Positions 1 to 64,000 of a stretch of 64,000 nt of DNA are shown in pieces. This stretch comes from Rhodospirillales bacterium. Lineage in GTDB: Bacteria > Pseudomonadota > Alphaproteobacteria > Rhodospirillales > JASLLZ01. The stretch covers positions 1 to 64,000 of the forward strand of contig JASLLZ010000009.1 in the NCBI GenBank assembly GCA_030746775.1, written 5' to 3'. Both the position numbers and the translations under genes were made by a program. The notes under the pieces are model-generated. The model was not told where the DNA came from and did not search any database. It saw nothing but the letters and a program-made list of their open reading frames with translations. Every line of letters starts with the position of its first letter. Within the stretch, counting starts at the first letter, position 1.

Positions 1-63
1 GCCCACACCTACTTCTCCGCAATCTGCATCGCCGCTTCCATCATCTTCTATCTCAATCAATGA
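1..63 (+). CDS. C-terminal fragment of a hydrophobic (membrane) protein, truncated by window start
   Basis: Frame 1 reads AHTYFSAICIAASIIFYLNQ then TGA at 61-63; hydrophobic tail. Too short to name a family. Confidence 0.4.
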   Translation, partial: AHTYFSAICIAASIIFYLNQ

Positions 64-258
64 GTCCTGACCCTAGTTTTCTCATTGTCTTCCTCCCCCG
101 TCACAACGCGGGAAATATCGCCCATTCCCCAAAGACAACAAGGAGATTTGATAATACCTGAAAATGAGATGAATGTCCGCTCACGGTCCCTTGGCGGACC
201 TCGGGATCGCGGGCCAGGTTGCTGGCGCTTTGAGGGCCCGACGTTGCTCCGGGTGCGG

Positions 259-807
259 TCAACGGCCGGCGCCGGCGTCGGCGCGTGCCAGCAGGTCCTT
301 GAGTTCGCCGTCGTCGATGCCGGCCTCGGCCAGCGCGTCGACGGTGCGGGCGAGATAGTCGCGGCAGGACCCGCGTTGGCCACGGGCTCCGGCGATGAAT
401 TGCGCCGTCGCGTCGCGGCTCAGCGCACCGGCGTATTGGGGGTGCCCCGGCACGACGACGAAGGCGATGGCTTCGGGCGTTTTCCCGTCCACATCCACCG
501 TCAGCCACAGGGGCCGATAGACCCCGGTGAACATCTCGCGCCGCCACAGGGCCTTAAGCCCGTCGTGCCGGCGGGCCGGGTCCATGCGATAGGCGATGCC
601 CCGGCATCCCTCATCGCCGGCTTCAAGGCCGAGTCCCAATCCCGGATTTTCAGGTGTTCCGCGGGCCAGAACGGTCCATATGTTGAACGCGCGACGATAG
701 CCTTTGAGCGTCGCCGGCCGGCGTTCCACATGGGCGAAGCACGGGTCCCAAATCAACGAGCCATAAGCGAAGACCCAGGTCTCGGCCCGGTTCGGCCGGG
801 CGGCCAT
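259..807 (-). CDS. ChaC-like gamma-glutamylcyclotransferase
   Basis: Translation from ATG at 807: MAARPNRAETWVFAYGSLIWDPCFAHVERRPATLKGYRRAFNIWT; YGSLIW(D/N)P motif of ChaC family. Confidence 0.88.
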   Translation of the reverse strand: MAARPNRAETWVFAYGSLIWDPCFAHVERRPATLKGYRRAFNIWTVLARGTPENPGLGLGLEAGDEGCRGIAYRMDPARRHDGLKALWRREMFTGVYRPLWLTVDVDGKTPEAIAFVVVPGHPQYAGALSRDATAQFIAGARGQRGSCRDYLARTVDALAEAGIDDGELKDLLARADAGAGR

Positions 808-881
808 GAAGGTGCTCAGGCTTTCCGCGCGAACGTCTTCGGATATCGGCGTGAAGGGACCGCGCGGGCTCACGCGGGGTC

Positions 882-1499
882 CTAGTACAGCGTTTTGGCG
901 TAGCTTTCGGCGACCCGGGCCTCGGCCTGCTCGACCGTGCCCGATTTGGTCTGTTCGGCGAGTATCCTGCCAAGTGTCGGAAAACTGTCCCGGTCGATGC
1001 GGGTTTCCGGATTCCAAAGCCTGGCCCGTATCAGCGCCTTGCCGCAATGGAAGAAGACCTTTTGCACCGTCACCTTGAGGGCCGAGCTGGGTACCCGCCC
1101 GGACATGGCGAGGGGAGCCAGGACCGCGTCGTCGGAGACGATCTCCCCATGGCCGATGACGCGCAGGGTCTCGTCGATGCCGGGCACCAGGAACAAAAGG
1201 CCGACGCCCGGGTTGGCCAGCACGTTGGTGAGCGTATCGAGGCGGTTGTTGCCCTTGCGGTCGGGGATCATGATGGTGCGCTCGTCGAGGACCTTGACGG
1301 AGCCCGGAGGATCGCCGCGCGGCGAACAGTCGGCGGTTCCATCGGCCGCCGTGGTCGCGATGCACACGAACGGCGAGCGGGCGATGAACTGGCGGCAAAA
1401 GTCATCCAGCTTATCGAATTCCTTGCGCCGCGCCACTGCCGACGGTTCTCGATAAATCTCGCGTAGGGCTGAAAGCGTGGTCACGCCGGGGTCCGCCAT
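882..1499 (-). CDS. pyridoxamine 5'-phosphate oxidase-like (PNPOx/FMN-binding split barrel) family protein
   Basis: [64 protein letters not shown], typical of this family. Confidence 0.85.
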
Positions 1500-1747
1500 G
1501 GTGCATCCTCCAATCGGGGAATATCGATCCTGCCAATTCGCCGGTCGAATGGCAAATGGCCGCGAGCGGTTGTCGGGGCTGTCTCCAAAAAGATGTTGCC
1601 CCGCCCCTCGAAATCAGCGCTAAATATTGGACAGAAATAAAATAAGATGAAAAACAGGCGACAGGGGGCACCGGTACGATATCGGACCCCGCCGGTCCCG
1701 TCCTAATGGACCGATAGCGATAAAAATTAAGCCGGGGAGTATTGATC

Positions 1748-2215
<468 letters not shown>

Positions 2216-2219
2216 GACC

Positions 2220-4580
<2,361 letters not shown>

Positions 4581-4591
4581 GGAGAGAGGCC

Positions 4592-5389
4592 ATGTACGAT
4601 TTCGAATATCATCGCGCCGCCTCGCTCGACGATGCGGCCGGCAAGCTGAAGGCGGCGGACGACGGTACCCTCGTCGCCGGCGGCATGACCCTGATTCCGA
4701 CCCTCAAAATGCGCCTCGCCTCGCCGTCGGACCTGATCGACGTTTCGGGGCTGGCCGAACTAGGCGGCATCGCGGCCGAGGGCGACGCCGTGGTCATAGG
4801 CGCCGCCGCCACCCACGCGGCGGTGGCCGCCTCGGCCGACGTCAAGGCCAGGATTCCGGCACTGGCGGCCTTGGCCGAGCTCATCGGCGATGCCCAGGTG
4901 CGTAACCGGGGGACGCTGGGCGGCTCGATCGCCAACAACGATCCGGCGGCCGACTATCCGGCCGCCTTGCTGGCGCTCGGCGCCACCGTCCGCACCGACC
5001 GCCGCGAGATCGCGGCGGACGACTATTTCAAGGGATTGTTCGAAACGGCGCTCGATGCCGGCGAGATCGTAACCCAAGTCGCCTTTCCGGTGCCCGAGAA
5101 GGCGTCGTATCGGAAGTTCCCCAACCCGGCCAGCCGCTATGCCCTGGTCGGCGTGTTCGTCGCCCAGGGACCGGCCGGGGCGCGCGTCGCCGTCACCGGC
5201 GCCGGCCAGGACGGGGTCTTCCGCGTCGCCGCGATGGAGGAAGCGCTGGCCAAGGACTTCTCGGCCGACGCCATTGCCGGCGTCGGCGTATCGGCCGACG
5301 GCCTGAACACCGACATCCATGCCGGCGCCGACTACCGGGCTCACCTGATTGGGGTCATGGCCAGGCGCGCCGTCGCCGACTGCGGTTAG
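4592..5389 (+). CDS. coxM: FAD-binding medium subunit (CoxM-like)
   Basis: MYDFEYHRAASLDDAAGKLKAADDGTLVAGGMTLIPTLKMRLASP; RNRGTLGGSIANNDPAADYPAALLAL. Confidence 0.92.
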   Translation: MYDFEYHRAASLDDAAGKLKAADDGTLVAGGMTLIPTLKMRLASPSDLIDVSGLAELGGIAAEGDAVVIGAAATHAAVAASADVKARIPALAALAELIGDAQVRNRGTLGGSIANNDPAADYPAALLALGATVRTDRREIAADDYFKGLFETALDAGEIVTQVAFPVPEKASYRKFPNPASRYALVGVFVAQGPAGARVAVTGAGQDGVFRVAAMEEALAKDFSADAIAGVGVSADGLNTDIHAGADYRAHLIGVMARRAVADCG

Positions 5390-5413
5390 GCTCGCCGACT
5401 ATCAGGCGCGGAG

Positions 5414-6331
5414 ATGGCGGAACTTCCCCGGTCCGTGGACCAGACCCTGGCCCTTCTGGAGAAGGGCGAGTACGTCGCCGACCGCTCCCTGGCGACGGCG
5501 CTCTATCTGTCCCTGAGCCTGAAACGCCCGCTGTTTGTCGAGGGCGAGGCCGGGGTCGGCAAGACGGAAATCGCCAAGGTCCTGGCCAAGACGCTTGATC
5601 GGCGCCTGGTGCGTCTCCAATGCTATGAGGGCCTTGACGTGGCGTCGGCCGTCTATGAGTGGAACTACGCCGGCCAGATGGTGGAGATCCGCCTTGCCGA
5701 GGCGACGGGCGAGAGCGACCGCAAGGCCATCGAACAGGGCATCTTCAGTCAGCGCTTTCTCGTCAAGCGGCCGCTCCTGCAGGCCCTGGAGCCCGAATCC
5801 GGCGGCCCGCCGGTGCTGTTGATCGACGAGATCGACCGCACCGACGAACCCTTCGAGGCCTATCTTCTGGAGGTGCTGTCCGACTTCCAGATCACCATCC
5901 CCGAGATCGGCACGATGAAGGCGGAGAGCCCGCCCATCGTCATCGTTACCTCGAACCGGACCCGCGAGGTCCACGACGCGTTGAAGCGGCGCTGCTTCTA
6001 TTACTGGGTTGAGTATCCGAATGCCGAACGCGAGCTTGCCATCCTTGCCGTCAAGGCGCCCCACGCCCCGGCGGCGCTGTCCGCCGAGATCGTCGGTTTC
6101 GTGCAGAAACTGCGCGAAATCGACCTTTTCAAGCTGCCCGGCGTCGCCGAGACCATCGACTGGGCCGAGGCCCTGAGCCAGCTCGACCGTTTGGCGCTCG
6201 ATCCCGACACCATCAACGACACCCTGGGCACGCTCTTGAAGTACCAAGACGACATTGCCAAGATCCAGGGCAGCGAGGCGAGCCGCATCCTGGGCCAGGT
6301 CAAGTCGGAACTGGCGGCGGCCGGGGCGTAA
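5414..6331 (+). CDS. coxD: MoxR-family AAA+ ATPase (CoxD-like)
   Basis: Walker A GEAGVGKTE, Walker B VLLIDEIDRTDEPFEAYLLE; position next to VWA gene. Confidence 0.88.
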   Translation: MAELPRSVDQTLALLEKGEYVADRSLATALYLSLSLKRPLFVEGEAGVGKTEIAKVLAKTLDRRLVRLQCYEGLDVASAVYEWNYAGQMVEIRLAEATGESDRKAIEQGIFSQRFLVKRPLLQALEPESGGPPVLLIDEIDRTDEPFEAYLLEVLSDFQITIPEIGTMKAESPPIVIVTSNRTREVHDALKRRCFYYWVEYPNAERELAILAVKAPHAPAALSAEIVGFVQKLREIDLFKLPGVAETIDWAEALSQLDRLALDPDTINDTLGTLLKYQDDIAKIQGSEASRILGQVKSELAAAGA

Positions 6332-6335
6332 AATC

Positions 6336-7577
6336 ATGTCTATCGACAACGATCTCGGTGCCGACGTGCCCGGCCGGCTGACCGAGAACATCATGCATTT
6401 CGGCCGCCTGCTGCGCGCCGCCGGCCTGCCGGTCGGCACCGGCAAGGTCCTCGACGCGGTGCATGCCGTGACGGCGGCCGGCATCGCCCGGCGCGACGAT
6501 TTCTACTGGACCCTGCACGCCGTGTTCGTCAACCGCCGCGACCAGCGTCCCGTGTTCGACCAGGCCTTCCACGTCTTCTGGCGCAACCCGGCCATCCTGG
6601 AGCGCATGATGTCGCTTCTTTTGCCCACCATGCGGGGCGAGGAGACGTTGGCCGAGGGGCCGGCCCTATCGCGCCGGGTGGCCGAGGCCCTGCGTATCCC
6701 GGACGTGGTGGACGCCGCCGGCGAAGCCGTCGAGCCCGACGAGATCGCCTTCGACGCCGCCATGACCTGGAGCGGCGACGAGGTGCTGCGAGCCAAGGAT
6801 TTCGAGGATATGTCGTCGGACGAGACGAGAGAGGCGCTGGCGGTAATCCGGCGTATGCGACTGCCTCTCATGTCGACGCCGACGCGGCGCTTTCGACCCG
6901 ATCCAAGCGGGCGTCTCGCCGATATGCGGGCAACCCTGCGCGCCGCCCTGCGCTCGGGGAGCGACTTCATTCCTTTCCAATGGCGGCGCCGGCGCACCCG
7001 TCATCCGCCGCTCGTGGTGCTGTGTGACATTTCCGGCTCCATGGACCGTTACGGGCGCATGCTGCTTCATTTCCTGCACGCCGTGACCAACGACCGCGAC
7101 CGGGTGCACACGTTTCTCTTCGGCACGCGTCTGACCAACGTTACCCGGTACCTGCGCCACAAGGACGTCGACGCCGCCCTGGTCAAGGTCGGCCAGGCGG
7201 TCGAGGACTGGGCCGGGGGCACGCGCATCGGCCACTGCCTGCATGTCTTCAACGCGCGGTGGTCACGCCGCGTGCTGGGCCAGGGCGCGGTGGTCCTGCT
7301 CATCACCGACGGCCTGGACCGGGAAGACGGCCGCGGACTGGGGGACGAGATGGAACGCCTGCGCAAGTCGTGTCGCAGGCTGATCTGGCTCAATCCCTTG
7401 TTGCGCTATGAGCGTTTCGAGCCGCGGTCCCTTGGCGTCAGGGCGATCCTCCCCCACGTCGACGATTTCCGCCCGGTACACAACCTGGAAAGCCTGGCTG
7501 ACCTGGCCCGGGCGCTGAGCAGTGAAAGTCCCAGGCGCCCGGAACCCATGGCCCGGTGGCGCGAGACGGCGGCATGA
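6336..7577 (+). CDS. coxE: VWA domain-containing CoxE-like protein
   Basis: PPLVVLCDISGSMDRYGRMLLHFLHAV MIDAS-type motif; RTRHPP preceding; follows coxD. Confidence 0.88.
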   Translation: MSIDNDLGADVPGRLTENIMHFGRLLRAAGLPVGTGKVLDAVHAVTAAGIARRDDFYWTLHAVFVNRRDQRPVFDQAFHVFWRNPAILERMMSLLLPTMRGEETLAEGPALSRRVAEALRIPDVVDAAGEAVEPDEIAFDAAMTWSGDEVLRAKDFEDMSSDETREALAVIRRMRLPLMSTPTRRFRPDPSGRLADMRATLRAALRSGSDFIPFQWRRRRTRHPPLVVLCDISGSMDRYGRMLLHFLHAVTNDRDRVHTFLFGTRLTNVTRYLRHKDVDAALVKVGQAVEDWAGGTRIGHCLHVFNARWSRRVLGQGAVVLLITDGLDREDGRGLGDEMERLRKSCRRLIWLNPLLRYERFEPRSLGVRAILPHVDDFRPVHNLESLADLARALSSESPRRPEPMARWRETAA

Positions 7578-9199
7578 TCTTCGGCCTCGTTCCTTCCGCG
7601 TCCGCCGAAGGCGCCATCCTGACCCATGGCCGCAAGGTGGGCCGCAAGAGCTTTAAAAAGGGACGCGTGCTCAGTGCCGAAGACATCGCGGACCTGCTTG
7701 CCGCCGGCATCGAGCAGGTGGTCGCGGCGCGCCTTGAGAAGGGCGACCTGGGCGAGGACTTGGCGGCCCGGCGCATTGCCGACGCGGCCTCGGGCGCCCA
7801 TGTCGCGGCGCGCCGGGCCTTCACGGGGCGGGCCAACCTGTTCGCCCGGGCGCCGGGCGTTCTTGTCGTCGATGGCGAAGCGGTGGACGGCGTCAACCGG
7901 GTGAACGAGGCCGTCACCGTCGCCACACTGGCGCCCTTCGCGGTGGTGGCGCCGGGCCAGATGGTGGCTACAGTCAAGATCATACCCTTCGCCGTTGAGG
8001 CGGCGGTCGTCAGCGATTGCGCGGCGCGGGCGGCGGCGGGCGGCGGGCTGATCCGCGTCGCCAAGCTTGCCGAACACGCGGTGGGCCTAATCCAGACGAC
8101 GCTTCCCGGGACCAAGGCAGCGGTCCTCGACAAGACCCGGGCGGTCATGCGGGGCCGCATCGAAGGCCTGGGCAGCCGCCTCGCCGAGGAGGTCCGTTGC
8201 GCCCACGCGACCGACGATCTGGTCCGCGCGCTGGCTGAGCTTGGCGCCAAGGGGTGCTGGCCGCTGCTGGTCGTCGGTGCGTCGGCGATCACCGATCGGC
8301 GCGATGTGATTCCGGCCGCCCTTGAAGCCGGCGGCGGGCGGATCGAGCATTTCGGCATGCCGGTCGATCCCGGCAACCTGTTGCTGTTGGGATACGATGG
8401 CGGGGGCGTGCCGGTTGTCGGTCTTCCGGGCTGCGCGCGATCGCCCAAGTTCAACGGCGTCGATATGGTCCTTGGGCGCCTGTTGTCGGGAATTGGGGTG
8501 AGCGGCCCCGACATCACGGGCATGGGCGCCGGCGGGCTGTTGCATGAAATGCCGGGCCGCCCGCAGCCTCGCGCCGCCGACCCGGCGCGGCGCGGGAAGT
8601 CCGCCCGCTCGCCCCGAATCGCGGCCCTGGTGCTGGCCGCCGGCCGCTCGACACGCATGGGCGACGTCAACAAGATGCTGGCCCTGGTGAACGGCCAGCC
8701 CATGGTGGTTCGCGTCGCCGAGGCGGTGCTGGCCTCGATCGCCGCGCCGGCCATCGTGGTCACCGGCTATCAGGCGGACGAGGTGCGCCGGGCGCTCGCC
8801 GGACGAGACCTGAAGATTGTCGAAAACCCCGATTACGCGGCCGGGCTCAGCACTTCGTTGAGGCGCGGCCTGGCGGCACTGCCGTCCGACGCCGACGGGG
8901 TCCTTGTTTGCCTGGGCGACATGCCCAGGGTGACCGCAAGCCAGATCGACCGCCTGATCGCCGCCTTCGATCCGGTTGCCGGGCGTGCCATCTGTGTTCC
9001 CACCCACGGCGGCAAGCGGGGCAACCCGGTCCTGTGGGGGCGGCGTTTCATCCCCGAGATGTTGGAGATCGCCGGCGACGTCGGCGCCCGCCACCTGATC
9101 GGCGATTACGCCGACCTGGTGGCGGAAGTGGAGATGGAGGACGCGGGCGTTCTGGTCGACATTGATACCCCGGCGGCGCTCAAGGACGCCGAGGGGTGA
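7574..9199 (+). CDS. fusion of molybdopterin-binding (MoeA/CinA-like) domain and MobA/MocA-like NTP-transferase domain
   Basis: N-terminal part ends with VPVVGLPGCARSPKFNGVD; C-terminal part AALVLAAGRSTRMGDVNKMLALVNGQPMVVRVAEAVL ... VCLGDMPRVTASQID. ATG overlaps coxE stop (ATGA). Confidence 0.85.
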   Translation: MIFGLVPSASAEGAILTHGRKVGRKSFKKGRVLSAEDIADLLAAGIEQVVAARLEKGDLGEDLAARRIADAASGAHVAARRAFTGRANLFARAPGVLVVDGEAVDGVNRVNEAVTVATLAPFAVVAPGQMVATVKIIPFAVEAAVVSDCAARAAAGGGLIRVAKLAEHAVGLIQTTLPGTKAAVLDKTRAVMRGRIEGLGSRLAEEVRCAHATDDLVRALAELGAKGCWPLLVVGASAITDRRDVIPAALEAGGGRIEHFGMPVDPGNLLLLGYDGGGVPVVGLPGCARSPKFNGVDMVLGRLLSGIGVSGPDITGMGAGGLLHEMPGRPQPRAADPARRGKSARSPRIAALVLAAGRSTRMGDVNKMLALVNGQPMVVRVAEAVLASIAAPAIVVTGYQADEVRRALAGRDLKIVENPDYAAGLSTSLRRGLAALPSDADGVLVCLGDMPRVTASQIDRLIAAFDPVAGRAICVPTHGGKRGNPVLWGRRFIPEMLEIAGDVGARHLIGDYADLVAEVEMEDAGVLVDIDTPAALKDAEG

Positions 9200-9229
9200 A
9201 GACGTATCCCTTGAACGAAGGAGACCCGT

Positions 9230-10141
9230 GTGGATAAGAGTGACGTGGACTGGCATGGCCCCATGCCATCGGTAATTACGCCCTACGACACCGAGGGCCG
9301 GATCGACTAGGACGCCTTCGTCGAAAATATCGATCTTTGCATCGGTTACGGCATGACGGGGCTGTTGGTCGGCGGCAATTCGGGTGATTTTTGGTCGCTC
9401 TCCATGGACGAACGCAGGCGCTTGATGACGCTCGGGGTGGAAGGGGCCCGGGGCCGGGTTCCCGTGATCGCCTGCACCGGGGCGTTCCTGGCGCCGGCGG
9501 TCATCGAACTGGCGCAAGCCGCCGCCGAGGCGGGCTGCGCCGGGGTGATGGTGCTGCCTCCGTTTTTCTACCGTCCCAACGCCGATGACATCTTCGCCCA
9601 TTACAAGGCCGTCTCGGACGCCGCCGCGTTGCCGATGATGCTTTACAACTTTCCCGCCAACTCGGTGCCTGTCATGGCGTTCGACCTTATCGAGCGGCTG
9701 GCCGATCTGGAATGCGTCGTCGCCATCAAGGAGACGTCCGGGAACTACGCCACCTTCTATAAAATCCTCACCTTGGTTGGCGAGCGCATCCATGTGTTCT
9801 GCGGCCAGATGGTGCGCTTCGGGGTGCCGGCTCTGATTATGGGGGCGCCGGGCTTCATCGACACCAATCCGAATCTCTGGGGCGCCGGTTCGGTCGAGCT
9901 CTATCAGGCGGCTATGAGCGGCGATCTGGTGCGCGCTCGCGCTTTGCAGCGCAAGGCCTTGGCGCTCCACGAACTGGTCGCCGGCGGCGGCAAGAACACC
10001 TACAACTGGGTCAAGACGGGAATGACCCTGGTCGGCCTGCCGGGCGGCGTCGCGCGCCTGCCGCAGCGCCCCCTGACGGCCGAGCAGGTTGAAGACCTAC
10101 GTCGGGGACTGGAGGAATTGGGTATCGTTGGCCCGGGCTGA
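9230..10141 (+). pseudogene. dihydrodipicolinate synthase (DapA)/N-acetylneuraminate lyase family protein interrupted by an in-frame TAG at 9308-9310
   Basis: GTG-start frame VDKSDVDWHGPMPSVITPYDTEGRID*DAFVENIDLCIGYGMTGLLVGGNSGDFWSL; remaining frame intact to 10141 incl. VVAIKETSGN (Schiff-base Lys motif). Confidence 0.82.
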
Positions 10142-10147
10142 CCCCCG

Positions 10148-11095
10148 TCAGTCGAAGACGATCTTGGGGAAATAGTACGACACCACCCAGTTCGGAAGGT
10201 CCACCACCTCGCTGATACGCAGGTCCGCGCAGACGCTGCACAGCATGTAGGCGTCGGCCGCCGCCAGCCCGTGCAGCTTGGCCAGCAGATCGATCATGCC
10301 GGAAACCGCGGCCCGGGCGCCCTCCATCAGGTCGGGGCCGATGCCCGTGGTGACGTGGTAGCCCTTGGCGTCGAAATGGCGCGATACCGGCCCCGGGGTA
10401 TCGTAGCGTGGAAAGGCGAGGCCGGCGTCCTTGACCAGATCGAAGGCCAGGGTCACCGTCATCGGGCTCTCGATGGCCGTGCCGCAGACCTCGCCGTCGC
10501 CCTGGGCGGCGTGGGTATCGCCGATCGAAAACAAGGCCCCCGTAACCTCGACGGGAAGGTACAGCTCGGTGCCGGCGGCCAGGTCGCGGATGTCAATGTT
10601 GCCGCCGACACGCCTGGGCGGGACGATGCTGTGCGGACCGGCCTCGCCCGGGGCCAGGCCGACCGTGCCGCAGAAGGGCTTGAGGGGCACCCGGCCACCG
10701 GGACCGAAGGCCGCCGGGGCGCGTCCCCCGGCATCGAAGGACCATAGGGTCAGGGCGGGGTCGGGAAATTGGTCGGCGAGCAGGCCGAAGTCGGGGATCA
10801 ACGCCGTCCAACCCCATCCCGACTGGTCGAAGGAGAGCAGCGTCACCTTGAGGGCGTCGCCCGGCTCGGCCCCGTCGATGAAAATGGGTCCGGTGACCGG
10901 ATTGATCTTTTCGAAGACCAGGGTTGCGATGTCGGCCACCGTCGAGTCGGCGGTCAACTGGCCGCCCGAGGCTTCCGCGGTCTCAACCTCGACCGTCTCG
11001 CCCGGAGCCACCGTGAGGACCGGCGGGTTGGCGTTGTCCCATCCGAAGTGGTGGTGGTGGGCATAGTGGATGGTGTGCTTGGCTTTGTTGGGCAT
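10148..11095 (-). CDS. acetamidase/formamidase family protein
   Basis: HTIHYAHHHHFGWDNANPPVLTVAPGETVEVET; GSDAHAAQGDGE-like region (GDTHAAQGDGEVCGTAIE). Start uncertain (11095 or 11110). Confidence 0.87.
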   Translation of the reverse strand: MPNKAKHTIHYAHHHHFGWDNANPPVLTVAPGETVEVETAEASGGQLTADSTVADIATLVFEKINPVTGPIFIDGAEPGDALKVTLLSFDQSGWGWTALIPDFGLLADQFPDPALTLWSFDAGGRAPAAFGPGGRVPLKPFCGTVGLAPGEAGPHSIVPPRRVGGNIDIRDLAAGTELYLPVEVTGALFSIGDTHAAQGDGEVCGTAIESPMTVTLAFDLVKDAGLAFPRYDTPGPVSRHFDAKGYHVTTGIGPDLMEGARAAVSGMIDLLAKLHGLAAADAYMLCSVCADLRISEVVDLPNWVVSYYFPKIVFD

Positions 11096-11181
11096 GGCGC
11101 TGGGTCTCATGCTCTGGTGGTGAGCCTCGCGGCCACGGTTAGACTAGCACGGACGTGGCCTGGGAGCACGCGGCGCCCCGG

Positions 11182-11880
11182 TCAACCGGGACGGTGGCGA
11201 TCGAAGAGCGGGACGGTCTTGTGGCGCAACGGCACGACGAGGGCGGCGCCGGCGAGAAAGCCGCCGATGTGGGACCACCAGGCGGTTGATCCGTCGCCGC
11301 CACCGTAAGCATTGAACAGTTGGAGGCCGATCCAGCCGACAAGGAGCACGTAGGCCGGCAGGCGCAGCGGAATACGGTTAAAAATAAGGGCCAGCACCTT
11401 GACCCGGGGATGGAGGACGAGATAGGCGCCCATGACGCCGGAGATCGCACCGCTGGCGCCGACCACGGGCGTCGCCGAGCCAGGCTCCGTGACGGCGTGG
11501 GTCAGGGCGGCGGCGATACCGCAGATCAGATAGAAGGCGACAAAGCGGCGGTGCCCCATGGAGTCCTCGACATTGTCGCCGAAAACCCAGAGATAAAGCA
11601 TGTTGCCGATCAAATGCCACCAGCTTCCATGCACGAACATGGACGTGATCAAGGTCGTCTCGGCCGGCACGCGGACCAGCTCCGGCGCCAGGATTTTGAC
11701 ATCGAAAAGCACCGCCGGGATGGTGCCGTAGGCGAAAATGAAGGAATTGCCGGCGGCATCCGACAAAGATACCTGCCAAAGAAAGACGGCGACACAGGCC
11801 ACGATGAGGGACACCGTGACGACCTGGAACGGAATGATCTCAAGCGGGTTGTTGTCCTTCAACGGCAGGAAAATGGCCAA
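11182..11880 (-). CDS. rhomboid family intramembrane serine protease
   Basis: TSMFVHGSWWHLIGNMLYLWVFGDNVED, VGASGAISGVMGAYLVLHP (GxSG), WWSHIGGFLAGA. Confidence 0.93.
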   Translation of the reverse strand: MAIFLPLKDNNPLEIIPFQVVTVSLIVACVAVFLWQVSLSDAAGNSFIFAYGTIPAVLFDVKILAPELVRVPAETTLITSMFVHGSWWHLIGNMLYLWVFGDNVEDSMGHRRFVAFYLICGIAAALTHAVTEPGSATPVVGASGAISGVMGAYLVLHPRVKVLALIFNRIPLRLPAYVLLVGWIGLQLFNAYGGGDGSTAWWSHIGGFLAGAALVVPLRHKTVPLFDRHRPG

Positions 11881-11892
11881 CCCTCCGAAGGT

Positions 11893-13233
11893 TCAAGACG
11901 GAGCGTAAGGGTTCTTGCCCTTGCGCGTAAATAGTCGGATCGGCACGCCGGGCAGGTCGAAGGCCTGGCGCAGGCTGTTGGCCAGGTAACGGAGATAGGA
12001 CTCGGGCAGTTGTTCGGGCCGCGAGACGAACACAACGAAGGTCGGCGGGCGCGTCTTTGCCTGGGTTACGTAGCGCAGGCGGATGGTCCGTCCACTGGCC
12101 AGGGGCGGCGGGTGATGAGTGATCATATCGGCCAGCCACTGGTTGAGCCGGGCGGTGGAAATGCGCCGGTTCCACACTTCGTAAATTTCCAGAACGGCGG
12201 GCAGAACCTTGCCGGTACTGCGTCCGGTCAGCGCCGAGAGGGTGAGGATGGGGATGCCGCGCACCTGGGGCAGGGACCTTTCGAGGCGGTCATTGAGGCG
12301 GCCGAGGACCGCCTTCGCGTCCCTCACCAGGTCCCATTTGTTGACCGCGATGATCAAGGCGCGGCCTTCCTCGATCACCTGGCGCGCGATGGTCAGGTCC
12401 TGTTTTTCCATCGCCGCCTGGGCATCAAGCACCAACACCACGACCTGGGCATAGCGGATGGCGCGCAGCGCATCGGCCGTCGACATGCCTTCGGGCCTCC
12501 CGGCGACTCGGGACTTGCGGCGCAGGCCGGCGGTGTCGATGAGCCGGATGGGCTGTCCCTTGTATGTCCACGAGATGGACACGGCGTCGCGGGTGATGCC
12601 GGCCTCGGGACCGGTGACCACGCGCTCCTCGCCAATCAGGCGGTTGACCAGGGTCGACTTGCCGACGTTGGGCCGCCCGACGACGGCCAACTGCATCGGT
12701 CCCGCGCCGCCTTCTTCGTCGAGCGCGGCCTTGTCCGCATCATCAATGAACGGGGCCAAGACATCGTAGAGATCGCCCATGCCTTCGCCATGCTCGGCCG
12801 AGAGGGGAATGGGGTCGCCAAGCCCCAGGGCATAGGCTTCGATCAGTCCCGCCGCGCCGGCGTTGCCCTCGCACTTGTTGGCGATGACCACCAAATTCTG
12901 GTCGCGCCGGCGCAGCCAGTCCGCGAAGTGGCGGTCGAGGGGGGTGACGCCGGCCCGGGCATCGATGAGAAGAAGGGCCACGTCGGCGTCGTCGAGGGCG
13001 CGCTCGGTCTGGGCGCGCATGCGGGCTTCGAGCACCTTGCCGGCGACGTCTTCCAGACCGGCGGTATCGATAATGGTGAATTCGAGGTCGGCCAGCCGCG
13101 CCGTTCCCTCGCGCCGGTCGCGGGTCAGGCCGGGGGTGTCGTCGACAAGGGCCAGCCGCTTTCCGACAAGGCGGTTGAAAAGGGTCGACTTGCCCACGTT
13201 GGGGCGGCCGATGATGGCCACGGTAATGCTCAT
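11893..13233 (-). CDS. der: ribosome biogenesis GTPase Der (EngA)
   Basis: Two G-domains: [20 protein letters not shown] and [26 protein letters not shown]. Confidence 0.97.
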
Positions 13234-13249
13234 GGTCCGACGGCTTGAG

Positions 13250-14563
13250 TTAGCGGTAGGCTACCAGCGCGGCATTGTCGGCGAGGAAGTATACAGTGCG
13301 GTCGGCGATGATGGGATCAACGATGATACGGTCCGGCATCTCCGCCTTGCCCATGATATCGCCGCTGTAGGGTGAGACCGCCAGGACGGAGCCCTCGGAG
13401 CCAGCCACGATCAGCCGGTCGCTGGCAAGCAGGGGCCCGGTCCAGATGATGGGATCGCGACGGTCCTCTTCGTCTTCGAAGCGGGGTAATTGGGTGACCC
13501 AGAAAATGCGGCCGTCGTCGCGCGCCAGACCGACCAGTTCGGCGTTGTTGGACAGCGTAAAGAGATAGTTGCCGGCCACCCAAAGGCTTTGCAATCCGCC
13601 GATTTCCTTTTCCCAGATACGTTGCCCGCTGCGCAAATCGATGGCCACCATCTGGTCGCCGTGGCCCATGGCGAAGACCCGCCCGCGATCGATTACCGGA
13701 CGCCCGCGAATATGGGCCAGGGAGGAAATGACGTCGGTACGCCGGAGCCGGGCCAGGGATTCGGTCCAAAGCACGCGGCCGGTTTCCACCTTCAGCGCCA
13801 CCAGTTCGCCCGAAGAATAGGGCACCACCACGACTCCGGCGTCGACCGCCGGGCTGCCGCCGCCAAGCAGGCTCGCCGTCTCGGCAATTCCCGAATGGGT
13901 CCACAGGGTGGCGCCGTCGGAGGCATCGAGGGCGAAAAGCTTGTTGTTGATGGTCACGGCGAAAAGGCGGCCGCCGCGGGCCGTCGGCGGCGCCCGCATG
14001 GGGCCGCCCAGGGATTGGCGCCAAAGGACGGCGCCGGTCTCGGCGTCTAGCGCTATGACCTCGGCAAAGCCCGTGGTCACGTAAACGCGGCCCTTGTCAT
14101 GGGCCAGTCCCCCGCCAATATGACCGTCGTCCTCATCTTCGGGGGTTAGTTCGATCTCCCACAGATGTTGACCGGTATCGGCGTCGAAGGCGCTGACGAC
14201 GGTCTCGGCGTCCATGGCGAAGACCCTTCCTTGGGCGGTGATCGGGGACGCGATGATGCGGTCCGTATCGTCGGAGCCGCTGCCGATATCGGCCTTCCAG
14301 GCGCGGCGAATGTCGGCCGCCACTTCGGTGTGGTGCATGGCGTGGTTGGCGTAACCGCCGGCTTGCGGCCAATCGGGATTGACCGACGGCGGAGGGAGAA
14401 GGATTTCCTCTCGCGCCGCCTCGGGATCGGGGACGAGAGACTTTTCGTGCAGCAACACCGAGATTCGCTTGCCGGGCAGGGGCGGGTCTTCCGTTTCGCC
14501 GAACCAGGTATCGCAGGCCCCCAACAGCAACAAGGCAATTATGATGAAGGCTGTTCGCGGCAT
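13250..14563 (-). CDS. bamB: outer membrane protein assembly factor BamB-like PQQ-repeat lipoprotein
   Basis: Lipobox-type N-terminus [19 protein letters not shown]; repeated [17 protein letters not shown]-type beta-propeller motifs; next to der. Confidence 0.9.
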
Positions 14564-14604
14564 TTTTGCTTCCGTTGTGTCCCTTGCCGTGGCTTGGCGG
14601 CCGC

Positions 14605-15264
14605 TCATTTGCCCAGGATGGCCAGCATTTCCTGGGCCCGGGCGCGAATACCGGACGGCGCCGCGACATCGTTGGCCAGCCCCGAATAGAGTTGGCGCGC
14701 CTTGTCCCCATCGCCGTCGTGCCGAGCCAGCACGGCGATGATCTCGCGCGCACTATAGCGCCACGGATTGTCGTCCGCGGTCAGCCGGGCGACGCGCTGG
14801 CCGAGGGCGGCCCGGTCCGCCGTGTCGATCTCGTGCAGCGCGCCCAGGACCAGCGCGAGATCCCGGTAAAGGGCGTCGATGCCCGTGTCCGCGGCCAATT
14901 CCCGGTAGGCGTTGACGGCCCCCGCCCGGTCGCCCTTGCCGGCAAGAAGCGCCGCGTCCTGAAAGCGGGCGAGAAGCGCGTATCCGGCGCTCGCCCCGGC
15001 CGCCAGTTCACCAAAGGCCCTGGCGGCGGCCTCATTCTGGCCGTCGCGCATTAACCGTTGCGCCTCGGCGAAGCGCATGCTCTCGGCGGTGCGCGTCGAG
15101 ACGTCGTAATTGCGCCAGCCCTGGAAACCGGCGACACCGACGACAAGGGCAAGCGCCGCGCCGATGACGTAGTTGCCGTACTTCTTCCACAGCTTGGCGT
15201 AATGCTCCTGGCGCAGTTCGTCGTCGATTTCCTGGAACAGGCCGTCGTGACTGGTTTCCGCCAA
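14605..15264 (-). CDS. YfgM-like tetratricopeptide repeat membrane protein
   Basis: IDDELRQEHYAKLWKKYGNYVIGAALALVVGVAGFQGWRNYD; located beside bamB. Confidence 0.85.
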   Translation of the reverse strand: MAETSHDGLFQEIDDELRQEHYAKLWKKYGNYVIGAALALVVGVAGFQGWRNYDVSTRTAESMRFAEAQRLMRDGQNEAAARAFGELAAGASAGYALLARFQDAALLAGKGDRAGAVNAYRELAADTGIDALYRDLALVLGALHEIDTADRAALGQRVARLTADDNPWRYSAREIIAVLARHDGDGDKARQLYSGLANDVAAPSGIRARAQEMLAILGK

Positions 15265-15398
15265 AGTAAGCTCCGCGATGGTTGCCCGAGGCGCCCCGCC
15301 GATGGCGCGTCCGTGATTCGCGGCCTAAGATATCCCTCCGGCCCGCCAATGGCAATTGCGTGGTCACGCGGGGCCGTGTCAGCCAAAAAAAATTTCGT

Positions 15399-16588
15399 CT
15401 ATTTCGTGGCCTGGCCCCACCCCATATCGACCGCAAATTCCGTGGCCGAGATGAGGTCGTCCCCACTCGCGTCAAGAATGTCGAATTTTGTTTTTGGGAA
15501 CGGCGTCTCACTCGGACTGAGCTGGCCGTTGCCATCCTTATCCATTTGTTTGACTTGCGCCGTAGCCAGTTCCAGGACCGTCAGTTGGTTGTCTTGGTTC
15601 GCGTCGACCAAATCGAACTGTTTTGCTGGTCCCGTCCATTCGTCCCGGCTGAGCAGGGTGTCGCGGTTCTTATCGAAAGCCTTTATCGCCGTCATCAGCT
15701 TCACTTTTGAATCTTTGCTTGCGCTAAAGCCGGCGGTGATTTCCTCGACCGTCAGGCGGCCGTCGCGGTCGGCGTCGAATTGATCGAATTTTTCTTTGTC
15801 TGCCTTCCACTCTTTCGGCGCCAGCAAGCCATCGCCATCGGTGTCCAAGTTCTTGATCATGGTCTTGGGGTTCTTGTCCTTGGACTTCTGGGCCTTGCCC
15901 TTCCCACCGCCCGAGTCCGCGAGGGAGGCCACGTGGACGGCAAGTTCCGCCAGTGTCAGTCGGTCGTCCCGATCCGTGTCGATCTTGTCATAGAACTTCG
16001 CATGTCCGGTCCATTCGTCGCGGTCAATCTTGCCATCGCCGTCTTTGTCCATGTTCTTGACCATGGTCTTGGGGTTCTTGCCCTTGGACTTTTGTGCCTT
16101 GCCTTCATTGCCTTGGCGTTTTCACCGCTCTTCTTTCCGCCGCCCGATCGCGCCAGGGAATCATAGTGTGCGCTAAGCTCCGCCAGCGTCAGTTGGTTGT
16201 CACGGTCGGTGTCGATGCGGTCGTAGAATTCCGCCTTGCTCGTCCATTCGCCCCGGGCGATCAGGCCGTCACCGTCCTTGTCCATGTTTTTGATGACCGT
16301 CTTGGGATTTCTGGACTTGGATGTCGCCCTTTTCCCTTTTTTGGATCTTTCTAGGGCTTTGAAGTGAGCGGAGAATTCGTCGACGGTCAGAAAGCCGTCA
16401 AGGTTGGTGTCGATTTTGGTGAAGGTCTCTCCCAATTCGTTCCATTCATCCCTTCCGACCCGTCCATCGCTGTCCTTGTCCCTTTTCGTGACGGCTATTT
16501 TCGGGTCCTTGGCCAAAGCCGCCCGGCTCATCACCCCGGCGAGACAAATGACGAGTGAAAGCACGAACAGACGATAAGCAAACCACAC
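15399..16588 (-). pseudogene. secreted multi-EF-hand protein (12 predicted EF-hand loops) disrupted by a single-base frameshift near 16110
   Basis: Two overlapping frames (15956..16852 and 15399..16064) carry continuous EF-hand repeats: DKDSDGRVGRDEW ... DKDGDGLIARGEW ... then, in the other frame, DKDGDGKIDRDEW ... DASGDDLISATEF. Signal-peptide-like N-terminus VWFAYRLFVLSLVICLAGVMSRAALA from GTG at 16588. Confidence 0.82.
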
Positions 16589-16643
16589 CCATTCGGTGCG
16601 TCGACACTGGCCGTCCACGAGAAACCCCTTGTTCCCGGCCGGT

Positions 16644-17279
16644 TCAGGCGCCGCGTAGGGCGGGGTTGAGGGTATAGGTGCCAACCCATTCGGCCTGGGC
16701 CAGGACGTGTCCTTCCAGGGCGGCGCGCGCCTCGGCGCCGCCGAAAGTATCCGTGAGCCCGAGCGTGGCGACATCAAGGGCGTAAAGGGTGAAGTGGTAG
16801 TGGTGGACCAGCGTGTCGTTCCACGGCGGGCAGGGGCCGTCGTATCCCCCATAATCGCCCTTCATTTCGGCGTCGCCGGCAAATAAATCTGTATAGGTGT
16901 TGACGCCGCGCGTGCCGTGATCGGTGGCGCCCGGCGGTTTGCCGCCGGCGGTGACGCCGTCCGAGTCGGCACCCTCGGCCAGTTCGCTCACCGTGGCCGG
17001 AATGTCGACCAGGACCCAGTGGAAAAAGTCGACCCGGGGGAGATCGGCGGGAACGCTCCGACCTTCCTGATTCACGTCGTCGCCGACCGAGGGGACGTCG
17101 GGGTCGTGGCAGATGACGGCAAACGATGCGGTGCCCGCCGGCGCCCCGGACCAGGCGATACGGGGGCTGCGGTTGGCACCCGAGGAAACGTGGCCTTCCC
17201 GGGCCGGTTGACAGAAGGCGAAGCGCTCAGGGATGGCCGCTCCGTTCTCCCATCCGTCAATGGTGACTTGCAACGTCAT
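16644..17279 (-). CDS. YbhB/YbcL (PEBP/Raf kinase inhibitor-like) family protein
   Basis: SPRIAWSGAPAGTASFAVICHDPDVPS ... FFHWVLVDIP ... YGGYDGPCPPWNDTLVHHYHFTLYALD. Confidence 0.92.
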   Translation of the reverse strand: MTLQVTIDGWENGAAIPERFAFCQPAREGHVSSGANRSPRIAWSGAPAGTASFAVICHDPDVPSVGDDVNQEGRSVPADLPRVDFFHWVLVDIPATVSELAEGADSDGVTAGGKPPGATDHGTRGVNTYTDLFAGDAEMKGDYGGYDGPCPPWNDTLVHHYHFTLYALDVATLGLTDTFGGAEARAALEGHVLAQAEWVGTYTLNPALRGA

Positions 17280-17430
17280 GGGCTCGCTCCCGATGTGAGT
17301 GTCTGGACGATCTTACCTCATCCGGCCGCCGCCCGTCACCGATGGGGTGGAAGGTGCGTCGTTTAACCGCTCCTTAACCTTGCGTCCCTATCCTGATTGG
17401 TGGGAAACTGCGCGAGAGGAGAGGTTCCAC

Positions 17431-17757
17431 ATGCGCATCGTGAGCGTCATTGCCTGTTTGTTTCTGCTCGGCGCCTGCGGGCAGTTCATCGGCGCCGAGG
17501 GGGCCTCGGTGATCGTTACCGACAAGACTTTCACCGATCACATCGTGTCGCTTGGCAGCGGCAAGAACTGCTCGACTCTGCGCACCCAGGCCGACCTCAC
17601 CTATTGCGAAGAGGACGAGGTGGCGCCCAAGTACGTATCCTATTGCTATCGCACCCTCGGCAACGTCACCTGCTATGACCGGCCCAATCCCTTCAATGGC
17701 CGCCAGCAGATCATCGACGAACAAATGGAAAATCCGACCAAGGCCGTGGGACGCTGA
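17431..17757 (+). CDS. small secreted/lipoprotein of unknown function
   Basis: MRIVSVIACLFLLGACGQFIG lipobox-type signal; four further Cys residues; GAGAGGAG upstream. Confidence 0.75.
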   Translation: MRIVSVIACLFLLGACGQFIGAEGASVIVTDKTFTDHIVSLGSGKNCSTLRTQADLTYCEEDEVAPKYVSYCYRTLGNVTCYDRPNPFNGRQQIIDEQMENPTKAVGR

Positions 17758-17811
17758 TCCGCCTGTGCTCTCATTAGGAGCGCTTCGCGCGCGGCCCAAC
17801 CGCACCCTGCG

Positions 17812-18512
17812 ATGAAACGCTTTCTTGCCCTCGTCGTTCTTGCCCTTGCCGTCGGCGCGGCGATGCTGTGGAACGGGGAGACACAAGACGATCCGGCGAA
17901 GGCCGAAATCCAACGTTTCCACGTCCTTCAACCGTTGGCCGAACAGGGCGACGCGGACGCCCAGTACGACCTGGCCGGGCTTTACCGGGCGGGTAGGGGC
18001 GTCGAGGTGGACCCGAGGGCAGCCGCCGAGTGGTATCTCAAGGCGGCGAAAAAGGGTCACGTGGCCGCCCGCCATGCCCTGGGCCGCATGTTCGAGACCG
18101 GCCAGGGGGTCAAACGAAACTTCCAAAAAGCCGCCCAGTGGTACGGGCTGGCGGCCGGCATCGGCGAGCATGGTGAAGCCCAATACGACCTGGGCACCCT
18201 TTACTATCACGGTCGCGGCGTTCCCCACGATTACGCCGTGGCGATCAAATGGTACCGCAAGGCGGCCCTTCGGGGCCACACGGTGGCTCAATTTCACATG
18301 GCGCCATGACCGAGGAGGGCTGGGGGCGCGCGTCGGATCCCGTCGAGGCCTATGCCTGGTACACCCTCGCCATGGACAAGGCCGAGCAGGCAAAGGCGCG
18401 CAACCCCAAGTACGACCCGGTGGCTAGGCGCGACAGGCTGGAGCGCAAGATGAACCGCTTCCAGATCGACCAGGCCGAAAAAAAGGTCGAGGCCTTGATG
18501 GCCGGGGGCTAG
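17812..18512 (+). pseudogene. Sel1-repeat (TPR-like) protein with a single-base frameshift near 18300
   Basis: Frame 17812..18309 has Sel1 repeats (DAQYDLAGLYRAGRGVEVDPRAAAEWYLKAAKKGHVAARHALGRMFETGQGV...); continuation AMTEEGWGRASDPVEAYAWYTLAMDKAEQ is in the frame ending 18512. Confidence 0.82.
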
Positions 18513-18615
18513 AGCGAATCCCGAGCGGATGGAACCATCCGCGACGACGTATTTGCGGTTAAAACAAAGAGTTAGAGATCTTTCGGTGAACGCATGTGAA
18601 TGGAAGGTACTCTAG
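18509..18615 (+). repeat. 107-bp dispersed palindromic-ended repeat element, copy 1
   Basis: CTAGAGC...GCTCTAG-type ends (CTAGAGCGAATCCC...GGTACTCTAG); about 87% identical by eye to reverse complement of 33375..33481. Confidence 0.9.
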
Positions 18616-19247
18616 GCTCGGGCCATCAGGCCGCTGGCGGCGATGCCGTCGAAGATGAACTGTACGGCCAGGGCCGCCAGCAGGACGCCGACGACGCGGG
18701 TGATCACGTAGCTCCCCGTCACGCCCAGCACCCTTTGTACGCCCCCGGCGATGAGCAGCAACACGAGGGTGATCGCCAGAACCGCGAGAAGCGCCGCCAA
18801 CACCACCGCTTGGCGCTCCACATCGCCCCGGCTCTCGGCGGCCAGCAGGACGACGGCCCCCATGGCTCCCGGTCCGGCGATCATCGGCGTCGCCAAGGGG
18901 AAGACCGAGATGTCGGCCTTGTGCCCCGCTTCTTCGGATTCGTCGGCGGTGGCGGACGTTCCGCCCGAGTGACGGGCAAACACCATGTCGATGGCGATCA
19001 GCAAAAGCAGGATACCGCCCGCCGTGCGCATCGCCGCCAGCGTGATGCCCAGATGCGCCAGCAGGTCGTTGCCGAACAGCATGAAGACGATCAGCACGGC
19101 GGCCGCGATGAGCGTTCCCTTGACCGCCATGGCGCGCCGCTGGCGGGGCGTTGCGTTGGGCGTCAGCGCCGCGAACACCGCCGCCGTGTCGACCGGGCCG
19201 ATGGTGGCGAAAAAGGTGGTAAAGGCGAGCAGGCCGGATTCCAACAT
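18612..19247 (-). CDS. MarC family integral membrane protein
   Basis: FTTFFATIGPVDTAAVFAALT ... FPLATPMIAGPGAMGAVVLLA; typical MarC/NAAT topology. Confidence 0.92.
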   Translation of the reverse strand: MLESGLLAFTTFFATIGPVDTAAVFAALTPNATPRQRRAMAVKGTLIAAAVLIVFMLFGNDLLAHLGITLAAMRTAGGILLLLIAIDMVFARHSGGTSATADESEEAGHKADISVFPLATPMIAGPGAMGAVVLLAAESRGDVERQAVVLAALLAVLAITLVLLLIAGGVQRVLGVTGSYVITRVVGVLLAALAVQFIFDGIAASGLMARA

Positions 19248-19402
19248 CGGCGGTTTATTCCAAGGGCTTGGTCAGCGTTGGTTTAAACCTAGCGGCTAGG
19301 CCGGCCCGGCGCCATAGTCTGCTCCGCCCGATGCCGCGTCTCGACGGTTCGCTTGCGGCGCGATAGGCTTCCCCGCCTGGCCTGTCCCTTCCCGGAGTTT
19401 TC

Positions 19403-20266
19403 ATGGAGCCATCCGTCGCCGCCGTGGTCCTTTTGTCGGCCGCCCTGCATCCTCTGTGGAACGCGCTTATCAAGCGCGGCCAGGTGCCCGAAGCCTCGTT
19501 CATGGGCATGATGGTGATGATCGCGCTGCTGTCGCTTGCCACGGCGGTGGTTATCGGCGCCGACCTGATGGCGGCGGGGAAGGTCTGGCATCTCGTCCTC
19601 ATCTCCGCCTTCGGCCTGGTGCTTTACGGCAGCGCCCTGGTCATGACGTTGCGGCGCGGCGACCTGTCGGCTTACTACCCCATCATCAGGTCCTCGCCGG
19701 TGTTCATTGTCTTGGTGAGCGTCTTATTTTTCGGACAAACCTACGCGGCGCCGGTGCTTCTTGGATTCGCGATGGTGATCGTTGGTGCCTTCTTCTTGCA
19801 GTATCGGCCGGGCTCACGGCTCTTGGACGATCCCAGGACTCTGGCTTACGCCTTGTTGGGCATGAGCAGTACCGGCATCTATACGATCTCCGATGCCTTT
19901 GCCATGCAGGTCGTGGAACCGCCGGTATTCCTGTTTTGGGTGATGGTCATGTTCATTCCCGCCTATATGGCGGTCATGCGTGCCATCGCTGGCCCGCACC
20001 TGGGATGGCGTGTTCTTTCCGGCTGGGTCCACACGCCCTGGCGCACGGCCGGCACGGGCTTGATCGCCTATGGTTCTTATTCCTTGATTTTGATCGGCTT
20101 CACCTGGGGCGGCGAGGTGGCGGCGGTATCGTCGCTGCGCCAGGCCTCGATCCCGATTTCCGTCCTCATCGGCGGCCTGTGGCTCAAGGAGGCCGGGCTG
20201 GCGCTCCGCCTGGCGGCCTCCCTCATGCTTGCCGCCGGTATCGTGATCGTCGTGCTCGCCGGCTGA
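19403..20266 (+). CDS. EamA/DMT-family transporter
   Basis: Hydrophobic 10-TM-like sequence; HPLWNALIKRG...; YYPIIRSSPVFIVLVSVLFFGQTY. Confidence 0.88.
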   Translation: MEPSVAAVVLLSAALHPLWNALIKRGQVPEASFMGMMVMIALLSLATAVVIGADLMAAGKVWHLVLISAFGLVLYGSALVMTLRRGDLSAYYPIIRSSPVFIVLVSVLFFGQTYAAPVLLGFAMVIVGAFFLQYRPGSRLLDDPRTLAYALLGMSSTGIYTISDAFAMQVVEPPVFLFWVMVMFIPAYMAVMRAIAGPHLGWRVLSGWVHTPWRTAGTGLIAYGSYSLILIGFTWGGEVAAVSSLRQASIPISVLIGGLWLKEAGLALRLAASLMLAAGIVIVVLAG

Positions 20267-20283
20267 AGCCTTTTTTCATTGTT

Positions 20284-20365
20284 CGGCACCGGCCCGCACC
20301 CTCTCCCGGCCATCCAATGCCATTGTACGCTGTGGGCGGCCGGGAGAGGGTGCGGGCCGGTGCCG
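20284..20365. repeat. perfect inverted repeat, 28-bp arms with 26-nt loop
   Basis: 20284-20311 CGGCACCGGCCCGCACCCTCTCCCGGCC is the reverse complement of 20338-20365; lies between convergent genes. Confidence 0.95.
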
Positions 20366-20387
20366 TAACGTGTTGACAGAAAAACAC

Positions 20388-21644
20388 TCAGAAGCGGTCG
20401 GGGCGGAAGGGCATCAGGTCGACACTGGGCGGACGTCCGGCGGCAAGCTCGCCGATCAGCTTGCCGGTGATCGCCGCAACGGCGATACCGATGTGGTCGT
20501 GGCCGAAGGCGAACAGCACGTTCGGATGACCGGGCGCCGGGCCGATGACGGGCTTGGAATCGGGCAGCGACGGCCTGGGGCCGACCCAGCGCGTCGCGCC
20601 TTCGGTGTTGAGGGTCGGGAAGAGAGCCTTGGCCTTTCTCTCGATGACATCTGTATGGGCCGGGTTGAGGGGCGCGTCGGGATCGGTGAACTCGGCGATC
20701 GAGGAACACCTGAGGCCGTGTTCCATGGGCGTGACGGCGACGTGGCGGTCGCGCGAATTGATGCACATCCGCAATTGGATGCCGGGATCGGGAAACATGA
20801 GGTTGTAGCCGCGCTCCGCCGCCAGCGGCAGCCGGCATCCAAGTTGCGCCGCCAGGGGCTTGGACCACGTGCCGGCGGCAAGGACGATGAGATCGGGCGC
20901 GTGGGTGGCGCCATCGGTAACCACCCGGGGCGGGCCTTCGGTTGCGAACTCGAAGCCCTTTACGGTTTCGCTGAGCAAGGTGCCGCCCCGGCGCACCAAG
21001 TCCTCGGCTAGGACCTGGGCCAGGCGCAGGGGGTTCACGGTCACCGCCACGTCGGGCAGGAAGACGGCACCGACGACGCCAGGGCCCAGCGCCGGCTCCA
21101 TCTCGCGCGCATCGTCGCCACTCATCTCCTGGATCCGAATGCCGTGCCGGCGGCGCAGGTCGATGACGTATTTCGATCCGGCCAGGTACTTGGCGTCCTC
21201 GAAGATTTGCAAAAGCCCGTCGCGCCGGATCAACGTCTCGGCGCCGGATTGCGAGAGCAGGGGGTCGTAGGCTTCGAACAGTTTGCTCAAAAGGCTGTAA
21301 CGGGCGTCGGCGATCTCCTCGACGCGCTGGCGCCGCCCGGCCAGGGCGAAGCGCAGGAACCACGGCGTCATGGCGGCAAGCTTGGTCCACGGCACCGACA
21401 GCGGCTCCTCGGGATCGAGCAGCAACCTCGGCACCTTGGGCAGCATGCCAGGGAGCGAGGCGGGAACGCAGGACGCGACGCCCAGGTTGCCGGCGTTGCC
21501 TTCGGTGGCGCCGGTGCCGGGGCCGGCGCGGTCGACAAGCGTTACCCGCAGACCCTCGCGTTGCAGATAAAGCGCCGAGCAGACGCCGACGATGCCGGCC
21601 CCGATGACCAGCGCCGTGCGGCCGGAAGGCTGCCCTACCGCCAT
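20388..21644 (-). CDS. FAD-dependent oxidoreductase, DadA-like (D-amino acid dehydrogenase family), paralog 1
   Basis: ALVIGAGIVGVCSALYLQREGLRVTLVDRAGPG dinucleotide-binding motif; family-wide alignment with three neighbours. Confidence 0.92.
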   Translation of the reverse strand: MAVGQPSGRTALVIGAGIVGVCSALYLQREGLRVTLVDRAGPGTGATEGNAGNLGVASCVPASLPGMLPKVPRLLLDPEEPLSVPWTKLAAMTPWFLRFALAGRRQRVEEIADARYSLLSKLFEAYDPLLSQSGAETLIRRDGLLQIFEDAKYLAGSKYVIDLRRRHGIRIQEMSGDDAREMEPALGPGVVGAVFLPDVAVTVNPLRLAQVLAEDLVRRGGTLLSETVKGFEFATEGPPRVVTDGATHAPDLIVLAAGTWSKPLAAQLGCRLPLAAERGYNLMFPDPGIQLRMCINSRDRHVAVTPMEHGLRCSSIAEFTDPDAPLNPAHTDVIERKAKALFPTLNTEGATRWVGPRPSLPDSKPVIGPAPGHPNVLFAFGHDHIGIAVAAITGKLIGELAAGRPPSVDLMPFRPDRF

Positions 21645-21647
21645 GAC

Positions 21648-22895
21648 CTAAAACCGGTCGGGGCGGAAGGGGGTGATGTCGATACTGGTCGGCCGACCGG
21701 CCGCCAGCTCGCCGATCAGCTTGCCGGTGACGGCGCCCAGCGTCAGCCCGATGTGGCCGTGGCCGAAGGCGAACAGCACCTTGGGATGGCCGGGACAGGC
21801 ACCGATCACGGGCATTGAATCGGGCATCGACGGGCGGGCGCCCATGCCGCGCTCCAGCTCGCGCATCTCAAGGCCGGGGATCAAGCCGTCGACCTGGCGC
21901 AGGTTGGCCAGCGCCCGGTCGTAATCGGGCGGCGCGTCGACGGGGGCGAACTCGGCCCCGCTCGATACCCTGAGCCCGTGTTCCATGGGGCAAATTGCAA
22001 GGAGCTTGTCGTTCCACTGTAGCGGCCCCCTAATTCCCGGGTCGGGCAGCATCATGAAGTAGCCGCGCTCGGCTTGCATCGGCACTTCGGTGCCCAGTTG
22101 CGCCGCCAGGGCCCGGGACCAGGCACCGGCCGCGATGACGACAAGCCGGGCTGTGTGGCTGGCGGTCTCGGTGACGACCTTGGGCGCACCGTCGGTGACC
22201 GTCTCGAAGCCCGTGACCTTTTCCCGGAGAAGGGTGCCGCCGCTCCGGACCAGGTGTTCGGCCAGGACTTGTACCAGACGCTTGGGATTGACCACGTGGC
22301 CATTGATGCGCTGGTAGGCGCCGTGCACGACGTTGGGTCCCAGCTTGGGCTCGATCTCGCGCGTCTGGTCGCCGTCAAGCTCCTCGATCTCGACGCCGCG
22401 GCTGCTGCGGACGTTGCGTTCGTAGCGGCCGCTCTCGAAGGCCCGGCGGCTGGTGTAAACGAAGAGCCGGCCTTGGTGCTGGATCATGTCCTTGGCCCCG
22501 GCGTCTGTGACCAGGGGCTCATAGGCCTCGAAGATATTGGAGACGACGGTCAACAGCGCGTCGGCGATCTCGTCGACGCGGCGTTGCCGGCCGGCGAGCA
22601 GGAAGCGGATGAACCAGGGCGTGGCGGGCAGGAAGTTGCTGGGCGGAACCGAGAGCGGATGCAAGCGGTTCATCAGCATGCCGGGAACCTTGCGCCACAG
22701 GCCGGGGAGCGAAAAGGGCGAGCAACTGCCGGCGCCAAGGCCGCCGGCGTTGACCGCCGAGCAGGTCTCGCCGGGGCCAGCCTTGTCGATCAAGGTGACC
22801 GTGAAGCCCTCGCGTTGCAAATAGAGGGCGGTGCAGACGCCGACGATGCCGGCGCCGATGACCAGCGCCGTGCGTTCTTGGGAGTTCTCGGCCAT
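21648..22895 (-). CDS. FAD-dependent oxidoreductase, DadA-like, paralog 2
   Basis: ALVIGAGIVGVCTALYLQREGFTVTLIDKAGPGETCSAVNAGG. Confidence 0.92.
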   Translation of the reverse strand: MAENSQERTALVIGAGIVGVCTALYLQREGFTVTLIDKAGPGETCSAVNAGGLGAGSCSPFSLPGLWRKVPGMLMNRLHPLSVPPSNFLPATPWFIRFLLAGRQRRVDEIADALLTVVSNIFEAYEPLVTDAGAKDMIQHQGRLFVYTSRRAFESGRYERNVRSSRGVEIEELDGDQTREIEPKLGPNVVHGAYQRINGHVVNPKRLVQVLAEHLVRSGGTLLREKVTGFETVTDGAPKVVTETASHTARLVVIAAGAWSRALAAQLGTEVPMQAERGYFMMLPDPGIRGPLQWNDKLLAICPMEHGLRVSSGAEFAPVDAPPDYDRALANLRQVDGLIPGLEMRELERGMGARPSMPDSMPVIGACPGHPKVLFAFGHGHIGLTLGAVTGKLIGELAAGRPTSIDITPFRPDRF

Positions 22896-22898
22896 GGC

Positions 22899-24170
22899 TC
22901 AGAACCTTTCGGGGCGGAAGGGATGGATGTCGATGCCGGGTTCGCGACCGGCCGCCAGCTCGCCGATGGTGCGTCCGGTGACGGCGCCGAGGCCAAGGCC
23001 GATCATGCAATGGCCGAAGGCGAAGAGCACCGAGGGATGACCGGGCGCCGGCCCGATCACCGGCATGGAATCGGGGGTCGAGGGGCGGTTTCCCATCCAC
23101 CGCGTCATGCCGTTGGATTTGAGGCCGGGTATGAGTGCCCGGGCGTGGCGCAGGACGGTATCGGCGCGGGCGTAGTTGGGGGGCGCATCGAGCCCTTCGA
23201 AATCGGCGATTCCGGTGATGCGCAGCCCGTGTTCCATCTGCGAGATGATGATGTGGCGATCCGACGACTGTACCGAGACACGGGTCGTCACCCCGGCGTC
23301 GGGCAGCATGGCGTGATAACCGCGTTGCGATTCCATGCATATCTTGGTGCCAAGCTGGGCCACCAGCTGCTTGGACCATACCCCGGCGGCGACGACGATG
23401 AGGTCGGGGTCGTGGGTGGCGGCGTCGGTCACGACCTTGGGCGGACCGTCGGCGCCGAATTCTAAGCCCTTGACGGTCTGGCGCAATATCGTGCCGCCCT
23501 TCTTGTGGAAAAGCTCGGCCAGGGTCTGGGTCAGACGCAGGGGGTTGATGGTCTGACCGGCGGCCGGAATGTAAGCGCCGCGCTTGACGGCCGGCCCAAG
23601 CGCCGGTTCGATCTCGCGCGCCTCGTCGCCGCTCAAGGCCTTGACCTCGATGCCGCGCCGCCGGCGCAGATCGAGGGCGTATTGACCGCCGGCGAACGAC
23701 GCCTCGCTCTCATAGACGTAAAGCTTGCCCTCGCGCCGGACCAGGTCGCCGGCGTCGGTCTCGGCGAGCAGGCTTTCGTAACATTCGAATAGGTCGGCGA
23801 GGGCGGCGCTCAAGGCGTCGGCGATTGCCTCGACGCGTTTGGGCCGCCCGGCTCTGGCGAAGCGGATGAACCACGGCAGTGCGCGCGGAAAATGGGACCA
23901 GCGGATCTTGAGCGCCGAATCGGGGTCGAACAGCATGGCCGGCACCTTGCCGAGCGAACCCGGCATGGCAAGGGGAGTGAACGACGCGATGCCCAGACCG
24001 CCGGCGTTGCCCGACGAGCAGCCCTCGCCGGGACCGTCGCGGTCGACCAGCGTTACCCGAAAACCTTCGCGTTGAAGATAAAGCGCCGAGCAGGTGCCGA
24101 CGATGCCGGCGCCGATGACCAGCGCCCGGCGTCCGTCCGCCGGCGGCGAGCCCGAACCCGTTTCCGCCAC
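22899..24170 (-). CDS. FAD-dependent oxidoreductase, DadA-like, paralog 3
   Basis: ALVIGAGIVGTCSALYLQREGFRVTLVDRDGPGEGCSSGNAGG; GTG start at 24170. Confidence 0.92.
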   Translation of the reverse strand: MAETGSGSPPADGRRALVIGAGIVGTCSALYLQREGFRVTLVDRDGPGEGCSSGNAGGLGIASFTPLAMPGSLGKVPAMLFDPDSALKIRWSHFPRALPWFIRFARAGRPKRVEAIADALSAALADLFECYESLLAETDAGDLVRREGKLYVYESEASFAGGQYALDLRRRRGIEVKALSGDEAREIEPALGPAVKRGAYIPAAGQTINPLRLTQTLAELFHKKGGTILRQTVKGLEFGADGPPKVVTDAATHDPDLIVVAAGVWSKQLVAQLGTKICMESQRGYHAMLPDAGVTTRVSVQSSDRHIIISQMEHGLRITGIADFEGLDAPPNYARADTVLRHARALIPGLKSNGMTRWMGNRPSTPDSMPVIGPAPGHPSVLFAFGHCMIGLGLGAVTGRTIGELAAGREPGIDIHPFRPERF

Positions 24171-24238
24171 GATTTATTCCCCCCGGTCGATGATTGCGGG
24201 CAGCTTATCTTGCGTCCGCCGCCGGCGCAACACGGGGC

Positions 24239-25501
24239 TCAGAAACGCTCTGGGCGGAAGGGGGCGAGGTCGATCGAGGTCGGGCGCCCGGCCGCCAGCT
24301 CGCCGATCAGCCGGCCGGTGACGGCGGCCTGGGAAAGGCCGCTGTGGGAGTGGCCGAAGGCGAACAGGACAGAGGGGTGGCGGGGCGACCGCCCGATGAC
24401 GGGGATGGAATCGGGGGTCGAGGGGCGGTGGCCCATCCAGCGCGTCATGCCCTCGGTCCTGATCCCCGGGATGACCGCCTGGGCTTGACGCAGCACCAGA
24501 TCGGCGCGGGCGTCGTTGGAAGGCTTGTCGAGGCCCGAGAACTCGGCGATGCCGGTCAGCCTGAGCCCGTGCTCCATGGGCGTTACCACGACGTAACGAT
24601 CGGAAAGCCTTATCGGTCGGGACAGCGAGACGCCGGGATCGGGCAGCATGACGTGGTAGCCGCGCTCGGCGGCCAGCGGCACGCGGCTGCCCAAGCGGGC
24701 CGCCAACCGGCCCGACCAGGCGCCGGCGGCAAGAACGATCAAATCCGGGGCGTGGGTGGCGGCGTCGGTGACCACCCGCGGCGGGCCGTCGGCGCCGGTC
24801 TCTAAGTCCCGCACCGTCTCGCGCAGGATGGTGCCGCCTCGGCGCTGGAAGCTCTCGGCGAAGGCCCGGGTGAGACGCAGCGGATCCACCGTGTGCTCCG
24901 TGCCGTCCAGGTGGACGCCGCACTCGACGGCGGGTCCCAGGTCCGGTTCCATTTGGTGGACCTCGTCGCGGTCCAACTCGGTCAGGACGAGGCCGCGACG
25001 GCGGTAGTTTTCGCGGTTGGCGGTATCGGCCTCGAAGCTGCGCCTCGATTCATAGGTGAAAACCATGCCCCTTTTGACGACCAAGGCCTCCGTCCCGGTC
25101 TCGGCGAACAGGGTGTCGTAGGCCGCGATGACGTCACGGTGCAGGTCATCGATGGCTTGGGCGACGGCGGTCCGGCGGCGCGGTGCCGAGGCCAAGGCAT
25201 AGCGGGCAAACCAGGGGACGAGCCCGGGCAGGTCGGGCCACCGGATGAAGAGCGGATGACGGGGGTCCATCAGCATGCCCGGCACCTTCGCCAGGATACC
25301 GGCCGGCGGATAGGTGCCGAGCCCGATGTTGGCGGCATTGCCCGACGAGCATCCCTCGCCGGGACCGTCGCGGTCGACCAGCGTTACCCGAAAACCTTCG
25401 CGCTGTAGATAAAGCGCCGAGCAGGTGCCGACGATGCCGGCGCCGATGACCAGCGCCCGGCGCCCATCTGTCGCCGCCGCCCCCGAACCCGTTTCCGCCA
25501 C
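24239..25501 (-). CDS. FAD-dependent oxidoreductase, DadA-like, paralog 4
   Basis: N-terminus VAETGSG...RRALVIGAGIVGTCSALYLQREGFRVTLVDRDGPGEGCSSGNA matches paralog 3; GTG start at 25501 by analogy. Confidence 0.9.
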   Translation of the reverse strand: MAETGSGAAATDGRRALVIGAGIVGTCSALYLQREGFRVTLVDRDGPGEGCSSGNAANIGLGTYPPAGILAKVPGMLMDPRHPLFIRWPDLPGLVPWFARYALASAPRRRTAVAQAIDDLHRDVIAAYDTLFAETGTEALVVKRGMVFTYESRRSFEADTANRENYRRRGLVLTELDRDEVHQMEPDLGPAVECGVHLDGTEHTVDPLRLTRAFAESFQRRGGTILRETVRDLETGADGPPRVVTDAATHAPDLIVLAAGAWSGRLAARLGSRVPLAAERGYHVMLPDPGVSLSRPIRLSDRYVVVTPMEHGLRLTGIAEFSGLDKPSNDARADLVLRQAQAVIPGIRTEGMTRWMGHRPSTPDSIPVIGRSPRHPSVLFAFGHSHSGLSQAAVTGRLIGELAAGRPTSIDLAPFRPERF

Positions 25502-25700
25502 GATTGAATCCCCGCCAAGATTAATTGCCGGAAGCTTATCTTGCGGCCCCTGCCAGCGCAAGCTGACGGGCGACCGTGGCGTGCGGCGAAGGGGAAAGGA
25601 TTTGCGCCGGCAAATCTCGTTGATGGAACTTATAACTTACCTGATTTTGAGGATTAGTTAGAAACGTTTAGACGTTAACAGGATGGACATTCAATAAAAG

Positions 25701-25730
25701 ACAACAAAAAACAACAGAAAACAACATTTG
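25701..25730. promoter_or_regulatory. three direct 10-bp repeats (ACAACAAAAA/ACAACAGAAA/ACAACATTTG) in divergent intergenic region
   Basis: Exact 10-bp phasing at 25701, 25711, 25721 in an AT-rich spacer between the DadA array and the ABC cassette. Confidence 0.6.
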
Positions 25731-25862
25731 CCCGGAGTTATTGAAGTTTTGTTTGGAATTGGATAAATATATCTCTGCGAGAATTTCACGTTGCGGCGCA
25801 ACAGCGGCCGCTCACATCCCAAGGTCTTGGGAAACTTCGTCATGCAGAGAGGAATGAAGAAT

Positions 25863-26834
25863 ATGTACGATCTCGTCAGGAAATTGAGCGTTGCGGCCGT
25901 CGCCGCCGGTATCGCGGTTTTCGCCTGGGGGGCCGGGGACGCCCTGGCCAAGGACCTTGTGCTCTACACCGCGTCCAACCCGAAAATCGAAAAAGACATC
26001 ATGGCGGCGTTCCGCAAGGCCCATCCGGACATCACCGCCAAAGCGGTCAACATGTCGACGGGGCCGATCACCGAACGCGCCATCGCCGAGAAGGCCAATC
26101 CCCAGGCCGACGTCATCTGGATGATCAACAATATCGCCCTCGAACAGCTCAAGGACGCCGGCGCCTTGGAGCCTTACGAGCCAAAGGGCACCAAGATCGA
26201 CGATGCCTTCAAGGAAGAGGACGGTTTCTGGAACGGCCACAACGCCACCATCATGGCGATGGCCGTCAACACCAAGTTGTTGAAGGAAAAGAAGCTTCCC
26301 ATGCCGACCGATTGGGTGGATCTGGTCAAGCCGGTCTATAAGGGACAAATCACCATCGCGGCGGCTACCAAGTCGGGCACCGGCCTCAGCATCCTGTCGA
26401 CGATGCACGATGTCTTCGGCTGGAACTTCATCGACAACCTGCATCAGAACATCTTCCAGTACAATTCGTCGGGCAGCGCGGCGGCGCGTCAGGTGGGCGG
26501 CGGCGAGACCATCATCGGCCTCAGCTACGACACCGCCATCCTGCACCAGGTGCAGGCGATGCCGGGTGTCGAGATGGTCATCGGCCGTATGTCGCCCAAC
26601 GTAATCGAAGGCGCCGGCCTGCTGGCCGGGGCGCCCAATCCGGCGCAAGGAAAGGTCTTTCTGGATTGGTTGTTCAGCGAGGCGGGGATGAAGGTATTCG
26701 CCCCCCACGTCGGTATCGGCGCACAAGCCGGTTACGGCAACGTCGATCTGTCCAAGGTCCATATGTGGAAGCGCCGCCGGCCCTTGGACGCCAACGATTT
26801 CAAGCGCCAGTGGGCGTCGAAGTTCGAAAAGTAG
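25863..26834 (+). CDS. extracellular solute-binding protein of an iron/2-aminoethylphosphonate-type ABC transporter
   Basis: Signal peptide then KDLVLYTASNPKIEKDIMAAFRKAHPDITAKAVNMSTGPITERAIAEKANPQADVIWMINN; start among 25842/25854/25863 uncertain. Confidence 0.87.
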   Translation: MYDLVRKLSVAAVAAGIAVFAWGAGDALAKDLVLYTASNPKIEKDIMAAFRKAHPDITAKAVNMSTGPITERAIAEKANPQADVIWMINNIALEQLKDAGALEPYEPKGTKIDDAFKEEDGFWNGHNATIMAMAVNTKLLKEKKLPMPTDWVDLVKPVYKGQITIAAATKSGTGLSILSTMHDVFGWNFIDNLHQNIFQYNSSGSAAARQVGGGETIIGLSYDTAILHQVQAMPGVEMVIGRMSPNVIEGAGLLAGAPNPAQGKVFLDWLFSEAGMKVFAPHVGIGAQAGYGNVDLSKVHMWKRRRPLDANDFKRQWASKFEK

Positions 26835-26911
26835 GCTTTCGTACCAGCATCAAGACCCACGGCTCCGCCAACTTGTAGGCGGGGCCGTGGCCCCTTGTCG
26901 GGAGAGGGCTC

Positions 26912-27994
26912 GTGGCGAAGCTGACTTTTCTGGGCGTGACCAAGCGCTTCGGAAACGTGACCGCCGTCGACGACGTGTCCATGGACATCGCCTCGGGCGA
27001 GTTCGTGACCCTGGTCGGCGCCAGCGGTTGCGGCAAGACCACCTTGCTTCGCATCATCGCCGGATTTACCAAACCCGACAGCGGGGAGTTGGCCATCGAC
27101 GGCCGCCGGGTCGAAGGCCTGCCGCCGAGCAAGCGCGAGGTCGGCTTCGTCTTTCAATCCTACGCGCTTTTTCCGACACAAACCGTGGCCCAGAACATCG
27201 GTTTCTCGCTCAGCATCCGGCGGCGGGAAAAGGCGGAAATAGACGAAAGGGTGGCGGAGCTTTGCGCCCTGACCCAGCTTGGCGGGCTTGAGGAGCGTTA
27301 CCCGCACGAGCTTTCCGGCGGTCAGCAGCAACGCGTCGCCCTGGCCCGCGCCCTTGCTCCCGATCCCGCCATCTTGCTCCTCGACGAACCCTTGTCGGCG
27401 CTGGACGCCAAGATCAGGGCCCATCTGCGCGCCGAAATCCGCGCCGTCGTGGATCGACTGGGCATCACCACCGTCTACGTTACCCATGATCAAGAGGAGG
27501 CGCTGTCAATATCCGATCGCGTGGCGGTCATGGAAGCGGGAAAGGTCGTGCAGGTCGGCCGGCCGATGGAAGTGTACCTGGAGCCGGCGAGCCTCTTCGT
27601 CGCCGATTTCATCGGTACCAGCAACCACTTGCAAGGAAGGCCGAGGGGCAATGGCACGGTCGAAATCGACGGCGGCTTTTTGCCCGCCCGGGTGCCCGAG
27701 TCGGTCGCCGGCTTGGAGCGCTGCGTGGTCTGTATCCGGCCCGAACACGTCGATCTTTTCGCCGCCGATACCGCCGATACCCTGCCCGGCCGGCTGGTCT
27801 CCCACTCCTTTCTCGGGCCCACGGTGCGCGCCCGCGTGGCGACCGACGGGAACACCGAGTTGGAGGTCGACATCGCCACCAATGTTTGGCTGTCCAAGGG
27901 GCTGAACGGGGGCGACAAGGTGGGGTGGCGCGTGCGTTCCGGCGGCGCCGTCGCCTTCGCGGTGGCCGACGGCGGATCCGAGGACGGGCAATAG
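26912..27994 (+). CDS. ABC transporter ATP-binding protein (PotA/FbpC-like)
   Basis: Walker A GASGCGKTT, signature ELSGGQQQRVALARAL, Walker B LLLDEPLSALD. Confidence 0.95.
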   Translation: MAKLTFLGVTKRFGNVTAVDDVSMDIASGEFVTLVGASGCGKTTLLRIIAGFTKPDSGELAIDGRRVEGLPPSKREVGFVFQSYALFPTQTVAQNIGFSLSIRRREKAEIDERVAELCALTQLGGLEERYPHELSGGQQQRVALARALAPDPAILLLDEPLSALDAKIRAHLRAEIRAVVDRLGITTVYVTHDQEEALSISDRVAVMEAGKVVQVGRPMEVYLEPASLFVADFIGTSNHLQGRPRGNGTVEIDGGFLPARVPESVAGLERCVVCIRPEHVDLFAADTADTLPGRLVSHSFLGPTVRARVATDGNTELEVDIATNVWLSKGLNGGDKVGWRVRSGGAVAFAVADGGSEDGQ

Positions 27995-30066
27995 TGCGCC
28001 GCATTCCCGGATATGTCGCCAGTCTGGCGGTGGCGTTATTGCTGTTCGTCTTCATCGCCTATCCCATTGGCTCCGTTCTGGTCGAAAGCTTCTCCGTCGA
28101 AGGACCGATGAGCGTCTTCGAACTGCGCGCATTGACGCAAGACGCCCTCGAAAAGTTGGAGCCGGCGACCCGTGAGAAGACGGTCGGGCGGTGGTTGAAA
28201 CGGGCCAAGCCGCGCCCGCGCATGGCGGCCGAGGCGGCCGCTCTCGAGCTGATCGGCGAGACCGTGACCTGGGACCGCAAGGCGCCCTTCGACGAACAAA
28301 TCGCGGCGGCAAAAACGGCGATTGGCGGGCTCACGGCCGAAAAGCGGGTCGCCTTCGAGGCCCAGTATCCGATTGCCTACGTGATGCTGCACAAGCGCAT
28401 CCCGCTGGCCTTCAAGATCAAGGACCGATTGTCGGCGGACCAATTCGAAAGCCTGCGCACGGGGGCCCATGCGGGTTACGGGATCAAGCACTACCTGGAC
28501 GTGGTCGTCGAGGACCGCCTGATCAACGCCTTCAAGAACAGCCTAATTCTTGCCTTTACCTCGTGCCTCGCGACCACCATCCTGGCCTTTATCCTGGCCT
28601 ACGGGGTTAACCGGGGGGGCGTTCGGTGGCCCAACTTCGTGCGCTATGCGACCTTGGTGCCGTTGGTCTCGCCGCCGGTCCTGATCGCCACCGCGGCCAT
28701 CCTTCTGTTCGGCCGCAACGGTGCATTTACAAACGGCATCCTCGACAAGCAACTGCACTGGATCGACGCCGACGTGACCAATCTTTACGGTTTTAGCGGT
28801 GTCGTTTTGGCCCAGATCCTGAGCTTTCTTCCGCCGGCCTTCATCATCATGGACAACGTGCTCTCCAAACACGACGGACGGGTCGAGGAGGCGGCGGCAA
28901 GCCAAGGTGCGTCACCGGGGCAGGTGTTTACCCGGGTCACGCTTCCCCTTGCCCAGCCCGGCATCATCAAGACCGTGATCCTCAGCTTCATCCTGTCGAT
29001 GACCGATTTCGGCAACCCTTTGGTCATCGGCCGCGACATTCCCGTCCTTGCCGGCGTTCTCTACGACGAAATCATCGGCTTTCAGAACACCGAGCTGTCG
29101 GCGGCACTGGCCATGTGGATGATTGTCCCGGCGTTGTCGATCTACTTCCTCTTGGAGGGCATCGGCCGGCGCAAGCGCTTTCACACGGGCAGCGCCACCG
29201 GCGGGCCGCCCGAACTGCCGGTGCCGGCCCCGGCGCGCGCCCTGATCTCCACGGTGGCCGGGGCCAACATCGGGCTGATTGTCATACTTTACGGCACCAT
29301 CGTTGCCGGATCGTTCGTCAGGATATGGGGCATCGACAACACCTTCACCACGGCCTGGTATACCGCCGACGAGGTGTCCGCGGCCTTCACGTCCGAGTGG
29401 GTCGGCGTCGAAGTGGTATGGAAAAGCATGGTGGTGGCGTTCATCGGCGGGCCCATCGGCGGATTTCTGGCAATGGTCGTCGCCTATCTGGTCGAGCGGG
29501 TGCGCCCGGCGGGCGCCAATCTGATAAGCTTTGTCGCGCTGCTGCCCGCCATCCTGCCCGGCGTCATCTTCGGCATCGGCTACATCGTCGCCTTCAACCT
29601 GCCTTTCGGGCAAAAGGAGTTGGCCCTGACCGGCACCCAGTCCATCCTCGTCCTCAATTTGATGTTCGGCCATATCTATGTCGGCGTGCTGGTCGGCCGC
29701 GCCGTGCTGCAACGGCTTGACGCTTCGGTCGACGAGGCGGCCGAGATTCTCGGCGCCACCCTGGCCCAGCGCTTCACCCGCGTGGTGTTGCCGATGATGC
29801 GGCACGCGGCGCTCCTCGGCATGCTCTATGTGTTCGTCGAAACCATGACCAGTCTCTCGGCCATCGTTTTCCTGGTCAGCCCCGGCAACGAGCTCGCCGC
29901 CGTGGCCATCTTCGATACGGCGTCGAAGAACCACTACGGTGTCGCCTGCGCCATGAGCGTTACCATGCTGCTCATCGTCTTCGCCGTCATGGGGAGCATG
30001 TGGTGGATGGAGCACCACGGGCCGGCCTGGGCGCGCTTTGGCGCCAAAGCGGCGGGCCGCGCCTGA
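27994..30066 (+). CDS. ABC transporter permease with two fused permease domains (FbpB/ThiP-like)
   Basis: Two EAA loop regions (VEEAAASQGASPGQVFTRVTLPLAQPGI; VDEAAEILGATLAQRFTRVVLPMM). GTG overlaps upstream TAG. Confidence 0.92.
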   Translation: MRRIPGYVASLAVALLLFVFIAYPIGSVLVESFSVEGPMSVFELRALTQDALEKLEPATREKTVGRWLKRAKPRPRMAAEAAALELIGETVTWDRKAPFDEQIAAAKTAIGGLTAEKRVAFEAQYPIAYVMLHKRIPLAFKIKDRLSADQFESLRTGAHAGYGIKHYLDVVVEDRLINAFKNSLILAFTSCLATTILAFILAYGVNRGGVRWPNFVRYATLVPLVSPPVLIATAAILLFGRNGAFTNGILDKQLHWIDADVTNLYGFSGVVLAQILSFLPPAFIIMDNVLSKHDGRVEEAAASQGASPGQVFTRVTLPLAQPGIIKTVILSFILSMTDFGNPLVIGRDIPVLAGVLYDEIIGFQNTELSAALAMWMIVPALSIYFLLEGIGRRKRFHTGSATGGPPELPVPAPARALISTVAGANIGLIVILYGTIVAGSFVRIWGIDNTFTTAWYTADEVSAAFTSEWVGVEVVWKSMVVAFIGGPIGGFLAMVVAYLVERVRPAGANLISFVALLPAILPGVIFGIGYIVAFNLPFGQKELALTGTQSILVLNLMFGHIYVGVLVGRAVLQRLDASVDEAAEILGATLAQRFTRVVLPMMRHAALLGMLYVFVETMTSLSAIVFLVSPGNELAAVAIFDTASKNHYGVACAMSVTMLLIVFAVMGSMWWMEHHGPAWARFGAKAAGRA

Positions 30067-30090
30067 CAAATCCAATCGATGGAGAACAAG

Positions 30091-30954
30091 ATGACCAAAC
30101 CACGGGTTTTCACCTGTACCTGGACCGTGCTTTCGGTAATGGACGAAATTGAGGCGGCGCGCTTTACCGCCCGCGAGGGGTTCGCGGGAATGGAAATTCA
30201 ATGCAACCCCCTCGGCCTGTGGCCGACCACGGCGTCGCGCTCCACCATCGACGAACTGATCGCCATCGGCGACGGCGAGGGAATCGAATACACGTTCTAT
30301 CCCTCGGGCCTTCTTAATCCGGCGACCGAGTTGCCCGAGGAACGGGCGCGCAACCGCGAGTTCCTCAAGCGCTCTGTCGATCTGGCGCAACGCCTGGACA
30401 GCCCCATGCTTTGCATTCATCCCGGCGTGGCGGAGGAACTGTTCAGCCTTGAGCGCAAGGGCGTGCCCTTCGAAAGCGACCGCTTCGACCGCCGGCGCCT
30501 GTTGGCCGACGCGCGAAGGCGCGCCGTCGAGGCGATCGCCGAATGGGCCGAGGCGGCGGCCCAGGCCGACCTCATCATCCCGGTGGAGAACGAAGGCCAC
30601 GTCCATCACACGGTGGCCCCGACCGCGGCTCTGGTGCGCCAAATGGTGGAGGCAACCGGGCGCGACAACGTCAAGGTCAACCTGGACACCGGCCACTCGT
30701 TTATCAATCAGGGCCTGGAGGAAGAATTCACCGTGCTTCGCGACCACATCGTCCACGTCCACCTCAACGACGGACGCAAGATGGGGGTCAGCGAACACCT
30801 GTCCCTGGGTACCGGCTTGGCCGACTTTTCGCCGATGGCCGAATTCATGAACACCTTCGGCGGCGCCCTGGTGCTGGAAATCTACGCCCCCGATCGCCCG
30901 ATCGAGGCAACGCTCGAAAGCCGCGACTTCATTCTCGGCGTGGCGGGAAAATAG
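30091..30954 (+). CDS. sugar phosphate isomerase/epimerase (AP endonuclease 2-like TIM barrel)
   Basis: VENEGHVHH, VNLDTGHSF, HVHLNDGR, LVLEIYAPD metal-binding pattern. Confidence 0.87.
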   Translation: MTKPRVFTCTWTVLSVMDEIEAARFTAREGFAGMEIQCNPLGLWPTTASRSTIDELIAIGDGEGIEYTFYPSGLLNPATELPEERARNREFLKRSVDLAQRLDSPMLCIHPGVAEELFSLERKGVPFESDRFDRRRLLADARRRAVEAIAEWAEAAAQADLIIPVENEGHVHHTVAPTAALVRQMVEATGRDNVKVNLDTGHSFINQGLEEEFTVLRDHIVHVHLNDGRKMGVSEHLSLGTGLADFSPMAEFMNTFGGALVLEIYAPDRPIEATLESRDFILGVAGK

Positions 30955-30975
30955 GAGGCGGGGCGGGCACGGACC

Positions 30976-31842
30976 ATGAGCGGACCGCGTATCTTCACCT
31001 GCAACTGGACCTTGTTTCCGATCATGGACACGGTGGCGGCGGCGCGCCTTAGCGCCCGCGAGGGGTTCGCCGGGATCGAGCTGGAGTGCGACCCCCTCGG
31101 CTTGTGGCCGACCACCGTGGCGGCGGCGACGGTCGCCGAACTGGCCGCCATCGGCCGGGCGGAGGGACTTGCCTATACCGTGCATGCGCCGGACGACCTC
31201 AACCCGGCCACCGCGCTGCCCGACCAACGGACGCGCGACGACGAAATCTTCAAGCGCCTGGTCGACCTGGCCCGGCGTCTCGAAAGCCCGGTCGTCGGCA
31301 TTCACCCCGGTGTCGTCGAGGGGCTGTTCGGTCTCGAGCGCAAGGGCGTACCGTTCGCCACCGAGCGCTTCGACCGCGACCGCTTGGCACGCGACGCCCG
31401 TAAGCGCGCCGTCGAGACCTATGTCCGCTGGGCCGATCTGACGGTCGAGGCGGGGCTATTCCTGACCATAGAGAACGAGGTCCACGTACATCACAGCGCC
31501 GCCCCCACGGCGGAGATCCTGGCCGATCTGATCGAGGCGACGGGGCGCGACGACATCAAGGTCAATCTGGATACCGGCCACGCCTTCATCGGCGCCGGCT
31601 TGGCCGAAGAGTTTGCGGTACTGCGTGATCGCATCGTCCATATTCACCTCAACGACGGCCGCACGCCGGGGGTCAGCGAACACCTGCCTTTGGGCGCCGG
31701 AGTGGCGGACTTCGCGCCGCTGACTTCCTTTATGAACGACTTCGAAGGCGCGCTCGTGCTCGAAATCTACGCCCCGGACCGGCCGGTCGAGGCAACCCTG
31801 GAAAGCCGTGACCATTTGAAGGGCATCCTGGCCGCCGCTTGA
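30976..31842 (+). CDS. sugar phosphate isomerase/epimerase, tandem paralog
   Basis: IENEVHVHH, VNLDTGHAF, HIHLNDGR, LVLEIYAPD; collinear similarity with previous gene. Confidence 0.87.
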   Translation: MSGPRIFTCNWTLFPIMDTVAAARLSAREGFAGIELECDPLGLWPTTVAAATVAELAAIGRAEGLAYTVHAPDDLNPATALPDQRTRDDEIFKRLVDLARRLESPVVGIHPGVVEGLFGLERKGVPFATERFDRDRLARDARKRAVETYVRWADLTVEAGLFLTIENEVHVHHSAAPTAEILADLIEATGRDDIKVNLDTGHAFIGAGLAEEFAVLRDRIVHIHLNDGRTPGVSEHLPLGAGVADFAPLTSFMNDFEGALVLEIYAPDRPVEATLESRDHLKGILAAA

Positions 31843-31895
31843 CGCTTGGCCTAGCTTTTGGGCACAGTCACGGCGACGCGAATGAGGGAAGCCCC

Positions 31896-32657
31896 ATGCT
31901 GGCCGAACAGCGGCGCAATGTAATTCTGGAGATTGTGGCGGAGCGGGGTTCGGTGTCGGTGAACGAGCTTTTTCGCCGCCTTGCCGTGTCCCATGAAACC
32001 ATCCGCCGCGACATCACGCGACTGGCCCGCGAGAACCGGCTGCGCAAGACCCATGGCGGGGCGCTGTCGCTGGATTCGGTGGAACCCGCCTTCACCGAGC
32101 GCATGGGAGTCAATATCGAGGGCAAGCGGGCCATCGGGCGGCTGGCCGCCGGCCTGGTCCCCGACGGCGCCTCGGTGATCATCGATTCGGGCACTTCGAC
32201 CCTGTGCCTGGCCGAGGCCCTGAAGTCCCACCGCCGCCTGACGGTTTATACCAACGATATTCACGTTGCCGGACGTCTGGCGGGGCGCAACGACAACCGG
32301 GTGTTGCTCCTCGGCGGCGAAATCCAGGGCACCGAGGGGGCGACCATGGGCCGCGACACCACGGCCATGCTGGACAACTATTTTACCGACTTTTCCTTCA
32401 TCGGCGTCGGCGCGCTGACGGCGCGGCCGTCGTTGATGGACTATTCCCGCGAGGCGGCCGAATTGCGCGCCCGTATGATTATCTCGGCGCGCCAGGGTGT
32501 TCTTCTGGCCGAGCACACCAAATTCAATCGCACGGCCCCGGTGCGCGTCGCCAACCTGGAAAAGGTCAGTCACTTGGTGGTCGACCGCAAACCGAAGGGC
32601 GCTCTGGCAAAGGTCCTTCGTGCCCTGGCCGCCGAGCTATTGGTGGCCGACGACTAA
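31896..32657 (+). CDS. DeoR/GlpR-family transcriptional regulator
   Basis: MLAEQRRNVILEIVAERGSVSVNELFRRLAVSHETIRRDITRLARENRLRKTHGGAL. Confidence 0.94.
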   Translation: MLAEQRRNVILEIVAERGSVSVNELFRRLAVSHETIRRDITRLARENRLRKTHGGALSLDSVEPAFTERMGVNIEGKRAIGRLAAGLVPDGASVIIDSGTSTLCLAEALKSHRRLTVYTNDIHVAGRLAGRNDNRVLLLGGEIQGTEGATMGRDTTAMLDNYFTDFSFIGVGALTARPSLMDYSREAAELRARMIISARQGVLLAEHTKFNRTAPVRVANLEKVSHLVVDRKPKGALAKVLRALAAELLVADD

Positions 32658-32661
32658 CGCC

Positions 32662-33372
32662 TCAACCGGCGGCGATAATCTGGCCGTTGCGTGTCTCGCC
32701 GGGCGTTGCCAGGTCGACGAAAACCCCGGCGATGTCTTCGGGCGGCCTCAGAGTCATCGGGTCCTCGCCGGGAAAGGCTTCGGCGCGCATGGCGCTGCGG
32801 ATGACGCCGGGGTCGACCAGATTGACGCGAATGGGTGTCTTCGCCACCTCGGCGGCATAGATCTTGATCATGGTTTCCAGTGCCGACTTGGTCGTCGCGT
32901 AGGTCCCCCAATAGGGCTTGGTGCCGCGCGCCGCGCCCGAGGTGACGAAAAGGGCGCGCCCGGCATCGGACTGGCGCAGCAAGGGATCGAAACTGCGAAT
33001 CAGGCGCCAATTGGCGGTAAGGTTCAGCGCCACGGTCTGTTCCCAAAGCGCCGGATCGGTATGGCCGAGCGGACCCAGTATGCCCAGCATGGCGGCGTTG
33101 CCGACCAAGACGTCAAGGCGCCCAAAGCGTTGGAAGACGGCGGCTCCCATCTCGTCTATCTTGGCATAATCGGTGAGGTCGGCGGGAACCAGGGTGGCGT
33201 GGCCGCCGATTTTCTGGATCTCGTCGTCGAGCTCCTCCAGCGCGCCCTGGGTGCGGGCAATCAAGATCAGGTGCGCGCCTTCTTCGGCGAAGCGCTTCGC
33301 CACGGCGCGTCCGATGCCCCGCGAGGCCCCGGTGACAAGCGCCACGCGCCCTTCCAATCTGCCGCCGGTCAT
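32662..33372 (-). CDS. short-chain dehydrogenase/reductase
   Basis: VALVTGASRGIGRAVAKRFAEEG, LVGNAAMLG, YATTK. Confidence 0.92.
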   Translation of the reverse strand: MTGGRLEGRVALVTGASRGIGRAVAKRFAEEGAHLILIARTQGALEELDDEIQKIGGHATLVPADLTDYAKIDEMGAAVFQRFGRLDVLVGNAAMLGILGPLGHTDPALWEQTVALNLTANWRLIRSFDPLLRQSDAGRALFVTSGAARGTKPYWGTYATTKSALETMIKIYAAEVAKTPIRVNLVDPGVIRSAMRAEAFPGEDPMTLRPPEDIAGVFVDLATPGETRNGQIIAAG

Positions 33373-33374
33373 GG

Positions 33375-33481
33375 CTAGAGCATTTTCCGTTCACATGCGT
33401 TCACCGAAAATTCTCTACCTCCTTGTTTTAACCGCAAATACGTCGTCGCAGATGTAACCATCTGCTCGGGATTTGCTCTAG
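33375..33481 (-). repeat. 107-bp dispersed palindromic-ended repeat element, copy 2 (inverted relative to copy 1)
   Basis: Reverse complement CTAGAGCAAATCCCGAGCAGATGG...GGAAAATGCTCTAG aligns end to end, without gaps, with 18509..18615. Confidence 0.9.
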
Positions 33482-34932
33482 CCTTGATCGGCGAGCAGCG
33501 AGAGCTGCAAATGCTGGGGCCCGCCTTCGCGATCCGTCAGGGGGACCGGATACTGGCCGGTGAAACAGGCGTCGCAGAACTGCGGCACCTCGGAGTCCCG
33601 GGGAGTCCCGCCGACGGCGCGGTAGAGACCATCGATGGAAATGAAGGCCAGGGAATCGACGCCGATGTGCCGCGCCATGGCCTCGACGTCGTAGTCGGTC
33701 GCCAGGAGCTCCTTGCTCTCCGGCGTGTCGATGCCATAGAAGCACGAATGCGCCGTCGGCGGGCTGGAAATGCGCAAGTGAACTTCCTTGGCGCCGGCGC
33801 CGCGGACCATTTCGACGATCTTCAACGAGGTGGTGCCGCGGACGATGGAATCATCGACCAAAACAACCCGCTTGTCCTTGAACTTGGCCGCGTTGGCATT
33901 GTGTTTGAGCTTGACGCCGAGGTGGCGGATCTGGTCCGAGGGCTCGATGAAGGTGCGCCCCACGTAATGATTGCGGATGATGCCAAGTTCGAACGGCAGC
34001 CGCGCTTCCTCGGCGAAGCCGAGCCCGGCGGGAACCCCGGAATCGGGAACCGGCACCACCATGTCCACGGGCACCGGGCTCTCGCGCGCCAGTTCGGCGC
34101 CGATGCGCTTGCGCACGTCATAGACGTTTTTTCCGTCAACCGTGCTGTCGGGGCGCGAAAAATAGATGTACTCGAAGATGCAAAATCGCGCCGGTTCATG
34201 GATGAAGGGCTTGATCGAGTGAAGGCCGTCCGCGTCGATGACGACGACCTCGCCCGGTTCGACGTCGCGCACGAACTCGGCGCCGATGATATCGAGGGCG
34301 CAGGTTTCGGAGGCCAGGATGAAGGCGTCGCCCAGCCGACCCAGAATCAGGGGCCGGATGCCAAGCGGATCGCGAACACCGATCAGGGCCTCCTTGGTCA
34401 GGGCGACCACGGCATAGGCGCCTTCGATCTGTTTCAAGGCATCGATCATGCGGTCGACCACGGTGGAATAGAGGCTGGTGGCGATGAGGTGAATAATGAC
34501 CTCGGTATCCATGGTCGACTGAAAGATGCAGCCCCGCTTGACGAGAGTCTTGCGCAAGCCGATGGCGTTGGTCAGATTGCCGTTATGGGCGATCGCCAGG
34601 CCGCCGAAATCGAACTCGGCGAACAAGGGCTGGACGTTACGCAAGATGGTACCGCCGGCCGTTGAATAGCGGTTGTGGCCGATAGCCAGGGCGCCGGGCA
34701 ACCAACCGATGACCTGCTCGGAGCCGAAGCTGTCGCCGACCAGGCCGAGCGCCCGGTGATGATGAAATTGTTCGCCGTCGAAGGAGACGATGCCCGCTGC
34801 TTCCTGGCCCCGGTGTTGCAGGGCGTGCAGGCCGAGCGCGGTATGGGCGGCGGCGTCGGGGAGCCCGTGGATGCCGAAAACACCGCATTCCTCGTGGAAA
34901 TGGTCGTCGTCGCTAAGATGGATCGTCTTCAT
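33478..34932 (-). CDS. purF: amidophosphoribosyltransferase
   Basis: EECGVFGIHG N-terminus (catalytic Cys), VLVDDSIVRGTTSLKIVEMVRGAGAKEVHLRISSPP. Confidence 0.97.
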   Translation of the reverse strand: MKTIHLSDDDHFHEECGVFGIHGLPDAAAHTALGLHALQHRGQEAAGIVSFDGEQFHHHRALGLVGDSFGSEQVIGWLPGALAIGHNRYSTAGGTILRNVQPLFAEFDFGGLAIAHNGNLTNAIGLRKTLVKRGCIFQSTMDTEVIIHLIATSLYSTVVDRMIDALKQIEGAYAVVALTKEALIGVRDPLGIRPLILGRLGDAFILASETCALDIIGAEFVRDVEPGEVVVIDADGLHSIKPFIHEPARFCIFEYIYFSRPDSTVDGKNVYDVRKRIGAELARESPVPVDMVVPVPDSGVPAGLGFAEEARLPFELGIIRNHYVGRTFIEPSDQIRHLGVKLKHNANAAKFKDKRVVLVDDSIVRGTTSLKIVEMVRGAGAKEVHLRISSPPTAHSCFYGIDTPESKELLATDYDVEAMARHIGVDSLAFISIDGLYRAVGGTPRDSEVPQFCDACFTGQYPVPLTDREGGPQHLQLSLLADQG

Positions 34933-34943
34933 GGGCTTCCTCG

Positions 34944-35615
34944 TCACCGTTTGTTCTGAATCAGACGCTCCATATCCGTGCGCTCCTTACGGTCGTATCC
35001 GGGTGTGCCCTCGGTCTCGCCGCTTTTCGGATTCGGCGTAAGCATGTCGCGGAGAATCTTCTCCGGGTCAAGCGCTTTCAGCGCTTTGTCTTCCGCGTCC
35101 TTGGCGGTTTCGGCGCCGGCCTCGGCGATGTCCTCTGGCACCAGGGCCTCCAGAAGGTCCGCTCCGGCCTCGACCAGCGGCATAACGCGGGCCGTGCGCA
35201 GCCATTCGGGCTGCTCCTTGGGCGGCGCCATCCATTCGACGGCGATATAGGCCAGGCAGACCAGGACGGCGCCGCGCAGCACGCCGAACAAAAAGCCGAG
35301 CGAGCGGTCCAGCACGTTGAGGGCGCTTTCCTGGACCCGTCTGGCGATGAAACCGGTGATAAAAGCAAAGATGGCGAGACTGGCGATAAAGAGGACGACG
35401 CCGGACACGAAGTCGGCGGCAATTTCCATGGTAATTAGTTCGCGCATGTAAGGCTTAAGATAAGGATAGCCGTGGATGGTGCCGAAGATGGCGCCGATCC
35501 AGCTTGCCACCGCCAGGACCTCGTGGACGAAGCCCCGTCCCCAGGCGATGAGCGCCGAGATCAAAAGCACCACGCCGACGGCGATATCGACGCCGTTGAT
35601 CCCCATCTCATCCAT
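34944..35615 (-). CDS. cvpA: CvpA family protein
   Basis: MDEMGINGVDIAVGVVLLISALIAWGRGFVHEVLAVASWIGA; located between purF and radA. Confidence 0.9.
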   Translation of the reverse strand: MDEMGINGVDIAVGVVLLISALIAWGRGFVHEVLAVASWIGAIFGTIHGYPYLKPYMRELITMEIAADFVSGVVLFIASLAIFAFITGFIARRVQESALNVLDRSLGFLFGVLRGAVLVCLAYIAVEWMAPPKEQPEWLRTARVMPLVEAGADLLEALVPEDIAEAGAETAKDAEDKALKALDPEKILRDMLTPNPKSGETEGTPGYDRKERTDMERLIQNKR

Positions 35616-36999
35616 GGCGCCGGCCTTGGGCAAGTCGTGGCGGCGCCGGGAACATCCGCGCCAGGTCGACAAGGTGATCGACGGCCTGGACTTCCAGGCC
35701 CTGGTTTCGCCCTCCCTTGGTCCCGCGCTTGGGCATGATGGCGCCGGTGAAGCCCAGCTTCGATGCTTCTTTGAGTCGGTTGTCGGTATGGGCCACGGCC
35801 CTTGCTTCGCCCGACAGGCCGACCTCGCCGAAGACCACGGTACCGGGCGGGCAAGGGGTGCCGCTCAACGATGACGCCAGGGCCGCGGCAACCGCCAGGT
35901 CCGCCGCCGGTTCGGTGATGCGCAGGCCCCCCGCGACGTTGAGATAGACGTCGTTGCCGGCCAGCGCCAAGCCGCAGCGCGCCTCAAGCACGGCCAATAT
36001 CATGGCCAGGCGGGCCGCGTCCCAGCCGACAACGGCGCGCCTCGGCGTGGCCAGGGCCGACGGCGCCACCAGGGCCTGAATTTCAACCAACACCGGACGG
36101 CTGCCCTCGATGCCGGCAAAGACGCAGGCGCCGCTGACCTCGCCCTGGCGGTCGGACAGAAACAGCGCCGACGGATTGGCGACTTCCTTCAGGCCGGCGC
36201 CGGTCATCTCGAAGACGCCGATTTCGTCGGTCGGCCCAAAGCGGTTCTTGACGGCGCGCATGATGCGGAACTGGTGGCTGCGCTCGCCCTCGAAATAGAG
36301 CACCGTGTCGACCATGTGTTCGAGCACCCGGGGGCCGGCGATCAATCCTTCCTTGGTCACGTGGCCGACCAGCAGCACGGTAAAGCCCAGGCGCTTGGCC
36401 AGCCGGATCAGTTCCTGGGCCGAGGCGCGCACCTGTGCCACGGTGCCAGGCGCCGAATCGAGGCTGTCGACGAACATGGTCTGGATCGAATCGATGATCA
36501 CGATGTCGGGGGCCCCCTTGCCGTCGAGGGAGGCGACGATATCACGCACATTGGTGGCGGCGGCGAGCTTGATCGGCGCCTGGCTCAGGCCCAGGCGCTC
36601 GGCGCGCAGCCTGACCTGGTCGATGGCCTCCTCGCCCGAGATGTAGAGGCACTGGAAACGGTCCGCCAGGGCGGCGCAAACCTGCAACAGCACGGTCGAT
36701 TTTCCGATGCCCGGATCGCCGCCGACAAGCAAGCCCGAGGCCGCCACCATGCCGCCGCCGCACACCCGGTCGAATTCCTTGATGCCGCTGACGCGGCGCG
36801 CCGGCGTCTCGCTCGATCCCTCGAGACCGACCAGGGTGATCTTGCGCCCGCGCCTGGCCCCCAGGCCGCGCGGCGCCGATTCCGCCGGCGCTTCCTCGAC
36901 AAGCGTGTTCCAGGCACCGCAAGACTCGCAACGGCCGACCCATTTCGGGTGCGCGCCGCCGCATTCCTGGCATACGTATGAGGACGCTTTGCGGGGCAA
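35608..36999 (-). CDS. radA: DNA repair protein RadA (Sms), TTG start
   Basis: SSYVCQECGGAHPKWVGRCESCGAWNT zinc finger; GDPGIGKSTVLLQ Walker A; in-frame stop upstream and no other start leaves TTG at 36999. Confidence 0.96.
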   Translation of the reverse strand: MPRKASSYVCQECGGAHPKWVGRCESCGAWNTLVEEAPAESAPRGLGARRGRKITLVGLEGSSETPARRVSGIKEFDRVCGGGMVAASGLLVGGDPGIGKSTVLLQVCAALADRFQCLYISGEEAIDQVRLRAERLGLSQAPIKLAAATNVRDIVASLDGKGAPDIVIIDSIQTMFVDSLDSAPGTVAQVRASAQELIRLAKRLGFTVLLVGHVTKEGLIAGPRVLEHMVDTVLYFEGERSHQFRIMRAVKNRFGPTDEIGVFEMTGAGLKEVANPSALFLSDRQGEVSGACVFAGIEGSRPVLVEIQALVAPSALATPRRAVVGWDAARLAMILAVLEARCGLALAGNDVYLNVAGGLRITEPAADLAVAAALASSLSGTPCPPGTVVFGEVGLSGEARAVAHTDNRLKEASKLGFTGAIMPKRGTKGGRNQGLEVQAVDHLVDLARMFPAPPRLAQGRRHG

Positions 37000-37017
37000 A
37001 GGAGGAGACCCTCCTTT
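36998..37017 (-). promoter_or_regulatory. perfect 8-bp hairpin covering radA Shine-Dalgarno and start codon
   Basis: mRNA strand reads AAAGGAGG-GTCT-CCTCCTTT-G; the 3' arm includes the first two bases of the TTG start. Confidence 0.75.
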
Positions 37018-37174
37018 ACGGGTTCGGCACGATCACGCCCGGACCGCCATTTTGATGGGGCCCTCGGCGCGGCCGGATGCAATGGGAGACCCCGCGCCCG
37101 GTGAACAGCGCCAGGCGTCCGGCGTTGGCCAGAAAGACCAGGAAGAAGCGGCCGATCGGTTGCAGGAAGTTCAT
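37016..37174 (-). pseudogene. truncated MlaE-like ABC permease N-terminus / radA leader ORF (52 codons)
   Basis: MNFLQPIGRFFLVFLANAGRLALFTGRGVSHCIRPRRGPHQNGGPGVIVPNP*; the first ~35 residues resemble the MlaE family N-terminus (GRLALFTGRAxSHCxRPPF), then diverge. Confidence 0.55.
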
Positions 37175-37189
37175 CGGGCTTGCGCGTCC

Positions 37190-38296
37190 TCAGTCGGCGC
37201 CGTCGAGATAGACCCGATGGTAGCGCGATCCCAGTCCGGTCAGTATCTCGTGGCCGATGGTGCCGGCCTCGGCGGCGACGGAATCGACGGGGTTGTGGGG
37301 ACCGATCAGGTCGACGGGGGCGCCCGGACGAGCCGCGTCATCCGCTACGTCGGAAACATCCAGCGTGATAAGATCCATGGAAACGCGTCCCACTATCGGC
37401 ACCCGGATGTCTCCCATATAGCCACAGCCGGAATTGCTCAAGGAGCGCAAATATCCGTCGGCATAGCCGACGCCGACGGTGGCGACGCGTCCCCGCCGCG
37501 CCACGCGGTGGCTCGCACCATAACCAACGGTCTGGGGCCTGTCAACGTCACGGACTTGCAGGATTTTCCCTTGTAAACGAACGACTTGGGCCATGGGATT
37601 GGTCTCGCCGGGGCGCGGCCCGACGCCGTACAGCGAGACCCCCGGACGGGCCAGGTCGAAGTGGTATTCGGGACCCAGGAAGATCCCCGACGAGTTGGCG
37701 AACGAGGCCTTGAGGTGGCTAAACTTGTGGCGGGCGCGGAGGAAGTCGGCCAATTGCTGGCGGTTGAGGGGATGATCGGCTTCGTCGGCGCAGGCCAGAT
37801 GGCTCATTACGGTGGCCACCTCGATGCCGTCGAGGCGCTCGGGCTCGCGGATCAGGATCGCGGTCTCGTCGGGCGGCAGGCCCAGGCGCGCCATGCCGGT
37901 ATCGATGTGCAGGTCGGCCGGCAGGGGCGCGCCCCGGACGTGGGCCAGATCGCCCCAGGCCTCGATGTCGCCCAGGCTGTTGAGAACCGGCACCAGTTGG
38001 TGGTCGATCAAAGTCTCCTCGCTGCCCGGCACGGGGCCGCCGAGGACATGGATCGTCGCCGCGGGGGCAACCCGGCGCACGGCCACCCCTTCGTCGACTT
38101 GGGCGACGAAGAAGGTTTCGCAGCCGGCCCGGGCGAGGGCCGGCGCCACACGCTCGGCACCCAGGCCGTAGGCGTCGGCCTTGATCACGGCGGCGCATTC
38201 GGCATCCGCCAGCATGCTTTTCAGCAACAGCCAGTTGGCGACGATTCCATTCAGGTCGATGGTAAGGACGGCGCCGCTGTGATCGGACTTGGACAT
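37190..38296 (-). CDS. alr: alanine racemase
   Basis: AAVIKADAYGLGAERVAPAL (PLP Lys), LHIDTGMARLGL, VGYGASHRVARRGRVATVGVGYADGY. Confidence 0.96.
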   Translation of the reverse strand: MSKSDHSGAVLTIDLNGIVANWLLLKSMLADAECAAVIKADAYGLGAERVAPALARAGCETFFVAQVDEGVAVRRVAPAATIHVLGGPVPGSEETLIDHQLVPVLNSLGDIEAWGDLAHVRGAPLPADLHIDTGMARLGLPPDETAILIREPERLDGIEVATVMSHLACADEADHPLNRQQLADFLRARHKFSHLKASFANSSGIFLGPEYHFDLARPGVSLYGVGPRPGETNPMAQVVRLQGKILQVRDVDRPQTVGYGASHRVARRGRVATVGVGYADGYLRSLSNSGCGYMGDIRVPIVGRVSMDLITLDVSDVADDAARPGAPVDLIGPHNPVDSVAAEAGTIGHEILTGLGSRYHRVYLDGAD

Positions 38297-38304
38297 CAAC
38301 GGCT

Positions 38305-39810
38305 TCAGGCTTCGGGATCGTGGTGGGTATCCAGGTCGCCGAAGCGCGTAAAGGCGCCTTCGAAGAATAAGCTGACGTTGCCGGTCGGACCGTGGCGTTG
38401 CTTGGCGACAATGACGTCGGCCTTGTTCTTGGCGGCGTCGCGGCGCAGTTCCCACCGTCCGTAGCGCTCGTGGAAATGATCTTCTTTCTCGTCGACTCGT
38501 TGCGATGGCTGATCGCGCTCGAGGTAGTATTCCTCGCGAAAAATGAACATGACCACGTCGGCGTCCTGCTCGATGGTTCCCGAATCGCGCAGGTCCGCCA
38601 GTTGCGGACGCTTGTTGTCGCGTTGTTCGACGGCGCGCGAAAGCTGCGACAGGGCGAGCACGGGAACGTCGAGCTCCTTGGCCAGTGTCTTGAGACCGCG
38701 GGTGATCTCCGAGATTTCCTGAACCCGGCTGTCGTTGCGGCTGCCCGGTCCCGGGCTCATGAGCTGCAGGTAGTCGACCACGATCAGGCCCAGTTTTTCG
38801 GTGCGCTTGAGCCGCCGCGCGCGGGTCCGCAACTGGGCCACCGACAGGGCCGGCGAATCGTCAATGAAGATGGGGATGGCGTAAAGCTCCTGGCTGCCCA
38901 CCGCCAGGCGGTTGAATTCGTCGTTGGTAAGCTCCCCCTTGCGCATGCGGTCGGACGATATGTTGGTCTGCTCCGAAATGATGCGGCTGGCCAGTTGTTC
39001 GGCCGACATTTCGAGCGAGAAAAACCCGACGACGGCGCCGTCGTCGGCCGTCGTGCTTCGACGGGTGTAAGCGGCGTTGAAGGCGATGTTGGTGGCCAGG
39101 GCGGTCTTGCCCATCGATGGCCGTCCGGCCAGGATCACCAGGTCCGAGCGGTGCAGGCCGCCGAGCAAGGTATCGAGATCGCGCAAGCCCGTGGGAACGC
39201 CGCTGAGGCGGCCCTCGCGCTTGTGCGCCGCCTGGGCCATATCGATGGCGTCGAGCAGAGTGTCCTTGAAGGGCCGAAAACCGCCTTCCAATTCTCCCGT
39301 GGCGGCGAGTTCGAAAAGCCGCTGTTCGGTCTTTTCGATCTGTTCGTCGGCGGTCTCTTCGACCTCGGCGCCGAAGGCTTCGTTGACCACGTCCTGGCCG
39401 AGGGCGATGAGCTGGCGCTTGAGATAGAGATCATGGACAAGGCGGCCGTACTCGCCGGCGTTGATGACGGTGGCCGCCGAGGCGGCAAGGTCGGCGAGAT
39501 AGGCCGGCCCGCCGATGTCGACCAGGTCCTCGTCCTGTTCGAACAGCGCCTTGAGGGTTACCGGATCGGCGATCTGGCCGCGCTCGATAAGGTGCGCGCA
39601 AGCCTCGAAGATGCGCCCGTTCTGGGCCACAAAAAAGTGTTGCGGGCGCAGGAAATCGGTAACCTTTTCATAGGCCCGATTGTCGATGAAGATGGCGCCC
39701 AGCAAGGCCTTTTCGGCCTCGATGTTGTGGGGCTGGGAGCGGAAGACGGAACCACTGATGTCGCCGTTGGACGAGGCGACGGTAGGGGTGGAAGTCAGCG
39801 CAGTTGCCAT
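38305..39810 (-). CDS. dnaB: replicative DNA helicase
   Basis: PHNIEAEKALLGAIF, ILAGRPSMGKTALATNIAFNAA, RDSGTIEQDADVVMFIFREEYY. Confidence 0.97.
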   Translation of the reverse strand: MATALTSTPTVASSNGDISGSVFRSQPHNIEAEKALLGAIFIDNRAYEKVTDFLRPQHFFVAQNGRIFEACAHLIERGQIADPVTLKALFEQDEDLVDIGGPAYLADLAASAATVINAGEYGRLVHDLYLKRQLIALGQDVVNEAFGAEVEETADEQIEKTEQRLFELAATGELEGGFRPFKDTLLDAIDMAQAAHKREGRLSGVPTGLRDLDTLLGGLHRSDLVILAGRPSMGKTALATNIAFNAAYTRRSTTADDGAVVGFFSLEMSAEQLASRIISEQTNISSDRMRKGELTNDEFNRLAVGSQELYAIPIFIDDSPALSVAQLRTRARRLKRTEKLGLIVVDYLQLMSPGPGSRNDSRVQEISEITRGLKTLAKELDVPVLALSQLSRAVEQRDNKRPQLADLRDSGTIEQDADVVMFIFREEYYLERDQPSQRVDEKEDHFHERYGRWELRRDAAKNKADVIVAKQRHGPTGNVSLFFEGAFTRFGDLDTHHDPEA

Positions 39811-39922
39811 CGGGGAAACCTAACGATGTGCCTGTGCCGCGCAAGCCAAATTCAATTCACAGCCCTGTGGAAATGTGTGTAAGGAGGAGACGCACCCCGT
39901 CCTTCGTGGCGTCAGCGCTGTC

Positions 39923-41161
39923 TCAGGCCGAGCGCAGGCGGCGATCGCCCGCGAAGCGGCCGCGATGCCAGTCGGTGACGTAATCGCGGTTCAGGGGCAC
40001 GGCGTCCTGACGCTTGGCCAGCTGAATCTGGAAGACGACGCTGCCCAGGTGGCGGAATGAAACCTCGCTGACCGCCAGATAGTACTCCCACATGCGGCAG
40101 AAGCGCTCGTCATAGAGGGCCTTGGCCGCCCCCCGGTTGGCGAGGAAGCGGCGCCGCCAGTGGCGCAGCGTCTCGGCGTAGTGCAGGCGCAGGACCTCGA
40201 TATCGGTGACCCACAGGCCGGCCTTCTCGACCGCTTTCAATATCTCGGAAAGGGCCGGCGCGTAGCCGCCGGGAAAAATGTGCTTGCGGACCCACGGATC
40301 GGTGGCGCCGGGGCCGTCGGCCCGGCCGATGGTATGCAACAGGGCGACGCCGTCGTCGGTCAGGAGGTCGCGCAGTTTGGCGAAGAAGGCGGGATAATGA
40401 GGAACGCCGACATGTTCGAACATGCCGACCGACACGATGCGCTCGAAAACGCCGGTCTGCTGGCGATAATCGCGCAGGTGAAACGATACCCGGTCGTCGC
40501 GGCCTTCCTGGCGGGCTCGTTCCCGCGACACCTTGAACTGCTCGGTCGAAAGCGTCACGCCGGTTACCCGGGCTTGCGCCTGGTGGGACAGGAAAAGTGC
40601 CAGCCCGCCCCATCCCGATCCGATGTCGAGCACGCGCTGCCCCGGTTCGATCAGCAGCTTGGCCGCGATGTGGTGTTTCTTGTTCCCCTGGGCGCTTTCC
40701 AGGTCGTCATCGGCATCGGAAAAATAGGCGCAGGAATATTGGCGGTCGGCGTCGAGGAAGAGGTCGTACAGTCCGCCCGAGAGGTCGTAATGATAGGCCG
40801 CGTTGGCGCGCGCCCACTTCACCGGGTTGAGTTGATGTGCAAGCCGCGCCAGCCGCCGGACCCAGAGCGTGGCCTTGGTGGCGGGGTGGGGCGGGGCGCG
40901 CTCCATGTTGCGGCTGAAAAGTGCCACTAAATCGTAGATTGAGCCGTTCTCGACGGTCAGTGTGCCGTCCATGTAACCCTCGCCGGCGTGCAGCGACGGG
41001 TTGAAGATCATCCACCTCTGAAGGCGCCGTCGGTGTAGCCGCACGCTCACCGTCGGTCCGTCCTCGGTGCCCTTGAAAGTATGAGTCCTGCCCGATGCGT
41101 CCACGACGCGAAGCGTTCCCGTTCGCATCAGATGGCGCAAGAAACGTCCAAGCAAGAACAT
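39923..41161 (-). CDS. cyclopropane-fatty-acyl-phospholipid synthase family methyltransferase
   Basis: YSCAYFSDADDDLESAQGNKKHHIAAKLLIEPGQRVLDIGSGWGGLALFL. Confidence 0.93.
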   Translation of the reverse strand: MFLLGRFLRHLMRTGTLRVVDASGRTHTFKGTEDGPTVSVRLHRRRLQRWMIFNPSLHAGEGYMDGTLTVENGSIYDLVALFSRNMERAPPHPATKATLWVRRLARLAHQLNPVKWARANAAYHYDLSGGLYDLFLDADRQYSCAYFSDADDDLESAQGNKKHHIAAKLLIEPGQRVLDIGSGWGGLALFLSHQAQARVTGVTLSTEQFKVSRERARQEGRDDRVSFHLRDYRQQTGVFERIVSVGMFEHVGVPHYPAFFAKLRDLLTDDGVALLHTIGRADGPGATDPWVRKHIFPGGYAPALSEILKAVEKAGLWVTDIEVLRLHYAETLRHWRRRFLANRGAAKALYDERFCRMWEYYLAVSEVSFRHLGSVVFQIQLAKRQDAVPLNRDYVTDWHRGRFAGDRRLRSA

Positions 41162-41256
41162 AACCCCCCCTTGTGTGCGCTTCCTTTCCCGCCTCAAAGG
41201 CCCAAGTTTATCAAATTATTGGGGAGCGGAGTAGGGGGGATGGACGGTGCCCGGCG

Positions 41257-41949
41257 CTACCCGGTCTTTTCCTCGTCCTTGCCCCCTTTTTCGTCGCCGG
41301 CTTCCTTGTCGGCGCCGGTTTCTTCTTCGGATTCGGCCGGTGTCGCGCCTTCGGCTTCCTTGGCCTCCTTCTTGGCTTCCTCGCCCTCCTTGGCCTCCTC
41401 GCCCTCCTGGGTCTTCTTCTTGGCGGGGGCGGAAGCGGCCTCGGCGGTTTCTTCTTCGGCGTGGATCAGGGCCTTGCCGGTGCGGGCTTGAATTTCGGCC
41501 TCCTCGGTGGTGCGGGCGACATTGGTGATGATGTCGACCGCGACTTCCGGGTGCAAGTCAATGCGTACCGGATGAATACCGATAAGCTTGATCGGCCGTT
41601 GCAGGCGGACCTGCTGACGGGTGACGTTGCACCCGGCCTCGCACACCGCTTCGGCGATGTCGCGGGCATTGGCCGAACCATAAAGCTGGCCCGCCTCGCC
41701 GGCCTGACGGACGAGGACGATCGAAAGGCCCTCGACCTTCTTGGCCACCGCTTCGGCCTCTTTGCGGCTCTCCAGGTTGTCGGCCTCCAGCTGGGTCCGT
41801 TGCTGTTCGAAGGTGCGGCGGTTTTCCTCCGTCGCCCTGAGCGCCTTGCCGCGCGGCAATAAATAGTTGCGCGCGAAACCCGGCTTGACGCTGACCACGT
41901 CGCCCATCTGGCCCAGGCTTTCGATGCGTTCCAGCAAGATGATCTCCAT
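41257..41949 (-). CDS. rplI: 50S ribosomal protein L9 with extended Lys/Glu-rich C-terminus
   Basis: [37 protein letters not shown]; tail [37 protein letters not shown]... Confidence 0.96.
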
Positions 41950-42878
41950 CACTCGTCCCCTTGTCTCTTGTTCGGCCCGGAGAATCGATGGCGCAGTCCG
42001 GCCCATTGTTCGATCATGCCGATGCCGGCGGTAACGCCGGCCGCCCAATTGGAAAAGATCAGCATGAAATAGAATACCACTAACAGCGATCCCGAGAACG
42101 AAACGCGGTTCACTAAGGTGTGCACGACGGCCAGTCCCAGGAAGAAGAAGGGCACCGCCGAAATGAGCGCCAGGTTGCGGCCCGTATACTGCCATTCCCC
42201 GGGCCCCACCAGCGCCACCGCCGCCGATGCGACGAGCAGCCACGACATCCAGTCGGGTAACACAAGGTCGGCCAGCCGGGGGCTCGGCCTCACATTATGT
42301 CCGGCGCGGACCAAGATGCCCTGCGCCAAGGCTCCGTTGACCGTCGTCATCAGGATCCACGATGCGCCCACCATGCCCGGGAACAGGGGAATCGTCGCCG
42401 CCACCAAGTCGCCGCGCTTCGTACTTGAGACATGCGGCAGCATGGTGGCCAGGGCCTGGTCGAGAAAGTCGGTGACGGCGGCAGCCACGCCGCTCCCGGA
42501 GCCCCAGGCCATGAAGGCCGCCGTGACGAACAGGCCGGCGGCCAGGGCGGTCAGCCAGCTAAGCGTGAAGCCGGCCGGATACCAGGCCTGGGTTCCGCCC
42601 GCCCCGGAACGTCGAGTCAGGATGGTGCGCACCACGACCAGGGCGGGAATGGCGTTGACCACGGCATAGAGGCCGGCGGTCACCATGCCGCCCAAGGCGA
42701 CGGTAGTCAGAAAGCCGGCGCCACCGGCCACGGTGCCGGCCGAAACGCCGAATCCCAGGCCGACCAAGAGCAGGGGCAAGGGCGCCAGATAGGCAAGAAA
42801 CAGCGCCCCTGGCGTTCCGGTCAGGAAGGCCAGCGCCACGACGGCGCTCAAGCCGCCGCCAAAAAGGGCGATCAGCAT
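41949..42878 (-). CDS. DUF2232-like polytopic membrane protein
   Basis: [44 protein letters not shown]; between rpsR and rplI; start may be TTG at 42890; TGATG overlap with rplI. Confidence 0.78.
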
Positions 42879-42952
42879 TTGTTTGGACAAGCCGTTCTCC
42901 CGCTCCTTTCCCGGTGTCCGCCGCATATCGGCGACGGCGCGCCGGGCGCGCA

Positions 42953-43198
42953 CTATTTCAGCACGTAGGGCATCAGCGCCAGATAGCGGGCGCGCTTGAT
43001 GGCCCGCGCCAATTCGTGTTGCTTCTTGCTCGACACGGCCGTGATGCGGCTGGGCACGATCTTGCCGCGTTCGGAAGTGAATCGTTGCAGCAACCTTACG
43101 TCCTTGTAGTCGATTTTTGGGGCACCTTGCCCGGAAAACGGACACGACTTCCGGCGCCGGAAGAACGACCGCTTGGCGCCGCCTTGTGGGGCTCTCAT
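42953..43198 (-). CDS. rpsR: 30S ribosomal protein S18
   Basis: [68 protein letters not shown]. Confidence 0.98.
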
Positions 43199-43812
43199 TT
43201 CTCGCCTCCATCCGTCGCCTTAGTGGTGTCGGTGTCGGATTTGTCGCCGCCACTGGCCTTCGCCGGCGCCTCATCCTTGTCGGAGCCAGCTTTCGCCGCC
43301 CCGGTGTCTTTGTCGGTGTCGGCCTTCGCCGGCGCGACATCCTTGCCGGTGTCGGGTTTCGCCGGCGCGGCATCCTTGCCGGTGTCGGTGTTCGCCGGCG
43401 CGGCATCCTTGCCGGTGTCGGTCCTTGGCGCGTCTTCACGGTCACGCCGCCGGTGGCCGCCGTCGCGTCTCGGCCGGTCGTCGCGTCCCGCTCCGCGCTG
43501 CATCATCACCGAGGGACCTTCCTCGATATCGTCGACCTTGATTGTCAGGTAGCGCAGCACGTCCTCGTTGAGGCGCATGCGGCGCTCCAACTCCAAGATG
43601 GCGGAGGTTGGACCGTCAATGCCGTAAAGGACGTAATGGCCCTTGCGGTTCTTGCGGATCTTGTAGGCCAGGGACCGCAGTCCCCAATATTCCTTCTTGA
43701 CGACCTTGGCGCCTTGTTCCTCGATCAGCTTGGAAAGTTCCTCGGTCAGGGATTCGACCTGCGGCGCGGAGATATCTTGGCGTGCGATGAACACGCTCTC
43801 GTAGAGGGGCAT
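43195..43812 (-). CDS. rpsF: 30S ribosomal protein S6 with repeat-bearing C-terminal tail
   Basis: [67 protein letters not shown]. Confidence 0.97.
43259..43423. repeat. five tandem 33-bp (11-codon) repeats in rpsF 3' end
   Basis: Each unit begins TTCGCC at 43259, 43292, 43325, 43358, 43391; encodes (T/P/A)DTGKDxAPAK-type units. Confidence 0.9.
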
Positions 43813-44020
43813 CTTGGTCTCCCTTGGGCTTTTCTCAACCCGCCGGCACGACCACCCGTTGGCCGCCTCATCGCGGGCATAGCCGGGCATGGCCCGGCAA
43901 GGAGTTATGAGGGGGCGCACTATACACATATAGGATCGTCCCGCAAGCGTGCTTGCCCGGCGCGGTCCATGGCGTTATCACTTTCCGTTGGCTGGTTGGT
44001 TCATGGGAAGAAGGCGACGC

Positions 44021-44962
44021 ATGGTTCGAGCGTTTGTATTTCCGGGGCAGGGCGCGCAGGAGGTGGGCATGGGCAAGGAACTCGCCCTGGCCTTCCGCGA
44101 CGCACGCGATGTGTTCGAAGAGGTGGACGAGGCGCTGAAACAGAACTTGACGCGCCTGATGTTCGAGGGTCCCGAAGATGACCTGACATTGACCGAGAAT
44201 GCCCAACCGGCTCTCATGGCGATGAGCCTGTCGGTGATGCGTGTCCTGGCGCGTCAGGGCAACGTCGAGGTGGCCGAAGCCTGCCAATTCGTCGCCGGTC
44301 ATTCGCTCGGCGAATATTCGGCCCTGGCCGCCGCCGGCGGTCTCGCCGTTGGCGAAGCCGCCGTGCTGCTCAAACGCCGCGGGCGCGCCATGCAGGATGC
44401 CGTGCCGGTGGGAGAGGGCGCCATGGCGGCGATTTTGGGCCTCGACGTGGACGAGGCCAGCGCCGTCGCCACCGAGGCCACCCAGGGCGATGTCTGCGAG
44501 ACCGCCAACGACAATGCGCCGGGACAAGTGGTGATAAGCGGCACCCGAACCGCCGTCGAACGGGCCGTCGCCCTGGCCGGCGAACGCGGTGCCCGCAAAT
44601 GCGTCATGCTGCCGGTCAGCGCCCCCTTCCACTGCGCCTTGATGGCGCCGGCCGCCGCCGTCATGGAAGAAGCCCTGTCCGCCGCCGCCCTCGAAACGCC
44701 GTCGGTACCCCTGATTTCCAACGTCAGCGCCGAGGCGGTAAGCGACGCCGATCAAATCCGCCGCCTTCTGGTCGAACAGGTGACCGCCATGGTACGGTGG
44801 CGCGAAAGCGTCCTTTACATGAAGGAAGGCGGTGTCGAGGAACTGGTTGAGATCGGCGTCGGCGGCGTGCTTACGGGGCTGGCGCGGCGTATCGACCGCG
44901 ACCTGTCGCGCGTTACCGTCGGAACGCCTGACGGGATCGAAACCTTTCTCAAAACCCTTTGA
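44021..44962 (+). CDS. fabD: malonyl-CoA-ACP transacylase
   Basis: AFVFPGQGAQEVGMG, VAGHSLGEYSALAAAG. Confidence 0.97.
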   Translation: MVRAFVFPGQGAQEVGMGKELALAFRDARDVFEEVDEALKQNLTRLMFEGPEDDLTLTENAQPALMAMSLSVMRVLARQGNVEVAEACQFVAGHSLGEYSALAAAGGLAVGEAAVLLKRRGRAMQDAVPVGEGAMAAILGLDVDEASAVATEATQGDVCETANDNAPGQVVISGTRTAVERAVALAGERGARKCVMLPVSAPFHCALMAPAAAVMEEALSAAALETPSVPLISNVSAEAVSDADQIRRLLVEQVTAMVRWRESVLYMKEGGVEELVEIGVGGVLTGLARRIDRDLSRVTVGTPDGIETFLKTL

Positions 44963-45002
44963 CGCGGCGGTTCGAATTCCTGCTAACTGAAGGAGGCCCC
45001 TC

Positions 45003-45740
45003 ATGTTTGATCTCAGCGGTAAATCGGCCCTTGTAACCGGCGCTTCGGGCGGCATCGGCGGCGCCGCGGCGCGGGCTCTCAAGGCCCGGGGCGCGGCCGT
45101 GGCGCTTTCCGACGTGCGGCCCGAAGGGCTTGAACACCTGGCCGCCGAACTGGGCGACGGGGCCCATGCGTTACCCTGCGATCTGGGCGATGGCGCCGCG
45201 ATAGAGGCCTTGGCCAAGGACGCCGAGGCCGCCCTGGGTGGCATCGATATTCTGATCAACAATGCCGGATTGACGCGCGACAACCTGATGCTGCGGATGA
45301 AGGACGAGGAATGGCAACAGATCCTCGACATCAACCTGACGGCCGCCTTTCGCCTCGCCCGGGCCTGCCTGCGCCCGATGATGAAGCGGCGCTGGGGACG
45401 GGTTATCGGCCTGGCTTCGGTGGTCGGAGTCACCGGCAACGCGGGGCAGGCCAATTACGGGGCCTCCAAGGCGGCGCTGATCGGCATGACCAAATCCCTC
45501 GCCCGCGAGGTGGCGTCGCGGAACATTACCGCCAATTGCGTCGCCCCGGGGTTCATCGCCACGCCCATGACCGACGGCCTCAGCGATGACGTCAAGACGC
45601 GCCTGCTTGCCGATATCCCGGGCGGGCGTCTCGGCACGGCGGAGGAAATTGCCGCCGCCATCGTCTTCCTGGCCAGCGAAGAGGCGGCCTATATCACCGG
45701 CCAGACCCTTCATGTAAACGGCGGCATGGCCATGATCTAG
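45003..45740 (+). CDS. fabG: 3-oxoacyl-ACP reductase
   Basis: [71 protein letters not shown]. Confidence 0.96.
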
Positions 45741-45910
45741 GGGCTTGGCCGGACGTATTATCAATACTTGGACAGGCTGCTAGGCAAGGTCGAAAAAGTG
45801 TGTTACGAAGCAGGTCCTTTGGCGGCCTTGCCAGGGGCGCGGGGGGGACGCGAAAGCGCAATCCCGGGAGAATAGAATTCCATAGGGTAATTGGCCAAGG
45901 AAACAGATCA

Positions 45911-46147
45911 ATGAGTGATGTCGCCGAGCGCGTAAAAAAGATTGTCGTCGAGCATCTCGGCGTGGAAGAGGCGAAGGTTGTGGAAACCGCTAGCTTCATC
46001 GACGACCTGGGGGCCGACAGCCTGGACACGGTGGAAGTGGTCATGGCTTTCGAAGAGGAGTTCGGCTGCGAAATTCCCGACGACGCGGCCGAGAAGATCT
46101 TGACCATTAAGGATGCCATTACCTTCATCGATTCCCAAAGCTCCTAG
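45911..46147 (+). CDS. acpP: acyl carrier protein
   Basis: [58 protein letters not shown] (DSL phosphopantetheine site). Confidence 0.98.
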
Positions 46148-46222
46148 GACTCTGGTCAACAGGCGGCGGTCTGCCGCACCGGGATTCACGGTTTCTCCGC
46201 CCACAGCGAATCGCGGGATACA

Positions 46223-47485
46223 ATGAGACGTGTGGTCGTTACCGGCATTGGCCTCATCACGCCACTTGGCTGTGGGGTCAAGAGCAACCAAGAGCGGTTG
46301 TTCAACGGCGAGTCCGGAATCGCCGCCATCCGGTCCTTCGACGTTTCCGACTTGCCGTCCAAGATTGCCGGCATGGTGCCGCTGGGCGCCGGCGCCGACG
46401 GCCTGTTCGATGCCGACGCGTGGATATCCCCCCGCGACCAGCGGCGCATGGATACCTTCATCGTCTATGGCTTGGCGGCCGCGATGCAGGCGGTTGAGGA
46501 TTCGGGCTGGAAGCCGGACGACGAGGAATCCCTCGAAAGGACGGGGGTGTTGATTGGCTCGGGTATCGGCGGCCTGCCCGAAATCGCTTCCGGCGCCTTG
46601 AAAGTGGAAGGCGGGAAGGTGCGCCGTCTGAGCCCCTTCTTCATCCCGGCCAGTCTCATCAACCTGGTCTCGGGACACGTTTCCATCCGTTATGGCTTCA
46701 AGGGGCCCAATCATTCGGTGGTGACGGCGTGCTCGACCGGGTCCCATGCCATCGGCGACGCGGCGCGTCTTATCATGTGGGAGGATGCCGACGTCATGGT
46801 CGCCGGCGGCGCCGAGGCGGCGGTCTGCCGCACCGGGATTGCCGGGTTTTCGCAGGCGCGGGCGTTGTCGACCCAATTCAACGATACCCCGCACAAGGCG
46901 TCCCGGCCCTGGGACCGGGACCGCGACGGTTTCGTCATCGGCGAGGGTGCCGGTGTCGTGGTGCTTGAGGAACGCGAGCACGCCCGCAAGCGCGGCGCCA
47001 AGATCTACGCCGAAGTGGTGGGGTACGGCATGTCGGGCGATGCCCATCACATCACCGCCCCGGCGGGCGATGGGGGGGGCGCCTACAGGTGCATGCGCGC
47101 CGCGCTCAAGCGGGCAAAGCTGAACACCGGGGACATCGACTACATCAACGCCCACGGCACCTCGACCCCGCTCGGCGACGAGATCGAGCTGGCGACGGTG
47201 AAGCGGCTGTTTGGTAACGATGCCTCCGATCTCAGTATGTCATCGACCAAGTCGGCCATCGGCCATCTTCTCGGCGCTTCGGGTGCCGTCGAGGCGATTT
47301 ACGGCATCCTCGCCATCAACAACGCAGTGGTGCCGCCGACACTCAACCTGGACAACCCATCGTCCGACCACGGCATCGACCTGGTGGCGCACAGGGCGCG
47401 CGAGCGCAAGGTGGAGACGGTGCTCTCCAACTCGTTTGGCTTTGGCGGCACCAATGCCACGTTGATTCTCAAGGCGGCGGCCTGA
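46223..47485 (+). CDS. fabF: beta-ketoacyl-ACP synthase II
   Basis: RRVVVTGIGLITPLGCGV, VTACSTGSHAIGDA, NAHGTSTPLGD, NSFGFGGTNATL. Confidence 0.98.
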   Translation: MRRVVVTGIGLITPLGCGVKSNQERLFNGESGIAAIRSFDVSDLPSKIAGMVPLGAGADGLFDADAWISPRDQRRMDTFIVYGLAAAMQAVEDSGWKPDDEESLERTGVLIGSGIGGLPEIASGALKVEGGKVRRLSPFFIPASLINLVSGHVSIRYGFKGPNHSVVTACSTGSHAIGDAARLIMWEDADVMVAGGAEAAVCRTGIAGFSQARALSTQFNDTPHKASRPWDRDRDGFVIGEGAGVVVLEEREHARKRGAKIYAEVVGYGMSGDAHHITAPAGDGGGAYRCMRAALKRAKLNTGDIDYINAHGTSTPLGDEIELATVKRLFGNDASDLSMSSTKSAIGHLLGASGAVEAIYGILAINNAVVPPTLNLDNPSSDHGIDLVAHRARERKVETVLSNSFGFGGTNATLILKAAA

Positions 47486-47494
47486 ACGGCGCCC

Positions 47495-48475
47495 ATGGCG
47501 CGCCTGGCGCTCCGCATTGTCTATAGCCTGCTCGCCCTCGTTGTTCTTTCTGGCGGCATCCTCACTTGGGGTGCCGCGGAATTCTCCCGTCCCGGTCCGC
47601 TGAAGGCCGCGACGACCGTGGTCATTGCGCGCGGCGCAGGCCTTGAAGTCATCGCTTCGGAATTAACGCGGGCCGGCGTGCTGGCCGATCCCCTCGTCTT
47701 TCGGTTGGGGGCACGGCTGACCGGCGCCGATAAGAGACTGCGCGCCGGCGAATACGCCTTCCCCGCCCGCGTCAGCCCGCGCCAGACGGTGGCGCTGCTT
47801 GAAAGCGGCAAGACCGTGGTCCGCCGTCTGACCGTGGTGGAGGGTCTGACGACCGCCGAAATCGTTGCCCAGTTGGAGGCAACCGACGGATTGGCGGGCG
47901 CCCTTGGTCAGCTGCCGAAGGAAGGGACGTTGCTGCCCGAGACCTATCATTTTTCCTTTGGCGATGCGCGCCGGGCCATCGTTGGGCGCATGGCCGAGGC
48001 GATGCGCCGGGCCCTCGGCGAAGCCTGGGCGGCGCGCAATCGGGAATCGCCGCTGGAAACACCCGAGAGCGCCCTCATCCTGGCTTCGATCATCGAAAAG
48101 GAGACGGCCGTGCCCCAGGAGCGCGCCCGCGTCGCCGGCGTTTTCATCAATCGATTGCGCAAGGGAATGAAGCTGCAGTCCGACCCGACGGTGGTCTATG
48201 GTCTGACCGGGGGCCAAGGACCCCTGGGACGGCCCTTGACCCGCGCCGATCTCAGGACGCCTTCACCCTACAATACCTATCTGATTGATGGTCTTCCGCC
48301 GTCTCCCATCAGCAATCCGGGTCTGGCCTCGATCGTCGCCGCGCTCGACCCGGCCCGTACCGATGAGCTCTACTTCGTCGCCGATGGTTCGGGCGGCCAC
48401 GTTTTTGCCCGCACCCTGAGCGAGCACAATCGCAACGTCGCCCGCTGGCGCAAGCGGCGCCACGAAAAAAAATGA
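47495..48475 (+). CDS. mltG: endolytic murein transglycosylase MltG
   Basis: LILASIIEKETAVPQERARVAGVFINRLRKGMKLQSDPTVVYGLTG; SPYNTYLIDGLPPSPISNPGLASI. Confidence 0.96.
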   Translation: MARLALRIVYSLLALVVLSGGILTWGAAEFSRPGPLKAATTVVIARGAGLEVIASELTRAGVLADPLVFRLGARLTGADKRLRAGEYAFPARVSPRQTVALLESGKTVVRRLTVVEGLTTAEIVAQLEATDGLAGALGQLPKEGTLLPETYHFSFGDARRAIVGRMAEAMRRALGEAWAARNRESPLETPESALILASIIEKETAVPQERARVAGVFINRLRKGMKLQSDPTVVYGLTGGQGPLGRPLTRADLRTPSPYNTYLIDGLPPSPISNPGLASIVAALDPARTDELYFVADGSGGHVFARTLSEHNRNVARWRKRRHEKK

Positions 48476-48508
48476 ATGGCGGGTGGCGATGGGCGCGCCT
48501 TCGCCCGT

Positions 48509-49282
48509 TCATTCCTTGCGCGGCGCGCGGACCAGAAGCGGGTCCGACCACGCCGGGGGCAGGGCGCCGAACAGCCAGGCCAGGAAGACCATCGGCCAGG
48601 GAAAGGCGATGCGCGCCTTGTCGCGCGCCAGACCGCGCTTGACGATGGCGGCGGCGCGCTCGGCCGGCATGATGAGGGGCATGGGAAATCGGTTGACCGC
48701 CGTCATGCGACTGTCGAAAAAACCGGGACAGATCACCGAGACCCGGACACCGTCCTCGGCCAGCCGGCCGCGCAGCCCCTCGCCATAGCTCTTCACCGCC
48801 GCCTTGCTGGCGGCATAGGCCGGCGAGCCGGGCAGGCCGCGAAAGGCGGCCACCGAGCTGACCAGCGCGATCTGGCCGCCCCGGCGCGCCTGCATGCGCC
48901 CGACGATGGGATGGATGGTGTTCAGGACGCCGGTCACATTGACGGCAAAGATGGCGCGCGCCTGGGCCTCGGGGTCGTCGGTGCCCCCGGTGCCCGCCGA
49001 GATGCCGGCATTGGCGATGACCAGATCGAGGGGCCGGGCATCGTCGGCGGCCTTGATCCACCGGTCCATGGCGCCGGTCTCGGTCACGTCAAGGACGGCG
49101 GCGGTCGCCTCGGCGCCCAGGGCCTGGCAGGCCTCGGCCACTGCCTGCAGGCGCCGGCCGTCGCGGCCGCAAAGCGCCAAGGTAACGCCGGGACCGGCAT
49201 AAGCCTTGGCCAGGGCCTCGCCGAGGCCGCTCGAGGCGCCGGTGATGAGGATCGAACGGGGTGGGGCGGAGGGTCGGGCCAT
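48509..49282 (-). CDS. short-chain dehydrogenase/reductase
   Basis: SILITGASSGLGEALAKAYAGPG, VIANAGISAG, YAASKAAVKSYGEGLRG. Confidence 0.93.
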   Translation of the reverse strand: MARPSAPPRSILITGASSGLGEALAKAYAGPGVTLALCGRDGRRLQAVAEACQALGAEATAAVLDVTETGAMDRWIKAADDARPLDLVIANAGISAGTGGTDDPEAQARAIFAVNVTGVLNTIHPIVGRMQARRGGQIALVSSVAAFRGLPGSPAYAASKAAVKSYGEGLRGRLAEDGVRVSVICPGFFDSRMTAVNRFPMPLIMPAERAAAIVKRGLARDKARIAFPWPMVFLAWLFGALPPAWSDPLLVRAPRKE

Positions 49283-49390
49283 GGTTCCTCTTATACGCCA
49301 GGCCGGCGCGCCCTGGAAACCGTCGTGCTTGTTGCCGTCCCCCGCCGGCGATATAAGGGGCGCACCGATTCCGATACCCAAGAGGTCAAC

Positions 49391-50281
49391 GTGCCCATCT
49401 CTTCAATGACCGGTTTCGCCCGTTCCCAGGGCAGCGAGAACGAAGGTTCGTGGGCCTGGGAGATCAAAAGCGTCAACGGCCGCGGGTTGGATATTCGTTG
49501 CCGGGTGCCGCCGGGACTGGAGAGCCTGGACGTGGCGGTCCGCGAGCGGGTGGCCAAGCGTCTCCGGCGCGGCAACCTTCAGATCGGACTCACCGTGAAG
49601 CGCGAGCGGCCGCAGGGCGGCTATCGCGTCAACCGCGACGTTCTTGATCACCTGCTTTCGCTTGTGCCCGAAGTGCGCCAAAGCCTGCCCGACGCGGCAC
49701 CGCCCAGCGTCGACGGACTTTTGGCCCTGCGCGGCGTCATCGAACAGGTGGAAGTCGAGGAAGACGAAGAAACGAGCCGTGCCTTCGAGACCGCCGTGCT
49801 GGCCGGCTTCGATGCGGCGCTGTCCGATCTGGCCGCCGTGCGCGATGCCGAGGGCGGGCGCCTGGCGGCGGTGCTGACCGACCAATTGGCCGCCATCGAC
49901 GGCTTGTGCGAAAAGGCTGCCGCCCTTGCGGCCACCCAACCCGACGCCATCCGCGAACGAATGCACGAACAGGTGGCGGCGCTGCTCGAAGCGGCGCCGG
50001 AACTGCCCGAGGAGCGGTTGGTCCAGGAAGCGGCCTTGCTGGCGGCCAAGGCCGACGTGCGCGAGGAACTGGATCGGCTGTCGGCCCACATCGAGGCGGC
50101 GCGCGATTTGATGGCCCAGGATGGCGCCATCGGCCGCAAGCTCGACTTTCTGTGCCAGGAGTTGAACCGCGAGGTCAACACGCTGTGCTCCAAATCGTCC
50201 GACATGGCGTTGACGGGTATCGGCCTCGACCTCAAGGCAGCCGTTGAGCAGATGCGCGAACAGGTCCAAAACATTGAGTAA
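49391..50281 (+). CDS. YicC/YloC family endoribonuclease-like protein
   Basis: ISSMTGFARSQGSENEGSWAWEIKSVNGRGLDIRCRVPPGLESLD ... FLCQELNREVNTLCSKSSD. Confidence 0.94.
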   Translation: MPISSMTGFARSQGSENEGSWAWEIKSVNGRGLDIRCRVPPGLESLDVAVRERVAKRLRRGNLQIGLTVKRERPQGGYRVNRDVLDHLLSLVPEVRQSLPDAAPPSVDGLLALRGVIEQVEVEEDEETSRAFETAVLAGFDAALSDLAAVRDAEGGRLAAVLTDQLAAIDGLCEKAAALAATQPDAIRERMHEQVAALLEAAPELPEERLVQEAALLAAKADVREELDRLSAHIEAARDLMAQDGAIGRKLDFLCQELNREVNTLCSKSSDMALTGIGLDLKAAVEQMREQVQNIE

Positions 50282-50942
50282 CGTCGCCGACAAAGGGCCA
50301 CGCGTCCCGCCGTCCACGATCTTGCGGCGCGGGTTGATGCTGGTCCTGTCCTCGCCTTCGGGGGCCGGCAAGACGACCGTCGCCCGGCGCCTGCTGGACG
50401 GCGACGATAATCTCATCATGTCGGTTTCGGTGACCACCCGGCCCGCCAGGAGCGAAGAGAAGGAAGGACGGGATTACAGTTTCATCGACGAAGAGACCTT
50501 CCGGCGCATGGTCGCCGAGGGCGCCCTTCTTGAGCACGCCCGCGTTTTCGATCATTTTTACGGCACGCCGCGCGGTCCCGTCGAAGAGGCGATGTCGGCC
50601 GGACGCGACGTTCTGTTCGACATCGATTGGCAGGGCACCCAGCAGGTTATGGAGAACGCGCCGGAGGACTTGGTTTCGATCTTTATTCTGCCGCCGAGCA
50701 CGGAAGAGTTGGAAAAGCGGCTCAGGGGCCGGGCCCAGGACAGCGACGAGGTGGTGCGAAGACGCATGTCCAAGGCGGCGGACGAGATGAGCCATTACAC
50801 CGATTACGATTACATCATCATCAACCGCGAGATCGATGAAAGCGTCGCTTCGGCGCGGGCGATCCTCGCCGCCGAGCGCCGCCGCCGCGAACGCTTGGTC
50901 GGCCTGCACGATTTCGTCGAACGCATGCGCGAGGGGCGCTAA
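50274..50942 (+). CDS. gmk: guanylate kinase
   Basis: LMLVLSSPSGAGKTTVARRLL, SVSVTTRPARSEEKEGRDYSFI; start (TTG 50274) uncertain. Confidence 0.95.
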   Translation: MSNVADKGPRVPPSTILRRGLMLVLSSPSGAGKTTVARRLLDGDDNLIMSVSVTTRPARSEEKEGRDYSFIDEETFRRMVAEGALLEHARVFDHFYGTPRGPVEEAMSAGRDVLFDIDWQGTQQVMENAPEDLVSIFILPPSTEELEKRLRGRAQDSDEVVRRRMSKAADEMSHYTDYDYIIINREIDESVASARAILAAERRRRERLVGLHDFVERMREGR

Positions 50943-51766
50943 CCAGCCGCGGCAAGCGCCCGGGCCAGGGCGCAGAACTCCTCGACCGTCAGTTCCTCGG
51001 CGCGCGCCGTCGCATCCAGGCCCAGCTTTTGCGGATCGAGATCCAGAGATTTCAAACTCGATCGCAACATCTTCCGCCTTTGGCCGAAGGCGGCGGCGGT
51101 TACCCGCTCCAGGTCCGCCATTTCCGCCACCGCCAGGGGGCGGCGCCTGGGGGCCAGGGTTACGACGCTCGATGCGATCTTGGGCGGCGGCGTGAAGGCG
51201 CGTCGGTCGACGTTGAATTCCCGGCGCACGTCGCACAGCCACTGGGCCATGACCGACAGCCGGCCATAGTCCTTGCTTCCGGGCCGGGCGGCGAGACGGT
51301 CGGCGACCTCTTTTTGGAACATCAGGGTCAGGCCCGCGTAGTCCGCCGCCCGGCCAAGCCAGGACAGCAAGAGCGGCACGCCGATGTTGTAAGGCAGATT
51401 GGCGACGACGCGCCTGGGCGGTGTCACCAGGTCGGCCGGATCGATGGTCTGGGCATCGCCTTCCACCACCCTCAGACGGCCGGGATACACGGCCGCCAGT
51501 TCGGCCAAGGCGGCGATGCAGCGCGTGTCCCGTTCGACCGCCACCACCTGGGCGGCGCCGGCTGCCAGGAGGGCACGGGTCAATCCGCCGGGTCCCGGCC
51601 CGACCTCGACCACGTTGGTTGACGTAAGATCGCCGGCGGCGCGGGCGATGCGCGCCGTCAGGTTGAGGTCGAGGAGGAAATGCTGACCCAGCTTGCGCCG
51701 TGCCGTCAGGCCGTGCCGCGCGATCACTTGGCGCAGCGGCGGCAGGGATTCCTGGTCCCTGGACAC
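50939..51766 (-). CDS. rsmA: 16S rRNA (adenine1518-N6/1519-N6)-dimethyltransferase
   Basis: RRKLGQHFLLDLNLTARIARAAGDL, VVEVGPGPGGLTRALLAAGA, VVANLPYNIGVPLL. Confidence 0.97.
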   Translation of the reverse strand: MSRDQESLPPLRQVIARHGLTARRKLGQHFLLDLNLTARIARAAGDLTSTNVVEVGPGPGGLTRALLAAGAAQVVAVERDTRCIAALAELAAVYPGRLRVVEGDAQTIDPADLVTPPRRVVANLPYNIGVPLLLSWLGRAADYAGLTLMFQKEVADRLAARPGSKDYGRLSVMAQWLCDVRREFNVDRRAFTPPPKIASSVVTLAPRRRPLAVAEMADLERVTAAAFGQRRKMLRSSLKSLDLDPQKLGLDATARAEELTVEEFCALARALAAAG

Positions 51767-51776
51767 CGCGCCGCCG

Positions 51777-52811
51777 TTAGCCGGCCGCCGCGGCGCGCCG
51801 CCGGGCCATGTCCGCCGCCATCGACAAGGCGGCGACCAGGCTTGCCTCGCTGGCCGTCCCCGTGCCCGCGATATCGAGAGCCGTGCCATGGTCGGGCGAG
51901 GTGCGCACGAAAGGCAGTCCCAAGGTGACGTTGACGGCGCCATCGAAGTCGAGGGCCTTGATGGGGATCAACGCCTGGTCGTGGTACATGCAAAGCACCG
52001 CGTCGTAATCCTTGCGGGCGGCGGCATGAAACAGGGTGTCGGGGGGCAGCGGGCCACGTGCCTCGATTCCCGCTTGGCACAACCTTTCGACCGCCGGCGC
52101 GATGATTTCGGCTTCTTCGCTGCCCATGGCGCCGCCCTCGCCGGCGTGAGGGTTCAGCCCGGCGATCGCCAGGCGCGGCCGGGCAATGGCGAAGTCGCGG
52201 TCGAGCCCCGCCGCGACAATCTCGGCCGTCTTGACGATGAGGTCCGCGTTGAGTCCGGCGATCGCGTCGGCGAGGCCTAGATGGACGGTCACCGGCACGA
52301 CGCGAAGCAGGGGACTGGCCAGCATCATTACCGGCAACCCGCCTGTCCCGGCCAGATGGGCCAGGAATTCCGTGTGGCCGGGAAAGCCGAACCCGGCCTC
52401 ATAAAGGCTTGCCTTGTGGATGGGGTTGGTGACGACCGCCCCGGCCCGGCCGGCACCGGCCAGGGCGACCGCCGTTTCGATGGCGGCGATGACGGCGGGA
52501 CCGTTGGCGGGGTCGGGTTCGCCCGGAACCGGCTCGGTGGCCAAGGGCCGCGCCAATACGGGCAGGGCGGTGGGAAAGACCGCCGCCGCCTGTTGCGGGT
52601 CGTCGATGGGGGTCAGGGGGACGGCCAGACCGGTGCTTTCGCCGAGGCGCTCAAGCCGTGGCGGATGGTCGATGGCGAAGAATACGGGTCCGCCTTCGGC
52701 GCACCGCCGCCAGGCCTTGAGTGTGATTTCACCACCAACGCCGGCCGGCTCGCCCAGGGTCAGGGCAAGGGGCGGCTGTTCGAAGTCCGCTGCCCGGGCG
52801 GCAGGGGTCAT
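51777..52811 (-). CDS. pdxA: 4-hydroxythreonine-4-phosphate dehydrogenase
   Basis: LALTLGEPAGVGGEITLKAW, GFPGHTEFLAHL, GLNPHAGEGGAMGSEE, CMYHDQALIPIKAL. Confidence 0.96.
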   Translation of the reverse strand: MTPAARAADFEQPPLALTLGEPAGVGGEITLKAWRRCAEGGPVFFAIDHPPRLERLGESTGLAVPLTPIDDPQQAAAVFPTALPVLARPLATEPVPGEPDPANGPAVIAAIETAVALAGAGRAGAVVTNPIHKASLYEAGFGFPGHTEFLAHLAGTGGLPVMMLASPLLRVVPVTVHLGLADAIAGLNADLIVKTAEIVAAGLDRDFAIARPRLAIAGLNPHAGEGGAMGSEEAEIIAPAVERLCQAGIEARGPLPPDTLFHAAARKDYDAVLCMYHDQALIPIKALDFDGAVNVTLGLPFVRTSPDHGTALDIAGTGTASEASLVAALSMAADMARRRAAAAG

Positions 52812-54064
52812 ATTCTGATATCCACGAAGGCGTCGCGCCTGAGATCGCGGAGATACTGACGAGCCGCCAGGGCCATGCGCTGGCTGGTCAGCATGCGGCG
52901 AATGTCGGCTCGGTTAACGCTTGGGGTCTTATCTCCCTGGCGCCCGCAGACCATGAGAATAAGAATGCCGTCGCCGATTGACAGCGGGGCACTGGCCTTG
53001 CCGATCTCCAATCCGTCGACGACCTCGCGTAGTTGTGCCGGCATGCTGCTCAAGCGGACGTTTCCGAGATCACCCGACAGCGAGGTCCCCAACTCCTTAG
53101 CCAGCTTGTCGATCTCTTGGCAAGAGGTTGCCAATTCGGCCATTGTGCGGGCCAGCTTCATCTGGTTCGCCCGTCCGGCGGCATCGGCGGTCGCGGGGAT
53201 GGGCACGAAGAGTTGGCGGAGCGCCACGGTGACGTTTTTCTGTGCCCGGCTGGCGGCCGTCCGGCGGTCTCGCAAATAGAATATGTGATAACCGCCGATC
53301 ATGCGTAGCGGCGAACTAACTTGTCCTGGCCGCAATTTGACCAGGGCGGTGTCCAGGGATTGGCTCAGTTGTCCGGGACGAAGCCATCCCAAATCACCGC
53401 CGACGGCGGCGGTCGCACTCTGAGAGAAGTTCCGCGCCAAGGCCTCGAAGCGGGCGCCCGATTTGAGCTGTTGGATCAGGCGTTGGGCGAGGGCGCGAAC
53501 GTTCCCTTCGGTCTTGCTGTCGAAAGTGAGAACAATCTCCGAAACCAAGTGTTCGGGTTTGTCGCGGTTGGCCTCGATCTCGGCCAAGACTTCGTCGATT
53601 TCGTGTTCGCCGATCTTGATGGCGGCGCTCTTCTTGCGTCTGACCACCTTGGCCCAGGCGATCTCGGCCTCGATTTGTTCGACCATCACCGATCTGTCGA
53701 CGCCGATTTGCGACAGGAAGTCCTTCAATCCCCCCTTGGGCATATTGTTCTGTTTTTCGATTGTCGCCAACGCCCGGTCGATGTCCCGTTTGGAGATTTT
53801 TATGCCGACCTTTTTTGCCTCTTGGAGCTTGATCTGGTCGTCGATCATGCCGCGCAGGACCTGTGGGGTCATTCGCTTGCGGATCTCGGGGCGGTTTTCC
53901 AGTTGCGAGGTGGCCAGAACCAGGGACAGGCGGGACTTCAAATCGTAAAGCGAGATTATCTCGTCGTTGACCACGGCCGCGATGCCCAACACATTCTGTG
54001 CCCGCGCCGGAGCAAAAACAAAGATCAGTGCCACAATGGCGATGTGCGCCCAGCTTGGTCTCAT
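52808..54064 (-). CDS. surA: SurA-like periplasmic peptidyl-prolyl isomerase
   Basis: Signal peptide, VVNDEIISLYDLKSRLSLVL, GGDLGWLRPGQLSQSLDTALVKLRPGQVSSPLRMIGGYHIFYL (parvulin). Confidence 0.93.
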   Translation of the reverse strand: MRPSWAHIAIVALIFVFAPARAQNVLGIAAVVNDEIISLYDLKSRLSLVLATSQLENRPEIRKRMTPQVLRGMIDDQIKLQEAKKVGIKISKRDIDRALATIEKQNNMPKGGLKDFLSQIGVDRSVMVEQIEAEIAWAKVVRRKKSAAIKIGEHEIDEVLAEIEANRDKPEHLVSEIVLTFDSKTEGNVRALAQRLIQQLKSGARFEALARNFSQSATAAVGGDLGWLRPGQLSQSLDTALVKLRPGQVSSPLRMIGGYHIFYLRDRRTAASRAQKNVTVALRQLFVPIPATADAAGRANQMKLARTMAELATSCQEIDKLAKELGTSLSGDLGNVRLSSMPAQLREVVDGLEIGKASAPLSIGDGILILMVCGRQGDKTPSVNRADIRRMLTSQRMALAARQYLRDLRRDAFVDIRI

Positions 54065-54167
54065 GGTTAACCTGTCGGTCGGCCGCGGGACCGTAAGGGG
54101 CCGCGGTTCGATATCCATTTTACGATCACATGGGGACGTCAGGCAATTCACCCGTCGCTGGTAGTCT

Positions 54168-56297
54168 TCAATGGATAGAGGTCGCAACCTCGCCCAAGGT
54201 CTTGAAGTTCACGCGAAAGACGACGGCATCGGTGGGTGTCAAGTCGCGGTCGCGGAAAAAGGTGCGAGTCAGTTCGGAGGTGAAAACCAGGCATTCGTCC
54301 TCATAGGTCAGTCCCAGGCCCGCCGAGAGCATGGCTCCGTCGCCGGTCAGATCCCGGATACCCGATATCTTGGCCCGCCAATAGCGCGATAGCTGCGCGT
54401 CAAGAGCCAAGGTGAGTTCTTCGCGCGGCGCGAATTCGCTGTTCTCCTGAGCCGCGAAAAAGACGTAGTCGGCGCTGAGGCGCAAGGATCTCGTTCCCGC
54501 CCTAAGATCGATCTCGTTGCGCCGGGCGGCCAGATTGTCCTTGTCCCACCGGGCCCGGTAGACGAGGTCGAGATTGTCGTCCGGACGCACCTGGACCCTG
54601 GCGACGATATCGGAGAACTGGTCTTCCAAACCGGATCCAGTGGCGAAGGTATCGTCCTTTTTGGCCCTCAAGCTCTGTCCGACGAGGACAGTGGTGGCGC
54701 CGCCGCCGCGACCGAAGACGCCCCATTTCAACCCGTAGTTGACGCGCGGTCCGCCTTCGACCCGGTCCAGGCCGGTAAACCGATTGCTGCTGAAGAGATT
54801 GGTATCGTCGAACTCGAAATCGATGCTGTCTTCGTTGGGAATGGTGTCGGGATTACCGCCATAGGGGCTGACAACGGCCGAGACGATGGGCTCGAACAGT
54901 TGGTAAACGGCCTCTTCCTCGCGCACCAGGGGATAGCGCCAATCGAGGGCCATTTGGGGAAGGAGACGACCGTTGAAACCGCTGTGGGTTCCAGTTTTGC
55001 CCGCACGCGCCAATTCATCGACGTGATAGAGGTCCCCCGTCAACGTCGTCGACAGGGCATAAACGTCACCCATGGGACCGACGTAGGGGAGGCGCCAGCC
55101 CCCCTTGACGGAGAGCCGTCGCGTGTCCGACCCATCGGTGCGGGTCAAGGCCAGAAGGTTGACGTCGAGGCTGGCGCGGCCACCCAGCCGGTCCGGTTCG
55201 CCGATGTGGTTGTAATCGACCATGGGCAGGACGAACGGCGTTTCGCCGGCATCGTCGGTACTACGCAAGCCTTGGAATACGTATCCGTTGAAGGCCATGT
55301 AATTGCGCTTGCGGAAGCCCTCGGTGAAGACGCGGGTGGTCAGGGTGCTCTCGTTGCCGAAACCGTAGCGCCTGAGATAGGTATCATGGCTGGCCCCGTT
55401 TGCATCGAAGCCCCAGCGCCAGGTATCGTCGACGTCGAACCGGCCCTCACCGTTGACGTGTCCGCGTATATCGTTCTCGGAATCCTGGGTGATGCTGGCT
55501 GCCAGGTCCAGGCTGCCGTTCTGCAAACGGTGGCGGTACTCGCCGGCCAGCAGCGGACCCTCCTTGGTCGCGTAGGACGGTGTCAAGGTGAGGTCGCTAA
55601 ACGGGTCGATATTGAGGAAATAAGGGATGTGGGTAACGATGCCAAGGTCCGATGATCCCCCGATGCTGGGTGCCAGGAAACCGCTCCGCCGCTTGACCGT
55701 CGGATCGGGATGGGAGAGGTAGGGCGTATAGGCGATGGGAAGCCCGGCCACTTCCAGCCATACGTCCGAATACTCGATCGTCTGGCGCTCCTTGTCGTGC
55801 AGCACCTTGGCGGCCTTGAGCTGCCACAACGGCGGTCGCGTCGGTTCGTCGGGGCAAAGCTCGCACGGCGAATAGACGACGCGGCTCATCTCCAACTCGT
55901 TGCCGCCGGAGCGCCGCGCCCCATTGGCGGCAAAGCGGGAGCGATCGCTCAGAATGACCCGCAGATCCTCGATGATGCCGTCCTTCAGGTCCCCGGTCAG
56001 CTCCATGTGCTGGGCGAAGACGACATCGCCGGTGGGTTCCATAAGAGTGACGTTGCCGGTCGCGGTCAGCAGGTCGGAGCCCTGGTTGTAGACCATCTCG
56101 TCGGCGATCAGCACACGGTCGTCGTGAGAAACCTCGACGTTACCGCGCGCGGTGACCGTGCGACGCTCGGAATCGTAGCTCATCTCGTCGGCTGTCAGCA
56201 GAATGGGTTGGCCCGCCTGGACAGGTGCCTCCTGGGCCAACGTCGTCGTTGCCATGAGGCAAAGAATGCCCGATATGATCGCCCAAACCCGGTTCAT
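54168..56297 (-). CDS. lptD: LPS-assembly protein LptD
   Basis: Signal peptide, LLTADEMSYDSERRTVTARGNVEVSHDDRVLIADEM (OstA-type) and beta-barrel-rich C-terminus. Confidence 0.95.
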   Translation of the reverse strand: MNRVWAIISGILCLMATTTLAQEAPVQAGQPILLTADEMSYDSERRTVTARGNVEVSHDDRVLIADEMVYNQGSDLLTATGNVTLMEPTGDVVFAQHMELTGDLKDGIIEDLRVILSDRSRFAANGARRSGGNELEMSRVVYSPCELCPDEPTRPPLWQLKAAKVLHDKERQTIEYSDVWLEVAGLPIAYTPYLSHPDPTVKRRSGFLAPSIGGSSDLGIVTHIPYFLNIDPFSDLTLTPSYATKEGPLLAGEYRHRLQNGSLDLAASITQDSENDIRGHVNGEGRFDVDDTWRWGFDANGASHDTYLRRYGFGNESTLTTRVFTEGFRKRNYMAFNGYVFQGLRSTDDAGETPFVLPMVDYNHIGEPDRLGGRASLDVNLLALTRTDGSDTRRLSVKGGWRLPYVGPMGDVYALSTTLTGDLYHVDELARAGKTGTHSGFNGRLLPQMALDWRYPLVREEEAVYQLFEPIVSAVVSPYGGNPDTIPNEDSIDFEFDDTNLFSSNRFTGLDRVEGGPRVNYGLKWGVFGRGGGATTVLVGQSLRAKKDDTFATGSGLEDQFSDIVARVQVRPDDNLDLVYRARWDKDNLAARRNEIDLRAGTRSLRLSADYVFFAAQENSEFAPREELTLALDAQLSRYWRAKISGIRDLTGDGAMLSAGLGLTYEDECLVFTSELTRTFFRDRDLTPTDAVVFRVNFKTLGEVATSIH

Positions 56298-56303
56298 GGC
56301 CTG

Positions 56304-57404
56304 TCAGCCGTCCTCCAAATGCAATAGCATGGCAAGGCCCAAGAGGGTCGCGACACCCGACGGAGTCCACGCCGCGAGCGTCACCGGGATGCTATCGGAA
56401 AGGCCCAGGGCAAACACGATATCCGAAAAAAAGTAAAGTACAAAGCCGGTGAGCACGCCGCCGGCGATAACGAAAATGGTACCGCCGCGGCGCGCGTGAC
56501 GCAGGGTGAAGGTGGCGGCGATAAAAACCATGGCGCACATCAACAACGGAGTCGCCAATAGAACGTGCCAATGCAGACGATGGCGGAGAGCGGAAAATCC
56601 GGCTTCCTCCAGGGTCTTGATGAACGCCGGCAGTGCCCAAAAGGACATCGTTTCAGGCGGTGCGAAGCTCTCATGAATCTTGTTGAGAGTGAGATCCGTC
56701 TCCAACCAGTATTCCTGTTCGAATTGGGGTGGTGACTCGGGCGTTATGACCCAAGCATTGCGCAGATGCCAAAAACCGTCCGCCAGGCGCGCGTGCTCGG
56801 CGTCGATGCGGCCGATGAAACCGTCTGATCCTTCGTAGAGAAAGACGATCACGTCGCGAAGTGCCACGTCCAATCCCTGCTGCACCATATATTGCGAATG
56901 AACGACGGCTTGGCCGGTCTCGCTCGATTGGCGCAACCACAATCCGTTTTCCGACAGAGCAAGAAGGCTCTTGCGGCCTTTCAACAGGGTCGCCTCGAGA
57001 TTCTCGTAACGCGACAGCATGGCCGACGCCAGAGGGTTGGATACGGTTACACGAAAAACACCGAGGAAAAACGCCAGGAAAAGGACCGGCAAAAGAAACT
57101 GCCACGCCGACACGCCGGCGCCCCGGGTGACCACCAATTCATGACTGCGGGTCAGCCGCCAGAACACCATCATGGCGCCCAGGAGCGCGGCGAAGGGAAA
57201 GGCCTGTTGGCTCATGTGGGGCAGCTTCATGAGCGCCATGTCGATCACGGTGGCGAAGGTGATGTTGGGCCGGGCCGCCGAACGGCGCATCAGTTCGACG
57301 GTATCGAAGGTCAGGATCAGGGTGACCAAGACAAGGAAAACGATGACGAAGCCGACCAGGAACTGACGGCCGATGTAAACGGAGAGGGTGGGGGATAGAC
57401 GCAT
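56304..57404 (-). CDS. lptG: LPS export ABC transporter permease LptG
   Basis: LSVYIGRQFLVGFVIVFLVLVTLILTFDTVELMRR; YjgP/YjgQ-type topology, upstream of lptD. Confidence 0.94.
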   Translation of the reverse strand: MRLSPTLSVYIGRQFLVGFVIVFLVLVTLILTFDTVELMRRSAARPNITFATVIDMALMKLPHMSQQAFPFAALLGAMMVFWRLTRSHELVVTRGAGVSAWQFLLPVLFLAFFLGVFRVTVSNPLASAMLSRYENLEATLLKGRKSLLALSENGLWLRQSSETGQAVVHSQYMVQQGLDVALRDVIVFLYEGSDGFIGRIDAEHARLADGFWHLRNAWVITPESPPQFEQEYWLETDLTLNKIHESFAPPETMSFWALPAFIKTLEEAGFSALRHRLHWHVLLATPLLMCAMVFIAATFTLRHARRGGTIFVIAGGVLTGFVLYFFSDIVFALGLSDSIPVTLAAWTPSGVATLLGLAMLLHLEDG

Positions 57405-57421
57405 GTTGGAGGGCTTTCTCT

Positions 57422-58558
57422 TTACCTCATGGGACTCTGGGCGGCCAGACCGGCCCTGGCGCCGCCCTTCGGCCGCCAGGGCCGGCGCAGCATGAAAACG
57501 TAGCCCAAGATCATGGGGAGCACGGTGCCAATATACATTAAGGGGATCAATTCCAGACTTTTGGCGGAAACATTCGCCAGTCCCAACGCCATGGCCACAA
57601 AGAGGATGACGATGGCGGCGGCAAGAGCGATGCGCCCCGATTGGCCTTGCCGGCTGATACCACCCGATATCAGGCAGGCCAGCCCGATGAGGGTGAAACA
57701 GGCGGCGAATAAGGGCCAGATCAGCCGCTTGTGGGCTTCGACGACAAACTTTCCGTAATTACGCGGGTCCATGAGGCTGTCTTTTTCGATGCCAAACAGT
57801 TCTGCCAGGGTCCGCTCGCGGGGCTCGCGGTAACGGACCGCCGCCTGATCCTCGGATTTGTCCAGTTCAATTGTGTAGCGGTCGAAATAGAGAATCGAGA
57901 ATTTGTTGGTCTTCTTGTCCCTCTCCTGGCGGTTGCCTTCGAACATGATGACCCGCGATGAACCTCCCGATTCGACCAAGGCGCCGCGCGTGGCCATGAC
58001 GGTCGAGGGTTTGGCGCCATTGCGTCCATCGTGCACCAAGATGCCGTGCAACTGTCCATCCTTGGCCCGTTCCCGCACGTAAACGGTGACGTCCTTTGAG
58101 ACGGTGTTGAAGGCTCCCTCTTGCAAAAGGACGTGAGAATAAGAGTAGCGAATGTCCCATTGCAGCTCACGGAACATGCGATAGGACTGGGGCACCAAGA
58201 AAATGTTCAGCACGTACCCGGCGGCGACCACCAACAGCGCCATGATCAGCGCCGGCTTGGCAAGGGCAAACTGGCTCATGCCCGAGGCGCGCATGACCAC
58301 CAGTTCGCGGTCGGTGACCAGCTTGCTGTATATGAACACGACCACCGTAAACAAAGCTATCGGCAAGATTATGGAGAGGAAATTGGGCAGTAGCAGCATT
58401 GTCAGATAGAGAAACATGCCACCCGTCACGCCGCGGTTGACGATCATCTCGACAAAGCGCAGGGACTGGCTTAGCCAAATGATGCCGGTGAGGCCGATGG
58501 TGACCAGGACCATCCCCACCAACAATTGGCGCAGCACATATCGGGTCAATTCATTCAT
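57422..58558 (-). CDS. lptF: LPS export ABC transporter permease LptF
   Basis: MNELTRYVLRQLLVGMVLVTIGLTGIIWLSQSLRFVEMIVNRG. Confidence 0.95.
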   Translation of the reverse strand: MNELTRYVLRQLLVGMVLVTIGLTGIIWLSQSLRFVEMIVNRGVTGGMFLYLTMLLLPNFLSIILPIALFTVVVFIYSKLVTDRELVVMRASGMSQFALAKPALIMALLVVAAGYVLNIFLVPQSYRMFRELQWDIRYSYSHVLLQEGAFNTVSKDVTVYVRERAKDGQLHGILVHDGRNGAKPSTVMATRGALVESGGSSRVIMFEGNRQERDKKTNKFSILYFDRYTIELDKSEDQAAVRYREPRERTLAELFGIEKDSLMDPRNYGKFVVEAHKRLIWPLFAACFTLIGLACLISGGISRQGQSGRIALAAAIVILFVAMALGLANVSAKSLELIPLMYIGTVLPMILGYVFMLRRPWRPKGGARAGLAAQSPMR

Positions 58559-58698
58559 GGTGGCGAACCGCTTCGCTTTCGCTCCTCACAAAATGTGGGA
58601 AAAACTCTCGCGAATCAAGGGCTAACCGTGTGATCCGAAGAAGAAAGGTGAGCTTGTTCGCCAAATTCGGGGTGGGCGGGCAATCCCTTCGAGCCCGC

Positions 58699-60114
58699 CT
58701 ATAGCACCTTGCCCGGGTTCATGATGTTCTTGGGATCCAGCGTTCTTTTCAGGGTCCGCATCAGACCCACCTCAACGCTTGATTTGTAGCGCACCAGTTC
58801 GTCGCGCTTCAAGGTGCCGATGCCGTGCTCGGCCGAGAAGCTGCCGTCCATCTCGGCAACCAGGTCGTGGACCATGTGGTTGAATTCGTCCCAACGGGCG
58901 ACGAAGGCGTCGGTATCGGCGCCCACCGGTTGGCTCAGGTTATAGTGGATGTTGCCGTCCCCGACGTGGCCGAAGGCCAGGATGCGGACGCCGGGCAGGG
59001 CCGCCTCGACCGCTTTGCCGGCACGGCGCACGAACTCCCCAACGCGGGAGACCGGCACCGAGACGTCGTGCTTGATGGAGCCGCCCTCGAACTTCTGGCA
59101 ATCCGAAAGCACCTCGCGGACGCGCCACAGCTCGTCTCTCTGGGCCTCGCTGGCGGCGATCACCGCGTCATCGGCAATGCCGTCGTCGAGAGCCTGGGCG
59201 AGGATCGTCTCCAGCGCCTCTTTCAGACCGGTTCCGCCCTCCGGCCCGGTCAGTTCGATGAGCGTGTAGTAAGGATGGGCGTCGGCGAAGGGATCGACGA
59301 CCCCGGTCATGTGCTTGACGGCGAATTCCATGCCCAGACGCGGGATCAGCTCGAAGGCGGTGAGCGCGTCGCCGCAGGCGTCGCACATGCGCGAGAATAA
59401 GCCGAGGGCCTGATCGGCATCGCCGACGGCGGCCATCGCGCTCTCCCGCCCGGGCTGTTTAGGATAGAGCTTCAAGACGGCGGCGGTGATGACGCCCAGC
59501 GTCCCCTCGGCGCCGATGAACAGGTGCTTGAGGTCGTAGCCGGTGTTGTCCTTGCGCAATCCGCGCAGGCGCTCCCATACCCTGCCGTCGGGCAGCACGA
59601 CCTCGAGACCCAGCACCAGATCGCGGGCATTGCCGTAACGCAGGACCTGAACGCCGCCGGCATTGGTCGACAGGTTGCCGCCGATCTGGCAACTGCCCTC
59701 GGCGGCCAGGCTGAGGGGGAACAGGCAGCCGGCTTCGGCGGCGGCGTCCTGGATGGCGGCAAGGACGCAGCCGGCCTCGACGGTCATCGTGTGGTTGAGG
59801 GGATCGACGGCGCGGATGCGGTTCATGCGGCCCATGGACAAGACGATGCCGCCGTCGGGAACGGCGCCGCCCTGCAATCCGGTATTGCCCCCTTGCGGGG
59901 TGACGGGGACACCGGCCGCGGCGCAAATCTCGATCACCCGGGCCGTTTCCTCGGTCGAGGCGGGGCGGACCACGGCAGCGCAGGTGCCGCGCCAGAAACC
60001 GCGAGCCTCGATCAAGTGCGGTTCCATTGCGCCTGCGTCGTCGACCCAACCCTTGCGGCCGACGACGCCCAGGAGCGCTTCGATGACGCCTTCGGGTAGG
60101 GGATTCGCCGTCAC
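58699..60114 (-). CDS. FAD-binding oxidoreductase (GlcD / D-2-hydroxyglutarate dehydrogenase-like), paralog A
   Basis: VTPQGGNTGLQGGAVPDGGIVLSMGRMNRI, CQIGGNLSTNAGG, GHVGDGNIHYN. Confidence 0.93.
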   Translation of the reverse strand: MTANPLPEGVIEALLGVVGRKGWVDDAGAMEPHLIEARGFWRGTCAAVVRPASTEETARVIEICAAAGVPVTPQGGNTGLQGGAVPDGGIVLSMGRMNRIRAVDPLNHTMTVEAGCVLAAIQDAAAEAGCLFPLSLAAEGSCQIGGNLSTNAGGVQVLRYGNARDLVLGLEVVLPDGRVWERLRGLRKDNTGYDLKHLFIGAEGTLGVITAAVLKLYPKQPGRESAMAAVGDADQALGLFSRMCDACGDALTAFELIPRLGMEFAVKHMTGVVDPFADAHPYYTLIELTGPEGGTGLKEALETILAQALDDGIADDAVIAASEAQRDELWRVREVLSDCQKFEGGSIKHDVSVPVSRVGEFVRRAGKAVEAALPGVRILAFGHVGDGNIHYNLSQPVGADTDAFVARWDEFNHMVHDLVAEMDGSFSAEHGIGTLKRDELVRYKSSVEVGLMRTLKRTLDPKNIMNPGKVL

Positions 60115-61526
60115 AGCACTTTGCCCGGATTCATGATGGACATCGGATCGAGGGTCCGTTTCACGGTCCGCATGAGGTCCATCTCGACTTCGGATTTGTA
60201 GTGTTCAAGCAGGTCGCGCTTGCTCAGGCCGATGCCGTGTTCGGCCGAGAAGCTGCCGTCCATCTCGGCGATCAGGTCGTGAACCCGGTGCGTGACGCGA
60301 TTGGTTTCGGCCAGGAAGGCATCGGTGTCGGCGCCTTCGGGTTGGCTCAAGTTGAAGTGGATATTGCCGTCGCCGACATGGCCGAAGGCGACGACGCGCC
60401 CGCCCGGAACCGCGTTTTCCAAGATTTTGGTGGCGCGGTGCAAAAATTCGGGCACTTGGGAGACCGGCACCGAAACGTCGTGCTTGATGGAACCGCCCTC
60501 GGGGATCTGGGCTTCGTTGATATCCTCGCGGATGGTCCACAGTTCCTCGGCCTGGGCCTCGCTGGTGGCGATCACGGCGTCCTTGGCAACGCCGTCGTCG
60601 AGGGCCCGGGCGAGGACCGATTCCAAGGACGCCCGCAAAGCACCGCCGGGCCGGGGGCTGGTCAGTTCGATCAGGGCATAGAAGGGATGGACGGCGTCAA
60701 ACGGGTCGCGCATGCGCTCGACATGCTTGAGGGCGAAGTCGAAGGGCATGCGCGAGATCATCTCGAAGGCGGTCAGTGCCTCGCCGCAGGCGGTACGGAC
60801 GCGGACAAAGACATCGAGCACGGCTTGCGGATCGGCAACGGCGACCAGCGCCGCCTCGCGGGCATGGATGGCGGGATAAAGCTTCAAAACAGCGGCGGTA
60901 ATCACGCCCAGCGTCCCCTCGGCGCCGATGAACAGATGCTTGAGGTCATAGCCGGTGTTGTCCTTGCGCAGGCCGCGCAGACCCTCCCACACCCGGCCGT
61001 CGGGCAGCACGACTTCGAGGCCCAGCACCAGGTCGCGGGCATTGCCGTAACGCAAAACCTGGATGCCGCCGGCGTTGGTCGACAGGTTGCCGCCGATCTG
61101 GCAACTGCCGTCGGCGGCGGCCAGGCTGAGGGGAAACAGGCAGCCGGCCTCGGTCGCCGCCTCTTGGATCGCGGCGAGGACGCAACCCGCCTCGACGGTC
61201 ATGGTGTGGTTGAGGGGATCGACGGCGCGGATGCGATTCATGCGGCCCATGGACAAGACGATGCCGCCGTCGGGAACGGCGCCGCCCATGCCGCCCGTGT
61301 TGCCGCCCTGGGGGGTGACGGGAACCCCGGCCGCGGCGCAAATTCGGATCACCCGGGCGGTCTCCTCGGTCGAGGCGGGGCGGACCACGGCGGCGCAGGT
61401 GCCGCGCCACAGGCCGCGCCGCTCGACCAAGTGCGGTTCCATCGCGTGGGCGTCGTCGATCCAACCCTTGGGACCGACCACGCCGAGGATGGCGTCGAGG
61501 GCGGATTGAGGGACAGGGTTGGACAT
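60111..61526 (-). CDS. FAD-binding oxidoreductase (GlcD / D-2-hydroxyglutarate dehydrogenase-like), paralog B
   Basis: VTPQGGNTGGMGGAVPDGGIVLSMGRMNRI, CQIGGNLSTNAGG, GHVGDGNIHFN. Confidence 0.93.
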   Translation of the reverse strand: MSNPVPQSALDAILGVVGPKGWIDDAHAMEPHLVERRGLWRGTCAAVVRPASTEETARVIRICAAAGVPVTPQGGNTGGMGGAVPDGGIVLSMGRMNRIRAVDPLNHTMTVEAGCVLAAIQEAATEAGCLFPLSLAAADGSCQIGGNLSTNAGGIQVLRYGNARDLVLGLEVVLPDGRVWEGLRGLRKDNTGYDLKHLFIGAEGTLGVITAAVLKLYPAIHAREAALVAVADPQAVLDVFVRVRTACGEALTAFEMISRMPFDFALKHVERMRDPFDAVHPFYALIELTSPRPGGALRASLESVLARALDDGVAKDAVIATSEAQAEELWTIREDINEAQIPEGGSIKHDVSVPVSQVPEFLHRATKILENAVPGGRVVAFGHVGDGNIHFNLSQPEGADTDAFLAETNRVTHRVHDLIAEMDGSFSAEHGIGLSKRDLLEHYKSEVEMDLMRTVKRTLDPMSIMNPGKVL

Positions 61527-61678
61527 CGTGGCGCGACTCCCGAGTTCAAGAGCGGCCCACAATAGGCAACGTCCGACACTGCGCAAGCCACGATTGTTGG
61601 ATGTCCAAACGACCCGTACCGCTAGCCCTTCGTTTGCCCTACAATCGGGCGCGGCGATACGACGGGGAGGTGCCTACC

Positions 61679-63697
61679 ATGAAACTAGATCCCATCTTGC
61701 TCGAGATCATGAACGCCAAGTTGTCGGCCATCGCCGGTGAGATGGCGGCCCACCTGCAACGCGCTTCGCGGTCCATGTACGTCAAGGAGGCGGCCGACTT
61801 CGGCGTCGGCATCGTCGATGTCGAAGGCCGTATGTTCGCCTATCCGCCGGGCGCCAACATGTTTTCCATCGACCGTCCTTGCGCCCACACCATCCGCGCT
61901 GTTCCCGACGTCGCGGCGGGCGACGTCATCGTCACCAACGATCCTTATTCGTCGAACGGACTGTCGACCCATCTTCCCGACCTCCACATGCTCAGGCCGA
62001 TCTTTCACAAGGGCCGCATCGTTTGCTATGGCTGGGCCTTCATCCACTTCACCGACGTCGGCGGTCGGGTGCCGAGCTCGATCTCGCCGTCGAACCATGA
62101 GATCTTTCAAGAAGGCATCATCGTCCCGCCGATGAAGATCCTGCGCCGGGGTGTCATCAACCAGGACTTCGTGACGATCTTTACCGCCAACTGCCGCACG
62201 CCCGAGATCAACATGGGCGACATCGGGGCACTGCTGGGCGCGCTTGAGACATGTGAAAAGCGTGTCCTCGACGTGGTCCAGGCCCACGGGGCGGAGACCG
62301 TGATCACCGCCCAGGCCGACCTGCAGGATTATTCGGAGGCCAAGGCGCGCGTCGTTTTACGCCGCATTCCCGACGGCGAGTACGCATTTTGGGATTATCT
62401 CGACGACGACATGGCAAGCCGCATTCCGGTGCGCATCCGGGTCAAGATGACGGTGCGCGATGGCACCGTGCATCTTGACTTTGCCAGCACCGATCCACAG
62501 GTCCCGGCGTCGTTCAACGTGCCGACCATGAACCGGCTGAGCTACTGGCTTTCGATGCGCCTTACCACCTTCATCTGCTCGCACGACAAATCGATCCCGC
62601 TTAACGCCGGGATGTACCGGCCGATTACCTGCACCAACCCGGCAGGCACCATCCTCAACGCCGAATTCCCCGACGCCGTCGGTATCCGGTCGGCCGCCGC
62701 CATGCGGCTTCAGGACGCGATCACCGGGTGTATCTTGAAGGCGGCGCCCGATCTGATGGCGGGGCCGACCTGCGGCGCCAACGTGCCCTTGGTCCTGTCC
62801 GAGTTCGACGACACGGGCGCCAAGCGCAAGGTCCAGGTGATTCAGCCCATGCGCGGCGGCATGGCGGCGGCGCGGGGCGTCGAGGGGGTCGACGCCCGCG
62901 ACGTCACCATCAACAACATGAACAACCATCCCTTGGAATCGGTCGAGGCCGACGCCGGCGTCATCATCCGCGACTACGATATCCGCACCGATTCGGGAGG
63001 CGCCGGCGAATGGCGCGGCGGCGTCGGCCAGCAGGTCACGGTGGAGATCGTGCGCGACGGCGGCAAGGTGCTGGCCCGCGGCATGGAGCGCCAGCGCTTT
63101 CGCTCCTGGGGCACCATGGGGGGCAAGCCGTCACGGCCGCTCAAGGTACAGTTCAACAAGGGCCGGGCGGACGAACGCACCCTGGCCAAGATCGACGAAT
63201 TGGCGGTCGGCGCGGGCGATACCCTGACCATTTACATGCCGGGGGGCTCGGGCTACGGCGATCCATATCGGCGCCCGCCGGAAAAAGTGGAACGCGACGT
63301 GACGCTCGGCTTCGTCAGCCGCCGGGCGGCAAAAAGCGACTACGGCGTCGTCCTGGACGACGATGGTGCGGTGGACGCGGCGGCGACGCGGCGCACCCGG
63401 ACGGCGCGGACGCGCGATAACGTCCATGCCGACTTCGACTTCGGGCCCGAGCGCGAAGCATGGGACGCCGCCTTCGACGACGACCTCATGGCGGCCTTCA
63501 ACCGAAAGCTCTATGCCCTTCCCAAATCGGTGCGCGGCGAACGCCGGCGCCGGGTCTTCGAGGCGGCGCTGCCCGACCTTCCGCCGTCGGGCGATCCCCG
63601 TTTCCTTCATGTCGTCAAGGACCCGGACGCCATCCGCGCCCGCTTCATCGCCGCCATCGACCGCCTGCTTGACCAGGTCTCGACAGCGGCCGGGTGA
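61679..63697 (+). CDS. hydantoinase B/oxoprolinase (HyuB) family protein
   Basis: DPILLEIMNAKLSAIAGEMAAHLQRASRSMYVKEAADFGVGIVD ... VTNDPYSSNGLSTHLPDLHMLRPIF; RBS GGGGAGG. Confidence 0.93.
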   Translation: MKLDPILLEIMNAKLSAIAGEMAAHLQRASRSMYVKEAADFGVGIVDVEGRMFAYPPGANMFSIDRPCAHTIRAVPDVAAGDVIVTNDPYSSNGLSTHLPDLHMLRPIFHKGRIVCYGWAFIHFTDVGGRVPSSISPSNHEIFQEGIIVPPMKILRRGVINQDFVTIFTANCRTPEINMGDIGALLGALETCEKRVLDVVQAHGAETVITAQADLQDYSEAKARVVLRRIPDGEYAFWDYLDDDMASRIPVRIRVKMTVRDGTVHLDFASTDPQVPASFNVPTMNRLSYWLSMRLTTFICSHDKSIPLNAGMYRPITCTNPAGTILNAEFPDAVGIRSAAAMRLQDAITGCILKAAPDLMAGPTCGANVPLVLSEFDDTGAKRKVQVIQPMRGGMAAARGVEGVDARDVTINNMNNHPLESVEADAGVIIRDYDIRTDSGGAGEWRGGVGQQVTVEIVRDGGKVLARGMERQRFRSWGTMGGKPSRPLKVQFNKGRADERTLAKIDELAVGAGDTLTIYMPGGSGYGDPYRRPPEKVERDVTLGFVSRRAAKSDYGVVLDDDGAVDAAATRRTRTARTRDNVHADFDFGPEREAWDAAFDDDLMAAFNRKLYALPKSVRGERRRRVFEAALPDLPPSGDPRFLHVVKDPDAIRARFIAAIDRLLDQVSTAAG

Positions 63698-63709
63698 GGG
63701 ACGGCGCCG

Positions 63710-64000
63710 TCAGACGCCTTCCACCAGGACCAGGGTCGTATCGGCGCCCGCCTTACGCGCCTCCAGAAAGGGTTGATATTGCGGGTCCTCGTAAAAGGCC
63801 TGGGCTTGATCGGCGGAAGGAAACTCGACGATCACCGCCACGTCCGGCACCGCGCCGCCGCCTTCGATTTGCTGCACTTCGGTGTTGCGCACCAAGTAGC
63901 GTCCCCCGTGGGCTTGAACCAGGGCTTCGACCTTGGGCACATAATCCTCGATCCATGCAGGGTCCTTGACCTTGACAAAGGCCATCACATAAACGGTCAT
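63710..64000 (-). CDS. DUF1330 domain-containing protein
   Basis: MTVYVMAFVKVKDPAWIEDYVPKVEALVQAHGGRYLVRNTEVQQIEG ... VEFPSADQAQAFYEDPQYQPF. Confidence 0.9.
   Translation of the reverse strand: MTVYVMAFVKVKDPAWIEDYVPKVEALVQAHGGRYLVRNTEVQQIEGGGAVPDVAVIVEFPSADQAQAFYEDPQYQPFLEARKAGADTTLVLVEGV

Follow-up and report, generated by a model that had tools for sequence, protein, structure and literature searches.

The DNA analysed here, referred to as the window, is a stretch of 64,000 nucleotides from the 3.63-Mb draft genome of a Rhodospirillales bacterium (G000). It carries two copies of a 107-bp repeat in opposite orientations. The genes on either side of copy 1, a Sel1-repeat gene and, convergent to it, a MarC gene, both have their stop codons rebuilt by its ends, and copy 2 lies between a PurF-like and an SDR gene (33373-33376). 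The features assigned to the two copies, which we attribute below to a MITE, are as follows:

18509-18615, + strand: putative MITE copy 1 with its target, from alignment, BLAST, covariance model and orthologous empty site; flank C 18509, TA 18510-18511, element 18512-18612, TA 18613-18614, flank G 18615
33375-33481, - strand: putative MITE copy 2 with its target, from alignment, BLAST, covariance model and sister-species empty site; flank C 33481, TA 33480-33479, element 33478-33378, TA 33377-33376, flank G 33375
18510-18512, + strand: stop codon TAG of the upstream Sel1-repeat gene, target TA plus the element's first base G
18612-18614, - strand: stop codon TAG of the convergent MarC gene (18612-19247, - strand), target TA plus G of the other element end
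33478-33480, - strand: stop codon TAG of the PurF-like gene (33478-34947, - strand), at the left end of copy 2
32662-33372, - strand: SDR gene, with its start 2 nt past the right end of copy 2
18512-18526, + strand: left terminal repeat of copy 1, GAGCGAATCCCGAGC (family consensus GAGCAAATCCCGAGC)
33378-33392, + strand: right terminal repeat of copy 2, read inward, GAGCATTTTCCGTTC
18514-18556, + strand: hairpin A of copy 1, outer and inner stems with a conserved internal loop CCCGA/GACGACGT
18514-18519 with 18551-18556: outer stem of hairpin A, GCGAAT/ATTTGC, copy 1
18525-18531 with 18536-18542: inner stem of hairpin A, GCGGATG/CATCCGC, copy 1
18557-18572, + strand: A-rich linker GGTTAAAACAAAGAGT, its outline common to the rhizobial elements described below
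18573-18614, + strand: hairpin B, palindrome TAGAGNATTTTC...GAAAATGCTCTA, helix 3 of the pairing analysis

The two window copies, each 107 bp long, aligned without gaps at 86.9% identity, which equals 14 mismatches (about 14 had been counted by eye in the initial annotation), and a sequence check returned the ends that it had given. The mobile part is the ~101 bp between two TAs, GAGC...GCTC; the TAs that flank it on either side are the duplicated target, and the outermost C and G of the 107 bp are flank. With regard to the neighbouring genes, the Sel1-repeat gene (17812-) upstream of copy 1 displays a frame change near 18300 (18295-18315), beyond which its C-terminus is encoded in a different frame that runs up to the stop at 18510-18512, and this reflects either a real pseudogene or an assembly error. 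The ATG of the SDR gene follows only 2 nt after copy 2, and the upstream region of this gene therefore appears to have been replaced by the insertion. At the empty site of copy 2, only TAACC lies between the ends of the PurF-like and SDR genes.

From the outside in, the element consists of the target TA, the terminal repeat GAGCAAATCCCGAGC, hairpin A, the linker TTAAAACAA, hairpin B, the other terminal repeat (in the family GAGCATTTTCCGTTC when read inward) and TA. The terminal inverted repeats share GAGCA at both ends and are imperfect further in. The 7-bp stem reported previously, with its G-C/A-T exchange between the two window copies, was real, and it lies inside an outer GCAAAT/ATTTGC stem, with which it forms hairpin A. 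The element thus has two hairpins, not one, hairpin B being the right-hand palindrome TAGAGCATTTTC...GAAAATGCTCTA. With regard to the invariant core of the initial annotation, one of the strongly conserved stretches, CCCGAGC, falls within the terminal repeat. Conserved outside the terminal repeats are GACGACGT (18543-18550, hairpin A loop) and TTAAAACAA (18557-18566, linker), the former with the motif GACGACG and the latter with AAAACAA.

A window copy used as BLAST query matched the genome at 40 places, with E-values from 1e-10 to 1e-50, which excludes chance as the origin of the resemblance. From 44 copies we built a covariance model, which scored the two window copies at 128 and 116 bits and raised the number in the host genome from about 40 (BLAST) to 64. 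In the sister species (G001), the only genome of the same genus searched, there were six BLAST matches. Matches were obtained in 10 of 60 genomes of the order Rhodospirillales and in 6 of 115 genomes of the class, two of the latter with about 30 copies each, so that the distribution is patchy. A pattern scan of named genomes returned Roseospira, Rhodospira, Insolitispirillum, Terasakiella and many Rhodospirillales MAGs; its single matches in unrelated phyla are probably due to chance.

To examine mobility, the flanks of filled sites were joined and searched against the sister species, and some empty-site junctions were read by eye where the automatic alignment had put the gap elsewhere. Eight orthologous sites were empty in the sister species, with TA as the precursor at seven and TG at one. 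For example, GTGTCC-TA-[element]-TA-GCGCC in the host corresponds to GCGTCC-TA-GCGCC in the sister species, and copy 2 (CAAGGC-TA-[element]-TA-GCCATG) corresponds to CAAGGG-TA-ACCATG. The empty site of copy 1 reads ...GGCGC-TG-AGCTTAGG.... One site was occupied in both species (L003/L031), and the flanks of one shared locus compared were 87% identical. These eight sites answered the question of a target-site duplication raised by the initial annotation: TA is duplicated. The joined target was YTAR in 29 of 33 copies (CTAA 12, CTAG 10, TTAA 4, TTAG 3, other 4), and the TA duplication and YTAR target are both in keeping with a derivation from IS630.

In summary, the element is short (101 bp), without coding capacity and dispersed in 64 copies; it has terminal inverted repeats, a target-site duplication and empty sites in a relative, and it has its ends in common with an autonomous IS630 found in another genus of the order (G210) and not in the host genome. 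Because of the empty sites with TA duplication, the terminal inverted repeats and the patchy high copy number, we conclude that it is a MITE, a non-autonomous DNA transposon; its dispersal as a unit, its TA duplication, its YTAR target and its strong placement at stop codons are shown by these sequence comparisons. The family is new for this lineage and is of an already known alphaproteobacterial kind.

The placement at stop codons was pronounced. In 21 of 29 copies the duplicated TA opens the stop codon of a gene, which the element's G completes to TAG, the criterion being that a frame with high GC3, open over 100 codons or more, terminates on TA+G at either end of the element or at both. Gene calls were simple ORF calls, and the 21 were counted by eye from a table; at L002 the stop lies one base off the aligned end. 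As a background, stops were present at 38 of 232 YTAR sites (16%) outside predicted genes (binomial p = 3e-11). The gene-facing end varied, being the left one in about 14 cases and the right one in 8. Ten rhizobial copies with an annotated CDS overlap were also inspected, and in all ten just the gene end, i.e. the stop codon, overlapped the left, the right or both ends of the element; having been chosen for CDS overlap, they show that the overlap is the stop codon but say nothing about its frequency. Two further copies overlapped a stop codon (L093 and L332). The bias may reflect a target preference or the survival of harmless insertions, and probably both.

Rhizobial relatives bore out the caution of the initial annotation that related palindromic repeats occur in alphaproteobacteria. 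When aligned to model R1, built only from Rhodospirillales, five rhizobial elements of 105 bp matched over their full length with 34-45 bits, the next match being 7.7, and this end-to-end match joins them to the element as two-hairpin repeats (~105 bp, two palindromes and a linker). The rhizobial elements are very abundant on plasmids, occurring at 1857 places in 509 of them. Like the element in the window, they measure ~105 bp from TA to TA, have TAGAGC...GCTCTA ends, hairpins A and B, a linker with AAAACAA and an internal TAGAGC, and their ends are overlapped by annotated stop codons. They differ in the stem sequences and internal loop, and a search of plasmid (blastn) and phage collections gave no match to the window copy. 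This rhizobial element is probably RIME1 (Rhizobium-specific intergenic mosaic element), reported by Osteras in 1995. In Brucella, Bru-RS1 and Bru-RS2 are palindromic intergenic repeats of 103 and 106 bp (PMC10800456), and they serve as insertion sites for a TA-duplicating IS5-family element (PMC2266754, PMC3163539), as does the MITE here. The Brucella elements look analogous to our MITE.

Next, we considered which transposase could move the MITE. IS630/Tc1-mariner elements transpose exclusively into TA; the transposase works by itself on short end sequences, and a mini-element needs no more than 30 bp from each end to move (PMC2170065). A TA-bounded terminal-repeat search of IS630-family elements identified members of the ISRm2011-2 group with TA flanks and GAGC ends in Neorhizobium, Sinorhizobium, Rhizobium, Methylobacterium, Sphingopyxis, Methylocystis and Paracoccus, and likewise in the MITE's own order; other IS630s start with GTGGAT or GTGTCC. 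The ISRm2011-2 group resembles the MITE in its TA duplication, YTAR sites and ends starting GAGC, and differs in being autonomous, with ~1055 bp and a transposase gene; only the ends are in common. The closest IS630, L342 (L342:1375-2431), belongs to another genus of the same order (G210) and has the ends GAGCATTTTCCGATC and GAGCACATTCCGAGC. The right repeat of the MITE, GAGCATTTTCCGTTC, matched one of these at 14 of 15 positions and the left consensus, GAGCAAATCCCGAGC, matched the other at 13 of 15 (p about 0.001 for each end separately, with the inner 11 nt shuffled and the best taken over 23 IS ends); beyond the first 15 bp the two have nothing obvious in common. In the Rhizobiales relatives, the right ends GAGCGTGATGAC or GAGCATGATGAC are close to rhizobial IS630 ends GAGCGGGATGA and are identical over 11 nt to IS630 ends in G163. 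In G217, the MITE ends GAGCAAGATCTGATCA and a resident multi-copy IS630 (GAGCGGATTCTGATCA) share the inner box TCTGATCA. As the MITE ends match the terminal repeats of the ISRm2011-2 group, judged from sequence similarity an IS630 transposase of this group is its probable mover.

The search for a matching helper transposase, which the initial annotation had called for, came out negative: at E 1e-25, no ISRm2011-2-type transposase was detected in the host genome or in the sister species. Since the host genome is a draft of 203 contigs broken at repeats, the helper may be missing from it or lost. Within the order, the joint distribution of helper and MITE was not supportive, no MITE scored above threshold in G210, the genome with the best-matching IS630, and about 1.2 Mb of loci contained no TA-bounded transposase genes with GAGC ends. 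The resident IS630s (L088/L089) were rejected as helpers, their intact ends TA-GTGGATAGTC differing from those of the MITE; at L089, on host contig C150, such an IS630 adjoins a shorter copy with an internal deletion. Two IS630 fragments beside TAGAGC in G170 (L291 and L293) look like MITE copies inside decayed transposase genes, not IS ends.

According to the mechanism we propose, an IS630-family transposase of the ISRm2011-2 group would recognise the GAGC-type ends in trans, excise the MITE and join it to TA. The element starts with G at both ends and CTAG- or CTAA-type targets are often stop codons, so that insertion would yield C-TAG/AGC...GCT/CTA-G and the stop codons of an upstream and a convergent gene would stay intact. 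Such insertions would be near-neutral and accumulate, and others would be selected against. Master copies would retain the two hairpins, which perhaps serve transposition or make the element tolerable to the host. We regard it as quite likely that the element is a ~101-bp YTAR-targeting MITE moved in trans by an IS630-family transposase with regeneration of stop codons.

The initial annotation had left the choice between a MITE, a REP-like repeat and a structured RNA; the comparisons favour the first. A functional RNA or regulatory element, whether a terminator, an sRNA or a stabiliser of 3' ends, that is retained at gene ends for its usefulness would explain the position directly 3' of stop codons and the two conserved hairpins, and such repeats are partly transcribed in S. 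meliloti (PMC2873474). Covariation was seen in the stems. Among the 44 copies, 97.7% of cells were paired in the outer and 97.1% in the inner stem of hairpin A, and 85% in helix 3 of hairpin B. Both-side changes occurred at 11 of 28 pairs over the whole element, 8 of them in hairpin B; at three inner-stem pairs, both-side exchanges were seen in 20, 9 and 6 of the 44 sequences, the 20 carrying the G-C/A-T exchange first noted between the window copies. Overall, 90.7% of cells paired; shuffles reached 87.5%, and slid partners no more than 52%. However, only a few types of stem, among them GGATG, AGATG and AAACG, are represented in the copies, so that the independent events are far fewer than 20 in 44. 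The exchanges follow a few subfamilies, as expected of copies from few masters, and since these explain the paired stem changes, a functional RNA is not needed. Moreover, the sites are mostly unconserved in the sister species (1 shared site noted versus 8 empty), either end may face the gene, and no Rfam family was matched by the element at E<=1. We therefore deem a functional RNA very unlikely. Still more improbable, to the point of being barely credible, is a REP/RAYT-type or CGTC-REP repeat spread by a tyrosine transposase or another process. The element is palindromic, intergenic and present in many copies, and CGTC adjoins the inner stem of hairpin A on the reverse strand; CGTC-REPs are likewise palindromic and prevalent in alphaproteobacteria and have no known transposase (Di Nocera 2013, PMC3733652). 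However, they are defined by a CGTC tag, an 8-9 bp stem starting with A/T pairs, a CCA tail and a length of 20-40 bp, and are not known to duplicate TA, whereas our stem starts with GC and is followed by TCGGG as the tail, in a 101-bp unit with terminal repeats and a duplicated TA.

The same MITE could also be mobilised by an IS5-family (IS427/IS711-like) transposase, which would likewise duplicate TA at YTAR. A resident 844-bp IS5-family element (DUF4096 + DDE_Tnp_1, NF033580) is present in dozens of contig-end fragments and targets TA, with TAG at nearly all of 42 junctions; 6-7 of these lie on MITE ends, a pattern also shown by IS711 on Bru-RS1 in Brucella (PMC2266754, PMC3163539). The CTAG preference alone predicts about 2-3 of 42 (23 CTAG per 64 kb), which leaves a weak enrichment. 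The ends of the resident element, TA-GGCTCYRKACTCAATTA, are unlike those of the MITE, so that it was rejected as the helper, and we consider mobilisation by an IS5-family transposase unlikely. At C150 (L096:1471-2318) the 844-bp element contains two overlapping frames, and it accounts for many contig breaks. In the flanks of L015, L021 and L048, MITE copies adjoin another repeat family at its TA end (TTTTTCAGCAGCCTGCTAG and CTCATCCTGAGGAGCGAGCG nearby), which suggests nested insertion at repeat ends.

Returning to a MITE driven by IS630, there is about an even chance that this family and the rhizobial RIME1-like elements, perhaps with Bru-RS, form one IS630-driven superfamily that uses stop codons as safe landing sites. 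If so, the TA duplication and the element's G would rebuild TAG at both ends and two convergent genes would survive one insertion. Stop-codon regeneration is a simple rule by which a parasitic element can multiply in a compact GC-rich genome with its genes unbroken. Surveys of alphaproteobacterial sRNAs filter out two-hairpin intergenic repeats as noise (PMC2573895, PMC2245857), and the literature searched named no transposase for them. The candidate helper named here, testable in vitro, and the stop-codon rule are two testable additions to this known kind of repeat. A good system for testing helper/MITE pairs is G217, in which about 30 IS630 copies are accompanied by longer two-hairpin variants (L365, L367 and L370) whose inner end box matches that IS630. 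Finally, the hairpin A module also occurs alone, in head-to-tail arrays of 2-4 units of ~52-65 bp (L066 and L067 in G013, L109 and L064), and A-B units are found in tandem at L038.
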